Assembly (NCBI GenBank): GCA_034521495.1 | Contig: JAXHMK010000009.1 | Location: 248,001-312,000, forward strand | Origin: Balneolaceae bacterium | Lineage (GTDB): Bacteria > Bacteroidota > Rhodothermia > Balneolales > Balneolaceae | Direction: 5' to 3' | Length of the DNA: 64,000 nt | Shown here: positions 1 through 64,000 of the stretch, piece by piece | How positions within the stretch are numbered: the first letter of the stretch is position 1 | Layout of the letters: each line of letters begins with the position of its first letter | Made by a program: the position numbers and the translations under genes | The notes under the pieces: generated by a model | Database searches by the model: none | What the model saw: only the letters and a program-made list of their open reading frames with translations | What the model was told of the DNA's origin: nothing

Positions 1-2
1 CT

Positions 3-894
3 TCAGAGGAAGCCCTCGCAAACTGGGTGGATAATATGGATGAAGTGGGAGTTGAATTGTCAGTGGTTTTAACCGGAGAGATTGGAGAGAACTTCGACAG
101 ATTGGTTGATTTCTATTTGACAGATTATCCAGATCGATTTCAACTTTATTGTGGTATTGAATCGGATGGAATTGACCAACCGGATTATCCGGAACGGGCT
201 GTAAAAGAACTTGAGCGCTGCTATGAAATGGGGGCGCGAGGTCTTGGAGAAATTACCGATAAAGGATTCGGAATAACACGAGATCAGGATTTGGCTCCAA
301 ATGAGCGTTTACATCCCAACGATGATCGCCTGGTACCGATTTGGTCAAAAGCAGCAGAATTAAACATGCCGGTGAATCTTCATATCGCAGATCATCCATC
401 AGCATGGCAGGCTCCGGATGTTTTTCAGGAGCGGACCCCCATCTATCAACAATTCAATCAACATCAAAGCGAAGGGCTTCATTATGGTGAGTTATTAGAT
501 TTATTACCTCAGACTCTTCAAAAAAATCCAGATACAACGTTTATAGCATGCCATTTGGCAAATTTAGGAAATGATCTGGGCAGGTTGTCCGATCTGTTGG
601 ATCAATATTCAAATCTATTTGTACGATATCTCAGCACGAGATTATGAAATCGGCCGAACACCCCGAGCTGCAAAGGAATTTTTTACGAATCATAAAGAAC
701 GCATACTTTTTGGTACGGATATGGGAATGCAGAAAAGTATGTACCAGGCTTGGTGGAGATTATTGGAAAGTGCAGACGAACACATGCCCGGCCGGGTGTG
801 GTGGAGATATTACGGTACCGATTTATCTGATGATCTGCTCAAACACCTATATAGAAGTAATGCTGAGCGACTTATGAATTGGGAATCGGTATAA
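3..894 (+). pseudogene. Amidohydrolase-family (TIM barrel) protein, 5'-truncated by the window edge and frameshifted
   Basis: The reading frame is open from base 3 with no start, so the gene begins upstream of the window. The protein resembles amidohydrolase_2 metal-dependent hydrolases: barrel strands such as YCGIESDG and NLHIADHP, an ACHLAN strand, and FGTDMG near the end, where the family carries a metal-binding Asp. The frame breaks after FV at about base 624; removing one base (the C in gta-C-gat) restores VDISARDYEIG and continues to the stop at 892-894. The total minus one base is divisible by three (297 codons). The substrate cannot be told; the neighbours suggest sugar or glycan catabolism. 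Whether the extra base is real decay or a sequence error is unknown. Confidence 0.72.
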
Positions 895-957
895 GTAAAT
901 AAATGTCTTCTTTCAGTTACAGAACTTACAGATGATTAATCAACTAAATTCAAAAGA

Positions 958-2391
958 ATGAATAGCAATCGTAGAGATTTTTTAAAAACAGCAGGTTTAG
1001 CCGGAGCCGGAATGCTGATGGGTGGATCTAAAACTGGACAAAACGATCAACCGTTTAAGCAGAATGAATCACAGCATTTTAATATGCATGGTTACGCAGC
1101 GCCAAAGCTGGAACGAGTACGCATGGGGTTTGTTGGTATAGGAAGTAGAGGATCCGGTACAGTTGAACGAATGGCCGTAATTGAAGGTGTAGAAATTACA
1201 GCACTTTGCGATCTGTATGATGACCGAATTGAGAAAACCGTCCAATCCCTCCGCGAATTTTCAGATCATGAACCGGACCGATACTCTGGGAATGGTGATG
1301 CATGGAAGGAGATGTGCAGCAGAAACGATATTGATCTCATATATATCGCAACTCCATGGGATCTGCATGCAGAAATCGCTGTTTTTTCAATGGAGCATGG
1401 CAAGCATGTTTTTACAGAACTTCCGGCAGCAGTTACCATAGATGAATGCTGGAAGGTTGTTGAAACCTCCGAAAGAACCCGAAAGCACTGTTTTATGGAA
1501 AGCAGCGATTGCCACGGCGGAATATCGTCAGTCTTATTGAATATGGTTCGCGATGGTTTCTTTGGCGAATTGATTCATGCAGAAGGCCACTACATCCATG
1601 ACAGAGTGTCTGATGATAGCAGATGGACAAGAGATGAGGACAATCACCAATGGTTTGGATACCGGCCCTGGCGTCTAAAAGAAAACATCAACCGGAATGG
1701 AAATCTTTATCCCAGCCACGGTTTAGCGCCTCTTTCTCAAATGATGGACCTAAATTACGGTGATCAAATGGATTACCTGGTTTCCATTTCAAGCAATGAT
1801 TTTACAATGGCAGACCGAATGGAAGAACTGGCCAAGAAAGATGACTTTTATGAAGCCTATGTGGGACTGAATTTCCGGGGAAATATGAATACAACGGTCA
1901 TCCGGACCAAAATGGGACGAACCATTATGCTTCAGCATGATATCAGTTCCCCGCGACCCGGCAGAAGATTTCATCTGATCAGCGGAGATAAAGGTATCTA
2001 TGAAGCTGAACCATCCAGGATTGCCATGAGTCATGACGGATGGATTCCCGAAGAGGAATTTGAAGCGTTGGTAGAAAACTACACTCCTGAAATCGCAAAG
2101 AAATTTAATGAGAAAGTACAGCAGGCCGGTGGGCGCAGGGGGGACCGCTCGTATGCCCGCGTTACGCCGAGTGACTGGAGATTGATCGACTGTCTGCGAA
2201 ATGGACTCCCGCTCGAGAAGGATGTTTATGATGCAGCTCTTTATAGTGCAGTTACACCCTTAAGTGAATGGTCAGTTGCTCGAAAAGGAGCTACTGTGAA
2301 AGTGCCGGATTTTACGGCCGGTGCCTGGCAGACCAATTCAAGAGGTCTCGATATTTCGATTCAAAAAGGGGGAACGACGAATCTATTATGA
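958..2391 (+). CDS. Tat-exported Gfo/Idh/MocA-family protein, GH109 (alpha-N-acetylgalactosaminidase)-like
   Basis: 477 residues. The N-terminus carries a twin-arginine signal (NRRDFLK, residues 4-10, then a small-residue hydrophobic stretch), so the folded protein is probably exported with its cofactor bound. A Rossmann motif GFVGIGSRG lies at residues 57-65. The usual EKP motif of the oxidoreductase family is replaced by ELPAA (154-158), as in GH109, and the conserved blocks ECWKVV, LNMVRDGFFGE, AEGHYIHD (about 208-215) and GNLYPSHGLAP (His254) also match GH109. Such enzymes hydrolyse alpha-GalNAc by an NAD-dependent redox mechanism. Family assignment comes from remembered motifs; activity is inferred. 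The stop overlaps the next start (ATGA), so the genes are translationally coupled. Confidence 0.75.
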   Translation: MNSNRRDFLKTAGLAGAGMLMGGSKTGQNDQPFKQNESQHFNMHGYAAPKLERVRMGFVGIGSRGSGTVERMAVIEGVEITALCDLYDDRIEKTVQSLREFSDHEPDRYSGNGDAWKEMCSRNDIDLIYIATPWDLHAEIAVFSMEHGKHVFTELPAAVTIDECWKVVETSERTRKHCFMESSDCHGGISSVLLNMVRDGFFGELIHAEGHYIHDRVSDDSRWTRDEDNHQWFGYRPWRLKENINRNGNLYPSHGLAPLSQMMDLNYGDQMDYLVSISSNDFTMADRMEELAKKDDFYEAYVGLNFRGNMNTTVIRTKMGRTIMLQHDISSPRPGRRFHLISGDKGIYEAEPSRIAMSHDGWIPEEEFEALVENYTPEIAKKFNEKVQQAGGRRGDRSYARVTPSDWRLIDCLRNGLPLEKDVYDAALYSAVTPLSEWSVARKGATVKVPDFTAGAWQTNSRGLDISIQKGGTTNLL

Positions 2392-4601
2392 ATCAAAAAT
2401 GGAAATTAGTCTGGATTGATCTCATTAAAAGAATTGGTAAGGTACTGATTCTATTGCTACCCATGTTTCTATTCTTAAGTGAATTTGTATTTGCTCAGGA
2501 TGAGTTGAATGTCATCAGGGGGGAATCTTCGAATAACCGATGGTTACACTATAGCGATGCATCAAACGCTTTGTATCATCATGTAGCCAATCAGGCTTAT
2601 CAAATTCTTGAAGAAAGAGAAAAAGAAGTCTCTGGACTGAAAAATCTATCTGAGTGGCAAGAAAGGCAGATTGAGGTTCGGCGAATTTTATCAAATATTG
2701 TTGGACCCTTTCCGAAAAAAACGCCATTAAATGCCAGGATACAACGAACTGTTCAAAAGGATACTTATAAGGTTGAACACATTGTGTTTGAATCCCAGCC
2801 TGATTTTTTTGTTACCTCTTCGCTTTTTATCCCAAGTGGACTTACTGAAAAAGCACCGGTTGTGATCTATGTAAGCGGACATACAGCGGAAGGATATCGA
2901 AGTGAAACATATCAACATAAAATACTGAACCTGGTTGAGAAAAATTTCATTGTATTTGCATTCGATCCTGTAGGCCAGGGAGAACGTCTTGAATATAATC
3001 ATGCTGACTCAGAAACTCCTTCATCATTTCGCAGTCCGGCAGGCGGACATTCTTATTCCGGTGTACAGGGATTCATTACTGGAAATCCCCAATCCCGAAT
3101 TATGATTTGGGATGGAATACGTGCTGTTGATTATCTGCTAACAAGAGATGAAGTGGATCCTGACAGAATAGGCATTACAGGGAGATCAGGCGGCGGAACA
3201 CAATCGGCCTACATCGCTGCTTTTGATGATCGTATTTATGCGGCAGCACCGGAAGCGTATATCACAAATTTTACCCGGCTTTTACAATCTATTGGCCCAC
3301 AAGACTCTGAACAGAACTTTTCAGGTGGAATTGCAAATGGGATTAATCATGCAGATCTGTTGGCGGTGCGGGCGCCAAAGCCGGCATTAATGATTACAAC
3401 TACGGAAGATTTCTTTAGTATCCAAGGCGCGCGGGAAACAGCAAATGAGGTTTCAAAAATCTATTCAGCGTACGGCGAAGTAAACCATTTTCAAATGGTT
3501 GAAGATTTCGGGGAGCATGGTTCCACTGAAAAAAACAGAGAAGCGATGTACAGTTTCTTCCAGAAACATCTCAACAATCCGGGTGATTCTGAAGATGTTG
3601 ATGTTGAGATTTTATCGGATGAAGAGATTCAAGTTACAGATACCGGTCAGGTTTTTACATCGCTTAATGGAAAAACAATTTCAGACTTAAACCGGGAAAA
3701 GGTAGAAGTACAATTTTCCCAATTAGAGAATTCGCGAGAAAATCTTGATCGACATTTGTCGGAAATTGCAGAATCTGTTAAAGATTTATCAGGGTACAGG
3801 GAACCGGAATTAATCGGGGAGCCGGTCTTTACAGGTCGAATATTGAGAGACGGATACGTTGTTGAAAAGTATTTTTTTGGAGGTGAGGGAGAGTACCCCA
3901 TTCCATATCTGATGATGATTCCCGAAAATTTAAATGATAAAGCGATTCTCTATCTGCATCCGGAAGGGAAAATGACGGATGCTTCTGAATCGGGCCCAAT
4001 TGAATGGTTCGTGAAAAAAGGATTTACAGTATTGGTGCCTGATCTGATCGGTACGGGGGAAACGGCATCCGAAAGACCTCGAAATTTATTAAAAGAGTGG
4101 CATGCTTCAGTTTTAATCGGAAGAAGCATTACTGGAATCCGGGCCGGAGATGTTACCCGTCTTGTTCAACTTTTACAGCAGAAATATGGATTTTCTGAAA
4201 TTTATGGTATCGCTGTTAATGAAATGGGGCCTGTTTTACTGCATTCGTCTGCTATTGATGAATCATTTTCTAAAGTGGCTTTGATTAAACCACTTATTTC
4301 CTATCGATCATTTGTATCCACAAAATATTACGATCCTGGTTTTATATCCGGCGCCGTTGCTGGATCCATACAAGTCTATGATCTGCCTGATCTGGCTGCC
4401 AGTTTTGCTCCGAAAAAATTGTTAATCATAAACCCGGTAAATGGAGCAAATGAACCGGTAAGTAAAGAAGATTTTAATCAGGATACGCGGATTATCTATA
4501 AAGCGTATAACCATCAGAATGTCTCGGAAAATATAAAGATAACCGGTAATCAAACCGTAAAAGAGAGGGTTAAAAGTTTAGAGAAATGGATCAATAACTA
4601 A
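2388..4601 (+). CDS. Secreted tandem alpha/beta-hydrolase protein (acetylxylan esterase-like)
   Basis: I chose the ATG at 2388, which overlaps the upstream stop as ATGA and gives 737 residues with a clear Sec signal peptide (hydrophobic 18-36, cleavage near FVFAQ). An upstream in-frame start would lie inside the previous gene. The first hydrolase domain (about 150-385) has the acetylxylan-esterase pattern: VIYVSGH, FDPVGQGER and a nucleophile elbow GRSGGG with Ser267. A second hydrolase-like domain (about 500-720: AILYLHPEG, VLVPDLIGTGE) has GIAVNEMGP where an elbow would be, so it lacks a serine nucleophile. Probably it removes ester groups from polysaccharide or glycan outside the cytoplasm; the substrate is unknown. 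Next gene starts 6 bp downstream. Confidence 0.7.
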   Translation: MNQKWKLVWIDLIKRIGKVLILLLPMFLFLSEFVFAQDELNVIRGESSNNRWLHYSDASNALYHHVANQAYQILEEREKEVSGLKNLSEWQERQIEVRRILSNIVGPFPKKTPLNARIQRTVQKDTYKVEHIVFESQPDFFVTSSLFIPSGLTEKAPVVIYVSGHTAEGYRSETYQHKILNLVEKNFIVFAFDPVGQGERLEYNHADSETPSSFRSPAGGHSYSGVQGFITGNPQSRIMIWDGIRAVDYLLTRDEVDPDRIGITGRSGGGTQSAYIAAFDDRIYAAAPEAYITNFTRLLQSIGPQDSEQNFSGGIANGINHADLLAVRAPKPALMITTTEDFFSIQGARETANEVSKIYSAYGEVNHFQMVEDFGEHGSTEKNREAMYSFFQKHLNNPGDSEDVDVEILSDEEIQVTDTGQVFTSLNGKTISDLNREKVEVQFSQLENSRENLDRHLSEIAESVKDLSGYREPELIGEPVFTGRILRDGYVVEKYFFGGEGEYPIPYLMMIPENLNDKAILYLHPEGKMTDASESGPIEWFVKKGFTVLVPDLIGTGETASERPRNLLKEWHASVLIGRSITGIRAGDVTRLVQLLQQKYGFSEIYGIAVNEMGPVLLHSSAIDESFSKVALIKPLISYRSFVSTKYYDPGFISGAVAGSIQVYDLPDLAASFAPKKLLIINPVNGANEPVSKEDFNQDTRIIYKAYNHQNVSENIKITGNQTVKERVKSLEKWINN

Positions 4602-4607
4602 CTGAAA

Positions 4608-5915
4608 ATGGATAGCACTATGAAAAACAATAGAAGGGATTTTATCAAAAAAGCCGGGTTAGCAGGATTAAGTTTTGCAGGAGGAGGTCTGTTTGGAAAT
4701 ATGGCTTTTGCAAAGGGTATAGATCAAAAAAGAAAAAAAATTCAACAAGGTATAAATACAACAATGCTAAATGGAAATGAGACGCTGATTGGTGCATATG
4801 GCGAATGGGCGGCTTCATTAATTGAGGATAAAATACCTTCTCACTCATTAAGGGGAGATCAGTGGAATGATGTGGATGAGTGGAAAAAAGCAGCCAAGGA
4901 ACGATATGCAGAACGTATTGCAGTACCTGATATCGGACCAACACCCACTGTATCCGTAGATAAGCAGCACACTTATGACGGATTACACATTGAAGAGATA
5001 AGCTGGCAGCTTCCGTATGGACCCAGAAGTGAAGGGATTTTATTGAAACCGAAAGGCGCTACAGGTGAGCTTCCGGGTGTACTGGCATTTCATGATCATG
5101 GAGGAAATAAATACTTTGGTAAACGGAAAATCACACGCACAAGTGACAACAGGCATCCCTTAATTGAAGAACACCAGACTCACTATTATGAGGATGTTGC
5201 CTGGGCCAATGAACTTGCTAAAAGAGGATATATGGTTTTGGTACCGGATGCATTTCCCTTTGCAAGCCGAAGAGTTCTGTTGAAAGACGTGCCCGAACAT
5301 TTAAGAGACGGCCTCACGGATGATAATCCTGAGAACCCGGAAAATATTGAGGCGTATAACGATTGGGCTGCATCACATGAGAGTGTGATGGCACGATCAC
5401 TTTTTAGTGCGGGTACTACGTGGCCGGGCGTGTTTTTTGCTGAAGATCAACAGGCATTAAATATCCTCGCTGAGAGGGAAGATGTGGATGAAAATCGCCT
5501 TGGCTGCGGTGGACTTTCCGGTGGCGGCATGCGAACGGTTTTTATGGCCGGCATGGATTCACGAATCAAATCATCGGTCTGTATGGGGTTTATGACCACC
5601 TGGAAAGACCTTGTTGTTGCAAAATCATATACTCATACTTGGATGACCTATGTGCCGATTCTGCCAAATGAGCTTGATTTTCCTGAGATCCTGGGACTTA
5701 ACCTGCCGAATGCAACATTTGTTCAAAATTGTAATGAGGACGGATTGTACACGCTATCGGAGATGCATGTAGCTGATGAAATCCTGCGGGAAGTCTATGA
5801 GAAAGCCGGCGTTTCTGATAAATATAAGTGTACGTTTTATCCCGGTGGGCATAAATTTGACAAACCGATGCAGGTGGATGCATTTGCTTGGTTTGACAGT
5901 ACGCTAAAAAGTTGA
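4608..5915 (+). CDS. Tat-exported alpha/beta hydrolase (Abhydrolase_7 / acetylxylan esterase-like)
   Basis: 435 residues. A Tat signal is visible (NNRRDFIKK, RR at 9-10, followed by GLAGLSFAGGG). The ATG at 4620 is an alternative start that keeps the signal. The fold shows VLAFHDHGG (oxyanion strand), MVLVPDAFPF, and a nucleophile elbow GGLSGGG with Ser304; a C-terminal GGHKFD supplies the likely catalytic His, and an Asp in NEDGL about 40 residues earlier could be the acid. The domain is broad and resembles dienelactone/acetylxylan-esterase-type hydrolases often found in carbohydrate-use loci. It lies 6 bp after the previous gene and 54 bp before the transporter, so it is likely in one operon. 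Substrate unknown. Confidence 0.7.
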   Translation: MDSTMKNNRRDFIKKAGLAGLSFAGGGLFGNMAFAKGIDQKRKKIQQGINTTMLNGNETLIGAYGEWAASLIEDKIPSHSLRGDQWNDVDEWKKAAKERYAERIAVPDIGPTPTVSVDKQHTYDGLHIEEISWQLPYGPRSEGILLKPKGATGELPGVLAFHDHGGNKYFGKRKITRTSDNRHPLIEEHQTHYYEDVAWANELAKRGYMVLVPDAFPFASRRVLLKDVPEHLRDGLTDDNPENPENIEAYNDWAASHESVMARSLFSAGTTWPGVFFAEDQQALNILAEREDVDENRLGCGGLSGGGMRTVFMAGMDSRIKSSVCMGFMTTWKDLVVAKSYTHTWMTYVPILPNELDFPEILGLNLPNATFVQNCNEDGLYTLSEMHVADEILREVYEKAGVSDKYKCTFYPGGHKFDKPMQVDAFAWFDSTLKS

Positions 5916-5969
5916 TCACCGGAGGTATTATCTCCCATTCATAAAAACTAAACCGGCTAATTTGTTAGA

Positions 5970-7220
5970 ATGTCTGAAAATATCATAAAAAAGGGACTCA
6001 TCGCTGTAAGTGCTGTCGGACCAGGTCTGTTTCTGATCGGGTACAACATCGGAACCGGAAGTATTACAACCATGGGAATGGCGGGGGCACAATATGGAAT
6101 GACATTATTGTGGGCTCTGATACTTTCGGGTGTTTTTACATACATTCTGATGGTAGCATTTGGCCATCTTACCTTGGTTACGGGAGAAACTGCACTTCAT
6201 AATTTTAAGAATGAAATTCCTTGGATTGGAAATGTTCTCGCTATCTATATAATGGTTGCTTTAATGATGGGTGAGTTGCTTGCATTGATCGGAATCATGG
6301 GAATTGTTTCAGAATTAATTCAAGAAGGTATTCGCCTGGTTTCAATAGAGGGGAATCTGTTGGTTGATACATTTTGGATCATACTTGTTATTAGCATTTT
6401 AATATTTATAGCTCTTTGGAAAGGTCAGTATAAATTGTTTGAAAAGATACTGACAGTCTTTGTTATCCTGATGGTTTTCTGTTTTGTAGTTGTACTGTTT
6501 ATGGTTGTGCCGTCTTTTTCCGCTATCGCAGAAGGAATAGTTCCTGGGATCCCGGATACGCAGGGGGCTAATCGATTGGTTGCTGCCATGGCTGGTACAA
6601 CATGTTCTGCAGCGGTTTTCATTATTCGTAGCACAGTTGTTGCAGAAAAGGGATGGGGCATACAGCATCTAAAACATGAAAAGAAAGACGCTTTGGTATC
6701 TGCGTCGGTTATGGTTTTGTTGAGTGCAGTGGTAATGGCAGTTGGAGCGGGTACGCTGCATGTAATGGGCTTAACGATGGAAACAACCCTGGAAATGATT
6801 CACCTTTTGGAACCGATTGGGGGTGATTTTGCAGCTTTTCTTTTAATTATTGGCATTGCAGGAGCCGGGCTATCCACTATTTTTCCGATTGTTTTAATCG
6901 CTCCCTGGTTGATAGCTGATTATATGGGGTGGGAGAGAGATATCCAATCCCCCATGTTTAGGACGTTGATTATTGCCGGATTACTTTTTGCATTTGGTTC
7001 TGTTTTTCTCGACCAAACTCCACCAGTACTGATGGTTATCTCACAAGCATTTCAAGCTACAATTTTGCCTGCCGTTGCTATCCCTGCTTATTATCTGTTG
7101 AATAAATCAAGTCTGATCGGTACAAATCATCTCCCCTCAAATTTTAGAAATGCAGGTTTAGTCTGCGTGATTCTCTTCTCTCTCGTTACCACGTACTTTG
7201 CCATTCTTGGATTTTTATAA
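5970..7220 (+). CDS. Divergent Nramp-family transporter
   Basis: 416 residues, about 11 predicted membrane helices. The overall pattern follows Nramp/MntH: a first helix GPGLFLIGYNIGTGS, then GAQYGMTLLWAL, corresponding to MntH GPAF...GYIDPGN...FGYQLLW. The metal-binding DPGN of helix 1 is absent (NIGTG here) and the helix-6 MPH motif is replaced by SAA in GTTCSAAVF. Both are the Mn2+/Fe2+ ligand sites in true Nramps, so manganese transport is doubtful. It sits within a catabolic locus, so an organic or other cation substrate is possible (inference). Start ATG at 5970 follows 54 bp after the hydrolase stop. After it comes a 189-bp gap without a recognisable gene. Confidence 0.72.
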   Translation: MSENIIKKGLIAVSAVGPGLFLIGYNIGTGSITTMGMAGAQYGMTLLWALILSGVFTYILMVAFGHLTLVTGETALHNFKNEIPWIGNVLAIYIMVALMMGELLALIGIMGIVSELIQEGIRLVSIEGNLLVDTFWIILVISILIFIALWKGQYKLFEKILTVFVILMVFCFVVVLFMVVPSFSAIAEGIVPGIPDTQGANRLVAAMAGTTCSAAVFIIRSTVVAEKGWGIQHLKHEKKDALVSASVMVLLSAVVMAVGAGTLHVMGLTMETTLEMIHLLEPIGGDFAAFLLIIGIAGAGLSTIFPIVLIAPWLIADYMGWERDIQSPMFRTLIIAGLLFAFGSVFLDQTPPVLMVISQAFQATILPAVAIPAYYLLNKSSLIGTNHLPSNFRNAGLVCVILFSLVTTYFAILGFL

Positions 7221-7409
7221 TGAAAGCTCATAAAGACTATAGTTCTAGGCTTTAGTTATCAGACAAGAAACCTGATGAAAGATTTTCTATTCAGTGAGTG
7301 TATGTTAACTTATCAATTCATAATTTGGATCCGGTTTCATGAGATGAAACATGGCAATGGGTTGAATTCCTATTTTATATAAGATTAACAACGTAAGTAT
7401 TCAATAAGA

Positions 7410-8417
7410 ATGACATCCAGAAGAAAGTTTATAAAAAATACGATCCTTTCATCCACATTAATGCTTCCCGGAGCGGTTAAAAGCGGGGTTGATCTATTCT
7501 CACCCAGAAGGAAAAAATCACTCCAAAAGCCACTTTTTCTTTCAACGTGGAATCACGGCCAGGCTGCAAACGAAAAGGCCTGGAGTGTTTTAAAAGAATC
7601 GGGATCTGTTCTTGATGCGGTTGAGGAAGGCGTAAAGGTGACCGAGGCAGATATCAGAAGTCGTTCGGTAGGGCTCACAGGTTTTCCGGACCGCGATGGT
7701 CATGTAACGCTGGACGCCTCCATCATGAACAGTAATGGCGATTGCGGTTCGGTCTGTTTTGTAGAGCGGATTAAGCACCCAATCACACTGGCCCGAAAAG
7801 TGATGGAAGAAACACCACATGTGATGCTTGCCGGAGAGGGCGCGCAACAGTTTGCACTTTCGCAGGGAATGCCTCTGGAAGATGTGGATATGCCGGATGA
7901 TGTAAAAAGAGAATATGAGGAGTGGAAGGAAACATCCCAATACAAACCAGAAGTGAACTTCGAAAACCACGATACTATCGGGATGATAGGACTCGATGAA
8001 AATGGAAACCTGGCCGGATCATGCACAACCAGCGGACTGAAATTTAAAATGCACGGACGTGTGGGTGATAGCCCCATAATTGGTGCCGGCTTGTATGTGG
8101 ACAATGAAGTGGGTGCCGCTACTGCAACCGGAATGGGCGAAACCATTATTAAAGTGTGCGGAAGTTTCCTGGTGGTAGAATTGATACGCCAGGGGCGAAC
8201 TCCACAAGAGGCGTGTGAAGAAGCGATAGAAAGGCTGCTTCAAAAAACACCTTTTAATGATGAAGATTTGCAAGTCGGTTTTCTGGCAATCGATAAAAAT
8301 GGGGATCACGGTGCTTATGCTATCCAGCCCGGGTTTACCTATGCGATGCATCACCAGGGAGGGAATTCAGTCGAGAAATCTGATTTTCGGTATGAAACGA
8401 TGGGTGAAGAGGAATAG
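7410..8417 (+). CDS. N4-(beta-N-acetylglucosaminyl)-L-asparaginase (glycosylasparaginase)
   Basis: 335 residues, Ntn-hydrolase family. It closely follows what I remember of the Elizabethkingia enzyme: LSTWNHGQAANEKAW, PDRDGHVTLDA, TPHVMLAGEGA, the processing site ENHDTIGMIGLD, and CTTSGLKFKMHGRVGDSP. Thr189 in H-D-T-I-G would be the nucleophile exposed by autocleavage into alpha and beta subunits. The N-terminus SRRKFIKNT plus a hydrophobic stretch is Tat-like, giving export. The enzyme cleaves GlcNAc-Asn, the core linkage of N-glycans. With the GH109-like protein and esterases upstream this argues for glycoprotein degradation. Family assignment is firm; the pathway is inference. Confidence 0.88.
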   Translation: MTSRRKFIKNTILSSTLMLPGAVKSGVDLFSPRRKKSLQKPLFLSTWNHGQAANEKAWSVLKESGSVLDAVEEGVKVTEADIRSRSVGLTGFPDRDGHVTLDASIMNSNGDCGSVCFVERIKHPITLARKVMEETPHVMLAGEGAQQFALSQGMPLEDVDMPDDVKREYEEWKETSQYKPEVNFENHDTIGMIGLDENGNLAGSCTTSGLKFKMHGRVGDSPIIGAGLYVDNEVGAATATGMGETIIKVCGSFLVVELIRQGRTPQEACEEAIERLLQKTPFNDEDLQVGFLAIDKNGDHGAYAIQPGFTYAMHHQGGNSVEKSDFRYETMGEEE

Positions 8418-8442
8418 AGTTTAGTAATTATTAACTTTTTGG

Positions 8443-8487
8443 ACTATTATAGTGTCTCTAAGAGTTTTCTTACAACCACTATTATAG
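8443..8487. promoter_or_regulatory. Repeated palindromic site upstream of the toxin-antitoxin pair (candidate operator)
   Basis: ACTATTATAG occurs twice, at 8443-8452 and 8478-8487, with 35 bp between starts. The first copy reads ACTAT-T-ATAGT, a palindrome around one base; the second is followed by ATATAGT so that ACTAT and ATAGT arms again face each other. Such a pair about 60-105 bp before an antitoxin start would suit autoregulation by the antitoxin complex. No binding evidence exists. Confidence 0.35.
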
Positions 8488-8548
8488 ATATAGTTCTGCA
8501 AGATTTTATCTTTCTAAAGGTTAATGAAGAGAAGCAAGGAGCCAGATC

Positions 8549-8767
8549 ATGATAAAACAAAGTGAAGTAAAAAATTTATCTACTGAAGAGAAACTTCTAT
8601 TAATGGAAGCTCTGTGGAATGATCTTTCTGAAAAGATAGAATCAATGGAGATTCCTGAAAGGCATAAAGAAATCTTAGACGAGAGAGAGAAGAAAATTCA
8701 GGCCGGAGAAGCCAAGTTTGTCGATTGGGAGAAAGCTAAAAAGCAGATCAATAAAGCAGTTCAATGA
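8549..8767 (+). CDS. Antitoxin, putative addiction-module component family
   Basis: 72 residues. The pattern LSTEEKLLLMEALWNDL near the N-terminus and DEREKKIQAGEAKFVDWEKAK near the C-terminus match the small addiction-module component family (PF09720 type) that partners RelE/ParE toxins. It should bind and neutralise the toxin encoded immediately downstream, whose ATG overlaps this stop (ATGA at 8764-8767), and probably represses its own promoter. It is helical and charged, with no membrane segment. A possible operator pair lies 60-105 bp upstream. Confidence 0.8.
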   Translation: MIKQSEVKNLSTEEKLLLMEALWNDLSEKIESMEIPERHKEILDEREKKIQAGEAKFVDWEKAKKQINKAVQ

Positions 8768-9063
8768 AACTTCAGATCCTGGATGTTGCAAAGAATGATC
8801 TGATCGAAGGATTTCATTTCTACGAACAACAGCAACAAGGCTTAGGAGATTATTTTCTCGTCAATCTTTATGCAGATATTGAATCACTGAAAGTGGTTGG
8901 TGGAATTCATCAAAAAGTATATAAAGACCTTCAAAGAGCCTTATCAAGAAAATTTCCATATGCCATTTACTACTCGATTGATGAGGATATCGTGAAAGTT
9001 AGAGCCATCATTGATTACAGGCGAAGTTCTTCCTGGATTGAAAAGCACTTAAAAGATGCCTGA
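8764..9063 (+). CDS. RelE/ParE-type toxin
   Basis: 99 residues. The start overlaps the antitoxin stop by 4 bp. The sequence has the RelE/ParE fold signature: an N-terminal strand then helix (DVAKNDLIEGFHFYEQQQQGLG), FPYAIYYSID and VKVRAIIDYRRSSSWI at the end, the usual location of the strand with the conserved Arg/His surface. The group includes gyrase poisons (ParE) and mRNA interferases (RelE), and sequence alone does not decide; the AIYYSID...VRAIIDYRR spacing is more ParE-like. The 3' end overlaps the cutC start by 8 bp, so cutC may be read from the toxin-antitoxin promoter. Confidence 0.8.
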   Translation: MKLQILDVAKNDLIEGFHFYEQQQQGLGDYFLVNLYADIESLKVVGGIHQKVYKDLQRALSRKFPYAIYYSIDEDIVKVRAIIDYRRSSSWIEKHLKDA

Positions 9064-9803
9064 AAAAGTTATCCTCGAATCACCGGTATTTGATGTCGAA
9101 TCAGCTCTGAAAGCGGCAAAATATGGAGTGGATCGCCTCGAACTGTGTTCATCCTTTTCCGAGGGCGGATTAACTCCCGGTCCCGGCCTGTTCTCATTTC
9201 TTAAATCAACTATCGAGATCCCCATTTTTGTAATGATTCGTCCACGCGGCAGGTGATTTTGTATCCTCTGATGAAGAAGTTAAAGTTATGAAAGAGGAGA
9301 TCAGAATCTTTTCCTCGTTAGGGGCCGATGGATTTGTATTTGGAGTTTTAAATGAGGATGGTTCTGTTAATCAAAAAACGTGTAAAGAGCTGATCGAACA
9401 GGCTGATGGAAAACCCTGTACGTTTCATCGTGCATTTGATGTTTCAGCCGACTTGAATCAGTCGCTCGAAGATATTATCGATTGTGGAATCCACAGAATT
9501 CTAACCTCTGGCGGAAAGGAATCTGTAGAGTCAGGACTCCCTAAAATTAAAGAATTGATGGAACAGGCAGGAGGCAGAATCAGTATTATGCCCGGAGGCG
9601 GAATGAAACCGGAGTTTGTCCCACCGCTTAGAAAAATCGGCTTATTAAAGGAAGTTCACGCAAGCTGTAAGAAAATTGAGAAAGCTCCGGGGCGTTATGT
9701 TCACGAGGAATTACAATTCACAATTGACGGCCTGGAACCGGATCAGTTTTTGTCGGTAGATGAACAGAAAGTCCGTGATTTTAAAAAGATTTTGTTAAAC
9801 TGA
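9056..9803 (+). pseudogene. cutC: Copper homeostasis protein CutC, frameshifted by one extra base
   Basis: The N-terminal part reads VILESPVFDVESALKAA...DRLELCSSFSEGGLTPG and MIRPRG, which tracks E. coli CutC (EICCYSMECALTA, GADRVELCAAPKEGGLTPS, IIRPRGGDF). At base 9251 an extra A closes the frame after IRPRGR; removing it gives IRPRGGDFVSSDEE and continues through FHRAFDV, RILTSGG, IMPGGGM and EVHAS to the stop at 9803. Without the extra base the protein is 248 residues, the same length as the E. coli protein. CutC is a TIM-barrel protein linked to copper tolerance though its function is debated. The start overlaps the toxin gene by 8 bp, and a Cu/Zn superoxide dismutase follows. Confidence 0.85.
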
Positions 9804-9913
9804 TTTTGATTTGTTCAAAAAGATATTAATTATTGAGCGCCAACTTATTGAATGAAACAAAGACTCTGTCTGTTTACATAACCAGTAATAAAAACCAAAA
9901 CAAAAAAAGTACA

Positions 9914-10501
9914 ATGAGAAACCTTTTAGTTAGTTTATTGACACTGTTTTTACTTGCATCATGTTCGCAGGGAGACATGTCGGATTCTGCAACAGAAACA
10001 GAAATGGAAGAAACGGTGGTAAATGCACCAGAAATTACAAAAGCTACTGCGGTTCTTAGTCCTACCGATGGCAATCAAACAGCCGGCGTGGTAACACTTA
10101 CTCAAACAGATGAGGGTGTGAGAGTTGAAGCAACCGTTTCTGGTCTTGATGCTGAATCACGGCACGGATTTCATATACACCAATTTGGTGATTGCAGAGC
10201 TCCGGACGGAACATCAGCAGGAGGACACTTTAACCCGGAAGATGTTGAACACGGTGCTCCAACGGCCGATATTCGTCACGTAGGTGATCTTGGAAATCTG
10301 CCCTCAAACGCACAAGGAACAGCAGACGTTGATTTTATAGATACACACGTTGAACTAAACGGACCTAATTCAGTACTTGGCCGGGGTGTGATTGTGCATG
10401 CCGGAACGGATGATTTTCAATCTCAGCCTACGGGTGCTGCCGGATCGCGATTGGCATGTGGTGTTATTGGAGTTGCAAACCCCAATATTACCGTTGAATA
10501 G
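9914..10501 (+). CDS. sodC: Superoxide dismutase [Cu-Zn] family lipoprotein
   Basis: I chose ATG 9914 (195 residues) because it begins directly with a lipoprotein signal, MRNLLVSLLTLFLLASC with lipobox Cys17; an in-frame start 27 codons upstream would put a charged segment ahead of it. The SOD domain keeps all seven ligands: the two His of HGFHIHQFGDC, the bridging His of GGHFNP, the His of EHGAP, the His and Asp of RHVGDLGN and the His of VIVHAGTDD. The disulfide Cys of FGDC and the C-terminal RLACGVIG pair are present. It should dismutate superoxide in the periplasm, lipid-anchored. A rho-independent terminator follows at once. Confidence 0.9.
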   Translation: MRNLLVSLLTLFLLASCSQGDMSDSATETEMEETVVNAPEITKATAVLSPTDGNQTAGVVTLTQTDEGVRVEATVSGLDAESRHGFHIHQFGDCRAPDGTSAGGHFNPEDVEHGAPTADIRHVGDLGNLPSNAQGTADVDFIDTHVELNGPNSVLGRGVIVHAGTDDFQSQPTGAAGSRLACGVIGVANPNITVE

Positions 10502-10545
10502 ATTGTTATGAGATACAGGAGATCATTAATTCTTCATTAGGTTAT

Positions 10546-10580
10546 AAAAAGCCCGGAAATGTATTTTCGGGCTTTTTTTT
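10546..10580 (+). terminator. Rho-independent terminator after sodC
   Basis: A GC stem AGCCCG/CGGGCT with an A/T-rich loop is followed by eight T residues, 45 bp after the sodC stop. An A-run precedes the stem, so it could also act on the minus strand. Confidence 0.88.
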
Positions 10581-10693
10581 CTTTGATCTTCAAAGACATT
10601 TTTTGTTTTAAAAATTAAAATGGGGTTTTGGGAAATGGTTTACCGAAATGATATTTTATTAGTGTTGAAGTGAACTCATCTCAATTCTTATAC

Positions 10694-12094
10694 ATGTTCA
10701 AAGTACTTATTAGAATACTTGCCTTTTTATTATTGTTTGTTTCTGTACCCCTGCATGCACAAGAGATCTCGGATATGGAGGGTGATTGGACCGGTTCCAT
10801 ACAAACTGATAACCGGGAGATGAGAATTGAAATTACTTTTTCATATAGTGATGAAATTATTGATGGCACTATTGATATTCCGAACCGCGGTACGTTTACG
10901 ATACCTGTTGAGGTAATTGAAACAAAAAATAACCAGTTTGTTTTCCAGTACGAAACGGGCCACGGACCGGCAGTTTTTTATGGGAGTGTGAATTCTGAAA
11001 GAGATGAAATCAGGGGAGAATTTGAAGAGTCCGGTAAGGTTTACCCATTTTCACTAACCAAAAGTTCAGTCACAGGTGTAGATTCAGATCTACCCGAGTC
11101 GGAGATCTCTATATCCACAGAAAGATCTGATATAGCCGGCAGCCTGGTTTTAAGAGCTGAACGTTCGCCACTTGTTATTCTCGTGTCGGGTTCAGGTGGA
11201 AAAGCTCGCAACTACGAGATCGGAGGGTTTCAAATTTTTAAAGAATTGTCATTAAAGCTCTATGATGAGGAATACTCCTCCTTTCGTTATGATGACCCGG
11301 GAGTTGGAGAATCAACTGGAAACTCTGATGCAACTCTCCAGGAACAGTCAAGAAGCTTGATTGAGATTATTCAACATTTAAGAACAGAATACACCGAAAA
11401 TATTTCGGGAATTGTATTACTGGGTCATAACCAGGGAGGGATCGTATCATCTATGGCAGCTGCAGAAACCAAAGTGGATGGTATTATTTTGGCTGCCACA
11501 ACATTTGTTCCAGGAGATGAAAATATTGCAAATCAAATTCAAAAAATTTCTGAAGTAAAAGATGTCTCTGAAGAAATTGTCCAGCAAAACCTGGCATTCC
11601 AGGAAAAAATCTATAAAGTAGTACGCGAGGATGGTGATTGGGCTCCGATTGAAGAGGAACTCGAATTAAGGCTTCGAAATCAAATTGCAGAGCTTCCTTT
11701 TGAACATCAAAATGCACTGGGTGATATGAATGCATTTATTCAAAGCCAGATCGATCAACAGTTGGAAACCGCCAAAAGCCGTTGGTTTAAATCCTGGATA
11801 GAAATAGAACCAATATCCGTTTATAAACAGACAGACGTTCCTCTACTGGCTCTTTTTGGGGCAAAAGACAGCCAGGTTTTTCCTCAGCCAAATGTAACAA
11901 TAGCAGATTCACTTGCTACTTCTACGGATCTCTATTTGCAGACGGCTTTGATACCTGAAGCGAACCATCTTTTTCAAAAAGCAAATACAGGCATGCCCAC
12001 CGAATATGGAATTCTTGAAAAAGAGTTTGTTACCGGTTTTATTTCTCAAATCGATCAATTTCTCAATTCCATACAGTTCGTTGCTCCGGACTAA
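10694..12094 (+). CDS. Secreted lipocalin-like plus alpha/beta-hydrolase protein with Ser-to-Asn nucleophile change
   Basis: The ATG at 10694 gives 466 residues with a clean signal peptide (MFKVLIRILAFLLLFVSV..HAQ); a further in-frame start lies 24 bp upstream. Residues about 25-130 form a beta-rich domain (GDWTGSIQ...TIDIPNRG), followed by an alpha/beta hydrolase (VILVSGSGG, FRYDDPGVGEST). The nucleophile elbow reads GHNQGG: codon AAC at 11429-11431 where the neighbouring paralogue has AGC (Ser) in GHSQGG. The acid loop FGAKDSQV and the His in EANHLFQKA are kept. Either this copy is a pseudo-enzyme or the base is an error. The family resembles bacterial secreted peptidase/esterase-like hydrolases; substrate unknown. 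Confidence 0.75.
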   Translation: MFKVLIRILAFLLLFVSVPLHAQEISDMEGDWTGSIQTDNREMRIEITFSYSDEIIDGTIDIPNRGTFTIPVEVIETKNNQFVFQYETGHGPAVFYGSVNSERDEIRGEFEESGKVYPFSLTKSSVTGVDSDLPESEISISTERSDIAGSLVLRAERSPLVILVSGSGGKARNYEIGGFQIFKELSLKLYDEEYSSFRYDDPGVGESTGNSDATLQEQSRSLIEIIQHLRTEYTENISGIVLLGHNQGGIVSSMAAAETKVDGIILAATTFVPGDENIANQIQKISEVKDVSEEIVQQNLAFQEKIYKVVREDGDWAPIEEELELRLRNQIAELPFEHQNALGDMNAFIQSQIDQQLETAKSRWFKSWIEIEPISVYKQTDVPLLALFGAKDSQVFPQPNVTIADSLATSTDLYLQTALIPEANHLFQKANTGMPTEYGILEKEFVTGFISQIDQFLNSIQFVAPD

Positions 12095-12109
12095 GCTTCT
12101 CTTGATGCT

Positions 12110-13495
12110 ATGAAAAGTTCTTTACTCCTGTTCTTGTACCTGGTTCTATCTATCTCTCTTTCTGCTCAACCTACGTTAAGCGGGACTTGGGAGGGGGAAA
12201 TTACTGTTCAGGGACAAGATCTCGGAATCATTTTTAATTTCGAAGGAGAAACCGGTAACTATTCCGGATTGTTAGATATACCGGCGCAGGGTGCAAATGG
12301 TCTGCCGCTCATCTACGTGGTTGTGCAGGCCGATTCAGTCACTACGGCTTTTAATACAGGAACGGGTTTGGGAGAGTTTGAGGGGCGTTTTGTAAGCCCA
12401 AACAGCATAGAAGGCACCTATACTCAATCCGGTTCTGATTTCCCATTCCGGGTAGTTCGACAAGATTCATCCGCCATAGATGTTGTTGATACCGGGGCAG
12501 GTGAGGAGTTGATCATCACTCATGAAGATGTTGAAATAGCGGGAACATTGGTACTACCTGAAAATGTAAATCAACCAGAGCTTGTAATTTTACTTTCAGG
12601 AAGCGGAGCTCAAAACCGGGATTCTGAAATTGTAGGATTCAGGCCATTTGCCGATCTTGCTGAATATTTCAAATCCCAGGGTATAGCAAGTTTTCGGTTT
12701 GATGACCGGGAGGTTGGACTATCAACGGGGAATTTTTCAAATGCCAGTCTTTCTGCACTTGCCACCGATGTGAATGCTATTATTCGGTTTATGCAGGATT
12801 CTGTAAACACTCAATTTGAAGAGGTTACTCTTTTGGGGCACAGCCAGGGGGGAGTTGTTGCAGGAGAGGTGGCCCGGTCAAACCCCGCTGTTGACCAGTT
12901 GATACTGATGGCTTCACCTGCGGTACCTTTGATGAGAATTTTGCGATACCAGGTTCGTCAAGCTTACGAGCAAATTGGTTTACCTGATGACGCTATTCAA
13001 AATGAAATTGATGCACGTGAAGATTTGATGAGGGCAGTATCGAGTAGCGATGGAGTAGATACTGCAAGAGAACTTTATAAAAATGCATATAGCGATGTTT
13101 TAAACTCACTCACGGATGAGCAGTTGCAGGCTGTTCCTGAAGACAGGGAAGGGTTTGTTGAAAAGCAGGCAAATCAACTGGTATCAATTTACGGCACATC
13201 TCAAATGAAATCACTGCTTTTTCATGATCCCACGGAAAATCTTTCCAAATTATCGATTCCTGTACTTGTACTTTTTGGCGGAAAAGATACCCAGGTTTCG
13301 GATGAATTAAATGAACCACCGGCCCGGCAAGCATTGAATGAGGCGGGAGTGGAGTTTAAGATTGAGATCATTGATAATGCAAATCATCTGTTCCAGGAAG
13401 CAGAGACAGGGGAAGTGAGCGAATATTCAAAACTTGATAAAGAGTTTATCGAAGGTTTTTTGCCGATCCTTTCGAACTGGCTGAAGTCGAATTAA
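12110..13495 (+). CDS. Secreted lipocalin-like plus alpha/beta-hydrolase protein (active-site complete paralogue)
   Basis: 461 residues, 15 bp after its tandem paralogue. Signal peptide MKSSLLLFLYLVLSISLSAQ. N-terminal beta domain (GTWEGEITVQGQDLGI...LDIPAQG), then the hydrolase: VILLSGSGAQNRDSE, FRFDDREVGLSTG, nucleophile elbow LGHSQGG (Ser245), LFGGKDTQV for the acid and NANHLFQEA for the His. Both copies share architecture and active-site order, so this is a local duplication. It is probably exported to the periplasm or outside and hydrolyses an ester or peptide; the exact substrate cannot be told. It converges on glyS across a 141-bp gap with palindromic sites. Confidence 0.75.
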   Translation: MKSSLLLFLYLVLSISLSAQPTLSGTWEGEITVQGQDLGIIFNFEGETGNYSGLLDIPAQGANGLPLIYVVVQADSVTTAFNTGTGLGEFEGRFVSPNSIEGTYTQSGSDFPFRVVRQDSSAIDVVDTGAGEELIITHEDVEIAGTLVLPENVNQPELVILLSGSGAQNRDSEIVGFRPFADLAEYFKSQGIASFRFDDREVGLSTGNFSNASLSALATDVNAIIRFMQDSVNTQFEEVTLLGHSQGGVVAGEVARSNPAVDQLILMASPAVPLMRILRYQVRQAYEQIGLPDDAIQNEIDAREDLMRAVSSSDGVDTARELYKNAYSDVLNSLTDEQLQAVPEDREGFVEKQANQLVSIYGTSQMKSLLFHDPTENLSKLSIPVLVLFGGKDTQVSDELNEPPARQALNEAGVEFKIEIIDNANHLFQEAETGEVSEYSKLDKEFIEGFLPILSNWLKSN

Positions 13496-13560
13496 ATAGA
13501 TAGCATTAGCGAAAGGTTCACTCAATCAGCTATTAAATAACAGGGTTTGATAACCCTAAA

Positions 13561-13625
13561 TCATCGGATGAGTGAACAAGCCTGATACTTGCATAGCAGG
13601 ATTAAAAATACTCATCCGATGAGTC
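13561..13625. repeat. Two copies of the TCATC(C/G)GATGA palindrome at a convergent junction
   Basis: TCATCGGATGA (13561-13571) and TCATCCGATGA (13612-13622) lie between two convergent genes. The second extends to a 15-bp palindrome ACTCATCCGATGAGT. The two also face each other as a 13-bp inverted repeat with a loop of about 40 nt. The same core recurs at 15152-15162 and 54107-54117. Confidence 0.7.
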
Positions 13626-13636
13626 CTTGATTTTCT

Positions 13637-15106
13637 TTAATCTTCAGGCGTCCACTCTTTCATTTTATCCCGAATCACATCTGCAACTTTAGTGGCTGGA
13701 ATGCGGTCTTGGGTCATATCGTCCCGATAACGGATTGTTACCGTATCTTCACCTTCCGATTCCACGCCATCAAAATCAACCGTTACGCAGAAAGGAGTTC
13801 CGGCTTCATCCTGCCGCCGATACCGTTTACCGATGGAGCCAGATTCATCATATCGAACGGTAAATTCGCCCCGCAGATCTTTCTCAATTTTATGTGCCAG
13901 ATCCTGGAGCTTGTCTTTTTTGATAAGCGGAAAGATTCCCACTTTAGTTGGCGCCAGTTTTGGATTCATTTTTAGAACAGTTCGGGTATCTCCGTCCACC
14001 TCTTCTTCGCGATAGGCGTCGCATAAAATCATCAGCGTGGTTCGGTCCAGTCCAACAGAGGTTTCAATCACATAGGGAATGTAGCGTTCCTGTTTTTGCT
14101 GATCGTAATATTCCATCTTCTTACCGGAGTATTCCTGGTGGCGGGAAAGGTCAAAATCCGTCCGGTTGTGGATGCCTTCCACTTCCTGCCAGCCGATTGG
14201 ATATTTGTATTGGATATCAGCTGCAGCTCGTGCATAGTGAGCCAATTTATCCGGTGGATGGGGGGAGGTTCGCAAATTGCTTGCACGCACACCCATTTTT
14301 TTATGCCAGTTCAATCGGTTTTCTAACCATTTTTCATATTCTCCTTCATCGGTTCCCGGTTCAACAAAGTATTGCATCTCCATCTGTTCGAACTCTCTCA
14401 TTCGGAACACAAACTGCCTGGCCACAACCTCATTTCTGAATGCCTTCCCAATTTGGGCGATTCCGAAGGGAACCTGAACACGAGCGGTGTCCATCACATT
14501 TTTATAATTCACAAAAATTCCCTGGGCGGTTTCGGGCCGAAGATAAATCGCGTCATCATCTCCACTTGAGGTTGCACCATAATGAGTTTTAAACATCAGG
14601 TTGAACTGACGGACCTCGGTCCAATCGAATGCTCCTGAATCGGGAGCTCGAATCTCTTCCTCCATGATGATTTCATACAGATCTTCGCACAACCCTTTTC
14701 GCGTGCCTGTTGTATCGAGCAATTGCTGGATCTCATCGGCTTTATCATCTTTTCCTTTATCTCTCAATTTCTGAATATGCTGCTCAATCAGCATATCTGC
14801 ACGATATCGTTTGTTTGACTGTTTGTCGTCAATCATGGGGTCATTGAACCCCTCCACATGGCCGCTGGCTTCCCAGGTCTTCGGGTGCATAAAAATTGCG
14901 GCATCCAAACCAACAATATTGTCGTGAACCTGCGTCATAGATTTCCACCACTCCTGCTGGATATTTCGTTTTAGCTCTGCACCAAGTGGACCATAATCAT
15001 AGACCGCTCCAAGTCCTCCATAAATATCGGATGACTGGAAAATAAATCCCCGTGCTTTAGAGAGAGATACGATTTTATCAAGGTTATCTAAATGGGTTAT
15101 TGACAT
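13637..15106 (-). CDS. glyS: Glycine--tRNA ligase (homodimeric, class II)
   Basis: 489 residues, the usual length for the alpha2-type enzyme. Visible landmarks are the N-terminal RGFIFQSSDIYGG and YDYGPLGAELK, class II motif 2 (RPETAQGIFVNYKNV; FRNEV..R.FVFRMREFEQMEM), and motif 3 (ETSVGLDRTTLMILCDAY), followed by an anticodon-binding domain with PTKVGIFPL. It charges tRNA-Gly in the cytoplasm. The ATG at 15106 has no better alternative. The gene stands alone, divergent from asd and convergent with a hydrolase. Copies of an 11-bp palindrome sit on both sides, one within a putative promoter at 15143-15175. I see no T-box-like leader. Confidence 0.95.
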   Translation of the reverse strand: MSITHLDNLDKIVSLSKARGFIFQSSDIYGGLGAVYDYGPLGAELKRNIQQEWWKSMTQVHDNIVGLDAAIFMHPKTWEASGHVEGFNDPMIDDKQSNKRYRADMLIEQHIQKLRDKGKDDKADEIQQLLDTTGTRKGLCEDLYEIIMEEEIRAPDSGAFDWTEVRQFNLMFKTHYGATSSGDDDAIYLRPETAQGIFVNYKNVMDTARVQVPFGIAQIGKAFRNEVVARQFVFRMREFEQMEMQYFVEPGTDEGEYEKWLENRLNWHKKMGVRASNLRTSPHPPDKLAHYARAAADIQYKYPIGWQEVEGIHNRTDFDLSRHQEYSGKKMEYYDQQKQERYIPYVIETSVGLDRTTLMILCDAYREEEVDGDTRTVLKMNPKLAPTKVGIFPLIKKDKLQDLAHKIEKDLRGEFTVRYDESGSIGKRYRRQDEAGTPFCVTVDFDGVESEGEDTVTIRYRDDMTQDRIPATKVADVIRDKMKEWTPED

Positions 15107-15142
15107 ATTCTTTGAGAATAAATGTTCGTTAAAATTGTTGGA

Positions 15143-15175
15143 AAAATGTAGTCATCGGATGAGTGTAAATGCTAA
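15143..15175 (-). promoter_or_regulatory. Putative glyS promoter with a palindrome in the spacer
   Basis: On the minus strand TACATTTT (15143-15150) fits the Bacteroidota -7 pattern TAnnTTTG at seven of eight positions, and a TTAG (15172-15175) lies 21 bp upstream as a weak -33 element. The palindrome TCATCCGATGA (15152-15162) occupies the spacer, where a bound regulator would block RNA polymerase. A half-site TCATCCGG lies further out at 15201. This is inference from pattern only. The rest of the 262-bp gap to asd shows no gene. Confidence 0.38.
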
Positions 15176-15368
15176 CATTTTTTGATTAGGCCAATAATGC
15201 TCATCCGGTAACTCTATAAATCTGCTGTGAAAGGGCAAAAGATAGCAAATTTCTTTCCTTTGATGAATCGTTTGTCCGAATCATTTACTATTTTTACTCT
15301 CTTTCGCAATTTAACAAGAACATAAGGGTTTAATCAGCTCTTGGATAAAATAATTATTACAGATTAAC

Positions 15369-16418
15369 ATGTATAAAGCAGGTATTCTTGGCGCAACAGG
15401 AGCAGTAGGCCAGAAATTTATTCGGCTCTTAGAAAATCACGATTGGTTTAAAATTCAGGCACTTGGTGCTTCCGAACGTTCTTCAGGCAAACCATATAAA
15501 GTGGCGGCGAATTGGATTGAGAGTACGCCCATGCCAAATAAGGTGGCTGATTTGGAAGTTCGTAACTGTGTTTCTTCTGAATTTGATGATGTCGATTTTG
15601 TATTCTCAGGACTGGATTCCTCCGTAGCTACGGAAGTTGAGAAAGATTTTGCTGAAGCTGGAATTCCGGTTATCAGTAATGCAAAAAATTACAGAACGGA
15701 TCCTACAGTTCCCCTCCTGATTCCGGAAGTAAATCCCGATCATATTGATATGATCAAAACCCAATCCTTTACTGATGATGAAAGCGGGTGGATTGTGACA
15801 AATCCGAATTGTGTGGCAATTCCATTAACCATGAGTCTTCGTCCGCTTTATGACAATTTTGGAATCAAAAGTGTAGTAGTTACGTCTATGCAGGCGATCT
15901 CCGGCGCAGGGTATCCCGGTGTTCCCAGCCTGGATATTTTAGGAAATGTGGTTCCATTTATTGGAGGAGAAGAATCAAAGATTGTACAAGAACCACTAAA
16001 GATGCTTGGAAAATTTGAGGAGGGTGCGATTCAGCATGCCAGTTTTGCAGTTCAGGCAACGGCCACAAGAGTACCTGTTCTGAATGGTCACCTGTTATCC
16101 GTAACTGTTGAACTGGAAAACGAAGCAGATGAAAAAGATGTAAAACAGGCATTGAAAGAGTGGAAAAGCCCGATTGCCAATTTCAGGCTGCCATCTGCTC
16201 CTGATTACCCGTTGCATGTGTTTGATGATGATCGGTATCCTCAACCGCGTCTCCACGCAGATAGTGAAAATGGAATGCAGACAGCGATTGGCCGGGTTCG
16301 GAAATCAAATGTTCTGAGTATCTCATACGTGGCGATGGCACATAATACCATTCGTGGTGCAGCCGGCGGAGCTATTCTGAATGCTGAACTACTTGTGAAG
16401 AAGAATTATATCTACTAA
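15369..16418 (+). CDS. asd: Aspartate-semialdehyde dehydrogenase
   Basis: 349 residues, of the archaeal/fungal-type length. N-terminal NADP motif GILGATGAVGQKF (residues 5-17), FVFSGLDSS, and the active-site Cys148 in TNPNCVAIP; the catalytic His lies in RVPVLNGHL, and SGAGYPGVPS is also typical. It reduces aspartyl phosphate to aspartate semialdehyde in the path to lysine/diaminopimelate, threonine and methionine. It stands alone, divergent from glyS with a 262-bp gap and convergent with a LolA-like gene. Start ATG 15369 places the Rossmann motif directly at the N-terminus. Confidence 0.94.
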   Translation: MYKAGILGATGAVGQKFIRLLENHDWFKIQALGASERSSGKPYKVAANWIESTPMPNKVADLEVRNCVSSEFDDVDFVFSGLDSSVATEVEKDFAEAGIPVISNAKNYRTDPTVPLLIPEVNPDHIDMIKTQSFTDDESGWIVTNPNCVAIPLTMSLRPLYDNFGIKSVVVTSMQAISGAGYPGVPSLDILGNVVPFIGGEESKIVQEPLKMLGKFEEGAIQHASFAVQATATRVPVLNGHLLSVTVELENEADEKDVKQALKEWKSPIANFRLPSAPDYPLHVFDDDRYPQPRLHADSENGMQTAIGRVRKSNVLSISYVAMAHNTIRGAAGGAILNAELLVKKNYIY

Positions 16419-16447
16419 AAACAGGTGTCGAAATTTTGAAAATTCGG

Positions 16448-16548
16448 GCGTCTTGCGCTTGTTTCCATATTCCATGAGCATGGGTAAGACGCTTTCGCCA
16501 TTTCGTTTTCTAAATTCGAAGAATATAGCGCGAGCGTCCTCGCTCGTA
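16448..16548. repeat. GC-rich hairpin pair of the GCGCGAGCG family between convergent genes
   Basis: A hairpin with arms GCGTCTT (16449 on) and AAGACGC (ending 16492) is followed by a tight palindrome CGAGCG-TCCT-CGCTCG at about 16531-16546. The same two pieces recur, in altered order and strand, at 35032-35085, also between convergent genes. No protein is encoded here. Confidence 0.6.
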
Positions 16549-16594
16549 CTTTCAACACTATGTCTATCTCATCTCTCAACTCTCAAGTCTGACA

Positions 16595-17365
16595 CTAAAT
16601 TCCCCGTCTTAAACCTCTAACTGTAAAACGCCAGTTCGGTATATCAGCATTGATCTCTCTTTCCTGCCAGTTGAGTTCAGTTTTACGGTCGTCCCGCAGG
16701 TCGTACATTGTCATTTTTCGGGGACTCCAAAGCACGTCGGTTATCTGTTCAAAATTTTCTGCTTCAAGCCGTTTAATCATCTCTCCGGTGTCACTGAAAT
16801 AACGAACTGTCTCCAGTGCGTAGGTATCTTTTCGGATCACAAATTCTACAGATGAATATTGATTGGAGTTTGGTTTTGTAGCCCGAACGGTATGATGAGT
16901 TTCATCGGTTTCGAGCCATTCAAATTGATAATCATCAGGATCCTGGTCACCAAGATCTTCGTAAGTAAAATCACTGCCCATAAATTGATCGCCCTGTTCA
17001 GCCGCACTGATTACCTGGATTCGGCCGATTGAGGGGAGATAGAGTCGTTGTGTTTCGTTGCCGTCTTCGTTTACAGATAGAAACCCCGTTCCGCGCACAG
17101 TTGCCGGTTCAGAAAAAATAATCAGGTTATCGGTGTTCTCATCTCTGTTTCGGGTCCAGGATTGCATGACACGGGTTCGGGTTCGTCCACGTGAATCGGT
17201 GATAATCATCTCCAGAACCGAAAATTCCGATTCTATGGAACTGCGACGCTCTTCAACTTCATCAAAAACAGCCCTGGCTTCATCTTCGCTGGTAATTCTC
17301 TCCTGGGCTAAAAGTGATGGAACAGAGAGCAGTAATATTAAACAAGTAAAGTAGTATCGAGTCAT
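16595..17365 (-). CDS. Outer membrane lipoprotein-sorting protein (LolA-like)
   Basis: 256 residues with a Sec signal (TRYYFTCLILLLSVPSLLAQ). The body follows the LolA-like sorting-protein family (PF17131 type): alternating strands such as FSVLEMIITDSRGRTRTRVMQSW, LIIFSEPATVRGTGFLSV, TQRLYLPSIGRIQVIS, MGSDFTYEDLG and a C-terminal RGLRRG. These periplasmic half-barrels are thought to carry lipids or lipoproteins, often beside RND-type exporters, but none is next to it here. It lies alone on the minus strand, 76 bp before the DUF5995-like gene in the same direction, so it could be the distal gene of that cluster. Partner unknown. Confidence 0.8.
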   Translation of the reverse strand: MTRYYFTCLILLLSVPSLLAQERITSEDEARAVFDEVEERRSSIESEFSVLEMIITDSRGRTRTRVMQSWTRNRDENTDNLIIFSEPATVRGTGFLSVNEDGNETQRLYLPSIGRIQVISAAEQGDQFMGSDFTYEDLGDQDPDDYQFEWLETDETHHTVRATKPNSNQYSSVEFVIRKDTYALETVRYFSDTGEMIKRLEAENFEQITDVLWSPRKMTMYDLRDDRKTELNWQEREINADIPNWRFTVRGLRRGI

Positions 17366-17441
17366 AGTTTTGATTTTGGTAAGGTAACATCAGTTGAAGG
17401 AGTCGCGTTCGAGATCATCAAGAAAAAAAAGTAAATGATCT

Positions 17442-18239
17442 TTATCTGAAAAAACGGATGATTCGATTCACCTTTTGATCAATCCATTTCAGGAAGGTTA
17501 CAGTTTCCTTTACTTCAGGATGCCGTAAAGGTGACGCCAGGATAAGTCGTGCAATGACCGCAGCCTGTTCATCCAGTGATTTGCGGAGGATCTTTCGTTC
17601 CAGGTTTGATTGAGCGGCTGTTAATGCAATAGCCATCGACCAGGCATGTTCTCTTGCTTTGGGAATGCTAAAAGCGGTAATCTCATCATCGATGGATCCC
17701 AATCCTCTGTCTAATCGATTTAAAATAGGAGCATATTTGTCAGCCACATTTTTTTTCAAACCATCGGTTGCTTTCTCAAGGATAATATTGATGTCGGTGT
17801 GATCTTTATACTTTTCCTCCCGGTTAGGATCGATAGATGTTTGATGTAATGCCAGTGCCAAATCATGGTTTATATGAGCGTTAATTCCCAGCATGAGGTG
17901 TTGAATAACATATCCCTCGTTACTCTTTGACAGGTTATATGCAATTTTCCAGGATTTAGGTACCAGATCTAAATGACCCCGCTCGTAGTTCAGCATCGCT
18001 TCACGATAGAGGTTGGCAAAACAGATTAGGTAATCACGGCTCCAGGAGTTGTCGTGAAACGAGTTTTCTTGAAGAGCTGCTCCTATCGACTGAGTGATAT
18101 GGAGATAAGCAGTTGTAAACACACCTCTGAGATCATCATGGTTAAAAAGATATTCTTCGAGCCATTTAAAATGCTCAATTACCTCGGGTACAGATTGATA
18201 TTTTTCCTCAAGGTTTGATATCAATTCTGTATGACTCAT
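17442..18239 (-). CDS. DUF5995-like protein
   Basis: 265 residues, no signal peptide or membrane helix. The pattern GVFTTAYLHITQSI, DNSWSRDYLICFANLYREA, WKIAYN and especially the LMLGINAHINHDLALAL block resembles what I recall of DUF5995, an all-helical family of unknown function whose His/Asn/Asp cluster (GINAHINHDL) might bind metal. Its ATG starts 9 bp after the lgt stop, so the two are probably co-transcribed. A link to lipoprotein modification is not implied by the sequence. Confidence 0.6.
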   Translation of the reverse strand: MSHTELISNLEEKYQSVPEVIEHFKWLEEYLFNHDDLRGVFTTAYLHITQSIGAALQENSFHDNSWSRDYLICFANLYREAMLNYERGHLDLVPKSWKIAYNLSKSNEGYVIQHLMLGINAHINHDLALALHQTSIDPNREEKYKDHTDINIILEKATDGLKKNVADKYAPILNRLDRGLGSIDDEITAFSIPKAREHAWSMAIALTAAQSNLERKILRKSLDEQAAVIARLILASPLRHPEVKETVTFLKWIDQKVNRIIRFFR

Positions 18240-18248
18240 GAGAATCGA

Positions 18249-19244
18249 TTATTTCTTCCAGTTGACCTTCTTCCAAAGAATCCAGATCCCGATCAAAACA
18301 AGCGGTACACTTAACAGCTGTCCCATATCCAGAAGAGATCCTTCAAGGAAATCTGCAAGTGTTTGCTTTGTGAATTCAAGGAAAAACCGGGCTCCAAACA
18401 AAACAATCAAAAAGGTTGCAAATAGTGATCCTTCCGGTGGTTTTTGATCATATTTTTTATAGAGAGCGATCAACAGAATCAATACAAAAAGACAGAGGAT
18501 TGCTTCATAAAGCATGGCTGGATGACGCGGAAGCATATCAATTTTTGTAAACACAACAGCCCATGGAAGATCTGTAGGAACACCGATAATTTCTGAATTA
18601 AAGAAGTTGCCAATTCGAATAAACATACCGCCGATGGCCACTCCGGGAACCACACGATCGGCCACCCACAAAAAAGTAACTCCATGGGTTTTCTTGGCAA
18701 ATAGGTACATCGCTATTATAATCCCGATAGCCGCTCCGTGCGATGCCAGTCCGCCGGTCCAGACTTGTGGAATCAGATGCACATTCCGCAGGTAAAAATC
18801 TGCTTCATAAAAGAAAACATGTCCAAGACGAGCACCTATAATTGTGGCCACAAGAACATACATCAATAGACGATCCAGTTCTTCAACTGACCTGCCTGCA
18901 TCTTTGAACATTTTAAGGCCAATCATATAACCGGTTCCAAAAGCGCAAACCCACATTAATCCATACCAGCGCGGCTGAATGGGGCCAATAGATGTTAAAG
19001 TTGGTGATTCAATAATCAGAAAAGGAAGTTGACCAATTGCAAGAGCCCCGAGAATAACTCCCCATATTTTCCAGGCCTCCGGTTCCTGTTTATTCGATTC
19101 CGGTTTAATCTGTTGGAAACCAAAATAGATTAAAATAAACCCAAGGACGAGTCCCCAGACAGATAGTGGAAAAGGCAGGTTAAATTCGGGAATGGTAAAG
19201 ATGATGGGATCCATTTCCCAAGTGAAATAATTGCTCGAATTCAT
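18249..19244 (-). CDS. lgt: Prolipoprotein diacylglyceryl transferase
   Basis: 331 residues, about seven membrane helices. Lgt landmarks are GARLGHVFFYE, GGLASHGAAIG (the H-G motif region) and the signature GMFIRIGNFFNSEIIG, plus PRHPAMLYEAI and FGARFFLEF. It transfers diacylglycerol to the lipobox Cys of prelipoproteins in the inner membrane, the first step for lipoproteins such as those encoded at 9.9, 27, 58.8 and 60.4 kb here. Start ATG 19244 adds ten residues before a second Met (MDPIIF); either start is possible. The downstream DUF5995-like gene follows by 9 bp. Confidence 0.94.
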   Translation of the reverse strand: MNSSNYFTWEMDPIIFTIPEFNLPFPLSVWGLVLGFILIYFGFQQIKPESNKQEPEAWKIWGVILGALAIGQLPFLIIESPTLTSIGPIQPRWYGLMWVCAFGTGYMIGLKMFKDAGRSVEELDRLLMYVLVATIIGARLGHVFFYEADFYLRNVHLIPQVWTGGLASHGAAIGIIIAMYLFAKKTHGVTFLWVADRVVPGVAIGGMFIRIGNFFNSEIIGVPTDLPWAVVFTKIDMLPRHPAMLYEAILCLFVLILLIALYKKYDQKPPEGSLFATFLIVLFGARFFLEFTKQTLADFLEGSLLDMGQLLSVPLVLIGIWILWKKVNWKK

Positions 19245-19395
19245 AAACTTATTTGGTAGTGATAAATAATTATAATAAGAAAATACGAAAGGCAGGCGGC
19301 AATTACAGATTGGATAATTAGTTGAAGATTATTTAACGACAGGTGAAAGCCAATCTGTTTACTTGTAAAAAAGTTGGATAGAATTGAAGACAAGA

Positions 19396-21390
19396 TTATT
19401 CAGAATCGGAATCTGATTTTGACCTGAACATATTTGCAACAAAGTACACAGCTCCTAAAACAGCAACAGCTATCAGTGCGTACCATGTCCAGTTCATTCC
19501 TTCTTTTCCAGGCTGTTCGGCAGCATCCATTTGCTGTTGGGTGGCATCTTGCTGAATTTGGCTTTCTTCCATTTCAGCATCAGTTGTATCTGTATCGGCC
19601 TGGGCTATCTGTTCGTCAATCTCCCCATCAGTATCTGTTTGTGTTTCGGGTTGATCGGGTTCAATATCAGCAGATGCAATCTCTTCAGAATCGTCAGGCG
19701 TGACTTCCTCATCAGGTTGCGGCTGTTCTTGATCCGGATCCGGCTGTACAGGATCTTTCTCTTCAGGTTTTGGAACTTCAAGGTCTGCTGTATCAGGACG
19801 GGTTACATCATCCCGAACATGAGCCATGCCCTGGCTTGTGCTGTCCAGTTCTTCGATTGAATCAACAACTCTTAGTGAATCGGCTCTTTCAAAAACATCT
19901 TCCTGTTTCTCTTCAACTCCCGGTTCTTCCACTTCTGCATCAGCAAGCATCTCATCAGCCGGTTCGGCTTCAGGAGTGGCCTCAAAAATAGTATCGGTTA
20001 ACGGTTCAGGTTCTATAGTTTCATCTTCGAAAGAGACATCTTTTTCACTTTGAACTCTTTTTGTAATCTCTTCAAACTCTTCTGATTCAGGTTCTGCAAT
20101 ATCAAGTTGTTCCGGGTTTACCTGGGATTCTTCTACAATCTGTGTTAAAGCATCGGCCTCTTCAATTTCCTCGGGTGCATCCGGTACAAGAACAATTTCC
20201 ACCGGCAAGGGTTGGGGTAACTGCCTGACGCCAAGCATTTCACCCTGTACCCGGACTCTTTGAATCGCTTTTGTTCGGGGTCGTTCATCTCTTTTAGCTG
20301 CGTCAGCCGGCTGTCTTGTTTCTTCGGCGATAGTGGGTTGTTGTTCTTCCGTTTGTTCTGCAGCAAGCGCACTTTCAAGTTCGGCTACCTGTTGTTGCAG
20401 TTCACGAATTTGTTCAGCCATCTCCTCATTTTGAGGTGCTTCTTCGTCCTGCTGTTCTTCTAACTGCTCCGCCAACTGTTCGTTCCGCTGTTTCTCTTCA
20501 AGTAAAGCCAGTTCAAGCGAATCAATTCGTCCGCTTAGTTCGTCGATCTCTTCCTGAAACATTTCTGACTGACGAGCCAGGAGCTCTTCGAGGCGTTCGA
20601 ACATATCACGTTCAGGTGGCGGCTCGGGAGCAATCACACGAGATACGGTTGGCCAATCGGCATCCACGCTACTTGAGCCAAACTTAAACTGTATGCCAAA
20701 AGTAACGGCACTCCATGAATTGGAAATTTCAGATGACCCGCCAAGATTCAGCAGTTCGCCAATGAAGTTACCATCGATAATATCTCTGCTGGCTGAGGAG
20801 TATTCATATTGAGCATATGAATCGATTCGATTTCCGAGGTTGAAGCGAATTCCACCGCCGAATGTTGTAAAAAAGTTTGAGAAAGGATGGTCGGCGGGAG
20901 TTACATCCGAATTCATAATTTCCGGAGCTTCTGAATCAATGGATACATCGTTAAACATCAACCCGGTACCAAAACTACCAAATAGATTAAAATTTTTAGC
21001 CGAAGCTCCAAAGATACGAACAAGGCTGAGTTGAGTTGTCAGAGAAGTGGTAACATAGTTGTTATTGAATGTAAGAGCATCGTCTGGAAAAATGTCACTA
21101 AGGAAAGAAAATTTTCCAAAGACTACATTTGTTTGAAGAGCAATTTCGGGAGTGGCAACATACCGAATATTGAATCCAAGAGTATTATTAAGCCGTTCCT
21201 GGAATTCAAAATTCGCATCCACCGAGGATTGAAAAGCAGAACCGAGATCTAAATGACCGGTTGTAACGGCCCCCATTATTCCGATACTCAGACGATTGGG
21301 TTCCTCCTGGCTTGATTGAGCCGATATCTGTCCAATAGCTCCAAAAGCCAAAAGAAAAGCGCTAAACGCTAATTTAACCCATTGACCCAT
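19396..21390 (-). CDS. Outer-membrane beta-barrel protein with coiled coil, long acidic linker and C-terminal membrane helix
   Basis: 664 residues. Order of parts: Sec signal 1-24 (cleavage near QISA); a beta-barrel-like domain about 28-238 with amphipathic strands (NRLSIGIMGAVTTG, TLGFNIRYVA, VTFGIQFKFG); a Glu/Gln-rich coiled coil about 262-345; an acidic, Pro/Glu/Asp/Gln-rich stretch about 405-630; and a hydrophobic helix 634-654 followed by a short charged tail (RSKSDSDSE). No OmpA peptidoglycan domain is visible. An outer-membrane barrel plus a terminal helix that would normally insert in the inner membrane suggests a periplasm-spanning tether, or a C-terminal sorting tag. It appears to stand alone. 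Function unknown. Confidence 0.65.
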   Translation of the reverse strand: MGQWVKLAFSAFLLAFGAIGQISAQSSQEEPNRLSIGIMGAVTTGHLDLGSAFQSSVDANFEFQERLNNTLGFNIRYVATPEIALQTNVVFGKFSFLSDIFPDDALTFNNNYVTTSLTTQLSLVRIFGASAKNFNLFGSFGTGLMFNDVSIDSEAPEIMNSDVTPADHPFSNFFTTFGGGIRFNLGNRIDSYAQYEYSSASRDIIDGNFIGELLNLGGSSEISNSWSAVTFGIQFKFGSSSVDADWPTVSRVIAPEPPPERDMFERLEELLARQSEMFQEEIDELSGRIDSLELALLEEKQRNEQLAEQLEEQQDEEAPQNEEMAEQIRELQQQVAELESALAAEQTEEQQPTIAEETRQPADAAKRDERPRTKAIQRVRVQGEMLGVRQLPQPLPVEIVLVPDAPEEIEEADALTQIVEESQVNPEQLDIAEPESEEFEEITKRVQSEKDVSFEDETIEPEPLTDTIFEATPEAEPADEMLADAEVEEPGVEEKQEDVFERADSLRVVDSIEELDSTSQGMAHVRDDVTRPDTADLEVPKPEEKDPVQPDPDQEQPQPDEEVTPDDSEEIASADIEPDQPETQTDTDGEIDEQIAQADTDTTDAEMEESQIQQDATQQQMDAAEQPGKEGMNWTWYALIAVAVLGAVYFVANMFRSKSDSDSE

Positions 21391-21524
21391 TTCGTTATTC
21401 CCTGTTGTGACCTGTGATGGTTAATTAGAAATCAATAACATTATGGGAAACAATACGCTATTGTGCAAGAAATATCAATAGAAATTATGTTTTTTTGGGT
21501 TGTTAAAGGATAAAAAAGTTCAGC

Positions 21525-24500
21525 TTAAGATCCGTCAAGCAAATTTCTTAATACATTAGAGGCACCATCTCTGATATAATCCCTGACGATTTGATCAACT
21601 TTGGAAGTATCAGGACCAACCTTCGGTGAAGCTGTTGTACCTGTTATCTGTATCGGGACTGCCATTCTGCCATCTTCAAGTTGAAGTGCATCTGCCGCTC
21701 TTCCGGATATAACTGTTGCAATCCCTTTTTTGAATCTTTCAGGTAGCAAGAGGGTCGCTTTATAATCAATTTTATCGGTGACCATATTTAAGCTTCCGTT
21801 CAATTCAAGTCCAAGATTACCGCTGGTCAGATTAAAGTTTTGTAAGGTCATGATCTCATTATCCATCGTAAAGTCTGCATTCCAGCGGTCGAGTGTAAGT
21901 GATGTGAGTTCCGGTGTTTTGAGGAACTCGGCAATTTTAGCCTGGATTGGATGGCCGGCAAGCCTCACTTTGCTCATTCCAAAAGTTCCGCTGGCATCGG
22001 CGGTTGAAATATCGGGGGAAAGATTTGGTTGAAGCTGAGCTGCATAATCTACATCAGCACTAAATGTTCCGGTAATATATTGATGAATGGTACTTTTGGG
22101 GCCAAGAAATCCGGTATCTCTGAAAAATGATTTTGCTTGCAGGCTATCGAGGTTTCCCGAAAACGAAATGCTTGTGTTAAGGGGGCCTGTTACCGTCCAC
22201 TCCATCTCTCCTGTGGCTTCTCCATCAAACATTTGTGCGGTAGCATTCGAAACGCCGATCTCGCCGGGAGTCATTCGCCCGTTACCGGTAAGATTAGTGA
22301 TGGAAAGGCCAAAAATCTGAAGTTCGCCAATTTCAGACCGAACAGACGCTGTAAGTTCAGGAAGCTCGATGGGAATGGGTTCTTCATCAGTTTCCTCTTC
22401 CCAGTCTATCATCTCGTCTACATTTAATAAACTACTTGTGTACGTACCGTTTACGGATGGCATCGTGGATGATTCTTCAGCTAAAAAGCTCATGTAATTT
22501 TGAAGAGCACCCTCCAGTTGAATGTCTGATTCTCCCAAATTCATCGAGAATTGTTCAAGGTTCATTTGATTCGGTTTTGCACTCATCCGCCCGGAAAGTT
22601 GGGTGATGGGCAGCGGAAGCGAGTCGCCTCTTGCACTTACATTATCAACTTCAAGTGAGCCATCCAGAGCTATGTTCTGCATATTTCCAACCGGTCCGCG
22701 TACATTCAGGTTCAATACGGCGTTTCCGGTTAGTTCCTGGATCATCGGTTCAAACGAGTAGTAAGAGGTGATACTGCTGAATGCGGCATTTCCGTCAAAT
22801 GTCAGGTTAATGTTTGGCTCGTCACTCAGGTAATCTGTAACTGATCCTGTCATTGCGAGAGCGTTTTCTCCACTGGTAAATCGAGCTTCAGAAATCGTTA
22901 ATTGCCGTCCCTGAGCCTGGGCTCGAAACGTGAAGTCCTCTAAAGGATTCACAAGAGATTTATGCGAAATATACCCATTCGTCAGATCAATGGTTCCGCG
23001 CTGCAGCACTGTCTCAAGTTGATCGGGGTCGGGCTGACCTTTCAGTGCAACTTCTGCAATCAATTTTCCGCGCATTTGCAAGGTATCTTCATCAATTGGG
23101 TAGAAATTTTTGATGGTTGCAAGGTCAAAGTTAACGTTTGAAACCACATCCACTGTTCTCTGATTTTCATCCAGCGGATTCAGGATAGTCCCGGAAAGGT
23201 TGAACTGATTTGTTGCGGCCGTAAATCCCGATTCGGCAATATCGATTCGGTTTTGGTCGGCTTTGATTCTTGCATTAATCGCTTCAATAGCATTTGGTAC
23301 ATCTGCGTATTTGAGGTTTCCATCAGCCAAAATAAATTCGCCGGAGAATTGAGCATTTTCAAAATCATCCATACGTCCGTTTGCAGATGCGTCGAGGTTT
23401 AACTGACCGCTAAGACGTTCGAGCCCCAGATCCTGGATAGGGTAAAAACTGCTCACCGTCGCCAGGTTGATATCGCCGGTTACATCGAGCGTGAAAGATG
23501 CATTTTCCTCGAGAGGCTGTTTGATTTGTCCGGAACCGCGAAGATGATTCTCACCGGCTTCGGCGCTAAATTGGTCAATGGTTGCCAATTCATTATTCAC
23601 GTTTGCAGAGATGTTGATATTCTGAATTGCTTCGGGAAGGTCGGGATTTTGGAGAAATCCATCATTCACACCAATGGTAACATTAAAGTTTGGCAAAGAT
23701 TCTTCCGTAAATGCTCCGTCTATATTTCCTTCGAAAACAAGTGACCCACGGGTGTTTAATCCACTTAGCTGATCCTCATATTCAGGGGGAGCCAGTCTCA
23801 GAAGTTCACCAAAATTATCTGAATTTGAGTTAAAGTTGAGTGAGACTTCAGGTGCCTCACCACTCCAATTGGATACGGATCCTGTGAGATTTAACGCGAG
23901 CCCGCGGATTGAAAAAGTGCCTTCGGAAAATGTTAGAACCTCATTTTCCATGTCCAGGGTTGAGGTTTGCTCCATACTAAGGGCCAGATTTTCAACATAG
24001 TTGGTTTCACCGACAGAATAGGAGAGAGAGGCTAATTCTGCAGCAATTGTACTTTCGATGATATCTGAAAATGTGAGGGTGATATTTGCATCTAAATCTT
24101 CGAGATGAGCTTCTGAGTTTGAGGTTTGATCTGCATAATGGATGGATCCATTTGTCAGCTCAAAACCGGAAATTGAAATGCTGCCCGATTCCTGAGATGT
24201 TGTGGTGTCGCTTTCGAAGGATTCAAATAAAAAATCTATATTGGTTGTAGAATCGGCCCGAACTGTGTAATAAACAGTGGGTTGCCGAACGTTTAAATTT
24301 GAAATAGAGATTTGGTCACCAAACAGGCTGAAAAAATCAAGCGAGAGTAAAATTTCATCAACCGTGGCAATGGGGTCTCCTTCCGGATCCGGAACTTGGA
24401 TACTTCCGAGCTCTACACCAAAGCTTGGAAATGTTCGGAAGAATGTGATAGACATATTCTCAACCTGAACATCACTTCCGGTGGCACTACGGACTTTGGG

Positions 24501-24608
24501 TAAAACGGTTTCTTTCAGTCTCTCGTCAGTGAAATATAGATTCAGGCCAACCAGTGCCAGAATCAGAAAGAGGAGAATACCTGCAATAATCTTTAAAAAA
24601 GTCTTCAT
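21525..24608 (-). CDS. AsmA-family protein
   Basis: I chose the ATG at 24608, which starts right at the N-terminal membrane helix (MKTFLKIIAGILLFLILALV), giving 1027 residues; an in-frame upstream start adds 11 residues. After the helix comes the AsmA N-terminal pattern (LPKVRSATGSDVQVENMSITFF, FPSFGVELGSIQV) and long runs of repeating beta segments with Asn/Ser-rich turns, ending in the AsmA C-terminal region (GTFGMSKVRLAGHPIQAKI, LTLDRWNADFTMDN). AsmA-like proteins form long beta-grooves that bridge the periplasm and are linked to phospholipid transport or outer-membrane assembly. The role in this organism is inferred from family only. Confidence 0.85.
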   Translation of the reverse strand: MKTFLKIIAGILLFLILALVGLNLYFTDERLKETVLPKVRSATGSDVQVENMSITFFRTFPSFGVELGSIQVPDPEGDPIATVDEILLSLDFFSLFGDQISISNLNVRQPTVYYTVRADSTTNIDFLFESFESDTTTSQESGSISISGFELTNGSIHYADQTSNSEAHLEDLDANITLTFSDIIESTIAAELASLSYSVGETNYVENLALSMEQTSTLDMENEVLTFSEGTFSIRGLALNLTGSVSNWSGEAPEVSLNFNSNSDNFGELLRLAPPEYEDQLSGLNTRGSLVFEGNIDGAFTEESLPNFNVTIGVNDGFLQNPDLPEAIQNINISANVNNELATIDQFSAEAGENHLRGSGQIKQPLEENASFTLDVTGDINLATVSSFYPIQDLGLERLSGQLNLDASANGRMDDFENAQFSGEFILADGNLKYADVPNAIEAINARIKADQNRIDIAESGFTAATNQFNLSGTILNPLDENQRTVDVVSNVNFDLATIKNFYPIDEDTLQMRGKLIAEVALKGQPDPDQLETVLQRGTIDLTNGYISHKSLVNPLEDFTFRAQAQGRQLTISEARFTSGENALAMTGSVTDYLSDEPNINLTFDGNAAFSSITSYYSFEPMIQELTGNAVLNLNVRGPVGNMQNIALDGSLEVDNVSARGDSLPLPITQLSGRMSAKPNQMNLEQFSMNLGESDIQLEGALQNYMSFLAEESSTMPSVNGTYTSSLLNVDEMIDWEEETDEEPIPIELPELTASVRSEIGELQIFGLSITNLTGNGRMTPGEIGVSNATAQMFDGEATGEMEWTVTGPLNTSISFSGNLDSLQAKSFFRDTGFLGPKSTIHQYITGTFSADVDYAAQLQPNLSPDISTADASGTFGMSKVRLAGHPIQAKIAEFLKTPELTSLTLDRWNADFTMDNEIMTLQNFNLTSGNLGLELNGSLNMVTDKIDYKATLLLPERFKKGIATVISGRAADALQLEDGRMAVPIQITGTTASPKVGPDTSKVDQIVRDYIRDGASNVLRNLLDGS

Positions 24609-24705
24609 AAATAGTGTTTTCGGGTTTATTAAAACAAACAATTAACAGGTACATTTGTTCCATAAACCAATGATATATTAACTGAATATACTCTTTTAAT
24701 TGAAT

Positions 24706-26988
24706 TCAAAAAGCAGCTTGTAAAACAACTTGAAAATTTCTTGGAGGTGCAAAAATAGCAGGCCTTTCTACGTAGTAATAATCGAACAGATTATTGATCA
24801 AAAGAGAGGCGTTTAGGTTAAGTCCGTCATTAATTTTCGGCAACTGGAATTTGAAACGAAGATCGGTGATATATTGAGCCGGGAACACTTCTGCATCCGG
24901 TACGAAAAGAGAGAAATCAGTATCCACCCGTTCGGGCGGACTTGCAGCCCGGAAATCTAAACCAACTTCCATCCAGTCTGTAATCATTGAGTTTGCGGAT
25001 GCATGGAACAGATGTTTCGACCGATAGAGCAGGGGTTGATTCAATTCCCGGTCGGTCGTGTTCAAAAACGTATATCCCAATTTGACCTGCCGGTTTTGAT
25101 CGAGAGTAGAAACAGAGATCGATGCTTCGGCTCCGCGAATTCGAGCTTTCGTAACATTTACAAATTGGAAAGCAGCGAGTTCCTCAACAAAGGTGGGCTC
25201 AACCAAACGGCGATACTCATTCCAAAAACCAGTCAACTCGGCTTTTAAACTGTATGAATTTAGAACAGGACTGATGTACGTCATTCCGGTTTCATAACCG
25301 GTGCTGGTTTCAGGTTTAAGAGTCAGGTTCGATTTAAGCGGGAAAAAATCGCTGTTGTTTACAAAGCGTTCCGCCACACTGGGTACACGAAATCCTCTTC
25401 CAAAAGAGGCTCGTGCGGTGAGGTTGTCAGAGACCGAATAAGAGGCACTGAATTTCGGGCTGAATTGTGTGGCTGTACTCCGTGTGTGAACCTGGTAAGC
25501 ATCGTATCGAAGGCCGGCAGTGGTTGTCAGCCGATCATTCCAGGTGTATTCAGCCTGGAAAAAGAGTGCGCCTTCGGGTTGATTTCGAACCGTCAATGAA
25601 TCTTCTCCCACAAACACATCTGAGTTTATCACATTTTCGTCAAAAGAAATTCCGCCGCTGATGATCATCTCATCCGAAGCCTGGATGGTTGTTTCTGCTT
25701 CTAATCCATATCGAATGCCCTTGTTGTGCCTTTCAGACGGACTGATATTGCCATTGCCCTTGAGCGGCCGAAATGCCACGCCAAAAAGCCGGCCTTTTAA
25801 GGTGTATTGAATATTTTGGTTGATGGAGTGCTGAAACACGGGAAGAATTGTGAGCCGGTCGGAAAGCCCGTCATTGGCACCACTGGCTTCGTCACCGGTC
25901 AGGCTGATGGAGCCTGGACTCAAAACATTATCCAGTCCATCCCAATATAGAAACTGTTCGTTATTATTTCGGCGGATACCGGTGTACATCGAGATATTCA
26001 TATCCTCAAAAATATCCCAACCAAACTTGATGTAGGTTTCAAATCCTTTTCGGGAACTGTTTTGCAGGTATCCTGAATTATTATGGAGTTTACCGCTGAT
26101 CCAATAACCAAATGAATCGGAAACCTGGTGAGATCGCCCGAAAATAACGCCTCCCTGCGGACGAAATTCAGAACCATCACTCCAGCCGGATCTCCACGTT
26201 TGATAACGAACCGGTTCATATCCTCCTCCATAAAACCGAACAGTGTTCTCCGGTTCCTCAGAAAAATCTTTGGTGATGATATTCACAACACCGCCCAGTG
26301 CTCCTCCGCCATAAAGGGCTGAGCCGGGACTTTTTAGAATCTCAATTTGGCGTGTTTGAATCAGTGGCAGTCCGTCGAAATCCATCCCGCCGTCATCGGG
26401 TCCCATCAGCGGAACGCCATCCACCAAAAGCAAAACACGGCTTCCAACCCCATACGAAAATCCTGATGACCCACGGATATTTACCGAATTGCCGTGAACC
26501 TGAACGCCGGGCACATATTCGAGGGCCTGGTCGAGCGACGTAATATTTCGGGAGGTCAACTCTTCGGGTGAGACGGTATTCATGCTCACAGATACTTTTC
26601 CAATGAGCTGACTCCGGCGTGAGGCAGTAACGACCACTTCATCAGACTGAAAAACCAATGGAGTCAGTTCAATGTTGAGAGTTATTTTTTCTCCATTTTT
26701 CACGATGATACGATCAGTTTTTTGCTCAAACCCGACCATGGAGATTTGCAGAAGATGGGTGCCCGCCGGAACAGAAGCCAGGCGAAATTCTCCATTGGCA
26801 TTTGTAACGGTTCCAATCTCCAAATCCGGAATTGTGACATGAACTCCCGGCAATGTTTCTCCAGACCTGTTTTGAACAGTTCCCTCAATGATTCCGGAAT
26901 TTTCCTGAGAATATGCTCCGGAATGAATCATCAAAAAAAACAGGAGATTCAAAAGAAGCGGTTTGATATTTGTTTGTAGCATTTTCAT
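24706..26988 (-). CDS. TonB-dependent outer-membrane receptor
   Basis: 760 residues. Signal peptide to about residue 28, then a carboxypeptidase-like regulatory domain (IIEGTVQNRSGETLPGVHV, residues 32-110), a plug domain (EVVVTASRR, LDQALEYVPGVQV, VNIRGSSGF, VLLLVDGVPL, ILKSPGSALYGGGALGGVVNI) and a 22-strand-type barrel ending in Phe (FQVVLQAAF). It imports a ligand across the outer membrane using TonB energy. The size and plug resemble siderophore/cobalamin-type receptors rather than the large SusC type, and no SusD is nearby. The ATG abuts the stop of a lipoprotein gene upstream with no gap, so the two are an operon. Ligand unknown. Confidence 0.88.
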   Translation of the reverse strand: MKMLQTNIKPLLLNLLFFLMIHSGAYSQENSGIIEGTVQNRSGETLPGVHVTIPDLEIGTVTNANGEFRLASVPAGTHLLQISMVGFEQKTDRIIVKNGEKITLNIELTPLVFQSDEVVVTASRRSQLIGKVSVSMNTVSPEELTSRNITSLDQALEYVPGVQVHGNSVNIRGSSGFSYGVGSRVLLLVDGVPLMGPDDGGMDFDGLPLIQTRQIEILKSPGSALYGGGALGGVVNIITKDFSEEPENTVRFYGGGYEPVRYQTWRSGWSDGSEFRPQGGVIFGRSHQVSDSFGYWISGKLHNNSGYLQNSSRKGFETYIKFGWDIFEDMNISMYTGIRRNNNEQFLYWDGLDNVLSPGSISLTGDEASGANDGLSDRLTILPVFQHSINQNIQYTLKGRLFGVAFRPLKGNGNISPSERHNKGIRYGLEAETTIQASDEMIISGGISFDENVINSDVFVGEDSLTVRNQPEGALFFQAEYTWNDRLTTTAGLRYDAYQVHTRSTATQFSPKFSASYSVSDNLTARASFGRGFRVPSVAERFVNNSDFFPLKSNLTLKPETSTGYETGMTYISPVLNSYSLKAELTGFWNEYRRLVEPTFVEELAAFQFVNVTKARIRGAEASISVSTLDQNRQVKLGYTFLNTTDRELNQPLLYRSKHLFHASANSMITDWMEVGLDFRAASPPERVDTDFSLFVPDAEVFPAQYITDLRFKFQLPKINDGLNLNASLLINNLFDYYYVERPAIFAPPRNFQVVLQAAF

Positions 26989-27465
26989 CTACTCAGGAGG
27001 AAAGGGTGGCGGGTTATCAAAGTCAACTTCTATCTCAATCGAAACGGTATTGTCATCAATAATTATAATACCATTGTTTTTCATATAGAGTCCAACAGGT
27101 TTCCAGTCTTGTAGAATCTGATCTCCAAATTGTTGAGCTATTGCGTTATAAACATAGACTCCGTTCCGCACGTTATCTACTCTGAAGGAATCTCTTTCAA
27201 CATTGTATTTGAGTCTTTGGCTGAACGGGAGATCAGGAAAAACCGAAACAATATCAGCTGCTGACTGAGGTTTGGATTTGAGTGCAACAAACCGGAGGTC
27301 TTTCAATGAATCTTCCGGCGGCCATTCTCCCGAGTAGGTTATCTTTCCAGAAATCACACCGGTTGGATTTGATTCCTCCATCGGCGGTTCAAGTCCGCCC
27401 TCGCAGCTTACGAACAGAATAGATGCGAAGAACAAAACAAATGGTATGGATAGGGATTGCTTCAA
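26989..27465 (-). CDS. Lipoprotein co-encoded with the TonB receptor
   Basis: The best start is a TTG at 27465, which gives MKQSLSIPFVLFFASILFVSC, a clear lipoprotein signal with Cys21, and 158 residues; a TTG at 27507 is a longer alternative and no ATG fits. The mature protein starts with an acidic linker, then a strand-rich domain (GVISGKITYSG...VRNGVYVYNAIAQQ) that looks like a small beta-sandwich as seen in carboxypeptidase-regulatory or transthyretin-like domains. It directly precedes the TonB receptor with zero spacing, so it may be its surface or periplasmic partner. I do not recognise a named family. Confidence 0.6.
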   Translation of the reverse strand: MKQSLSIPFVLFFASILFVSCEGGLEPPMEESNPTGVISGKITYSGEWPPEDSLKDLRFVALKSKPQSAADIVSVFPDLPFSQRLKYNVERDSFRVDNVRNGVYVYNAIAQQFGDQILQDWKPVGLYMKNNGIIIIDDNTVSIEIEVDFDNPPPFPPE

Positions 27466-27629
27466 TAGCTTTTTCTCTAATATGAGCAACGGACGGGATG
27501 CAATCAAGAGGTGTTGTACTCCCTTCTTGAGAGCAATGTCGCTAACTTTAAATTTATATCAATCAAAAAATGTTAAAAAATTTACTATTGAATGGTGGCG
27601 TGTTGGTGGTCCCAATCGGTCCGGCCTTT

Positions 27630-27776
27630 GATTGCTGAAGGGGGTGGTTGATTTGCGGGGAGTGCATGCGATGGTTGTAAAAACATACCGGATCAATTCT
27701 TATTTACGGCGACAGAGTGATATGGACCATTGTTTTTACATCGCAAAATGGACCGCAAATCCCGACTGAAGCAATC
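27630..27776. repeat. 147-bp imperfect palindrome (MITE-like)
   Basis: Four blocks recur in inverted order: GATTGCT (27630) with AGCAATC (27770), GATTTGCGG (27650) with CCGCAAATC (27753), TGCGATG (27667) with CATCGCA (27739), and TGTAAAAACA (27676) with TGTTTTTACA (27731). The block sizes and their order are those of a long hairpin-forming element. No coding potential and no obvious target-site duplication was seen. Confidence 0.65.
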
Positions 27777-27795
27777 ACCAGCCCGGCGGGTTTTG

Positions 27796-27821
27796 GATAC
27801 TTTTGACCGTTCAAAAGTATC
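27796..27821. repeat. Perfect 11-bp-arm hairpin
   Basis: GATACTTTTGA and TCAAAAGTATC flank a CCGT loop. It is preceded by a short GC palindrome (CCCGGCGGG, 27782-27790) and a T-run, so it resembles a REP-type unit rather than a standard terminator. Confidence 0.65.
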
Positions 27822-27950
27822 GGGGAAAAACTCTGATAATAACGAATGTTAGTGACATTACTCTTGAGAGGGTAAAATGAAATAAGCGGTTAGCGAATGA
27901 ACTCGGGGTGTGTTTCACTAATTAATCACACATCGAGAACCCACCTCTTC

Positions 27951-27983
27951 CCGAAGTGTCGGGATGTCTCCTCCCAAGAGGAG
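27951..27983. repeat. Double hairpin, part of a CCTC/GAGG-type repeat
   Basis: CCCGA-AGTG-TCGGG at 27951-27964 is followed by CTCCTC-CCAA-GAGGAG at 27968-27983. GGGGTGTGT lies just upstream (about 27906). The combination GGGGTGTGT plus a C/G-rich hairpin also occurs in the element at 44271-44453, so the two may be related. Confidence 0.5.
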
Positions 27984-28016
27984 AGGAATTTGCCCATGTT
28001 TTTTTGCAAAGGTAAA

Positions 28017-28057
28017 GGGGCGCAAGTGACGCTTCGCTTAACATTTGCGCCAGTCGG
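28017..28057. repeat. 41-bp dispersed hairpin repeat, copy 1
   Basis: Stem GGCGCAAGTG (28019-28028) pairs with CATTTGCGCC (28042-28051). The whole 41-bp unit is repeated at 54035-54075 with 39 of 41 bases identical. Both copies lie just 3' of a minus-strand gene (gltX here). Confidence 0.75.
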
Positions 28058-28075
28058 ATGGTGTGTCGTCGAATA

Positions 28076-28106
28076 CCCGTCAGACCGCTCCAAGCGGTCA
28101 GACGGG
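28076..28106. repeat. Strong two-part hairpin at the 3' end of gltX
   Basis: Nested arms CCCGTC...GACGGG and ACCGCT-CCA-AGCGGT form a 31-bp structure that ends 8 bp from the gltX stop. There is no T-run, so it may stabilise the 3' end or be a REP unit rather than a classical terminator. Confidence 0.6.
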
Positions 28107-28113
28107 TGGAGTG

Positions 28114-29601
28114 CTATCCCAATTTTTCGAGTGCTGTATCAATACGTCGAATCACAGCATTTTTCCCAAGCAGTTCCATCGAAGAAAAAAGGTCTGGGCC
28201 AAATCCCTGGCCAGTGATGGCAATTCGAAGCGGCATCATCAGTTTTCCGAAACCAACATCTTTGGCGTTGATCACAGATTCAAGGGATGATTTTAATGGG
28301 CCGGCTTCGAATTTATCTTCGGGCATATCTTCAATTTTTGCTTTGTAGAGTTCAACGAGTTCGCCACTGTTGTCTTTCCATTTTTTGAGGGCTTTTTCGT
28401 CATACTCTTTCGGATCTTCAAAAAAGAACCGTCCCATCTCGAGAATCTCATCAATTTTGCTGATCCGTTCTTTCAACAACCCGACTGCTTTTTCGAGATA
28501 TTCGACATTTACATCATCTATCAAACCGTCGTCAGTAATCTCTTTTAAACGCTTAGCGATCTGTGCATCCGGTTGTTCGCGCAGATAATGCTCGTTATAC
28601 CACAACAGTTTTTTGTGATTGAATACGGCGCCGCCTTTGCTCACGCGGTCGAGGGTAAAGAGCTCAATCAATTCATCAAGGGAATGGATTTCGCTGTCGT
28701 CGCCGGGACTCCAGCCCAGATAAGCGAGAAAATTGATCAATGCTTCCGGCTCATAATTCTGTTCGATGTAATCTTTGGTGTTAATCGGAATTCCTTCGGA
28801 TTCTGCTTTTCGTTTCGAAAGTTTTCCGCCGCTGGGCGACATAATCAACGGGAGGTGTGCCATCTGTGGAATTTCCCAGCCAAATGCGTTGTAAAGAAGT
28901 ACGTGTTTGGGCGTACTGCTGAGCCACTCTTCACCGCGGATTACATGAGAAATCTGCATTTCATGATCGTCCACCACATTTGCAAGATGGTAAGTCGGCA
29001 TGCCGTCTGATTTTAACAGAACCTGGTCGTCGAGTCCTTTGGTTTCGAAGGAAACATGACCTCGAATCAGATCCTCAAACCGAACCGTTTCCCGTCGCGG
29101 AACTTTAAGACGGACTACATATTCATCTCCCCGCTCCAATTTTTTTTCAACCTCTTCCTGCGGAAGAGTGAGGCTGTTTTTCATCGACTGACGAGTAATC
29201 GCATCATACTTCGGTGATGGATTACCTGATTTTTGCAGCCGCTCCCGCATTTGATCCAGCTCATCGGTGGTATCAAACGCATAATAAGCTTGCCCTTCTT
29301 CAATCAGTTGTTCGGCAAATTTATGATACATCTCCTTACGTTCGCTTTGCCGGTAGGGACCAAAATCTCCAGGATTTTCAGGACCTTCGTCAACTTCAAT
29401 TCCGCTCCATTTCAGGGAGTTAATAATATCTTGCTCAGCCTCTTCCACGTACCGGCTCTGATCGGTGTCTTCGATTCTCAGGATAAATTTGCCGCCGTGA
29501 TGTTTGGTGAAGAGATAGTTGTACAGTGCCGTTCTGAGTCCGCCAATATGAAGAAATCCGGTGGGTGATGGTGCAAATCGTACTCGAACAGTGTTACTCA
29601 T
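28114..29601 (-). CDS. gltX: Glutamate--tRNA ligase
   Basis: 495 residues, class I synthetase. The HIGH motif is in APSPTGFLHIGGLRTALYNY (residues 10-29) and the KMSKS-type motif reads KLSKRK (about 258-263). Other landmarks are LRIEDTDQSR, GPYRQSER, DGMPTYHLANVVDDH and HVIRGEEWL. It charges tRNA-Glu; in this group a single GltX may be discriminating, with tRNA-Gln handled by GlnRS or GatCAB, which are not in the window. Start ATG 29601 sits directly at the HIGH-proximal strand. It is monocistronic, with palindromic repeats beyond both ends. Confidence 0.95.
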   Translation of the reverse strand: MSNTVRVRFAPSPTGFLHIGGLRTALYNYLFTKHHGGKFILRIEDTDQSRYVEEAEQDIINSLKWSGIEVDEGPENPGDFGPYRQSERKEMYHKFAEQLIEEGQAYYAFDTTDELDQMRERLQKSGNPSPKYDAITRQSMKNSLTLPQEEVEKKLERGDEYVVRLKVPRRETVRFEDLIRGHVSFETKGLDDQVLLKSDGMPTYHLANVVDDHEMQISHVIRGEEWLSSTPKHVLLYNAFGWEIPQMAHLPLIMSPSGGKLSKRKAESEGIPINTKDYIEQNYEPEALINFLAYLGWSPGDDSEIHSLDELIELFTLDRVSKGGAVFNHKKLLWYNEHYLREQPDAQIAKRLKEITDDGLIDDVNVEYLEKAVGLLKERISKIDEILEMGRFFFEDPKEYDEKALKKWKDNSGELVELYKAKIEDMPEDKFEAGPLKSSLESVINAKDVGFGKLMMPLRIAITGQGFGPDLFSSMELLGKNAVIRRIDTALEKLG

Positions 29602-29695
29602 AAAAGTATTATCATTTATTTTTAATTATCAGTTCAAAAATACGGGGAATTTGAACCGATGGCTAATAAATTCAGCGCTTGTTTCAGATCTGCGA

Positions 29696-29728
29696 AGTTT
29701 TGAAAACTTCGCAGATCTAACTTTGATG
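29696..29728. repeat. 33-bp palindrome, copy 1 (AGATC...GATCT family)
   Basis: Arms AGATCTGCGAAGTTTT and AAAACTTCGCAGATCT meet around a single G, giving a perfect palindrome. A second copy at 34988-35020 differs by a compensatory pair, T6-A28 becoming C6-G28. This copy lies upstream of both divergent genes (gltX and DUF1499). Confidence 0.8.
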
Positions 29729-29793
29729 TTAAGATGAAATTTCTACTCTCAATTTTATACATTATGGTATAAACCTTACTCAAATTGGCAACT

Positions 29794-30516
29794 ATGCTCT
29801 ATTCAAGAATTTTGTTCTACCTGTCTTTATTAGCTGTACTTGTATTCATTGCATCGGGATATGGATATAACTGGGAAATTTGGTCGCTCGGTATGGCATT
29901 TACACTGCTTACCTACAGTGCATATGCAACAATTGGACTTGCAGTTATTGGGCTGATATCTATCTGGTTTCTTAGAAAACGCCGTGCAAAAGCGATCGTT
30001 TTTGCAGTGCTGGCCGTGCTTTTAACGGGGGCAGTTTCCGTAACGGCGCTTTACTGGCAACAGCGGGCTCAATCAGTACCACCCATTCACGATATTACCA
30101 CTGATATTGATAATCCGCCGGCGTTTTCTGCGATGGTGAGGCTGCGGGCTGATGCTCCAAATCCGCCGGAATATGCCGGGGCCGAAACGGCCGAGATGCA
30201 GCGTGAATCCTATCCGGAAATTCAGCCACTCATATTATCACACAACCTGCAGGATGTAATGGATGCCGCCGTGATGCTGGTTATGGATCGGGAGTGGGAA
30301 CTGGTGGCGATCAATCGTAATCAGGGGCGCATTGAAGCAACAGAAACCGTGGCATGGTTTGGCTTTAAGGATGATGTGGTTCTCCGATTCACTGAAACAA
30401 CAGAAGGAACCCGTGTCGATATGCGGTCAAAATCCAGGATTGGCCGGGGTGATGTGGGCGTGAATGCCCAGCGGATTGAGGAGTTTTTGGAGGATTTGGA
30501 GGAGAGTCTGGAGTAG
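29794..30516 (+). CDS. DUF1499 family membrane protein
   Basis: The ATG at 29794 (240 residues) is preferred to a TTG three codons earlier. Three hydrophobic helices occupy about residues 5-22, 32-56 and 65-87, followed by a soluble DUF1499 domain (about 100-240: SYPEIQPLILSHNLQDVMDAA, WELVAINRNQGRIEATETVAWFGFKDDVVLRF, VDMRSKSRIGRGDVGVNAQRI). The family occurs widely; its function is unknown. The gene stands alone on the plus strand. Confidence 0.8.
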   Translation: MLYSRILFYLSLLAVLVFIASGYGYNWEIWSLGMAFTLLTYSAYATIGLAVIGLISIWFLRKRRAKAIVFAVLAVLLTGAVSVTALYWQQRAQSVPPIHDITTDIDNPPAFSAMVRLRADAPNPPEYAGAETAEMQRESYPEIQPLILSHNLQDVMDAAVMLVMDREWELVAINRNQGRIEATETVAWFGFKDDVVLRFTETTEGTRVDMRSKSRIGRGDVGVNAQRIEEFLEDLEESLE

Positions 30517-30604
30517 ATTTATCTTGCAGATTTTTGAAGAGCTTTTAAGCCAAATGAAATCTTGGTGTAAAAATTAAATCTCAACATATTTAATTTACTT
30601 TAAA

Positions 30605-30865
30605 ATGAAAGATACAACGCCCGAAGCAGAACAATTACAACGAGATATCATTCATTCCAAAACAGACCATGAGAGAGCTATGATGGGTATTGATATGATT
30701 GAAAGTGCCCGAATAATTGTCATGAACAGTATTAAAATTAAAAACCCTGATTTAACAGAGCGGCAAATTGTTGCAGAATTATTTGAAAGATACTATGGTC
30801 AGGAATTTTCAGAAGATGAGAAACAGGTCATTAAAAAGGGAATTATTCAATATCAAAAAAATTAA
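30605..30865 (+). CDS. Small hypothetical protein (86 aa)
   Basis: It reads MKDTTPEAEQLQRDI.. with a predicted all-helical composition: HERAMMGIDMIESARIIV, NPDLTERQIVAELFERYYG and FSEDEKQVIKKGI. It has no signal or membrane segment. I have a memory of similar short proteins (helical with E-R-x-x-M-G-x-x-M-I, then R-Y-Y-G) in Bacteroidota and cyanobacteria, sometimes beside toxin-like or nucleotidyltransferase genes, but none is adjacent here. The ATG has no strong ribosome site, as usual in this group. Function unknown. Confidence 0.6.
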   Translation: MKDTTPEAEQLQRDIIHSKTDHERAMMGIDMIESARIIVMNSIKIKNPDLTERQIVAELFERYYGQEFSEDEKQVIKKGIIQYQKN

Positions 30866-30985
30866 TATTTCAGAGAGCAACATATTCATTGGATGGGTAT
30901 TGGATGCCTGGACTGAAAATCTTGCTGATTCACTCATTCAATGACTCAACACAAGCAATAGACAACAAACAACTAACATTATCTA

Positions 30986-31405
30986 ATGAACATCCCCCGC
31001 TTCCACCTCGCTTTTCCCGTTAAAGAACTTGAAAAAACACTCACCTTTTACAGAGATATTTTAGGCTGTAAAACCGGTCGCAGTTCCGATAAATGGATCG
31101 ATTTTGATTTTTGGGGTCACCAAATAGTGGCGCATGTCAGCCCGGAAGATGCCGGAAAATCGGCTTCGAATGAGGTGGACGGCCACGAAGTCCCGGCAAA
31201 ACATTTTGGTGTGATTTTAGAATGGGACGAGTTCTTTGAACTGGCCGAACGCCTGGAAGAACACGACCTGGATTTTATCATTGAACCGTACGTTCGGTTC
31301 AGAGGAAAACCCGGAGAACAAGCAACCATGTTTTTCTTGGATCCCAGTGGAAATGCGCTGGAGTTCAAAGCGTTTCGGGATGAGTCGCAGATATTTGCGA
31401 AGTGA
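30986..31405 (+). CDS. VOC-family (glyoxalase/dioxygenase-like) protein
   Basis: 139 residues, about the length of one VOC module pair. N-terminal [23 protein letters not shown] is the classic VOC start, with His7 as a likely metal ligand; KHFGVILEW contributes another His, and [16 protein letters not shown] ends with the usual Glu. It may act on a small molecule or confer resistance, but the substrate cannot be derived from the sequence. It converges with a broken serine hydrolase across a 137-bp repeat-filled gap. Confidence 0.85.
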
Positions 31406-31538
31406 CCCATCCCCTCAATCCCTTTCCCTATCTGTCAGCCGATGAACAAGGAAGGGGAAGTAAATCTGCTGTCAAACAAAAGCCCCTCCTTGTTTCAATA
31501 GTGCTGTTCTATTGAAATAGGGAGGGGTTGGGGTGGGT
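31405..31538. repeat. Nested inverted repeat between convergent genes
   Basis: Outer arms ACCCATCCCCTCAATCCC (31405 on) and GGGGTTGGGGTGGGT (ending 31538) enclose an inner hairpin CCCCTCCTTGTTTCAATAG (31483-31501) against CTATTGAAATAGGGAGGGG (31509-31527), 17 of 19 pairing. No T-run and no gene. It fills the junction of the VOC gene and the serine hydrolase. Confidence 0.65.
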
Positions 31539-31542
31539 AAAC

Positions 31543-32545
31543 TCAGGAAGATCTTTCAACTTCAGCATCCTCAATAAATGGAATAATTCTTCCTCGCAGA
31601 AATTCGAAAATGCGATCCTGATAACGGCGGGAACCGCTGCTTCGTCCCAGATCAGAAGTGATAGAGACCACAGCTTCCAGTTCCGGTAGAATCATGATAT
31701 ACTGCCCGCCATTCCCCCAGGCAAAGAAAGAGCTGGTATTTGCCCACCGGCCGGCGCCACCACATGTAGCCATAGTTATAAGGATTATAGTTGCTGCGGG
31801 TATAGATCTGTACCGATTCCAGAACCCAATCTTTCGACACGATTCTCTGCCCGTTGTACTCGCCCACATTCATCATCATCGTGCCGATTTTCAACAGATC
31901 AAGCGGGGCTACAGCAAGATTATTTCCTCCCATATAATATCCCTGGGGATCACGATCCCAACCTCCGATTCGGATATCCATCGGTTCAAACAGGTACTCG
32001 TTGGCAAAGGCTCTTGTGGACATTCCGGTGGCTTTGGTTAAAATCACAGAAAGCAGGTGAGAGGTGCCGGTGCTGTATACCATTTTCCCGCCGGGTTCTT
32101 CTACAAAAGGCTGATTAAGCGCAAACTCCACCCAGTTGTTGCTCATTACCCAGCGTCCGTAATTCCTGAAACTGGTGGTTTCGAGCCCGCTGCGCATCGT
32201 CAGCAGATCTTTAATTGTGATAGCAGCTTTGGCCGAATCGGGATTTTCTTTGAAATATTCGGGGAAAAATTCTCTGATGGGTTGATCTACTCCCTCGATA
32301 AACCCCTTGTCAATTGCAATTCCAATCAGTAAAGAGATGATGCTCTTAGAGGCCGATTTGATATTGGTCGGTTCATCGCCATCAATTGAACCGCGATACT
32401 CCTCGTAAATAATTTCGCCCTCTTTCTGAATTACAAGACTTTGAATAGTTCCGATCTCAAAAATATCATCCAGAGAATCCACTTGGAGAGCAAATCCATT
32501 GGTGAGCGAAAGCAAGCTGATGATAAGCGGGATAAAAAATTTCAT
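31543..32545 (-). pseudogene. Serine hydrolase (beta-lactamase class C-like), frameshifted by one extra base
   Basis: The N-terminal 270 residues begin with a signal peptide (MKFFIPLIISLLSL..) and carry the SxxK motif S64-A-S-K67, the YSTGTSH block (second motif) and NYGYMWWRRP. The frame then runs into KYQLFLCLGEW and a stop. Dropping one base near 31735 gives KYSSFFAWGNGGQYIMILPELEAVV, the usual third-motif block, and continues to residue 333 at 31543; total length minus one base is divisible by three. Enzymes of this family hydrolyse esters or peptides in the periplasm. Real decay or a read error cannot be told apart. Confidence 0.82.
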
Positions 32546-32651
32546 AGCAATAAATACAACAGTATAAATTTAATTTCAATGCCTGCAAAGGTAACGTAAC
32601 CCAGATTTACAACGTTTTAAATTTTTATTGGAAAGTGATTTTATAAACACG

Positions 32652-32682
32652 TTTGAGCGTCGCTTACCATGTTGTATATTTG
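32652..32682 (+). promoter_or_regulatory. Bacteroidota-type promoter of the glycosyltransferase gene
   Basis: TTTG (32652-32655) and TATATTTG (32675-32682) are separated by 19 bp, a close match to the consensus TTTG-N19-TAnnTTTG. The start codon lies 18 bp after the -7 element. Confidence 0.65.
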
Positions 32683-32699
32683 GGAAAAGAAAAACCGAT

Positions 32700-34979
32700 A
32701 TGACTGATACCATTCAACTATCCATCATCTTAACAACTCATGCCAGGGAAAAGCATTTTAGTTCCTTGTTAAACAGCATACTGGCGTTTGAACACGGGAA
32801 GTTTGAGCTGATTGTAATTGATGATGCATCGGACCCCGTGACATCCCAGGCGATTCAAAAGAAGATTGCTGCCAGCGATAATGACCGGGTCTATCTTTTT
32901 GAACATGAAGAATCGAAAGGACGGGGAGCCTGTCTGAATGAGGCGCTGGTTCAGGCATCCGGTACCCTGGTATGGGCACCGCTGCGGGCTGATCGTTTGA
33001 ATGAATCATTGTTAAAAGAAGCTATCCGCCGGTTCAAGGCAGATCCCGCTGCGTTTTGGGTGTTAGATTATAAACTTCCCGAAGATGCGGTAGACTGGAT
33101 TCATGCCGCCGAGGAAGGTGACCTGCCGGACGACAGCTGCCTGGTCTGGAATCGGAATGTAATTCACCCGGAACAGCTTTTTTTTAACCCGTTTTTAGAT
33201 CAGCTACACGGAGCAGAACTGGCGTTCCGGCTGATTGAAAGTAATGTTTGGTACACCACCGATCCGTTCTTTGTGGTTGCAGATGATCAGTGTATTCATC
33301 CTTCACATATTGATACGCAAGAATTTCTATACACTGCGCTCCGCCTGAATAATGAGAGTGAGGTTAGAAAAGCGCTGCTTGATGAGCTTCTGGATTCAGA
33401 ATCGAGGCTCAAAAAACAAACGTCGGATGATGAATATCTGATCCAGTCCCGCCGACTTATTCAACAGGGAGATGCCAAGCGTGCACTCGAGATGATCAAC
33501 AAGTTTTTGAAGCGAAATCCGGAGCATCATGAAGGGAGCCGGATCAAAATTACGGCGCTCGAGAAACTTCGTCGCCATGTGGAAGCGGCCGAACTGAAGC
33601 ATTCTCTGCAGCGGAAACCAAAGGAACCTGAGGAGCAAGTTGATCTTTCATTGATTCCTGAAAAGGATGAATCTGCCGGTGATACAGAACAGCCCAAATC
33701 GATTGAACACTCCGTAGTGATTCCTACAACGGGGCACGGAAAAGAGCCGCTCGAACTGGCCCTGCTTCATCTTGAGAAAGCGGTTGATCCAAATTCTACG
33801 GAATTGATTGTGATTGACAATGCCAGTATCGATGATACATTTGACTACCTTGAGCAGCTTCAGCATGAGAATTTCCTGAATATTACTGTAATTACAAACA
33901 CCGCCAACGAGGGATTTGCGAAATCCGTGAATCGGGGAATCGAATCGGCCAAAGGGGAATATATCCTGGTGATGCACAACGATGTGCAGCTATCGAAAAA
34001 CAGTGTAGATCTGTTGAAACGGGGATTTAAAAAATCAGATAAGACAGCAGTTACTGCCCCTGTTCTGAATACCACTAAAGTAGAGGCTCAGAAGAAAGAG
34101 CTGTCAGTGGATGAATCGTGGCCGACCACCGAACGGGTAGACAGTTGCTGTTTTATGATCAAAAAAGATCTGCCGGTTCGTTTTGATGAGGAGTACCAGC
34201 TCTGTTATTTCGAAATGGATGATTTTTGCCGGCAGATTACCGAAAACGGATTGGAATTGATTGTGGTTCGGGACACGGTTGTTGAACACCAACGAGGAAC
34301 AACGATTAAATTGATGGGGCTTGAACTAAATCCCGAATTAAAATGGATGAACCGTGAGCGATTCTACAAAAAATGGGGATCTGACAGACCTGCGGAACTG
34401 CCTGAAGAGGGAACCCATCCCGAACGATTCCAGAAACTGGGTGCCCCGGATAACCCGATGAACCCAAGCATTGAATGGGTGGAAACAGTTCAGGATTATC
34501 TTACAAATGAAGTTCGCACTGAGATTCTTCGCGAAGAGTGGAGTGATGATGAATTTTTCACCATTATTTTAACTTTACTGATAGCGGATGAACGGGAATT
34601 GCTCCGAACACTGGAGGAGCGAATCGATGAGATGAAGCCGGATACATCACTGCTTGTTCTTTTTATTCATTACTACTTCAAGAAAAATATCTACTCGCGC
34701 TGTAAACACTATATGAGTTTGGCAGAGAAAAATCATCCGATTTTTGACCTCTATCGTTTAAAAATATTCGTGGCTGACAAAGAGTTCGGCAAAGCCATCC
34801 CTCTTCTGAATGAGATGCTTGGCGAGTATCCCTCCAGTCCCGAGCTGTTCTACCTTGCGGGTGATATGTACGAGAAAAATGATGACCAGGGAGAGGCAAA
34901 ATCGTTCTTTGCGATGGCATCGCAGCTCGATCCCTATCGCTTTAAAAACCAGGATTCATCATTTGAGCTGAAGTTTTGA
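32700..34979 (+). CDS. Double glycosyltransferase (two GT2 domains) with TPR-like repeats
   Basis: The ATG at 32700 follows a good promoter and gives 759 residues, cytoplasmic (no signal or helix). Domain 1 (about 5-230) is GT2-like (LSIILTTHAREKHF, LIVIDDASD, ESKGRGACLNEAL), but the DxD region reads WAPLRADRL and looks degenerate. A TPR-like stretch (about 240-310: GDAKRALEMINKFLKRNPEH) links to a complete GT2 domain (about 335-560: HSVVIPTTG, LIVIDNASIDDT, NEGFAKSVNRGIESAKGEYILVMHNDVQL, with HND as the metal site). C-terminal TPR-like repeats (about 620-750) follow. It probably builds a surface polysaccharide or protein glycan. It is not within a polysaccharide cluster. Confidence 0.8.
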   Translation: MTDTIQLSIILTTHAREKHFSSLLNSILAFEHGKFELIVIDDASDPVTSQAIQKKIAASDNDRVYLFEHEESKGRGACLNEALVQASGTLVWAPLRADRLNESLLKEAIRRFKADPAAFWVLDYKLPEDAVDWIHAAEEGDLPDDSCLVWNRNVIHPEQLFFNPFLDQLHGAELAFRLIESNVWYTTDPFFVVADDQCIHPSHIDTQEFLYTALRLNNESEVRKALLDELLDSESRLKKQTSDDEYLIQSRRLIQQGDAKRALEMINKFLKRNPEHHEGSRIKITALEKLRRHVEAAELKHSLQRKPKEPEEQVDLSLIPEKDESAGDTEQPKSIEHSVVIPTTGHGKEPLELALLHLEKAVDPNSTELIVIDNASIDDTFDYLEQLQHENFLNITVITNTANEGFAKSVNRGIESAKGEYILVMHNDVQLSKNSVDLLKRGFKKSDKTAVTAPVLNTTKVEAQKKELSVDESWPTTERVDSCCFMIKKDLPVRFDEEYQLCYFEMDDFCRQITENGLELIVVRDTVVEHQRGTTIKLMGLELNPELKWMNRERFYKKWGSDRPAELPEEGTHPERFQKLGAPDNPMNPSIEWVETVQDYLTNEVRTEILREEWSDDEFFTIILTLLIADERELLRTLEERIDEMKPDTSLLVLFIHYYFKKNIYSRCKHYMSLAEKNHPIFDLYRLKIFVADKEFGKAIPLLNEMLGEYPSSPELFYLAGDMYEKNDDQGEAKSFFAMASQLDPYRFKNQDSSFELKF

Positions 34980-34987
34980 ATTCAGAA

Positions 34988-35020
34988 AGATCCGCGAAGT
35001 TTTTGAAACTTCGCGGATCT
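34988..35020. repeat. 33-bp palindrome, copy 2
   Basis: Arms AGATCCGCGAAGTTT and AAACTTCGCGGATCT flank a TTG centre. Compared with copy 1 at 29696 it carries the compensatory pair C6-G28 in place of T6-A28. It lies 8 bp after the glycosyltransferase stop, at a convergent junction. Confidence 0.8.
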
Positions 35021-35031
35021 GCATATTAATG

Positions 35032-35085
35032 GCGCGAGCGTCTCGCTCGTGCCCGAAATTGAAAGCACAAGCGAGACGCTTGCGC
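35032..35085. repeat. GCGCGAGCG-family inverted repeat, copy 2
   Basis: Arms starting GCGCGAGCGTCTCGC (35032) and ending GCGAGACGCTTGCGC (35085) pair at 19 of 21 positions around a 12-bp spacer; the left arm is itself a palindrome (CGAGCG-TCT-CGCTCG type). It is adjacent to the 33-bp palindrome in the same 110-bp gap. Compare 16448-16548. Confidence 0.65.
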
Positions 35086-35089
35086 TATC

Positions 35090-36445
35090 TCAATCTTCAC
35101 TAATAAGCCGCTCAACCAACTCATCCACAAACTCTTCATGTTCCTTTTTCATGAATACACTGCGGAGTACTATGGCGTGATTGGCGTCAATTCTATATTC
35201 CGGGAAATTCTTTGTAAAGATTTCTGAAGGAATTTTAAAGAGGCTCAGATGATATCCTTTCGTGCCCAATTGCATTCCTTTATCAAATACTTCTTGATTA
35301 ATCGTATTCAAAGCACTGATCGATTTTTGATCAGGTTCTTTGAAGTAGGCTACAATATCCAGGTCAGGTTCTTGATAAAGTTTCCAGCCATCCTGGTTTT
35401 CAATTTTTGAGGCAAATTTTTTACCTGATCTGATGGTGGATGAGAGAATGTGTCCAAGTCCTGATCTGGTGAGAGGCAGCAACTCCAGTGTTGCCCAAAA
35501 TGCTGCGGCAGAGGCTCCTGCACGGGAACATTCGAGGCTGATTTCGCCGAGATGGAGATCATCTGAAGTGAAATAGGTGTAGGGTGAATCGTGCTTGAAG
35601 TATTTTCCAACTTCCGCATTTTTGTAGAGAACACTTCCGCATCCATACGGTTGCAGGCCATGTTTATGCGGATCGATTACAATACTGTTGCATTCAGAAA
35701 ACAAGGACCAATGTTTTTTTGAGGGTAACTCATCAGCTATGATTTTAAAAAATCCTCCGTAAGCAGCATCCAGATGCACGCGAATATTGTTGTGTTTGGC
35801 TACTTCTAAAATCTCTTCAAGAGGTTCAACTAAACCAAGTCCTGTGGTTCCCATGGTTACTACAAGGGTGCCGATCCTGTGAGCATTTTTTTGGATAAAA
35901 TTTAGATCGGGCAATCCGCGATGATCAACAGGAATTTTGATGAATTCGCAATTGAGAACCCGGCACATTCGCTGATGGGTGTAGTGTGCGTTCGCAGATG
36001 CAGCAATCGCTTTATCCGGATGAATTTCGCGGGAAATAAACAGAGCTTCGAGATTGGCAATTGTGCCGCCGGAGGTCAGGTGCCCGAGTGAATTGGAATC
36101 ATATCCAACCATAGCTGCCATTTTTTGAATAACCTCTTTTTCCATCGCCGAAGTGGGCGGTCCGCCATCCAGTGCATGATTATTTGGATTGATGGTCATC
36201 GCCAGCGCGTACGAAAGCCATGCAACAGGATGGGGAGGCTTTAGCATCTGCCCGGCATAACCGGGGTGATGAAACGGGTAATTACCTTCAAGCCGCGATG
36301 CGAGTTGATCCGCTATCTGCTGAATCTTGTCAAGCTGGTCGGCACGGGAATCTTCTTCAGAAAAAGAACCATACGATGACCGCCAGCTGTCCAGCTTTTT
36401 TAAAGCGTTTTGCAGGATCGGCAGATATGGTTCAAAATTGTTCAA
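35090..36445 (-). CDS. Pyridoxal-dependent decarboxylase (group II)
   Basis: 451 residues from a TTG start at 36445; an in-frame stop lies upstream and the first internal ATG is past residue 60, so TTG is the likely start. The PLP fold has the cofactor Lys261 in DPHKHGLQPYGCGS, HLDAAYGG (Asp for the pyridine N), SGGTIANLEAL and a conserved HFHHPGYAG-type N-terminus. It belongs with aromatic or glutamate-type group II decarboxylases; substrate choice (for example Tyr, Glu or 2,4-diaminobutyrate) cannot be read here. It starts 6 bp after the DUF3078 stop, so the two are co-transcribed. Confidence 0.85.
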   Translation of the reverse strand: MNNFEPYLPILQNALKKLDSWRSSYGSFSEEDSRADQLDKIQQIADQLASRLEGNYPFHHPGYAGQMLKPPHPVAWLSYALAMTINPNNHALDGGPPTSAMEKEVIQKMAAMVGYDSNSLGHLTSGGTIANLEALFISREIHPDKAIAASANAHYTHQRMCRVLNCEFIKIPVDHRGLPDLNFIQKNAHRIGTLVVTMGTTGLGLVEPLEEILEVAKHNNIRVHLDAAYGGFFKIIADELPSKKHWSLFSECNSIVIDPHKHGLQPYGCGSVLYKNAEVGKYFKHDSPYTYFTSDDLHLGEISLECSRAGASAAAFWATLELLPLTRSGLGHILSSTIRSGKKFASKIENQDGWKLYQEPDLDIVAYFKEPDQKSISALNTINQEVFDKGMQLGTKGYHLSLFKIPSEIFTKNFPEYRIDANHAIVLRSVFMKKEHEEFVDELVERLISED

Positions 36446-36451
36446 ATTGTA

Positions 36452-37327
36452 TTACCGAATTGAGTAAGAGATTCCGAGCGAAAGAACTTGTGCAACCTGG
36501 ATTTCATCAGAGAAGTTGTCATCATATACAAGATCCAGGCTCAGGTTTGTATTGATGTAACTGTTGATCCGGCCAATGATCTTGTTGGAAAAATAGATAT
36601 CTGTACTGCTAACGGCACTGTCAAAACTGGTAAATGTCTGGACGGATGAAGAGAGTTGCATATTTTCCATCAAATCTGTTTCCAGGCTGGCACCAAAATT
36701 TAAACCGGCTTCTGAACGAAACTGATCTCCTTCAGGGAGTCCGTACGTTTCAGATAGGGCTTCATCACTCACGTATGTTTGCTTCAAACCAAGTCCCGCT
36801 TCCACAGAAAAAATATCACTGGGTACCCAGGCCATTCCTATGCTTTGGTTGAAATAGGCCGGCGCCATAAATTTCGAAATGAGTATATCACCACCGTCTT
36901 CAGCTGCACCATAATTAAATCCTTTATCAAACTGCGTTCGGAAGGAGAGGTTGTTATATAATTTTAATTCAGGATTTTCGTCGTTGAGTGTGTAGAGGAA
37001 CCTGTTCAGCAAGTACAACCGATCGGAAATTTTGCGTGTTCCTTCATTCTCAATCTTTGTTTTACCGTACCGGGTGTCAAGCAGAAAACCGTAAGCAAAT
37101 TTCTGATTTTTGTAAAGTGTTGTGATTGTTGAGGTTCCCGTTGCGGCTATATTGTTTGTACCTCCCTGCGACCAGTTGGAGTAGGAAGCCTGGGAACCGT
37201 TCAATCCCAAAACCCATGTTGTTTTTCCGCCCCGAAGAGTGTCGGGCACTGAAATGGTATCCTGAGCAGTTACGGCACTTGTAATTAAAAACGTGAATAG
37301 TGATAAAAGATATAGTGTTCGTTTCAT
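36452..37327 (-). CDS. DUF3078 outer-membrane protein
   Basis: 291 residues. Signal peptide MKRTLYLLSLFTFLITSAVTAQ, then the DUF3078 pattern (WVLGLNGSQASYSNWSQGG, AYGFLLDTRYGKTKIEN, NNLSFRTQFDKGF) and alternating amphipathic strands to the end, consistent with a small outer-membrane barrel. The family is restricted largely to Bacteroidota-type genomes and its function is unknown. It is followed after 6 bp by a PLP decarboxylase and preceded, 18 bp upstream, by a PyrR-like gene on the same strand. Confidence 0.8.
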   Translation of the reverse strand: MKRTLYLLSLFTFLITSAVTAQDTISVPDTLRGGKTTWVLGLNGSQASYSNWSQGGTNNIAATGTSTITTLYKNQKFAYGFLLDTRYGKTKIENEGTRKISDRLYLLNRFLYTLNDENPELKLYNNLSFRTQFDKGFNYGAAEDGGDILISKFMAPAYFNQSIGMAWVPSDIFSVEAGLGLKQTYVSDEALSETYGLPEGDQFRSEAGLNFGASLETDLMENMQLSSSVQTFTSFDSAVSSTDIYFSNKIIGRINSYINTNLSLDLVYDDNFSDEIQVAQVLSLGISYSIR

Positions 37328-37345
37328 TTAATGCTAAAAGAAATT

Positions 37346-37828
37346 TTACTTTTCAATCAGTACAACTTTGTGGGGTAAACCGTTTTTAAGACGGAGTTCT
37401 ACCTGTTCGTTGAGTTTAGTGGGTGCGTCTAAACCAACAATACCAGCATGAACAGGGTATTTTCTATGTCCGCGGTCTACCAACACCACAACAAAAATCT
37501 TTTCGAAGGCAGAAAGTTCCTTCACCTTTCGGATAGATCTGAACATGGTACCGCCGCTGAAAATAACGTCATCAATCATAAAGAGAGCACAGTTTTGAAC
37601 CCTGTCTGAATCAAACTCAATGATAGATTCATCTTCGGAATTGAGCTGCTTAAGCGTTATATCATCACCGGTCGCCTCTTCCAGGTTGCTCTTAATCTCT
37701 TTGGCAAGACTGAATCCTCGTTCATTTAGCCCAACCAAGGCAATTTGTTGATTTTTGGCCTCCTCAAGAATCTGGTAAGAGATCCGTTTGATGGTACGTC
37801 GAATTCGTTTTTCTTTAAGAAGAATCAT
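37346..37828 (-). CDS. PyrR-like phosphoribosyltransferase-fold protein
   Basis: 160 residues. The PRPP loop is present in modified form: FMIDDVIFSGGTMFRSI (83-99), and a flanking DRGHRKYPVHAGIVG resembles PyrR/uracil phosphoribosyltransferase proteins (DRGHRELPI). PyrR regulates pyrimidine operons by RNA binding in Firmicutes; in Bacteroidota such homologues are mostly unassigned. No pyr operon is adjacent, but pyrF lies 9 kb away. It starts a minus-strand cluster (this, DUF3078, decarboxylase), divergent from the gene at 37944. Confidence 0.75.
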   Translation of the reverse strand: MILLKEKRIRRTIKRISYQILEEAKNQQIALVGLNERGFSLAKEIKSNLEEATGDDITLKQLNSEDESIIEFDSDRVQNCALFMIDDVIFSGGTMFRSIRKVKELSAFEKIFVVVLVDRGHRKYPVHAGIVGLDAPTKLNEQVELRLKNGLPHKVVLIEK

Positions 37829-37943
37829 AACTTTTAGAAATCTTTTTATAATTCATTAAAATTATTCAATTTATTAAGGGAATAAAACAGAAACATTTTG
37901 AGAGCGTTATCAAATCAAAAGAATTAAATCATGAGGTGTAACT

Positions 37944-38225
37944 ATGAAGATTGCAAAACAAGTCATTCTGTTCAGTAGTGGATTTGCAGGAGGTTTTCTC
38001 GCAGGGCATATAGTATCTACCTATCAAAGAACCGACCAGTTCCGCGAACAGAGAAAGCGGGTGGAATTGGCAATGTCGAGGTTTAGCCGGGTTCTGAAAG
38101 AGAGCCAGGAACGGCTCAACGAAGTTAACAGGCGTCTTAAAAGAGAGCTCAGAAATCCCGTTCCCGATCTATACCAGGCCACCGAGACGATACCTCTCGA
38201 TGAAAATGAACTGATTTATGACTAA
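37944..38225 (+). CDS. Small membrane-anchored coiled-coil protein (YtxH-like)
   Basis: 93 residues. One N-terminal helix (about 7-26: VILFSSGFAGGFLAGHIV) with glycine spacing as in YtxH proteins, followed by a charged helix (REQRKRVELAMSRFSRVLKESQERLNEV) likely to form a coiled coil. Its stop overlaps the next start by 8 bp, so it is coupled to the DUF2851 gene. The function is not known. The 115-bp gap upstream to the divergent PyrR-like gene probably holds both promoters. Confidence 0.55.
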   Translation: MKIAKQVILFSSGFAGGFLAGHIVSTYQRTDQFREQRKRVELAMSRFSRVLKESQERLNEVNRRLKRELRNPVPDLYQATETIPLDENELIYD

Positions 38226-39387
38226 TCGGCGCCCATACCGGGAGGAGCTTTACCAGTGGATTTGGCACGAGGTTGAATTCAGTTGTACAAATTTAAAAAC
38301 AACCGATGGTAAACCGTTAAAGATTGTAGATACCGGATCAGTGAATCATGGAGCCGGCCCCGATTTTTTGGGGGCTCATATAAAAGTTGGACGGCGGGAT
38401 TGGTATGGCAGTGTTGAGATTCATAATAAACCAAAAGAATGGTACCGGCATGGCCACCATGAGGATGAAGAGTTCAACAGTGTGATTCTGCATGTAGTAT
38501 TTGAAGATGATAGTTCCGGGAAGATAATAACTGAAGATGGTCACGAGCCGTTTACATTAGTATTAAAACCCTATCTCACTAAAAATATTTACCAGCTGCT
38601 CGAGAGAAAACAACGAAGTGGAATTGCTTGCTCCGGAAATGTTTCATTTATCAACCAGCAGGCTTTTCAGAAACAGGTGGAGAAGGCTCATCGGGAGTAT
38701 TTGGAATATAAAGTGGAGGAGTTGCTGGCATTTTATGATCCATCACTCCCCATCTCAACGGCTTGGCAGCAATGCCTGATTGCAGGTGTCTATCAAACGT
38801 TGGGAATACCATCCAACAAATCCCAAATGAAAAAACTCGCTCAGGATCTGTTTGATAAATCTATGCTCTCTCAGGATTCTGCAGAGTTTTCAAAACAGGT
38901 CACCCGGTTTGCCTTCCATTCTGATAAAAAATTTAATTGGAAACAGAATGGAATGAGGCCCGCCAGTCGGCCGAAGCCCAGAATCAAACAAGCGGCGGCC
39001 ATTCACTTTTCAATTCAACAAATTCCATTTCAAACCTTTTTTAAAAATGAATTGGAAGCAACCTGGAATCAGATTTTGGAAGGGGTTGATTCGGCCTGTC
39101 GGCCCGGGAAATCACGCCTTCGTCTAATCAAACAGATTGTTTTTTTGCCGGCAATCTATTTTTTGGGAGATCTGCTGCAATCCAACCGGTTGAAACAATC
39201 TGCTTTCGATGCATGGTTAGTGCCCAACCACCATGTGCCGCCAGAGATGAAAGCTCCATTCAAAAAAGCCGGTTTTACTGTAAACCATTCAACGAATATC
39301 ATCGGGCTGGCACACCAATACAAAAGATATTGCCAAAAAAAGAATTGCCACCGGTGCGAAGTGTTTAAAAAAGCAATTCGTTCTTGA
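38218..39387 (+). CDS. DUF2851 family protein
   Basis: 389 residues, no signal or membrane helix. It fits DUF2851: REELYQWIWHEVEFS, GSVNHGAGPDFLGAHIKVGRRDWYGSVEIHNKPKEWYRHGHHED, FNSVILHVVFEDD, with conserved Asp/Glu/His residues typical of an endonuclease-like core. The C-terminus has CQKKNCHRCEVFK, three Cys and a His that could bind zinc. Function unknown. It overlaps the upstream small membrane protein by 8 bp and ends 48 bp before tRNA-Gln. Confidence 0.78.
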   Translation: MTNRRPYREELYQWIWHEVEFSCTNLKTTDGKPLKIVDTGSVNHGAGPDFLGAHIKVGRRDWYGSVEIHNKPKEWYRHGHHEDEEFNSVILHVVFEDDSSGKIITEDGHEPFTLVLKPYLTKNIYQLLERKQRSGIACSGNVSFINQQAFQKQVEKAHREYLEYKVEELLAFYDPSLPISTAWQQCLIAGVYQTLGIPSNKSQMKKLAQDLFDKSMLSQDSAEFSKQVTRFAFHSDKKFNWKQNGMRPASRPKPRIKQAAAIHFSIQQIPFQTFFKNELEATWNQILEGVDSACRPGKSRLRLIKQIVFLPAIYFLGDLLQSNRLKQSAFDAWLVPNHHVPPEMKAPFKKAGFTVNHSTNIIGLAHQYKRYCQKKNCHRCEVFKKAIRS

Positions 39388-39414
39388 TTGATATTTTTCA
39401 TCTCTATATCTTTG
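39384..39414 (+). promoter_or_regulatory. Bacteroidota-type promoter of tRNA-Gln
   Basis: TTG (39384-39386) and TATCTTTG (39407-39414) are 20 bp apart, fitting TTTG-N19/20-TAnnTTTG. The tRNA begins 21 bp downstream. The promoter overlaps the last codon of the DUF2851 gene. Confidence 0.62.
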
Positions 39415-39434
39415 GTGTCTGTCGATAATGCGAT

Positions 39435-39505
39435 TGCCCGGTCGTCTAATGGCAGGACACCTGGTTTTGGTCCAGGCAGTGGGGGTTCGAATCCTCCCCG
39501 GGCAA
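39435..39505 (+). tRNA. tRNA-Gln (UUG)
   Basis: 71 nt. Acceptor stem TGCCCGG pairs with CCGGGCA plus discriminator A. The anticodon stem is CCTGG/CCAGG around loop TTTTGGT, giving anticodon TTG (Gln). D-arm has TCTAATGGCAGGA and the T-arm GGGGGTTCGAATCCTCCCC. CCA is not encoded. It sits 13 bp upstream of prs, so tRNA and prs-rplY-pth may share transcripts. Confidence 0.95.
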
Positions 39506-39518
39506 CTCAAACAAAAGG

Positions 39519-40505
39519 ATGCCGGGTGGTACTCCTTTTTTCTTTTATAAGAACCATGACAAAACCGTTTTCTTGGATACACCATTAGCCATATTTGCAG
39601 GGAGAAGCAACCTGGCACTTTCCCGTGCTATTGCTGAAAATTATGGCACAGATTTGGGAGAGGTAACCATAAAATCCTTTTCTGATGGCGAACTCTATGT
39701 GAAGTATGAACAGAGTATTCGCGGTGAGGATGTTTTTGTGATCCAATCCACACCGCCTCCCGGTGATAATATTATTGAATTACTGTTACTGTTGGATGCC
39801 GCCAAACGTGCCTCGGTTAAACGGGTTACAGCGGTAATACCTTACTTTGGGTATGCCCGGCAGGATCGGAAAGATCAGCCGCGGGTATCTATCGCCTCGA
39901 AGTTGATGGCAAATGTACTTGTGGAAGCGGGTGCCGACCGAATTCTGACGATGGATTTGCATGCATCACAGATTCAGGGGTTTTTTGATATCCCGTTGGA
40001 TCACTTGTATGCAAGCCGGATTTTTATTGATTATTTTTCAAAAAATCCGATCGACAATTTGGTGGTTGTGGCACCGGATGTTGGAAGTTTGAAAATGTCT
40101 CGTGCCTATTCAAAAAAACTGGGATCGAGCCTTGCTTTTATAGACAAGAGGCGTCCCAAGCAGAATGTAGCCGAAGTGATGAATATTATTGGTGAAGTGA
40201 GCGGCAAGAATGTGTTAATTGTAGATGATTTGATTGATACTGCCGGAACCATCACCAATGCGGCAGTTGCGTTGAAAGAGCGCGGTGCGTTGAGTGTTAT
40301 GGCAACATCAACACACCCGATTTTATCCGGGCCGGCGTACCAGCGAATAGAAGATTCTCCAATTGATGAGCTATTGGTAACAGATACGGTTCCGCTTCGA
40401 AAACCATCAGATAAAATTAAAGTTTTAAGCGTAGCCGGTATTTTTGCGGAAGCTATTGAGCGTATCCATACTAACGACACGATAAGTGCACTTTTTGATG
40501 ATTAA
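39519..40505 (+). CDS. prs: Ribose-phosphate pyrophosphokinase
   Basis: Family members start just before IFAGRSN; here ATG 39519 adds about 25 residues (328 total), while a TTG at 39573 would give the standard 310. Motifs: FAGRSNLALSRAIA, SFSDGELYVKY, VIPYFGYARQDRKDQPR (ATP loop), DLHASQIQGFFDIP, VVAPDVGSLKMSRAYSK and the PRPP loop IVDDLIDTAGT. It makes PRPP for nucleotides, His and Trp. Ordering tRNA-Gln-prs-rplY-pth is common in bacteria. The gene has 17 bp to rplY. Confidence 0.94.
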   Translation: MPGGTPFFFYKNHDKTVFLDTPLAIFAGRSNLALSRAIAENYGTDLGEVTIKSFSDGELYVKYEQSIRGEDVFVIQSTPPPGDNIIELLLLLDAAKRASVKRVTAVIPYFGYARQDRKDQPRVSIASKLMANVLVEAGADRILTMDLHASQIQGFFDIPLDHLYASRIFIDYFSKNPIDNLVVVAPDVGSLKMSRAYSKKLGSSLAFIDKRRPKQNVAEVMNIIGEVSGKNVLIVDDLIDTAGTITNAAVALKERGALSVMATSTHPILSGPAYQRIEDSPIDELLVTDTVPLRKPSDKIKVLSVAGIFAEAIERIHTNDTISALFDD

Positions 40506-40522
40506 TCGATAACTGAAAAACA

Positions 40523-41230
40523 ATGAATCAACCAGAATTATACGAACTCGAAGGTGAAAAAAGAGAGCTGGGAAGTAAAGTCTCCGAGTCTCTTCGAGAA
40601 AATTTGAGAATACCTGCGGTTCTATACGGACCCAAAGTTGAAGAGAATGTTCACTTTTCCATTAGTGAAGTTGACCTTGAGAAAATACTGTCGGTGAGCC
40701 AAACCAAATTGCAGACTCTCACGGTGGATGGAGAAGAGTATAAAACTCTCTTAAAAAATGTTGAATTTGATCCCGTTACAGACCGTGCATTGCACGCCGA
40801 TTTCTATGTGCTGGATGATGAAACACCTGTAAAACTGAACGTTCCTGTTCGCTTGAATGGTATTGCGATTGGGGTTCGGGACGGCGGTGGCCGTGTGTTC
40901 CAGCCAATGAGAATTGTTCGAATTAAAGTATTGCCGGATATGATTCCCGCAATGTTTGAACTCGATATCACCGATCTGGAAATTGGCGATTCTCTTCATG
41001 TAAGCGAATTGGATATGGAAGGAATTGATCCGCTGGATGATCCGAGACGAACAATTGTAACAATTGCGCCTCCAAAATCCGAGTCATTGTTTACTACCTC
41101 ACTTGTTTCAGAAGAAGAAGAGCTGGAAGAAGGCGAAGAACTGGAAGAAGGCGAAGAGCTTGCTGAAGGTGAAGAAGAAGTAGAAGGCGAAGGCGAGGCC
41201 GGCGAAGAGAGCGAAGGCAAAGAAGAATAA
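40523..41230 (+). CDS. rplY: 50S ribosomal protein L25/Ctc
   Basis: 235 residues; the L25 long (Ctc) form. N-terminal RNA-binding domain (GEKRELGSKVSESLRENLRIPAVLYGP; FDPVTDRALHADFYVLD) binds 5S rRNA, followed by the C-terminal domain (PVRLNGIAIGVRDGGG...VLPDMIPAMFELDITDLEIGDSLHVSEL). A Glu-rich tail (about 193-235) contains repeated GEELEE units. It is between prs and pth as in many genomes, and Ctc may be stress-induced. Confidence 0.93.
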   Translation: MNQPELYELEGEKRELGSKVSESLRENLRIPAVLYGPKVEENVHFSISEVDLEKILSVSQTKLQTLTVDGEEYKTLLKNVEFDPVTDRALHADFYVLDDETPVKLNVPVRLNGIAIGVRDGGGRVFQPMRIVRIKVLPDMIPAMFELDITDLEIGDSLHVSELDMEGIDPLDDPRRTIVTIAPPKSESLFTTSLVSEEEELEEGEELEEGEELAEGEEEVEGEGEAGEESEGKEE

Positions 41231-41250
41231 ATGAAGCGGTTTAGCTGTTT

Positions 41251-41808
41251 ATGGCACTGATTGTTGGCCTGGGAAATCCCGGACAGGAATACAAAGGTAC
41301 GCGCCATAATGTAGGCTTTGAACTGATTGACAAACTTTCTGAGAAACTGACCATTACTCTTAAACAGGGTAATGGTCTTTTCTTTTTGGGCGAGGGGCAA
41401 TTTAAGGGACAAAAAGTAACCCTTCTGAAACCAACCACATATATGAATCATAGCGGGAAAGCTGTATCTAAAGCTATTGCAGTTACCGGATATTCTCCTG
41501 CAGATTGTATGGTTTGCTATGATGATATCCATTTGGAAGCGGGAAGAATAAAACTAAAACCCTCCGGGAGTGCAGGCGGCCACAATGGAATGAAAGATAT
41601 TATTGAACGACTGCAATCACGAGATTTTCCGCGCCTGAGAATTGGGATTGGCAATGATTTTAATCGCGGGAGACAATCCGATTATGTATTGTCTCCATTC
41701 TCATCATCGCAGAGAAAATTGATAGATGAATCATTGGAGGTTGCTTCCGATGCAATTTTAATGTTTCTTCGTGGTGGTATTGAACAAGCAATGAACGAAT
41801 ATAACTGA
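41251..41808 (+). CDS. pth: Peptidyl-tRNA hydrolase
   Basis: 185 residues. ALIVGLGNPGQEYKGTRHNVGFELID holds the catalytic His (in TRHN) and substrate-binding Asn; LLKPTTYMNHSGKAV and CYDDIHLEAGRIKLKPSGSAGGHNGMKDI complete the active site, with Asp in YDDIHLEAG. It frees tRNA from peptides dropped from the ribosome. It lies 20 bp after rplY. Confidence 0.95.
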   Translation: MALIVGLGNPGQEYKGTRHNVGFELIDKLSEKLTITLKQGNGLFFLGEGQFKGQKVTLLKPTTYMNHSGKAVSKAIAVTGYSPADCMVCYDDIHLEAGRIKLKPSGSAGGHNGMKDIIERLQSRDFPRLRIGIGNDFNRGRQSDYVLSPFSSSQRKLIDESLEVASDAILMFLRGGIEQAMNEYN

Positions 41809-41851
41809 ATTTTCATAACAGAGATCGCTAACTATAATCCAAACGAATAAC

Positions 41852-44038
41852 ATGGTTAATTCAATAATATATCTAATTCCGGTGGCGGGGGTTCTTGCAC
41901 TTTTGTACACCTTTTTCAAGACCTCCTGGGTATCAAAACAGGAAGTGGGAACCGAAAGAATGGAGAGAATCAGTAAAAGTATTTCAGCGGGGGCAATGGC
42001 ATTCCTCAAAGCTGAATACAAGGTCTTATCGATCTTCGTATTGGTTGTCGCTTTGTTACTTGCATTTAGTGCAAACCCAGTAATATCAAGTTGGATGATA
42101 TCCATTTCATTTATTATTGGGGCACTTTGCTCCGGACTTGCCGGATTTATTGGTATGAAAGTAGCAACAAAAGCAAATGTTCGAACAACTCAAGCGGCAC
42201 GTACCAGCCTTGGCAAAGGACTTGAAGTAGCCTTTGCCGGTGGATCCGTAATGGGGCTCGGGGTTGTAGGGCTCGGAGTACTTGGATTGAGTTTACTTTT
42301 CATATTGTTTAGTCAGCTTTTTGGTCTTGAAGGTGCCGATGCCGTTAACAAAGTGCTGGCTGTTGTAACAGGATTCTCATTTGGAGCATCATCTATTGCT
42401 TTATTTGCTCGTGTTGGAGGTGGAATTTATACAAAAGCCGCCGATGTGGGTGCCGACCTTGTTGGTAAAGTTGAAGCTGGAATTCCCGAAGATCACCCTT
42501 TAAACCCAGCAACCATTGCGGATAATGTAGGTGATAACGTTGGTGACGTGGCCGGTATGGGGGCCGACCTTTTTGAATCGTATGTTGGATCCATCATTAG
42601 TACAATGGTTCTCGGGGCTGCATTTATGGCCATTCCGGGATGGAGTGATAACTTCAACGGCTTGTCCGCCGTTCTTCTGCCGTTGGTACTGGCCGGAACA
42701 GGTATTCTAACATCCATCATGGGGACGTTTTTTGTGCGTGTGAAGGAAGGTGGAAATCCTCAGAAAGCATTGAATATTGGTGAGTTTTCTTCAGCTTTTG
42801 TGATGCTTATTGCTTCCTTTTTCCTCATTCAATGGATGCTTCCTGCCGAGTGGACGTTCAATGGTCAAACTCTCACATCAATGGGTGTTTTTTGGGCCAC
42901 AATTTTTGGATTAGCAGCTGGTCTGTTAATCGGTTTGGTAACGGAGCACTACACAGGTACAGGTACAAAACCCGTTTGGTCAATCGTTAAGCAATCTGTA
43001 ACCGGATCGGCTACAAATATTATCGCCGGTGTGGGGGTTGGTATGATCTCAACGGCCATTCCCATCATTATAATTGCAGCGGCGATTATTGGGGCGTATC
43101 ATTTTGCAGGATTATACGGTATTGCGATTGCAGCTGTAGGTATGCTTGCTAATACGGGAATTCAGTTAGCAGTGGATGCTTACGGACCGATTTCTGATAA
43201 CGCTGGTGGAATTGCAGAAATGTCTGAACTACCCGGTGAAGTTCGTGAACGGACAGATAAGTTGGATGCGGTAGGAAACACAACCGCAGCGATTGGAAAA
43301 GGATTTGCCATTGGTTCTGCAGCATTAACAGCACTTGCTCTTTTTGCTGCCTTCATTACAGCTTATGAAACGGTGAACCCCGGTGTTACGGTTGCAATCA
43401 ATATTACAAGTCCTTTTGTGATGGCCTCGCTTTTTGTTGGGGCGATGCTTCCGTTTCTATTCTCAGCACTTTCTATGAATGCGGTTGGGCGAGCAGCCAT
43501 GAGTATGATTGAAGAAGTGCGGCGGCAATTTAAGGATATACCCGAGCTGACAAAAGCACTCGCTGCGATGAACAGAAATGAGGGTAAAAAACTGGAAGAT
43601 TGGTCTGATGAAGACAGAAAAACATTTGAAGCAGCTGATGGAAAAGCAGAGTACGAGAAATGTGTGGCGATCTCTACACAGGCGTCCATTCGTGAAATGG
43701 TTGTACCCGGGCTTCTGGCTGTGATTGTACCGGTACTGTTTGGTTTCATCGGTGGACCTGAAATGCTTGGCGGTCTTCTTGCAGGTGTTACTTCTGCGGG
43801 TGTGTTAATGGCCCTGTTTCAATCGAATGCCGGCGGTGCCTGGGATAACGCCAAGAAGATGATTGAAGAGGGCGTAAACATTGATGGGATTGAATATGGA
43901 AAAGGCTCAGAACCACACAAAGCAAGCGTTGTTGGTGATACCGTTGGTGATCCTTTCAAAGATACATCTGGTCCTTCTCTCAATATTTTAATTAAGTTAA
44001 TGTCTGTTGTTGCACTTGTAATCGCTACGATGATCTAA
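41852..44038 (+). CDS. hppA: Membrane-bound pyrophosphatase (ion-pumping)
   Basis: 728 residues, about 16 membrane helices. PPi-binding motifs: [26 protein letters not shown] (about 190-215), [23 protein letters not shown], and a C-terminal [31 protein letters not shown]. It hydrolyses pyrophosphate and pumps H+ and/or Na+. The helix with [24 protein letters not shown] carries Ala where K+-independent enzymes carry Lys, so it is probably K+-dependent. It starts 43 bp after pth. A terminator follows the stop. Confidence 0.93.
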
Positions 44039-44063
44039 TCAACAGATCTATCTAAAATTTTAA

Positions 44064-44096
44064 AGCCCTGCAGTATCATTACTGTGGGGTTTTTTT
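44064..44096 (+). terminator. Rho-independent terminator after hppA
   Basis: Stem AGCCC.GCAGTA / TACTGT.GGGGT with a TCAT loop and a run of seven T. It lies about 25 bp after the hppA stop, probably ending the prs-rplY-pth-hppA transcript. Confidence 0.85.
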
Positions 44097-44123
44097 GTTT
44101 GAAGAAAATCTCCATTAGACTCG

Positions 44124-44145
44124 TTCCGAAGGTCCCCCTTCGGAA
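44124..44145. repeat. Small hairpin TTCCGAAG...CTTCGGAA
   Basis: An 8-bp inverted pair TTCCGAAG (44124-44131) and CTTCGGAA (44138-44145). A second small hairpin GAAGC-TTT-GCTTC follows at about 44155. A CTTCGG string also occurs at 51965, within another hairpin region. Confidence 0.5.
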
Positions 44146-44270
44146 TGTCTCTTTGAAGCTTTGCTTCTATTTAAAAAAAGAGCGGATTAAAGTTAATTGG
44201 AAGGGGAGCTTCCGGATGGCGTTTCAAAGCAGAGTACCTGTTTAGCGACTTGTCGCCTCGGAGTGGTAAG

Positions 44271-44453
44271 GAAATCCCTTCTTGAGAGGGGACAGGTGTA
44301 GACAAAATGGTGAAGCCAGATTTGACAAACCAGGGGTGTGTCGAGGGAGTATGGTATTGGCTACACATTTAAATGGAAGCAAGCAACCTGTGGAACACAC
44401 CCCTGATTCAATCGCTGAACGCGATTCAATCTGTCCCCTCTCAAGAGGGGATT
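44271..44453. repeat. 183-bp nested inverted-repeat element
   Basis: Outer arms are AATCCCTTCTTGAGAGGGG.. (44273-44295) and its complement (44431-44453), 22 of 23 bases pairing; each arm is itself a hairpin CCCCTC-TTGA-GAGGGG-like. Inner arms CAGGGGTGTGT (44331-44341) and ACACACCCCTG (44395-44405) pair perfectly. A third small hairpin ATCGC-TGAAC-GCGAT lies at 44411. The 620-bp gap between hppA and the next gene has no gene; its right 200 bp is A/T-rich and probably holds the next promoter. Confidence 0.7.
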
Positions 44454-44657
44454 ATATAGCCTAACTTTTCACTTTTTTACTGAAAATATGTACTGCAAAT
44501 CGCTAAATACATACAAAGCAGAGTTTTGAAACGAGTAAATTTTTATCATAATTAAAGTGTTAAACATTTATTTGATGACTTTCATGAACTGTGAGAGATT
44601 CTTTCAAAGACAGATATAGGTTTCTTACCTTATTATCAGAATTCAAAAGAAAATTTT

Positions 44658-45317
44658 ATGGATATTTTTAAACTGATTTTTGAGCATGATTTGCGATTAG
44701 ATGAACTTCGTGAGCGCCACCTGGACCGGAGTACGCAGGAAGTTTCTGCAAGTATCGAGGAATTTATGAAACCCGATCCTACCTACTCCAAATTTTACAT
44801 CTCAGGGACGGTTCTAAACAGGAAAACATTTGGATTAGACAGGATCAAACATTACCCGCAAGTGATTGATGCTATCTCCAAAGCATTGAACGGGTTTAAT
44901 ATTTTCCTGAATGATTCTGCGGTAGATCTTCAGAAAGCAGTGAAGGAAGCAAAAATCGGCTGGCCAATACTTTTATCAGAAAAGAATGAGGTACAGTGGA
45001 ATCGGCAGGAACTTATTATAGATGATGAAAGTAACGTAGGCCACAAAAAATCGGTGCTGGCTGAGGTATTGAAATCCGGTGATCTTGTTTTGTATAAGGA
45101 AAAAGCCCACCAGGGATTTGACCTGCATCTGTTTTCACAGGACAACATCTATCCACAACTTTTCTATCCACTGAGAGAACTGGTAAATGAAGAGTTCCGG
45201 TTTTTTAGTATTAACGGCAAGCGAATACGATCCGAACGTCAGTTCTATTTCGAAACCTGGTCGCTCCACAAACCACCCCACGGTGCCGAAGAGGTGTTTT
45301 CAGAAACGGAGATTTGA
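44658..45317 (+). CDS. Hypothetical protein (219 aa)
   Basis: I do not recognise a family. It starts MDIFKLIFEHDLRLDELRERH, is soluble and charged, with no signal or helix, and mixes helices (DELRERHLDRSTQEVSASIEEFM) and strands (LVLYKEKAHQGFDLHLFS). It stands between the hppA block and a methyltransferase and is convergent with the latter across 187 bp in which I see no gene. Codon use matches neighbours. The ATG at 44658 is supported by the first in-frame coding-like residues; nothing else helps. Confidence 0.62.
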   Translation: MDIFKLIFEHDLRLDELRERHLDRSTQEVSASIEEFMKPDPTYSKFYISGTVLNRKTFGLDRIKHYPQVIDAISKALNGFNIFLNDSAVDLQKAVKEAKIGWPILLSEKNEVQWNRQELIIDDESNVGHKKSVLAEVLKSGDLVLYKEKAHQGFDLHLFSQDNIYPQLFYPLRELVNEEFRFFSINGKRIRSERQFYFETWSLHKPPHGAEEVFSETEI

Positions 45318-45504
45318 TTCAGGGTACAGGATTCAAGTTTCAGGATGTGTCACCCGGGGTGTCTCCATACAGTGAGGCAAGAGCGAGTCAACTACGTTAA
45401 AACTTCGATAACCAAGGACGCTCACGCCATGTGATAACTTGTTCTGAGGACTCGATGAACCACAACGGCATAATGAATTCACGGCGGATACTGAGTTGCT
45501 CTAT

Positions 45505-46245
45505 CTAAATCTTTCTTGCAATCATCAATAAACGGGAACTCTCTTCTTTATCAAAATTATCCCCCTCGTAAGATCCATAGCTTCGATCAAGCTGAAAACC
45601 GTTTTTGGCAAAGGCTCCCTCAAACCAATCTTTTTTGTAGAGTTTAACCCGTTCATGATATTGAATCGGTTTTTCCAGCTTTTCGCCGGTAAAGCGGATC
45701 TTTTTATAGACCATGTTGTTTTCAATTTTTCGTTCGATATGAACGGTCATATCCTGAAATAACTCTTCCTCCTCCTCTACCAGCTCTTTTCTGACCTTAT
45801 GGGCATTCAGGTAATCCAGGATGAATATTCCATCTTCTGAGAGCATCTTGCTGACACTTTTAATCACTTTTTCATTTTCTTTATCCTTCAAAAAATAACC
45901 AAAAGTGGTAAAGAGGTTTACTACGGCATCAAATGATCTGTCCAGCGGACGCCGCATATCGCCAACCTGGAATCGAAGGTTTGGAAGATCTTTGTCTCCG
46001 GCAATTTGTACTGCTTTGGCAATCACCTCTTTGGAGAGATCGATTCCCAGGACATTATATCCTCGCTCGGCAAGAGTTATGGAGTGGCGTCCCCGACCAC
46101 AGCCAAGGTCCAGAATGTTTGGGTATTCTGATGCGGGGATCTCTTTTTCGATAAGTTTTGCCAGTTTATCTGCTTCATTCTTATTCCGGTATGCATAAAG
46201 TTTTTCATATAGTGGACTGTCGAACCATTTTTCAAACCAACTCAT
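45505..46245 (-). CDS. Class I SAM-dependent methyltransferase
   Basis: The ATG at 46245 gives 246 residues starting MSWFEKWFDSPLYEKLYAYRN; upstream in-frame sequence would cross into the pyrF promoter region. SAM motif I is ILDLGCGRGRHSI (44-56), with VLGIDLS as motif post-I and VGDMRRPLD as motif II. The N-terminal WFDSPLYEKLY resembles small-molecule or lipid methyltransferases of the Methyltransf_25 type. The substrate is unknown. It is divergent from pyrF with a 100-bp gap. Confidence 0.82.
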   Translation of the reverse strand: MSWFEKWFDSPLYEKLYAYRNKNEADKLAKLIEKEIPASEYPNILDLGCGRGRHSITLAERGYNVLGIDLSKEVIAKAVQIAGDKDLPNLRFQVGDMRRPLDRSFDAVVNLFTTFGYFLKDKENEKVIKSVSKMLSEDGIFILDYLNAHKVRKELVEEEEELFQDMTVHIERKIENNMVYKKIRFTGEKLEKPIQYHERVKLYKKDWFEGAFAKNGFQLDRSYGSYEGDNFDKEESSRLLMIARKI

Positions 46246-46345
46246 AGGAGAAATCCAAGTTTTTGATAAATAAATGTATCGTACAAATGAACGCCTTATC
46301 TTATAGTTTTTAAATTTATCTTCCAAAAAATATGAGCAAAACTCT

Positions 46346-47185
46346 ATGACTTTTACTGAGAAGTTGAAACGAACGGTAACCGGCTCTAAATCCCTGTTAT
46401 GTGTTGGGCTTGATCCCGTTCCCGAACGGATTCCCGAACCTCTCGCTAAAAAATATTCAAATCGGTCAGATCTGGTCCTGGAATTTTGCTCGCGAGTGAT
46501 TGATGTTACCAAAGATCACGCTTGTGCCTATAAACCGAATACAGCTTTTTTTGAAGCGCTGGGCAGCCCCGGATGGGAGATTCTGGAGCAAACTATTCAG
46601 CATATACCCAAAGAAAAAGTAATTATTGCCGATGCAAAACGAGGCGATATCGGTAATACTGCTGCCCAATATAAAAAGGCTTTTTTTGATGAGCTGAATG
46701 CCGATGCCATAACTCTCAATGCTTTGATGGGAATGGATACACTGGACCCTTTTATTGATGATGAAGAGAAAGCTGTATTCGTGCTGGCAATGACCTCTAA
46801 CCGAGGATCTGCCGACTTCCTGCAGCGGCGTTTTCAAGGACGGATGTCACTTGGCGAATATATCGCTGAAGAGCTTAGCAAAAAGCAGGAGAAAAGCCTC
46901 ACTCATCTGGGGATGGTGGTTGGTGCTACACAAATTGAATCGATCGGATCCGTTATTCAAACCAACCCCGAAGCCCATCTGTTAATCCCCGGTATTGGAA
47001 AGCAGGGTGGTTCTGTAAGCGATTTACAAGCTGTATTGAAATACCATAACGGAATTCCAGTTATTAACTCCTCCCGGTCAATTATTTATGCGGGATCGAA
47101 TCAAGCAGATTGGGAGAGTGCTGTATCGAGGGCAGCATTAGAAATGAAACAATCACTAAAGGAGCTTACCGAACGATATGTCTGA
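46346..47185 (+). CDS. pyrF: Orotidine 5'-phosphate decarboxylase (type 2)
   Basis: 279 residues, longer than the type 1 enzyme. The active-site tetrad lies in ADAKRGDIG (residues 95-103: D96, K98, D101). LLCVGLDPVPERIP, YKPNTAFFEALG, VVGAT and LLIPGIGKQGG are conserved. It converts OMP to UMP, last step of pyrimidine synthesis. Its stop overlaps the rnhA start by 8 bp. No other pyr gene is adjacent. Confidence 0.94.
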   Translation: MTFTEKLKRTVTGSKSLLCVGLDPVPERIPEPLAKKYSNRSDLVLEFCSRVIDVTKDHACAYKPNTAFFEALGSPGWEILEQTIQHIPKEKVIIADAKRGDIGNTAAQYKKAFFDELNADAITLNALMGMDTLDPFIDDEEKAVFVLAMTSNRGSADFLQRRFQGRMSLGEYIAEELSKKQEKSLTHLGMVVGATQIESIGSVIQTNPEAHLLIPGIGKQGGSVSDLQAVLKYHNGIPVINSSRSIIYAGSNQADWESAVSRAALEMKQSLKELTERYV

Positions 47186-47627
47186 TTCTTTGCCAGAAGT
47201 TATTCTATATACTGATGGAGCGTGCAGCGGAAATCCCGGACCGGGCGGCTGGGCGGCGCTTTTAATGTGGAAAGGAAAAGAGAAAGAGATGACCGGAGGG
47301 GCCCCCGATACCACCAACAACCGAATGGAGATGAAGGCTGTAATTGAGGGGTTGAAAGCATTGAAGAAACCGTGCCATGTAAAAATTCACAGCGATTCAG
47401 CCCTGATAGTAAATACATTTAAACAGGGCTGGATAGAGAACTGGCAGAAAAAAGGTTGGAAAAAATCCAACAAAAAACCTGTAGAGAACCGGGATCTTTG
47501 GGAAGCGATGCTGAAAGTGATGGAGCCTCACACTATTGAATGGATCAAAGTAAAAGGCCATGCTGATAATCAGCTAAACAACCGGGTTGATAAACTGGCT
47601 GTACAGGCTTCCCAAAAATATAAGTAA
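47178..47627 (+). CDS. rnhA: Ribonuclease HI
   Basis: 149 residues. The catalytic carboxylates are visible: D13 in YTDGACSGNPGPGGW, E51 in NNRMEM, D73 in HSDSALI and D138 in NRVDKLA, with His128 in KGHADN. It degrades RNA in RNA-DNA hybrids. It overlaps pyrF by 8 bp and is convergent with a UspA gene, with 9 bp between them. Confidence 0.95.
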   Translation: MSDSLPEVILYTDGACSGNPGPGGWAALLMWKGKEKEMTGGAPDTTNNRMEMKAVIEGLKALKKPCHVKIHSDSALIVNTFKQGWIENWQKKGWKKSNKKPVENRDLWEAMLKVMEPHTIEWIKVKGHADNQLNNRVDKLAVQASQKYK

Positions 47628-47636
47628 CCCGCCTGC

Positions 47637-48542
47637 TTAATCTTTAAAAATTGATTTCAGGAACTCTGTGTATTTCTCCTTGTTTTTTTGAATCAGAAGC
47701 GGGACCCCAAATGCATATCCAACCATCTTGTCGGTAAAATCGTGTTGAATAAGGTTGGGCATTTTCTTGATTTTGGAACTCACAATGATGATATCAGTTT
47801 GTTCACGAATGGTTTGTTCGTAAACAGTATCAGCCATTTTTCCCTGTTTATGCCGGGTGAGTACAAATTTTATATTCCCGGGAATGTCGTATTCGCTGAC
47901 AAATTTCTCCTTCTTCTCTTCAATTTTATTATCGATCTCTTCTTTCTCCTCATCAGAAAGCATATAAGGGAAGAATTGAGCTCGGTATTCATAAACATGA
48001 AGTGCTGTAACAGTACCTGCTGGTACAAGCTGTTGAGCAGTTTCCAAACCTTTGGCTGATTGTTGAGAAAAATCAACAGGAACAAGGGCATTTTCGAGAC
48101 TGTACCGGCAGTTTTCGGGGATAAATAACAGGGATGTGGGAACATATTTCAGTATGCGTTTTGGTACAATACCTTCCCCTATGTAACCTACCTTTTTACC
48201 CATAAGCAGCAGATCGGGCTCAAGTGAATTTACAACCTGAATGATTTGATCTGATGGTTTTCCCTCCTTGATAATCAGGCGGACTTCAATCGACGAGTCG
48301 CCAAAGTGTTGCTCAATCTTTTCATTAAGCTCGTTGCGGATAATCTCTTCGAACTTCTCTTTAGATTCGATCTCCGGGAACTGATCGATAATGTTTAACG
48401 CAGTGGGTCCGGATTGAATGATGTGTAAAAAAGTGATGGTTTTTGGCTGTTTTACAGTTGACAGAAAGGAACTGTAACCTACCAAAACTTCATCCATGTT
48501 TGATAAGTCGAGGCATACTAACCAATGATTGAAATTCTTCAT
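47637..48542 (-). CDS. Universal stress protein (two UspA domains)
   Basis: 301 residues: two UspA modules, about 5-140 (WLVCLDLSNMDEVLVGYSSFL...LLLMGKKVGYIGEGIVPKRIL) and 150-295 (NALVPVDFSQQSAKGLETAQQL...DIIIVSSKIKKM). The ATP-binding motif G-x2-G-x9-G-S/T is partly kept (GYIGEGIVPK; weak in the second). Such proteins help cells face stress and some regulate BCCT or other transporters. It is the last gene of the porin-BCCT-UspA cluster, 15 bp after the BCCT gene, so likely part of an osmotic-stress operon. Confidence 0.82.
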   Translation of the reverse strand: MKNFNHWLVCLDLSNMDEVLVGYSSFLSTVKQPKTITFLHIIQSGPTALNIIDQFPEIESKEKFEEIIRNELNEKIEQHFGDSSIEVRLIIKEGKPSDQIIQVVNSLEPDLLLMGKKVGYIGEGIVPKRILKYVPTSLLFIPENCRYSLENALVPVDFSQQSAKGLETAQQLVPAGTVTALHVYEYRAQFFPYMLSDEEKEEIDNKIEEKKEKFVSEYDIPGNIKFVLTRHKQGKMADTVYEQTIREQTDIIIVSSKIKKMPNLIQHDFTDKMVGYAFGVPLLIQKNKEKYTEFLKSIFKD

Positions 48543-48557
48543 AATCTTCTCTGATAT

Positions 48558-50177
48558 CTATTTATTCTGTTGTTTTTTTATTGCGTTGGAAACCAGGTCT
48601 CTGTAAGATTCACGTTCTTTAGCTCTGGATTTGTCCTCGAGGTCTTCATGTTCACGCTGTAACCCTTGCTGCAGGCTGTAGCACATCACCAGCAGAACAA
48701 TTGTAAAGGGCAGACCGGTACTGATAGCGCCTGCCTGTAATGCACCAAGGCCGCCGCCAATGAGGAGAATTGCAGCTACAACCCCCTCGGTAGTGGCCCA
48801 GAAAATACGCTGTCCCACGGGTGCATGAAGTTTCCCGCCGCTTGTAAGACCATCAATCACCAGCGAGCCGGAGTCAGACGAAGTTACAAAGAAACTGAGA
48901 ACTAAAACTATAGCCAGGAAGGATGTAATCATTGAGAGTGGAAACTGTTCGAGCAGTATAAAGAGCGAGGTCGTTTGGTCGGCCTGAACAGCTTCGGCAA
49001 TTTCAGCAAAGCCGCCAATTTCCAGGTAAATTGCACTGCCGCCAAAACCACTCATCCAGAGAAAAGTAACCAGAGTCGGTACAATTAAAACACCAAGTAC
49101 AAACTCTTTTACAGTGCGTCCTTTTGAAATCCTGGCGATAAACATCCCTACATAGGGCGACCATGAGATCCACCAGGCCCAGTAAAACATAGTCCATGAG
49201 TTTAAGAAATCACCCTCTTCGTAGGCTTGAGTCCACGTTGCAAAACTTGCAAAATTTTGGATGTAGTGACCTATGTTTTGCATAAAGGAACTGAGAATAT
49301 AGAGAGTAGGACCAACAAACAGGATAAAAAGTAAAAATAGAGCGGCAATTCGTATGTTAAACTCACTCAGTACTTTTACACCTTTGTCAATGCCTACTAC
49401 CACCGAGATAGTAGCTACTGCTGTAACTCCGGCGATTATAATGACCTGTAGGGTCACTGTATTTGCGATGCCAAACACATACTCCATACCCGCACCGGCC
49501 TGTGATGCACCAAGCCCGAGAGAGGTTGCTAAACCAAACAGTGTAGCCAGTACAGCTAAAACATCAATTACATCTCCGATCCAGCCATCGATGCGGTCTC
49601 CCAAAAGAGGATAAAACACAGAGCGGAAGGAGAGGGGCAGTTTACGATTAAATGCAAAAAAGGCCAGTGCTAAAGCTACAACTGCATAGATTGCCCAGGC
49701 ATGTAATCCCCAGTGCAAAAAGGTGATTCCCATAGCATCCCGTACGGCCTGTGTACTGCCTACTTCGGCATGTGGCGGGCTGATAAGATGCCACATCGGT
49801 TCTGCTACGGCGAAAAACATCAGCCCGATTCCCATACCTGCACTAAAGAGCATTGCAAACCACGCCGAAGTACTGAATTCCGGTTCAGCTCCCTCTCCGC
49901 CAAGACGAATCCTGCCATATTTGCTGAATGCAAAATAGAGGGAAAATCCAATGAAGATATTTACAGCGGCTACAAACAGCCAGCTTGCAGAATCAGTAAT
50001 AAAAACCCTGGCCGAATTGAAGGCTTCTTCTGCTGATTCGCCGGCAATGAGAGTACCGACAATTAAAAGAGCAATGAGTATTACGGACGGCCAAAAAACC
50101 GGTCCGTGAATATCAAAATATTTTTTAACACCGGGATTGCCCGATGCCTTTTTTTTCTCTTGTTCTGTTTGACTCAT
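48558..50177 (-). CDS. BCCT-family betaine/choline/carnitine transporter
   Basis: 539 residues, 12 predicted helices. BCCT marks: WFAMLFSAGMGIGLMFFAVAEP (helix 3 with GMGIGL, Na+-site like BetP), FLHWGLHAWAIYAVVAL (aromatic substrate cage), and FYWAWWISWSPYVGMFIARISKGRT (helix 8). The GMGIGLMF motif argues for Na+-coupled betaine-type uptake over proton-coupled forms. No long regulatory tail as in BetP is present (the N-terminal part is short, Lys-rich). It lies between an outer-membrane porin and a UspA protein on the same strand, 40 bp after the porin. Confidence 0.92.
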   Translation of the reverse strand: MSQTEQEKKKASGNPGVKKYFDIHGPVFWPSVILIALLIVGTLIAGESAEEAFNSARVFITDSASWLFVAAVNIFIGFSLYFAFSKYGRIRLGGEGAEPEFSTSAWFAMLFSAGMGIGLMFFAVAEPMWHLISPPHAEVGSTQAVRDAMGITFLHWGLHAWAIYAVVALALAFFAFNRKLPLSFRSVFYPLLGDRIDGWIGDVIDVLAVLATLFGLATSLGLGASQAGAGMEYVFGIANTVTLQVIIIAGVTAVATISVVVGIDKGVKVLSEFNIRIAALFLLFILFVGPTLYILSSFMQNIGHYIQNFASFATWTQAYEEGDFLNSWTMFYWAWWISWSPYVGMFIARISKGRTVKEFVLGVLIVPTLVTFLWMSGFGGSAIYLEIGGFAEIAEAVQADQTTSLFILLEQFPLSMITSFLAIVLVLSFFVTSSDSGSLVIDGLTSGGKLHAPVGQRIFWATTEGVVAAILLIGGGLGALQAGAISTGLPFTIVLLVMCYSLQQGLQREHEDLEDKSRAKERESYRDLVSNAIKKQQNK

Positions 50178-50217
50178 AATTAAATAACTGGATATTTAAA
50201 TTTGTATGATGCTTGTT

Positions 50218-51447
50218 TTAGAAATAAAAACCGATGTTAATATTGAAGCGAATATTATATTCTGAATCGCCAATCCCAAGATCTTCGTGACCGGGTCCCA
50301 CACCAACTCCAAAATTATCTGTTAGCCAGGGATGATTGATCCCCTGGGCAATATCGAAATAGGTGAAAACGGGGCCGGCAGTGACAAGCACTCCTGTGAT
50401 ATTCTGTATTGTATCCTGAAAATTACCATCAAGAGTCAGTTGATCTCCACCGGCGGTTCTGGTTGTACTGTTTCCAACCGCGTTTGCCATGTAGCTGAAA
50501 TCATTGTAGAAGTTTAAGTTTGTGATCGGTCCCCACTCTACATCATAAGAGTAAGAGATGCCAAGTGTGGCAATCCATGCATCTGTGGAAACTTCGTATG
50601 GAATGGCATAAGCTCCCATAAAAACAGTGCTTAAGTCTTCTCCCACATCATTTTGGGCGTCCATGCCATAAAACAATATTTGGGGCAGAATATTAAAGTT
50701 TCCGGTGTTTATGTCGGCATGGAGCGAAAACGCATATTGGTTATCAAACTCATCCCGTACGCTGTTGTAAAGCTGTCCATACTGTATAGATGCTCCCAAT
50801 TCGCTGGCACCAAACTTATATGCCGATCTTATGTTGAACTGGTTGCGTTCGGTAAGTGTGGAATTTGCTCCGGGTATAACATCGTAGGAGTACCGTCCGG
50901 GTCCGCCGGTACCGAATGAAGCTGGAGGTCCCTCTGGTTCTGCCTGGAAGAAATAGGCAAAATCCCACTGAAATTTATCGGTGTTGTGGGTGATTTTCAG
51001 GCCCATGTCGTGATCGTCTTCAAGCCCCACATAGTAGGGAAGGCTGAACCACCAGTTATGGGAGTTGTATTGTATGTTACCAAAAGGCACTTGTGTAACC
51101 CCAAGCTGGCCTTGTGTAGATTCAGTAAAGTTGTATTCAAGCCATCCCTGTTTAATAAAATGTGTACCAAAGGTTGGATAAAAGCGATATTCAAAATTAA
51201 GCCCGATTCCCCCCGGATTGTCATATATCATATTAACCCGCCAGGTATCCATGGTGAATGAGGATTTTGTTGCATCAATATCGCTTTCATAGTTCTGGAG
51301 AATCATATTAAACCGAAGTGCTCCGCCAACATGCAGGCTCGGTTCTTCATCCTCCGACTGGGCGAATGAGATCGCTGGGATGGTTGAAAATAGAACGATT
51401 GAAAAGATGAGAAAGAAGAGAAAAAAATTACCGTAGAGTTTTTTCAT
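50218..51447 (-). CDS. Outer-membrane porin next to BCCT transporter
   Basis: ATG 51447 is preferred to a TTG one codon before it (409 residues). Signal MKKLYGNFFLFFLIFSIVLFSTIPAISFAQ, then barrel-like strands (LHVGGALRFNMILQNYE, GIGLNFEYRFYPTF, QGQLGVTQVPFG, INIGFYF ending in Phe). The C-terminal Phe is the barrel-assembly signal. It does not match a named family to me. It starts the cluster with BCCT and UspA, so it might let osmolytes across the outer membrane. Upstream, 755 bp to pruA has no gene. Confidence 0.7.
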   Translation of the reverse strand: MKKLYGNFFLFFLIFSIVLFSTIPAISFAQSEDEEPSLHVGGALRFNMILQNYESDIDATKSSFTMDTWRVNMIYDNPGGIGLNFEYRFYPTFGTHFIKQGWLEYNFTESTQGQLGVTQVPFGNIQYNSHNWWFSLPYYVGLEDDHDMGLKITHNTDKFQWDFAYFFQAEPEGPPASFGTGGPGRYSYDVIPGANSTLTERNQFNIRSAYKFGASELGASIQYGQLYNSVRDEFDNQYAFSLHADINTGNFNILPQILFYGMDAQNDVGEDLSTVFMGAYAIPYEVSTDAWIATLGISYSYDVEWGPITNLNFYNDFSYMANAVGNSTTRTAGGDQLTLDGNFQDTIQNITGVLVTAGPVFTYFDIAQGINHPWLTDNFGVGVGPGHEDLGIGDSEYNIRFNINIGFYF

Positions 51448-51450
51448 CAA

Positions 51451-52205
51451 GGAATTAATTTTTCTTTTTATTTATAAGGTTAGTTAAAGCAGTATTAGCC
51501 TGTAAATAGTTGATAAATATTGCCTTTTGATCTATAAAATCCAAAGAAGTGGACCGTATACTTAGAGTATTAGATGTACAATGCCATTGTGTATGATTAT
51601 TTAATAAATAAAAGATTTAATATTAAAAAATTTAGTTATTATTTCTATTCAGATAAATAATAAAAAGCAAAATAAAGATTTCGCAAAAATTATCTGCACT
51701 AAGATCGGGTAGCTTGAGATTAAGGGAAGGGAAGTCTGATTTAACCATTTAGTATGCAATAAGTTACTCGAATTGTATCATCTGTATAGATCTTATTTGA
51801 TCAGCGCATCAGTACTTTAAAAGAGCTTTTCGTCTGCTGGCAGCAACAACATTCAGGTGATAAGAAATCAGCTTTTGTGAGTGTGGGATTTCTCTTAAAG
51901 TGGTTTAATTTCCCAACCCTCTGGATCGGAAAAGATTAAAGTCCACCTTCCCACGAAGTGCTCCCTTCGGAAGAAGGGGAAAAGCGAGCAGAGTGAGCAG
52001 GGGGGATCATGTTCTACGTTTTGTATTGTCCAGACCTTGGTTCTGAGGCACAGGAGTTCATCCCCCATTGCCCCCTTTGAAGGGGGACACTTCACAATAA
52101 GGGCATAGATTGTTAAAAAAAATTTGGATTATAAGTAGATACCTCGTGTGCTCTGCCATTAGGTAATTCATTAACAAACCCACATCTTGTAAATGTTGAA
52201 TTGAT
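51451..52205. other. 755-bp gap: A/T-rich upstream region of the porin operon plus a hairpin-rich unit
   Basis: Bases 51480-51700 are strongly A/T-rich and should contain the porin operon promoter, but I cannot assign it with confidence. From about 51945 to 52090 the sequence is GC-richer with hairpins: CCCCCTT-TG-AAGGGGG at 52071-52086, and GGGGGATCA (52001) facing TCATCCCCC (52058). No gene is visible. Confidence 0.6.
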
Positions 52206-53837
52206 TTACTCCTCATCCATGTAAGGATATCTCCAATCTTTAGCGGGAACCCGGGTTTCCTTGATCGATTGTGCGGACAACCATCGAAGCATATTGATGA
52301 TACTTCCGGCCTTATCATTTGTACCGGATTTTCGCGATCCACCAAACGGTTGTTGGCCTACAATTGCAGCGGTTGGTTTATCATTCACATAAAAATTACC
52401 GGCTGATTGCTTGAATCGCTTCGCCATCTTATTGAGGGCGTATCTGTCTTGTGCGAAGATGGCACCCGTAAGAGCAAACGGAGATGTGTTATCACAAATA
52501 TCTAATGTATCCTCGAAATCCTCATCCTCGTAAACATAGATAGTCAATACAGGGCCGAAGATCTCCTCTTCCATCGTTTTAAATGTCGGGTTGCTGGTGA
52601 GGATAACAGTTGGATCAACAAAAAAGCCTTCCGAGTCATCATACGTACCCCCCGCCAGGATCTCTGCGTCATCGGCCTCTTTGGCATAGTCGATATAGCC
52701 CGTGATCTTATCAAACGCCTTTCGGCTGATGACCGCTCCCATGAAGTTGGTGAAATTCGTTACATCACCAACGTTAATTTTGGATACTTCTTCGAGGAAT
52801 GGCTCTTTGAAATCCGGCCAGATCGATTTGGGAATATACATGCGTGATGCGGCTGAACATTTTTGTCCCTGGTATTCGAAAGCAGCCCGCAGTGCAGCTA
52901 CCACCATTGCATCGGTATCGGCGGTGTTGTGTGCAAAAATAAAATCTTTACCGCCGGTTTCTCCTACAATTCGCGGGTAGGTTTTATAGGTGTCGATATT
53001 TTCACCGATCGTCTTCCATAGATGATTAAATGTTCCAACGGACCCGGTAAAGTGTAAACCAGATAGGTCGGGACTCTCTAAAACCGGATCACCAACGTCT
53101 GCTCCTTCACCCGGCAGGAAATTGATAACACCATCAGGCAAACCGGCCTCCTGTAATATTTTCATCACAAAATAGTTCGAATAAACGGATTCCGGCGAAG
53201 GCTTCCAAAGCGACACATTCCCGCACATGGCCGGAGCAGATGGTAAATTTCCTGCAATTGCTGTGAAGTTGAACGGGCTAACTGCAAACACAAATCCTTC
53301 CAGCGGCCGATATTCGACTCGATTCCACATGCCATCGGGAGAATAGGGCTGTTCGGCCATAATCTTTGACAGATACCACGGGCCAAACCTCAGAAAATCC
53401 GCAAGTTCACCAACTGCTTCAATTTCAGATTGGTGTGGTGTTTTAGACTGCCCCAACATAGTAGAGGCGTTCATTGTGTAGCGCCAGGGACCGGTAATTA
53501 AGTCTGCTGCTTTCTGAAAAATTGAAACCCGTTCCTGCCACGGCATATTTGCCCACTCTTTTTGAGCTTCAAGGGCAGCATTAATAGCCATGTTTACTTC
53601 CTTCTCTCCACAATAATGAACGGTGGCCAGTTTGTGATCGTGCTTGTGGGGCATCACCACATCAGCCGTTCGTCCGGTTTTAACTTCCTTTCCATTGATA
53701 ATTGCAGGAATCTCAATTTCCTGGTCCTGCAACTCCGTTAATTTCTGCTTGAGTTTCTTTTTTTCCGGAGATCCCGGTTCATATGCATTATACGGTTCGT
53801 TCTTTGGCTCCTGGATGTTGAAATAGGCATTCGGCAT
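52206..53837 (-). CDS. pruA: L-glutamate gamma-semialdehyde dehydrogenase (1-pyrroline-5-carboxylate dehydrogenase)
   Basis: 543 residues, the monofunctional long form with an N-terminal extension. The catalytic Cys327 lies in YQGQKCSAASR and the general-base Glu in RIVGETGGKDF; FAVSPFNFTAIAGNL and FTGSVGTF are NAD-binding blocks. VYEDEDFEDTLD and PFALTGAIFAQDRYAL are typical of P5C dehydrogenase. It oxidises P5C to glutamate, the second step of proline catabolism. No proline dehydrogenase is adjacent. ATG 53837 follows an A/T-rich 60 bp. The neighbours (osmolyte uptake) suggest proline turnover. Confidence 0.93.
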   Translation of the reverse strand: MPNAYFNIQEPKNEPYNAYEPGSPEKKKLKQKLTELQDQEIEIPAIINGKEVKTGRTADVVMPHKHDHKLATVHYCGEKEVNMAINAALEAQKEWANMPWQERVSIFQKAADLITGPWRYTMNASTMLGQSKTPHQSEIEAVGELADFLRFGPWYLSKIMAEQPYSPDGMWNRVEYRPLEGFVFAVSPFNFTAIAGNLPSAPAMCGNVSLWKPSPESVYSNYFVMKILQEAGLPDGVINFLPGEGADVGDPVLESPDLSGLHFTGSVGTFNHLWKTIGENIDTYKTYPRIVGETGGKDFIFAHNTADTDAMVVAALRAAFEYQGQKCSAASRMYIPKSIWPDFKEPFLEEVSKINVGDVTNFTNFMGAVISRKAFDKITGYIDYAKEADDAEILAGGTYDDSEGFFVDPTVILTSNPTFKTMEEEIFGPVLTIYVYEDEDFEDTLDICDNTSPFALTGAIFAQDRYALNKMAKRFKQSAGNFYVNDKPTAAIVGQQPFGGSRKSGTNDKAGSIINMLRWLSAQSIKETRVPAKDWRYPYMDEE

Positions 53838-54034
53838 AGTCCTTTATATAAGCTTAAAGTGTTTGTTTTTTCTGAATGAAAGATAACGGTTTCTCATCGA
53901 TTTTGAAGGATAAACCTTCCGTCCAGTTGATTGAGGTTATAAAAACAAGAGAGGAGAGAAAGTCATTCGATAGTGACAGTTCATTGATAATCAGATGTCA
54001 TAAACAAGAATGATTCTGCCAGCCGTAAGTTAAG

Positions 54035-54075
54035 GGGGCACAAGTGACGCTTCGCTTAACACTTGCGCCAGTCGG
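54035..54075. repeat. 41-bp dispersed hairpin repeat, copy 2
   Basis: Stem GGCACAAGTG (54037-54046) pairs with CACTTGCGCC (54060-54069) with one mismatch. It matches 28017-28057 at 39 of 41 bases. It lies between pruA and the DUF5916 gene, about 50 bp 3' of the latter's stop. The gap of 288 bp shows no gene. Confidence 0.75.
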
Positions 54076-54106
54076 CGGCTATATCTGAATTCTTTGTTTT
54101 AAACAC

Positions 54107-54117
54107 TCATCCGATGA
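54107..54117. repeat. TCATCCGATGA palindrome, further copy
   Basis: It lies 8 bp beyond the stop of the minus-strand DUF5916 gene. The same core is found at 13561, 13612 and 15152 around glyS. Here there is no obvious promoter, so the role may be structural or it may mark a 3' end. Confidence 0.55.
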
Positions 54118-54125
54118 TTTCCTAT

Positions 54126-56414
54126 TTAAAACCGATGTGTATACGAAATCTTGATTGCCCCGCTTCGCTGAAGAGTTCGGAAGCGGCTGAGCTGATCCTC
54201 CTCCAGCCAATTGTGGTTGTACACGAGGTAGAGGTCTGAACCGGGAGTAATAATCCACCTTAGGCGATTATTCGTGGCAAGCAGCTGGCTTAGATTATCG
54301 TACTGTATGTTGGTTGTGAAAAAGAGTGAATTGGTGAAGTCCATATTGGCTTCAAACCGGAACAGATCCGTAGAAAAACTTCCTTCAGCTAAATCTACAT
54401 CGGTTCGAACATATTCAGGGGTAAGTTCGAGCCCAGTGAAAGGACGAAGACTTAGATTCAGGCCATATTGAGTTCGGGTACCGGACCAAAATCCACCCGA
54501 TTCAAACTCGGCTCCGAAAGACACTTTCCTGTATGAAGCTGTTTGTAGTTCGGCAGAGGCCGTCCAGGTTACGTAATCATCAACAGGGATAATGATAGAA
54601 TTGTCCCGCCGGATATCGAACGGAAACTCCAGTCGCTCGTAATTTCTTGAAATATCAAAAGCCATCTCGTCACCACTCATGAACGAGATATTAAAAAGAG
54701 TAAATCGTATTTCCTGGGTTAGCAGCTCAAAATCAAGATCTGTCAGATGTTCAAACCGAATTTCCCATTCCACCTGCTGAAAAACATCACTTTCCGGGAA
54801 TTGTGGTGAATATGAGATTGAGGGCTGAAAACGGCGAAAGGCATTTCTGGGTGTAAACCCAACGGCCGGGTTGTATGCATCTCCAAATTCCCGGTAAGAC
54901 ATCAGGCCTGCCCAGGGTTGATTCGGATAATTTATACGAAACCCACGGGTGGTTCGATCCCAAAATTCAGAAGTATCATCGTTTGCCAGGGGAGAGTTGT
55001 GATAGACAAAAAACGCCTGAAACTGAAGATTTTTATCTTCCCTGAAGGTAGAAGTACTCAACTCCAGGTCGGCTCCGATTGTATGGCGATCCTGTAACTC
55101 AAGTTCTCCACTTCTATCTCCATCTGTGGCCCGCCGGGTATAAATCATGCCTATAGTACTTTCGCTGCCGATATTCCGCTTGACCCGGGCAACCGAAAAA
55201 TTTTCAGGACGGATGTCACGCTGTTCACCTGTGCGAACATGCAGAAAAGCGAGGTTATAGGGACCGGAGTTGCCAAGCAGCCGCGCTCCATAGGTAATTG
55301 GAATGGGCTGCCCTTCCTGCAATCCAATTCTGCGGCTGAAATATGGATTTACCCTGCTTGCCGGTGCAAATTCGTAGATGTTGGAGCCCTCCAGGAAGAA
55401 GTCTCGCTGTTCGGGAAACTGAACAGCAAATCGTGTTAAATTTACAATACGCTGATCCACTTCGGCTTCAGCAAAATCGGTATTGAATGTAAGGGAGGCT
55501 TTCAGGCTGGGGGTGATACTGTAGTTGATATCCAGTCCTCCGTCCAGATCGGTATCGGTTTCGTCACCTTCGGCAAGTTTTTGTTCGTTGCCGGTTAGGA
55601 TTCCAAATGGTTTTACCTCCAGTCCCAAACCCTGAGACATTCCGGTAAGTCCTGTAAGTAATCCGCCATCCTGTGGCCGGTCAATTCCCTGGTTTCGTTG
55701 ATATCCGGTCCACAGAACCGTTTCACTTTTTCGTCGAATCACACGCATAAAATTCACTCCCCAGGTATCACTTTCGGGATCGAAGTTGAGTGATCGGAAT
55801 GGAATTTTAATCTCTGTAGTCCAGCCAATTTCGTTAATGGTGGCTTTCGCATCCCAAATTCCATCCCAATTTAGATTAATGGATTGCCCCTGACCCGTAG
55901 TGATGAGCCCGTCGGTTCGAAGAGCATTGGGATTTACCTCCATGAAATAGGCGTTGCGCTGATCGTTGAACGTATCAAAAAACCAGGTAAACCGTTCATC
56001 AGCTACAATTCGTACATCTCTGCGTCTTTGGGTCGCTTTAATCCTGGACGGATCGCTGTCATACAATATGACGCCCATGTATAGGTACTCGTCATCGTAA
56101 GCAATTCGCACTTCGGTCTTCTCGGTGGCCGGATCTCCCTCATTGGGTTCCTGCTGCCGAAAGCCGGTGGCTGCGGGAACGCGTTTCCAAAACTCTTCAT
56201 CTACTTTTCCATCAAAAATAAACTTCTCGGTATTTTCCAGACGCAGAGCTCGTATCTCTTTTTTTATACGGTTCTGAGAGAGTAGATCTGCAGGTAACAG
56301 GATCGAGAATATGAAAAATATGGCAAAACAGGTTTTTACTTTACTACCCGCAAATGAAGCAGCGTTGCTACGTGTTAGATTTTTGTTGAGCAACCAGGAT
56401 TTTTTAGTGTTCAA
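54126..56414 (-). CDS. DUF5916 protein with CBM9-like domain and outer-membrane barrel
   Basis: 762 residues from a TTG start at 56414, the only good start (no ATG upstream, an in-frame stop lies further out). Signal region about 25-46 (VKTCFAIFFIFSILLPADLLSQ). A CBM9-like N-terminal domain (FDGKVDEEFWKRVPAATGFRQ, VRIAYDDEYLYMGVILYD) precedes the DUF5916 region (TWFFDTFNDQRNAYFMEVNPNALR, WDGIWDAKATINEIGW) and a long barrel-like part to a Phe end. This architecture is common in Bacteroidota; its function is not known. The downstream palindromes lie 3'. Confidence 0.82.
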   Translation of the reverse strand: MNTKKSWLLNKNLTRSNAASFAGSKVKTCFAIFFIFSILLPADLLSQNRIKKEIRALRLENTEKFIFDGKVDEEFWKRVPAATGFRQQEPNEGDPATEKTEVRIAYDDEYLYMGVILYDSDPSRIKATQRRRDVRIVADERFTWFFDTFNDQRNAYFMEVNPNALRTDGLITTGQGQSINLNWDGIWDAKATINEIGWTTEIKIPFRSLNFDPESDTWGVNFMRVIRRKSETVLWTGYQRNQGIDRPQDGGLLTGLTGMSQGLGLEVKPFGILTGNEQKLAEGDETDTDLDGGLDINYSITPSLKASLTFNTDFAEAEVDQRIVNLTRFAVQFPEQRDFFLEGSNIYEFAPASRVNPYFSRRIGLQEGQPIPITYGARLLGNSGPYNLAFLHVRTGEQRDIRPENFSVARVKRNIGSESTIGMIYTRRATDGDRSGELELQDRHTIGADLELSTSTFREDKNLQFQAFFVYHNSPLANDDTSEFWDRTTRGFRINYPNQPWAGLMSYREFGDAYNPAVGFTPRNAFRRFQPSISYSPQFPESDVFQQVEWEIRFEHLTDLDFELLTQEIRFTLFNISFMSGDEMAFDISRNYERLEFPFDIRRDNSIIIPVDDYVTWTASAELQTASYRKVSFGAEFESGGFWSGTRTQYGLNLSLRPFTGLELTPEYVRTDVDLAEGSFSTDLFRFEANMDFTNSLFFTTNIQYDNLSQLLATNNRLRWIITPGSDLYLVYNHNWLEEDQLSRFRTLQRSGAIKISYTHRF

Positions 56415-56620
56415 ACTACTGAACCGGTTTTCTAAATTAACGTAATACTTGAACTCTTTAAAATTAACGATTTATTAAAGTGTACGGAGTAAATTTGAGT
56501 AAAATATGAAGCCGGGTACGCCATCCATAATTTTTAGGATCTCAAAAATGGTGGTTTTTTAAGAGAAGATGGTTTTGAGTAATTTTACCTTATAAAAATC
56601 CCAAAATTTAATGTATTCCC

Positions 56621-58367
56621 ATGTTTCATATTCTTCTCATCTTATCTATTCTTTTCGTTCAGTCTCCGCAATCCACTGCGGAGGAACAGCTTCAGATGAT
56701 TTTTGATGATCACTGGGAATACAGCCTTCAGACTAATCCCATCTTTGCCACCAGCCAGGGTGATGACCGGTTTAACGATCAGCTTCCCGAAACAGGATTG
56801 GATGCGATGGAGGAGAATTACGAGAAGTCGAAAGAGTTCCTGTCTCGCTTGCATAAGATATCAAGAGAAGAGCTGAGTAGTGAGAGTCGCATCAATTACG
56901 ATATTTTTGAAAATCAGCTTGAAGGTTCGATTTGGGCGTATGAATTGAACCATCATCTGCTTCCGCTGAATGGGTGGTGGGATTATCACGCTTCATTTGC
57001 AACTCTGGGCGATGATGTTCCACTTGAAACAGTGGAGGATTATGATAACTACCTGAGCCGGCTGGAGGAATTTCCTGATTATAACGGCGGCTACATCGAA
57101 CGGATGAGAAAAGGAATTGAGCTGGGGATTATGCGTCCGCAAGATTGTTTTTGATGATTACGTGGCATCGATCGAAGCGCTGATTACCGAGTCATCGGAA
57201 GAACATCGATTGTATGAGCCGTTTAAGGAATTTCCGGACAGTTTTAGTGAGGAAGAGAAGCAGCGGCTGACGAATCACGCAAAAGAAGTGGTCGGTGAGA
57301 TTGTGATTCCCGAATATCAGCGGCTGCGTGATTTTTTGGTTGATGAATACATCCCGAATACAACCGAAACGATTGGAATTACGGAAATTCCGGGTGGAGA
57401 GGAGTATTATAATTATTTGATTCAGGATCATACCACGATTGATATTACGGCTGATGAAGTCCATCAAATCGGGCTGGATGAGGTTGCACGAATTCGAGGG
57501 GAGATGATGGAGATTGTTAAATCCGAAGGCTACGGGGATGATTTTGACGCTTTCGTGGAATTCCTCCGCACGGACGATCAGTTTTACGCCGAAACACCTG
57601 AGCAGCTATTGAAGGAGACAGCTTACGTTCTGAAAACTATCGATGGGAAACTGCCGGAACTTTTTAAAACGTTGCCGCGGCTTCCCTACGGAATTGAACC
57701 GATTCCCGATTATCTTGCGCCGCGAACAGCTACGGCTTACTACAGCCGCGGAGATGCAGATGGAACCCAAGCCGGAACCTACGCCGTAAACACATATGAT
57801 CTGGATAGCCGACCGCTTTACGAAATCCCAGCGCTTTCACTGCATGAAGCCGTGCCGGGTCACCATCTGCAGATTGCCCTGCAACAGGAGTTGGAGGATT
57901 TGCCCAAATTCAGAACCACAGCCAGTTATACCGCTTTTACCGAGGGTTGGGCACTCTATGCCGAACGCCTGGGAGAGGAGATCGGGATGTACGAAACGCC
58001 TTATAAAAAATTTGGTCAACTGAGTTACGAGATGTGGCGGGCTCTCCGCCTCGTGGTGGATACCGGCATGCACGCCAAAGGCTGGAGCCGCGAGGAAGCC
58101 ATTCAATACATGGCAGACAATTCTGCTCTGTCACTTCATAACATCCGCTCGGAAGTCAACCGCTACATCTTCTGGCCGGGACAGGCACTGGCGTATAAAA
58201 TGGGAGAAATCAAAATCCGTGAGTTGCGAGCGATGGCCGAAGAAAAACTGGGAGAGAACTTTGACCTCCGCGAATTTCACGATGTGGTTTTACTCAGTGG
58301 AAGTATTCCGTTGAATGTGTTGGAGGGGAATGTTGAGAAATGGATTGAATCAGTTGGCGGGGAGTAG
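56621..58367 (+). pseudogene. DUF885 family protein, frameshifted by one extra base
   Basis: The first part (about 173 residues) has a short signal (MFHILLILSILFVQSPQSTA) and the DUF885 N-terminus (HWEYSLQTNPIFATSQGDDRFND). After RMRKGIELGIMRP the frame ends; dropping the C at base 57140 gives KIVFDDYVASIEALI and continues to 58367, total 581 residues, the usual size. The C-terminal part holds HEAVPGHHLQ, the zinc-type HExxxGHH motif, and LYAERLGEEIGMY. The family are putative metallopeptidases in the periplasm. Broken gene or read error is not resolvable here. Confidence 0.85.
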
Positions 58368-58838
58368 TAGGCAGTTTTCAGTTGACAGTAAACAATTTTT
58401 CTCGTTTCACCGCTCTGCTGTGAAACGTATCAGACCAGCATTGTGGTAAGATTTCTAACCAGCAAAATAAATTATAAAATTTTGGTCATTCAACTCCATA
58501 AAATTCAATCGCGAAAGAACTAAATACCTGGTATTATCTCATAAAAAAAGTGCAGCTTTAAATGGAGCGTCAGAATGAGGAAAATAAAGCCAATCTTTTT
58601 GAGCCAACTCTTTCCTACTATTCGCATTAATAAGAGGTATGTATCTGTGACTCAAACATCTACAACACAGATGTATACACCCATTTGCCGATAAAAATTT
58701 TGGGGCTACGCTCAATTCTATTTGTCTTACCGACAGATTGTTGGAGCAATCACGTGCTATCTCAGCGCAACCATTCCTCTCGAATTTTTATTCGGCCAAT
58801 CAACAAAATCATAAAAATTAAAACAGATCATCTATATC
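58368..58838. other. 471-bp gap without a gene
   Basis: It contains one clear hairpin, CGTTTCAC...GTGAAACG at 58403-58427, a few bp after the DUF885 gene; it lacks a T-run. The rest is A/T-rich and presumably holds the promoter of the next lipoprotein. A short open frame at 58685 is judged a chance frame, as it runs through the start of the lipoprotein. Confidence 0.6.
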
Positions 58839-59306
58839 ATGAAGTATTATTACCAGAATTGTTTACAATCCTCAATCATAAAATCTTTTGCCATGTTAAT
58901 GGTATTTGGACTAATGACATCTGTGCTTGCCGGATGCAGTTCCTCTACATCTGCAAACGAAGAGGATAAAGATTCCGAAAAACAGACCCGAACGTTTGAC
59001 CTGATTCTTGCCGCCGATGGTTCCACAGTAGTTGGAACAGCCACAACTGAAATCATCACAGAGGATGACGATGCCTATATCGAAGACGGATTCTTTATCA
59101 CGCTCGATATTTCTGGTTCGGAATTCGATCCCCCCTTTGATATCGATATGAACACGAACTCCGGCTTCTGCGGCACATGGGACGTTCAGGATGGAGAAAA
59201 AGCCGAAATGCCTTGTGATTATGAGGAGTTTCTGTCCGATCCTGGCGAGTTGATTGTCACTTCCGAAGATGGTGACGGGGTGGAGGCGTATACTGTGGAA
59301 TCGTAA
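58839..59306 (+). CDS. Small lipoprotein of unknown function
   Basis: 155 residues. The N-terminal region SIIKSFAMLMVFGLMTSVLAGC has a lipobox (LAGC), Cys about 33, after a Lys-containing region, so it is lipid-anchored. The mature part is acidic, with beta strands (TFDLILAADGSTVVGTATTEI, GFFITLDISGSEF) and two Cys (FCGTW and MPCDY) that could make a disulfide. I do not recognise a family. It is monocistronic and convergent with the PfpI gene. Confidence 0.65.
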   Translation: MKYYYQNCLQSSIIKSFAMLMVFGLMTSVLAGCSSSTSANEEDKDSEKQTRTFDLILAADGSTVVGTATTEIITEDDDAYIEDGFFITLDISGSEFDPPFDIDMNTNSGFCGTWDVQDGEKAEMPCDYEEFLSDPGELIVTSEDGDGVEAYTVES

Positions 59307-59490
59307 GTGAATTTTACCGCTATTAAAAACGAGTCGGCTTTTATTCAACTTCTAATCGGTTTGGCTTGATCAGCTGACTTTGGACGCTATGATCGTCTCA
59401 TTGAGTTATGCTAATGTTCTCTGTTGGGAGCAAAGAGTATATTGGCAGCATCTTAATGAAAAAACGTGTTTCATATTTATGACGCAGGAT

Positions 59491-59521
59491 AAAAAACCCC
59501 GCCGGATTGTAATGGGCGGGG
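59491..59521 (-). terminator. Rho-independent terminator of the PfpI gene
   Basis: On the minus strand CCCCGCC-loop-GGCGGGG is followed by six T (plus-strand A-run at 59491-59496). It lies 26 bp beyond the PfpI stop. Confidence 0.88.
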
Positions 59522-59546
59522 TTGAATAGAAGTATAAATTTGCAGT

Positions 59547-60134
59547 TTAATCGGCGTGTGTAATTTCGGTTCCGAGAACTTTTAGAAATTCAGCCAGCCA
59601 TTTCTGATGTCCGGGCCAGGCCGGTGAAGTAACCAGGTTTCCGTCAACCACGGCTTCGGTTGGCGGGACCTCTTTATAGTTGGCTCCGGTTAGCTCCATC
59701 TCCGGTCCGCAGGCGGGATAAGCAGTCAGCGTTTTCCCTTCAATACCACCGACTGCAGCTAAAATTTGCAACCCGTGACAGATGGCAGCAATAGGCTTGT
59801 CTTCCTCTACAAAATGGCGAACCATTTCAATGACACCCTCATTGAGCCGCAGATATTCCGGTGCGCGACCGCCGGGCAATACCAGTGCATCATACTCTTC
59901 CGGGTTAACATCATCGAAAGTAAAATTCAATGTAAAATTGTGGCCGGGCGTCTCCTTGTAGGTCTGATCTCCTACGAAATCGTGAACGGCTGTGGGGCAC
60001 TGGTCTCCCTCTTTCTTGTCCGGACAAACAGCATGAACCGTATGGCCAACCATCTGCAGTGCCTGGAACGGAACCATGGTTTCCAGATCTTCGCCATAAT
60101 CTCCTGCAATCATCAAAATTTTTTTTGCTCCCAT
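59547..60134 (-). CDS. DJ-1/PfpI family protein
   Basis: 195 residues, single domain. The nucleophile Cys119 is in [11 protein letters not shown] (elbow), with [11 protein letters not shown] at the N-terminus and [14 protein letters not shown] supplying the Glu-type partner region. Family members include glyoxalase/deglycase and stress-response proteins. It stands alone, flanked by terminators. Specific activity unknown. Confidence 0.9.
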
Positions 60135-60306
60135 AATAATAACTCCTCTTTTTTTTGGATTGATCTTTTCATGTCTTTAAAAAACATACCGATTGCCAAG
60201 AACATTCGTTTTGCAAAGGGTTCGTCCCCGGTTAAATGGACGGATGGAACAGAATGAGTTTGAATTCAATAAACCGGGTTGGTTGCAGAACTGGCAGAGC
60301 CAACAT

Positions 60307-60340
60307 AAAAAAAGGCTTCTGATCGTAAAATCAGAAGCCT
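60307..60340 (-). terminator. Rho-independent terminator of the betaine ABC operon
   Basis: On the minus strand AGGCTTCTGA and TCAGAAGCCT flank an 8-bp loop and are followed by seven T. It lies 24 bp after the opuAC stop. Confidence 0.92.
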
Positions 60341-60363
60341 GTAAGATCTGTACGGAAAGTGAA

Positions 60364-61272
60364 CTACTGTGCTGAAGCCATTTCGTCCATCGCTCCTTCG
60401 GGTATCCAGCTTTCGATCAGTTCTTCATTTTGATTCATCCATTGTTCTGTAACAGCGGATACATTTTCATCCGATTCCTGGACCTGAACCATCAGGTCGG
60501 CCAATTGATCTTCCGTAAACTTCATATTTTTCAGGAAAGCGGCCAGTTCCGGCTTCTCTTGTTCGAGATTTTCGCGTCCCATAATATGGATATTCCCTGA
60601 CTGCCAGAGTACTTTATCCGGATCTTGTTTTAGAAATTTCAGATCCCAACGCCCGAATTTCCAGTGAGGCTGCCAGCCGGTAACCACAATCCACTCTTCA
60701 TTTTCAATAGCGTTACTCAGGGCGGCAGTCATGGCCGGGCCGCTTGATGTCATCAAGTCAAAATTGAGATTGTACTCATCAATTAACTCTTGAGTGGTTT
60801 GCATAACACCGGCACCGGCATCAATCCCGGTAATCTGCCCGTCAAACTCTTCGACATAATTGTTCAGGTTTGAAATACTGTCTACCTCAACATATTCCGG
60901 TACTACAAGTCCGCTTTGAGTTCCCTCGTAAACATATCCAAGATCTACAATATCATCTTCGTATTGATCCATGTAGTTTTTGTGCAGGACGGGTAGCCAT
61001 GTCTCCATAAATGCGTCCTGGTCACCATTGGCAATGGCTGTATATGCGGGCCCCACATCAGCGGATGTAATATTTACTTCGTAGCCCATTTTTTGTTCAA
61101 GAATATTTTTTGCGAGATTTGTATAGGCAATTCCCTCAGCCCAGTTTACATACACAAGGTCAGCGGTATTTTCTGTCTGTTCCCCGCTTTGACATCCGGT
61201 TGCTAAAACAGCCAGGAGTAGAAGAACAGAGGTCAATTTTGATGCCCAATGTACTTTATTTAAAATGTTCAT
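60364..61272 (-). CDS. opuAC: Glycine betaine ABC transporter, substrate-binding lipoprotein
   Basis: 302 residues. Lipobox in LLAVLATGC (Cys about 27). The binding fold reads VYVNWAEGIAYTNLAKNIL, ITSADVGPAYTAIANGDQDAFMETWLPVLHKNY, and VVTGWQPHWKFGRWDLKFL; the several Trp residues would build the aromatic cage for a quaternary ammonium group. It binds betaine-like osmolytes outside the inner membrane. It is third in the operon after ATPase and permease, 87 bp downstream of the permease. A terminator follows. Confidence 0.9.
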   Translation of the reverse strand: MNILNKVHWASKLTSVLLLLAVLATGCQSGEQTENTADLVYVNWAEGIAYTNLAKNILEQKMGYEVNITSADVGPAYTAIANGDQDAFMETWLPVLHKNYMDQYEDDIVDLGYVYEGTQSGLVVPEYVEVDSISNLNNYVEEFDGQITGIDAGAGVMQTTQELIDEYNLNFDLMTSSGPAMTAALSNAIENEEWIVVTGWQPHWKFGRWDLKFLKQDPDKVLWQSGNIHIMGRENLEQEKPELAAFLKNMKFTEDQLADLMVQVQESDENVSAVTEQWMNQNEELIESWIPEGAMDEMASAQ

Positions 61273-61359
61273 AGTTAGATATTTTGATTTGAATTTTAAC
61301 TCGTCTTGTTTGATTGCTGGTCGTTAGTAGTTAACAGATTCTTAGGCAGATACGTTGGT

Positions 61360-62199
61360 TTACCCGTTGCTGGTGTTTTGGGATGCCGTTCCCATAGATT
61401 GAGTAATTCTGTCCAGGAAAATAGCGAGAATCACAATAGCAATTCCGCCTTCAAAACCAAGCCCGATATTCAGTTGCTGAATTCCCACCAGTACAGGCTG
61501 TCCCAAACCTCCGGCACCAATTAACGAAGCGATAACAACCATCGAGAGCGCAAGCATAATGGTTTGGTTGACACCGGCGAGAATAGTTGGCAATGCAACA
61601 GGAAGCTCCACTTTAAACAACATTTGCCTGGAGTTGGAACCAAATGCAAGTGCGGCCTCTTTTACCTCATCGGGAACCTGCCGTATACCCAAATTTGTAA
61701 GCCGCACGGCCGGCGGTGTAGCGAAAACAAGCGTAGCCACAACTCCCGGAACTTTTCCAAGCTGGAAAAAAAGAACAGCCGGAATCAGATATACAAATGC
61801 CGGCATTGTTTGCATAAAGTCTAATATGGGCCGTACAATCTTTTCAACAAGGTCATTTTTGGAGGCCCATATTCCCACGGGTATACCGATCAGAAGGGCG
61901 ATAAGTACAGCCGTAAAAATTAACGCCATAGTATCCATGGTCTCGGCCCAGAGCCCCATCCCCTCGATCACAAAAAGTCCTGCAACGGTAAATATGGCCA
62001 CACCTTTGCCTGAAATATACCAGGCGAGAAGGGTTAAAAGGCCAATCATAATCAGGGGGTGCGGGAACAATAAGATCCCTTCGAATGTATCCAGTGTAGC
62101 ATTTACAACAACTGTAACGGCATCAAAAAACCCCTCCCAGTTTTCGCGCATCCATTGTATAATAAATTCGAAAAATCGTCCAACAGGAATATCTATCAT
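61360..62199 (-). CDS. opuAB: Glycine betaine ABC transporter, permease
   Basis: 279 residues, about 6-7 helices. The ProW/OpuAB pattern is clear: DTFEGILLFPHPLIMIGLL, GIWASKNDLVEKIVRPILDFMQTMPAFVYLIPAVLFFQLG, and the EAA loop KEAALAFGSNSRQMLFKVELPVALPTILAGVNQ. It forms the membrane pore with the ATPase. It overlaps the ATPase gene as ATGA. Confidence 0.93.
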   Translation of the reverse strand: MIDIPVGRFFEFIIQWMRENWEGFFDAVTVVVNATLDTFEGILLFPHPLIMIGLLTLLAWYISGKGVAIFTVAGLFVIEGMGLWAETMDTMALIFTAVLIALLIGIPVGIWASKNDLVEKIVRPILDFMQTMPAFVYLIPAVLFFQLGKVPGVVATLVFATPPAVRLTNLGIRQVPDEVKEAALAFGSNSRQMLFKVELPVALPTILAGVNQTIMLALSMVVIASLIGAGGLGQPVLVGIQQLNIGLGFEGGIAIVILAIFLDRITQSMGTASQNTSNG

Positions 62200-63446
62200 T
62201 GTGTATTCTCTTCGGTTAAAGTTTCTGTTTTCATGGTCTCAGAGTTGGCTTGCTTTTTCGTATCGTTCAGGTTTACTTCGTTAATGATCGATGCCCTGCT
62301 CACCACTCCGCGAAAGGTTCCGTCTTGTTCCACAACTGCGATCGACAGCCTGCTTTCAATCGCTTTGGAAAGGAGCTGTTTAATGGGGGTTTCGGGCAGG
62401 GTTGTATGAGCATCATTCCTGATGATCTCCTCGACCGATTTAATATTTTTATTTTTCAATCTGTTTGCATCATCAATGGTAACCACCCCCTTGTACTTCC
62501 GGTTTCCATCCAGTACATATACAGTAGAAACGCCTGATTTTTCCATCTTTCTTGCTGCTACCCCGGGCCCATCTTTTTTCAGGTCTATAGTTGGAGCTTT
62601 TCGCATTATAGAAGCGGCCGTAATGATTTTCGTACGGTCAACATTTTGTACAAAGGCGCGTACATACTCGTTTGCCGGTTCTGTAAGGATTGTTTCCGGT
62701 GTTCCGATCTGTACAATTCTTCCATCTTTCATGATGGCAATACGGTCGCCCAGTTTGAGGGCTTCATCGAGATCGTGCGTGATAAAAACGATGGTTTTGT
62801 TCATCTTGGTTTGAAGTTCAAGAAGCTCCTCCTGCATATCGTTTCGTATTAGCGGATCAAGGGCGCTAAAGGCTTCATCCATCAGCAGAATTTCCGGTTC
62901 GTTTGCGAGTGCCCTTGCAAGGCCTACCCGTTGTTGCATACCTCCGCTTAATTCATTGGGCTTTTTATCTTCATACCCCTTTAATCCAACCAGTTCAATC
63001 GCATTACGGGCTTTTTCATGGCGGGTCTCTTTGTCAGCGCCCCCAATTTCAAGACCGTAAGCTACATTATTCAGTATGGTACGATGAGGGAAAAGTCCAA
63101 AATTTTGAAATACCATCGACATACTGTGCCTGCGGAGTTCCAGCAGCTCATCCCGTTTGATATCCATGATATTTTTCTGTTCACTCTCCAGGAAGATTTC
63201 GCCATCCGTTGGCTCAATCAGGCGATTGAGGCATCGAAGTACAGTCGATTTTCCGCTGCCGGAAAGCCCCATGATTACAAAGATCTCTTTCTCCTTTACT
63301 TCAAATGAAGCGTCGTCAATTGCAACAGTTAAGCCTGTTTTTTCGAGAATTTCATCTTTACTCATCCCGTCACGAAGCATCGGGATCGCTTTTTCCGGTT
63401 TTTTGCCAAATATTTTATAGAGGTTGCGAACCGTAATTGCTGCCAT
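62196..63446 (-). CDS. opuAA: Glycine betaine ABC transporter, ATPase
   Basis: 416 residues. N-terminal pattern LYKIFGKKPEKAIPML is typical of ProV/OpuAA; Walker A GLSGSGKST, signature LSGGMQQRVGLARAL, Walker B ILLMDEAFSALD and the switch His in FITHD are visible. The C-terminal part (about 280-395) has two CBS-like segments (GVVTIDDANR, AVVEQDGTFRGVVSR), which in this family sense ionic strength or nucleotides. It energises betaine uptake. It is first in the operon opuAA-opuAB-opuAC. Confidence 0.94.
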   Translation of the reverse strand: MAAITVRNLYKIFGKKPEKAIPMLRDGMSKDEILEKTGLTVAIDDASFEVKEKEIFVIMGLSGSGKSTVLRCLNRLIEPTDGEIFLESEQKNIMDIKRDELLELRRHSMSMVFQNFGLFPHRTILNNVAYGLEIGGADKETRHEKARNAIELVGLKGYEDKKPNELSGGMQQRVGLARALANEPEILLMDEAFSALDPLIRNDMQEELLELQTKMNKTIVFITHDLDEALKLGDRIAIMKDGRIVQIGTPETILTEPANEYVRAFVQNVDRTKIITAASIMRKAPTIDLKKDGPGVAARKMEKSGVSTVYVLDGNRKYKGVVTIDDANRLKNKNIKSVEEIIRNDAHTTLPETPIKQLLSKAIESRLSIAVVEQDGTFRGVVSRASIINEVNLNDTKKQANSETMKTETLTEENTQ

Positions 63447-64000
63447 ATTTAGTTTTTCTGAATCGTTGTTATTTATTGAACCTATTGTTTCTTCGAAGAT
63501 AAAAAAAACCTACAGGCTATTTAATTAACCCGGATTATGCACCAAGAAATTTGGTTGTGCACAAGGCGAAGAGGAAATGGTGACGGAAGGGTATCTGAGT
63601 ACCCTGAGTAAAGCATTTCAACTTCAACGCAGTGCACGGGCAAATTTCGTAGCCATTTGCCACAACACTCAAAATTGAGCTACCATCATTTCCCGATACA
63701 TGTAATAATATCAGTGCCTTAACTTCTATTTTATACTTTTTCGTGAATAATTCGGGTTAAGCCTTTTTGGTATGATGTTGAGTGTTAAGAACTCCGGGAG
63801 AAAGGACAAGTAACATTTGATGTTTAAAAGGGATTTCATTCTATATCCGGTAATTGTGGATAAAAAAATGTGATGAAGAAAAATGAGAGAAACTACTTTC
63901 TGGTGTTACAACCTTTAAAAAAGTATAGTCACTCAGTCAGCTACAAAAACAGTGGCACCGGGAATGCTGTCAGATTTTCAGCCAGTCTACAGATACGGGA
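63447..64000. other. 554-bp gap at the window end: opuA upstream region and a repeat
   Basis: The first about 95 bp is A/T-rich and should carry the opuA promoter; a TATCTTCG on the minus strand near 63500 is a weak -7 candidate. The long palindrome at 63546-63648 follows. From about 63650 to the end I see no gene or clear signal. Confidence 0.55.
63546..63648. repeat. 103-bp imperfect palindrome
   Basis: Ends are GAAATTTG (63546-63553) and CAAATTTC (63641-63648), then GTGCAC (63557 and 63632) in mirror position. The centre has GGGTA-TCTGAG-TACCC (63589-63604). Between these the arms align with mismatches (GAAG and GAAATG shared). It may form a long hairpin of MITE-like type; no coding. Confidence 0.6.

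Follow-up and report, generated by a model that had tools for sequence, protein, structure and literature searches.

The window, by which we mean the whole stretch of 64,000 nucleotides that was analysed, encodes a protein with a predicted outer-membrane domain and a predicted inner-membrane helix in one chain, both read from sequence and structure model. The most likely reading, to which we give somewhat better than even chances, is that the protein is an OmpA-derived tether between the outer and the inner membrane. The peptidoglycan-binding C-terminal domain of an OmpA-type protein would have given way to an acidic spacer followed by a stop-transfer helix. Sec would export the chain, BAM would fold the barrel into the outer membrane, and the helix would remain in the inner membrane, leaving the tail on the cytoplasmic side. 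The coiled coil and the flexible linker would cross the periplasm, and a single polypeptide would tie the outer to the inner membrane without a wall-binding domain. The localisation, the simultaneous insertion in both membranes and the mechanical role of the tether are what we infer here.

The order of parts given in the earlier note (signal, barrel, helix, acidic linker, C-terminal helix, tail) is borne out by the sequence and the model, Table 1, and the linker, said there to have about 230 residues, measures 276. The hydrophobic stretch of the signal peptide starts at residue 5. The AlphaFold2 model was built from an alignment of four sequences and is of low confidence (mean pLDDT 49.2), which weighs against the tether. 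A promoter and terminator scan gave two promoter-like sites, below the shuffle mean of 4.6.

Table 1. Features of the barrel-to-helix gene and its neighbours, in positions of the window.
Feature	Position	Strand	Basis or remark
Barrel-to-helix gene	19396..21390	-	664-aa ORF, ATG start; stop 19396-19398
Signal peptide, residues 1-25	21316..21390	-	Read from sequence; ends ...QISAQ, without lipobox
OmpA-type 8-stranded beta-barrel, residues 31-238	20677..21300	-	AlphaFold2, Foldseek, VIA-align, Pfam match below cut-off
Last barrel strand TFGIQFKF, residues 230-237	20680..20703	-	Fits beta-signal pattern
Long helix / coiled coil, residues 263-356	20323..20604	-	AlphaFold2 model
Acidic, probably disordered linker, residues 357-632	19495..20322	-	D/E content and low pLDDT
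Conserved linker island, residues 375-406	20173..20268	-	25/32 identical to G011
Conserved linker island, residues 499-546	19753..19896	-	34/48 identical to G011
C-terminal hydrophobic (putative inner-membrane) helix, residues 637-655	19426..19482	-	Model, hydropathy, conservation
C-terminal tail, 9 residues	19399..19425	-	13 in G011; 74-159 in five orthologues
Upstream neighbour, AsmA/YhdP-family	21525..24641	-	Pfam YhdP E 6.6e-23, AsmA E 1.7e-16; synteny
Downstream neighbour lgt, prolipoprotein diacylglyceryl transferase	18249..19244	-	Pfam LGT E 1.7e-69; synteny

As judged from the model, the N-terminal part is an OmpA-type eight-stranded barrel. The predicted strands cover residues 33-44, 68-78, 83-96, 109-124, 134-152, 171-184, 189-200 and 225-237, with a pLDDT of 28-76 in blocks of ten residues. 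A Foldseek comparison of this barrel with the PDB finds OmpA (9fzd, E 4.0e-8; 1bxw, E 7.5e-7), and a model of OmpA takes the top Foldseek rank (E 3.2e-8). Alignment with VIA-align gives a Z-score of 15.1 both for E. coli OmpA (1qjp, rmsd 2.4, 134 residues) and for OprF (4rlc, rmsd 2.5, 132 residues). The Pfam family OMP_b-brl matches the protein with E 2.3e-5 and 25.1 bits, under its cut-off of 28.7. The BAM beta-signal follows the pattern polar-x-Gly-x-x-aromatic-x-aromatic, and G232, Q234, F235, K236 and F237 (G-x-Q-F-K-F) are invariant in all six barrel-bearing orthologues. The barrel claimed earlier is found in the structure prediction, whose eight strands match OmpA, and its placement in the outer membrane is supported by inference, from the OmpA fold and the fit of the last strand to the beta-signal. 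The C-terminal helix lies outside the barrel, preceded by all eight strands. Its inclusion as a barrel part was rejected, since the barrel is already complete upstream of it in the AlphaFold2 model and the structure alignment.

Two relatives in the same genome, of 410 and 415 residues, are 37 and 38% identical to the window protein. They have the signal, barrel and coiled coil in common with it and end in an OmpA domain (PF00691; Pfam E 4.3e-25 and 2.9e-25). This domain has no match in the window protein or the four other full orthologues at E-values up to 1, Pfam gives no match to the SPOR domain (PF05036) in the window protein, and the Pfam scan agrees with the claim that it has no peptidoglycan-binding domain. 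Across the barrel relatives the C-terminal module varies, with an OmpA domain in three and SPOR in five according to Pfam; further relatives seem to end in SPOR by reading of the sequence. The helix occurs in 0/31 other barrel relatives that were read: no 19-residue stretch past residue 230 has a mean hydropathy of at least 1.6 (maximum 1.41). The window genome has twelve OMP_b-brl matches, and among the eleven whose ORF ends were compared, reading shows a helix of this kind within the last 60 residues of the window protein alone. A tree of 30 barrel sequences separates the six barrel-helix proteins, including the G017 copy, from the rest with support 100. The wall-binding C-terminal domain of an OmpA-type protein seems to have been swapped for a spacer and a helix. 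The earlier description of the protein as unlike OmpA is correct for the C-terminal half and wrong for the barrel, which is that of the OmpA-type paralogues in its own genome.

The predicted long helix behind the barrel has a pLDDT of 70-86 in the blocks of residues 271-350, and 55 and 46 at the ends. Heptad enrichment over residues 263-356 is weak, being equalled by 254 of 5000 shuffles, and for 326-356 alone it is equalled by 3330 of 5000. The best 42-residue heptad stretch in 263-312, a region picked after the whole-helix test, is equalled by 14 of 1000. Among solved structures, a search by sequence returned two spectrin chains that align with the coiled coil (E 0.039 and 0.071). Matches to the defence-system protein PbeC (PADLOC, E 3.2e-5, residues 237-360) and to TolA (NCBIfam, E 0.003, 16.8 bits against a cut-off of 59.45) were rejected and taken as coiled-coil similarity. 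The linker consists of 31% D/E and has a pLDDT of 29-48 in the blocks over 361-630. Identity between the window and G011 proteins reaches 82% for the barrel, 68% for residues 247-356 and 81% (17/21) for the C-terminal helix, residues 633-653; for most of the linker it is 28-33%. Within this otherwise fast-changing acidic linker two islands are conserved, 375-406 with 78% and 499-546 with 71% identity; they are possible partner-binding segments.

The C-terminal segment 637-655 has a mean Kyte-Doolittle hydropathy of 2.05, a level that 23 of 20000 shuffled copies of residues 357-664 reach, and the modelled helix covers 633-654 with a block pLDDT of 46-64. Among the seven orthologues with an available C-terminus this hydropathy ranges from 1.94 to 2.44. 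In 7/7 orthologues the helix has acidic residues ahead of it and one K/R or more among the 15 residues behind it, agreeing with a C-terminus-in topology; the net charge of these 15 residues ranges from -1 (window) to +5. Against the tether stand the weak charge bias of the window protein, with two K/R after the helix, one before and a tail net charge of -1, and a naive insertion-scale sum that is positive for the window (+1.0) and G011 (+1.7) helices and lies between -0.9 and -2.4 in the five tailed forms. After export by Sec, a hydrophobic stop-transfer segment as a rule stays in the inner membrane. The inner-membrane placement supposed for the helix in the earlier note would fit such a segment behind a signal peptide.

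The spacer between barrel and helix has 390 residues in the window protein (G000), 369 in G011, 269 in G019, 308 in G020 and 301 in G015. With the longest proline-free stretch taken as helix and the remainder as random coil, by a polymer estimate, its relaxed reach is crudely 24-33 nm, of the order of the periplasm. For the window protein this gives roughly 25 nm, far more if stretched, in keeping with the idea that its 390 residues could cross the periplasm. The longest proline-free stretch has 59 residues in the window protein, 49 in G011 and 147-155 in the three full tailed forms, 22-23 nm if helical; these lengths are rough, as the 94-residue model helix of the window protein passes through a proline.

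An alignment of six orthologues was searched against 128 genomes of the order. Helix-bearing forms are present in seven of these genomes, all from one genus (28 genomes), which is probably Rhodohalobacter, judging by the named relative G015 (Rhodohalobacter sulfatireducens WB101). The restriction to one genus, within the order searched, counts against the tether. Besides the window genome, seven genomes of the genus contain an orthologue: four full forms (G011, G015, G019, G020), two C-terminal parts at contig edges (G010, G016), and one barrel. The last, in G017 (L037:9808-10581, L076:3899-4672), has 258 residues with the barrel only, followed by lgt, and is a natural truncation or an assembly fault; G017 and G020 are Balneolaceae metagenome bins. 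Such a barrel without linker and helix speaks against the tether, which would be dispensable there unless the gene is decaying or the assembly at fault. A weak match in G118 (E 3.9e-4) covers the coiled-coil part only, in a 995-aa frame. A peptide-pattern scan of a named genome collection gave three relatives among 45 candidates, and a degenerate helix pattern, of little information, matched the window gene only.

The gene lies between the AsmA-family gene and lgt in 6/6 unbroken loci (the five full forms and G017), and lgt adjoins it in both contig-edge cases. The AsmA family functions in lipid transfer, and this position would suit a helper of the neighbouring AsmA-family protein, holding the membranes together where the AsmA bridge works. 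The helper would not be required, because AsmA and lgt adjoin without the barrel-helix gene in G022 and G026, and we regard this role as unlikely. The sorting-tag alternative in the earlier note fits the short tails of the window and G011 proteins; the C-terminal helix would then serve for processing or sorting, and its removal would leave an outer-membrane protein whose periplasmic arm is free. The genome has three rhomboid-like matches, below the rhombosortase cut-off, and cleavage by a generic rhomboid is conceivable. However, the rhombosortase model also matches below cut-off in 14/14 control genomes, the genome has no exosortase match and no rhombosortase above cut-off, and no PEP-CTERM, GlyGly-CTERM or other tag family is among the NCBIfam matches of the window protein. 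Five orthologues moreover carry 74-159 residues past the helix with a common motif, and the tag is disfavoured to the point of being improbable. We also see little chance that the outer membrane houses both barrel and helix, or that the protein stays caught at the inner membrane, its barrel unfolded. Against these readings stand the normal inner-membrane fate of a stop-transfer segment and the last-strand pattern kept by the barrel in 6/6 orthologues. A precedent for the placement of both in the outer membrane is Omp-alpha of Thermotoga, an outer-membrane protein whose stalk ends in a C-terminal transmembrane helix (PMC9388160).

The long tails are found in G010, G015, G016, G019 and G020, and all five contain the motif Y.[VM]PEH[ST]. 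In G015 and G020 an actin-like gene (337 aa) lies immediately ahead of the barrel-helix gene on its upstream side, also between the AsmA-family gene and lgt, and in G010 an actin-like gene fragment adjoins the AsmA gene at the contig edge. It is next to the barrel-helix gene in two genomes and probably in a third. In G019 and apparently in G016 it is located elsewhere in the genome; in G019 (L091:7066-9801) it adjoins an OmpA-type barrel gene (Pfam OmpA E 4.1e-25). The family is present in 28 of the 195 relatives searched. Within the genus it is found in 5/5 tailed genomes, in 0/3 with a short or truncated form (G000, G011, G017), the window genome having no match to the actin-like protein, and in 2/20 others (G005 and G009; G027, checked separately, has none). 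No barrel-helix gene was detected in G005 and G009, and there (L048, L050) the actin-like gene adjoins the gene of an outer-membrane protein that looks like Omp85 by reading. Fisher tests give p = 2.1e-4 (5/5 vs 2/23) and p = 0.018 (5/5 vs 0/3) for species that lack independence: G016 and G019, and likewise G010 and G020, seem closely related, leaving few independent events, and some genomes are down to 57% complete. By its flanking genes G015 belongs with the window genome (85-87% identity, tree support 100), while by barrel identity the window goes with G011 (78%) and G015 is distant (55%); for the barrel, an AU test rejects the flanking-gene topology (p 1.5e-4). Because barrel and flanking genes are discordant in G015, the allele was probably exchanged at this locus. 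The actin-like gene may have come along with it, and linkage alone could account for its arrival.

The assignment to the actin-like proteins comes from Pfam ALP_N, which matches the G015 protein with 34.5 bits and a distant member (L072) with 49.9 bits, above the cut-off of 26.3. The G020 and G019 proteins, 72-73% identical to that of G015, match MreB-like_C only, with 26.6 and 25.2 bits, just under the cut-off of 27.8. A profile of 13 members matches the solved ParM 8x1i with E 5e-4. In actin-fold proteins the motif G[LIV]D[ILM]GN is normally near the N-terminus. Here it is at the C-terminus in 13/13 aligned sequences and in 22/22 full-length members, which were picked by a pattern among 30 loci, several being near-identical; seven loci were not picked and one is truncated where its contig stops. 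When the end is placed in front, ALP_N scores 47.3 instead of 34.5 bits and 55.9 instead of 49.9 bits, and the match opens at profile position 1, where it had begun at 17 and 18. The C-terminal stretch of the profile aligns weakly with the N-terminus of an Hsp70 (E 0.028). Because of the motif position, the end-to-front scores and the Hsp70 alignment, the family looks circularly permuted. The loci with the apparent permutation, with a phosphate-1-type GLDIGN at the C-terminus, are L036:11240-12250, L035:14424-15434 and L044-L073. A scan of a viral collection found no relative of the actin-like protein, and a literature search found no report of a circularly permuted actin. A bactofilin-like gene lies within about 1.5 kb flanks in 14 of the 30 loci (L049, L051-L055, L059-L064, L072, L073), three of them the BLAST queries themselves, with one further weak short match; the one such neighbour scanned with Pfam matches Bactofilin with E 9.7e-18, suggesting that the two genes may form a two-part cytoskeletal module.

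It is possible, though doubtful, that the tailed orthologues act across the envelope as linkers of an actin-like filament, and that the window form, a reduced descendant or allele, has no such partner. In the cytoplasm the tail would bind the actin-like protein; a rod of about 150 residues would span the periplasm and the barrel would hold the outer membrane, while the window form would keep only the tether. The adjoining gene in G015 and G020 and the fragment near the locus in G010 favour this, as do the 5/5 against 0/3 distribution, the motif common to all five tails, the proline-free stretch of the three full tailed forms and the discordant G015 barrel, as if exchanged, perhaps with the actin-like gene. 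On the other side are the few independent events left by the close-relative pairs, the location elsewhere in G019 and apparently G016, G005 and G009 with the actin-like gene alone, and the window genome without a match; adjacent genes can also be transferred together without interacting. The fuller proposal, that a Rhodohalobacter OmpA-type protein became a single-chain linker that runs from the outer membrane across the inner membrane to a circularly permuted actin-like filament and that the window copy lost tail and partner, is slightly more doubtful still. For the window protein we keep the outer-to-inner-membrane tether as the preferred reading.

A literature search found no report of a comparable tether, nor of OmpA in Rhodohalobacter. 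The principle of a single-chain bridge is already known, with other parts and order, in long MlaD and VirB10 (PMC10665443, PMC6362355). The long MlaD of Veillonella parvula combines an inner-membrane helix and an outer-membrane barrel in one chain, supported by fractionation (PMC10665443). Its helix is N-terminal, followed by an MCE domain and a C-terminal barrel, and it serves lipid trafficking, whereas the window protein has the reverse order; the same source describes the barrel as absent from MlaD of the FCB group (PMC10665443). No MCE family is among the Pfam or NCBIfam matches of the window protein at E-values up to 1. VirB10 of type IV secretion is a single protein inserted in both membranes, and its outer-membrane part is described as an alpha-helical channel in a secretion machine, unlike the window barrel (PMC6362355). 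The window protein has no Pfam or NCBIfam match to VirB10, and its neighbours are the AsmA-family gene and lgt instead. In VirB10 the helix comes first.

The outer-membrane tethers OmpA and OprF have, like the window protein, an N-terminal eight-stranded barrel and a periplasmic C-terminal extension; the window protein differs by its acidic linker and inner-membrane-type helix, with no OmpA or SPOR domain found. SlpA/Omp-alpha proteins likewise place a coiled-coil stalk on an outer-membrane anchor, some with an OmpA-like eight-stranded barrel, but they are outer-membrane-to-wall connectors with the parts in opposite order and an SLH domain that binds the cell wall (PMC9388160). Pfam gives no match in the window protein to SLH, the domain that marks SlpA/OmpM connectors. 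For the tailed forms only, a likeness exists to the Glt/Agl system of Myxococcus, where a link from MreB via an inner-membrane platform to envelope Glt proteins has been proposed and one Glt protein has a weak OmpA-like match; this system consists of many proteins and a motor, not one chain (PMC3169522).

Outer-membrane tethering has been seen mainly as a connection to peptidoglycan, as with OmpA, Pal, Lpp and SlpA. In one genus, and beside intact OmpA paralogues, an exchange of wall binding for an inner-membrane anchor would be a natural experiment on a tether that bypasses the wall. Should the tailed forms bind the actin-like protein, a single chain could transmit force or position from the cytoplasm to the outer membrane, and such a linker would be a bacterial counterpart of the complexes that join the cytoskeleton to a far membrane.
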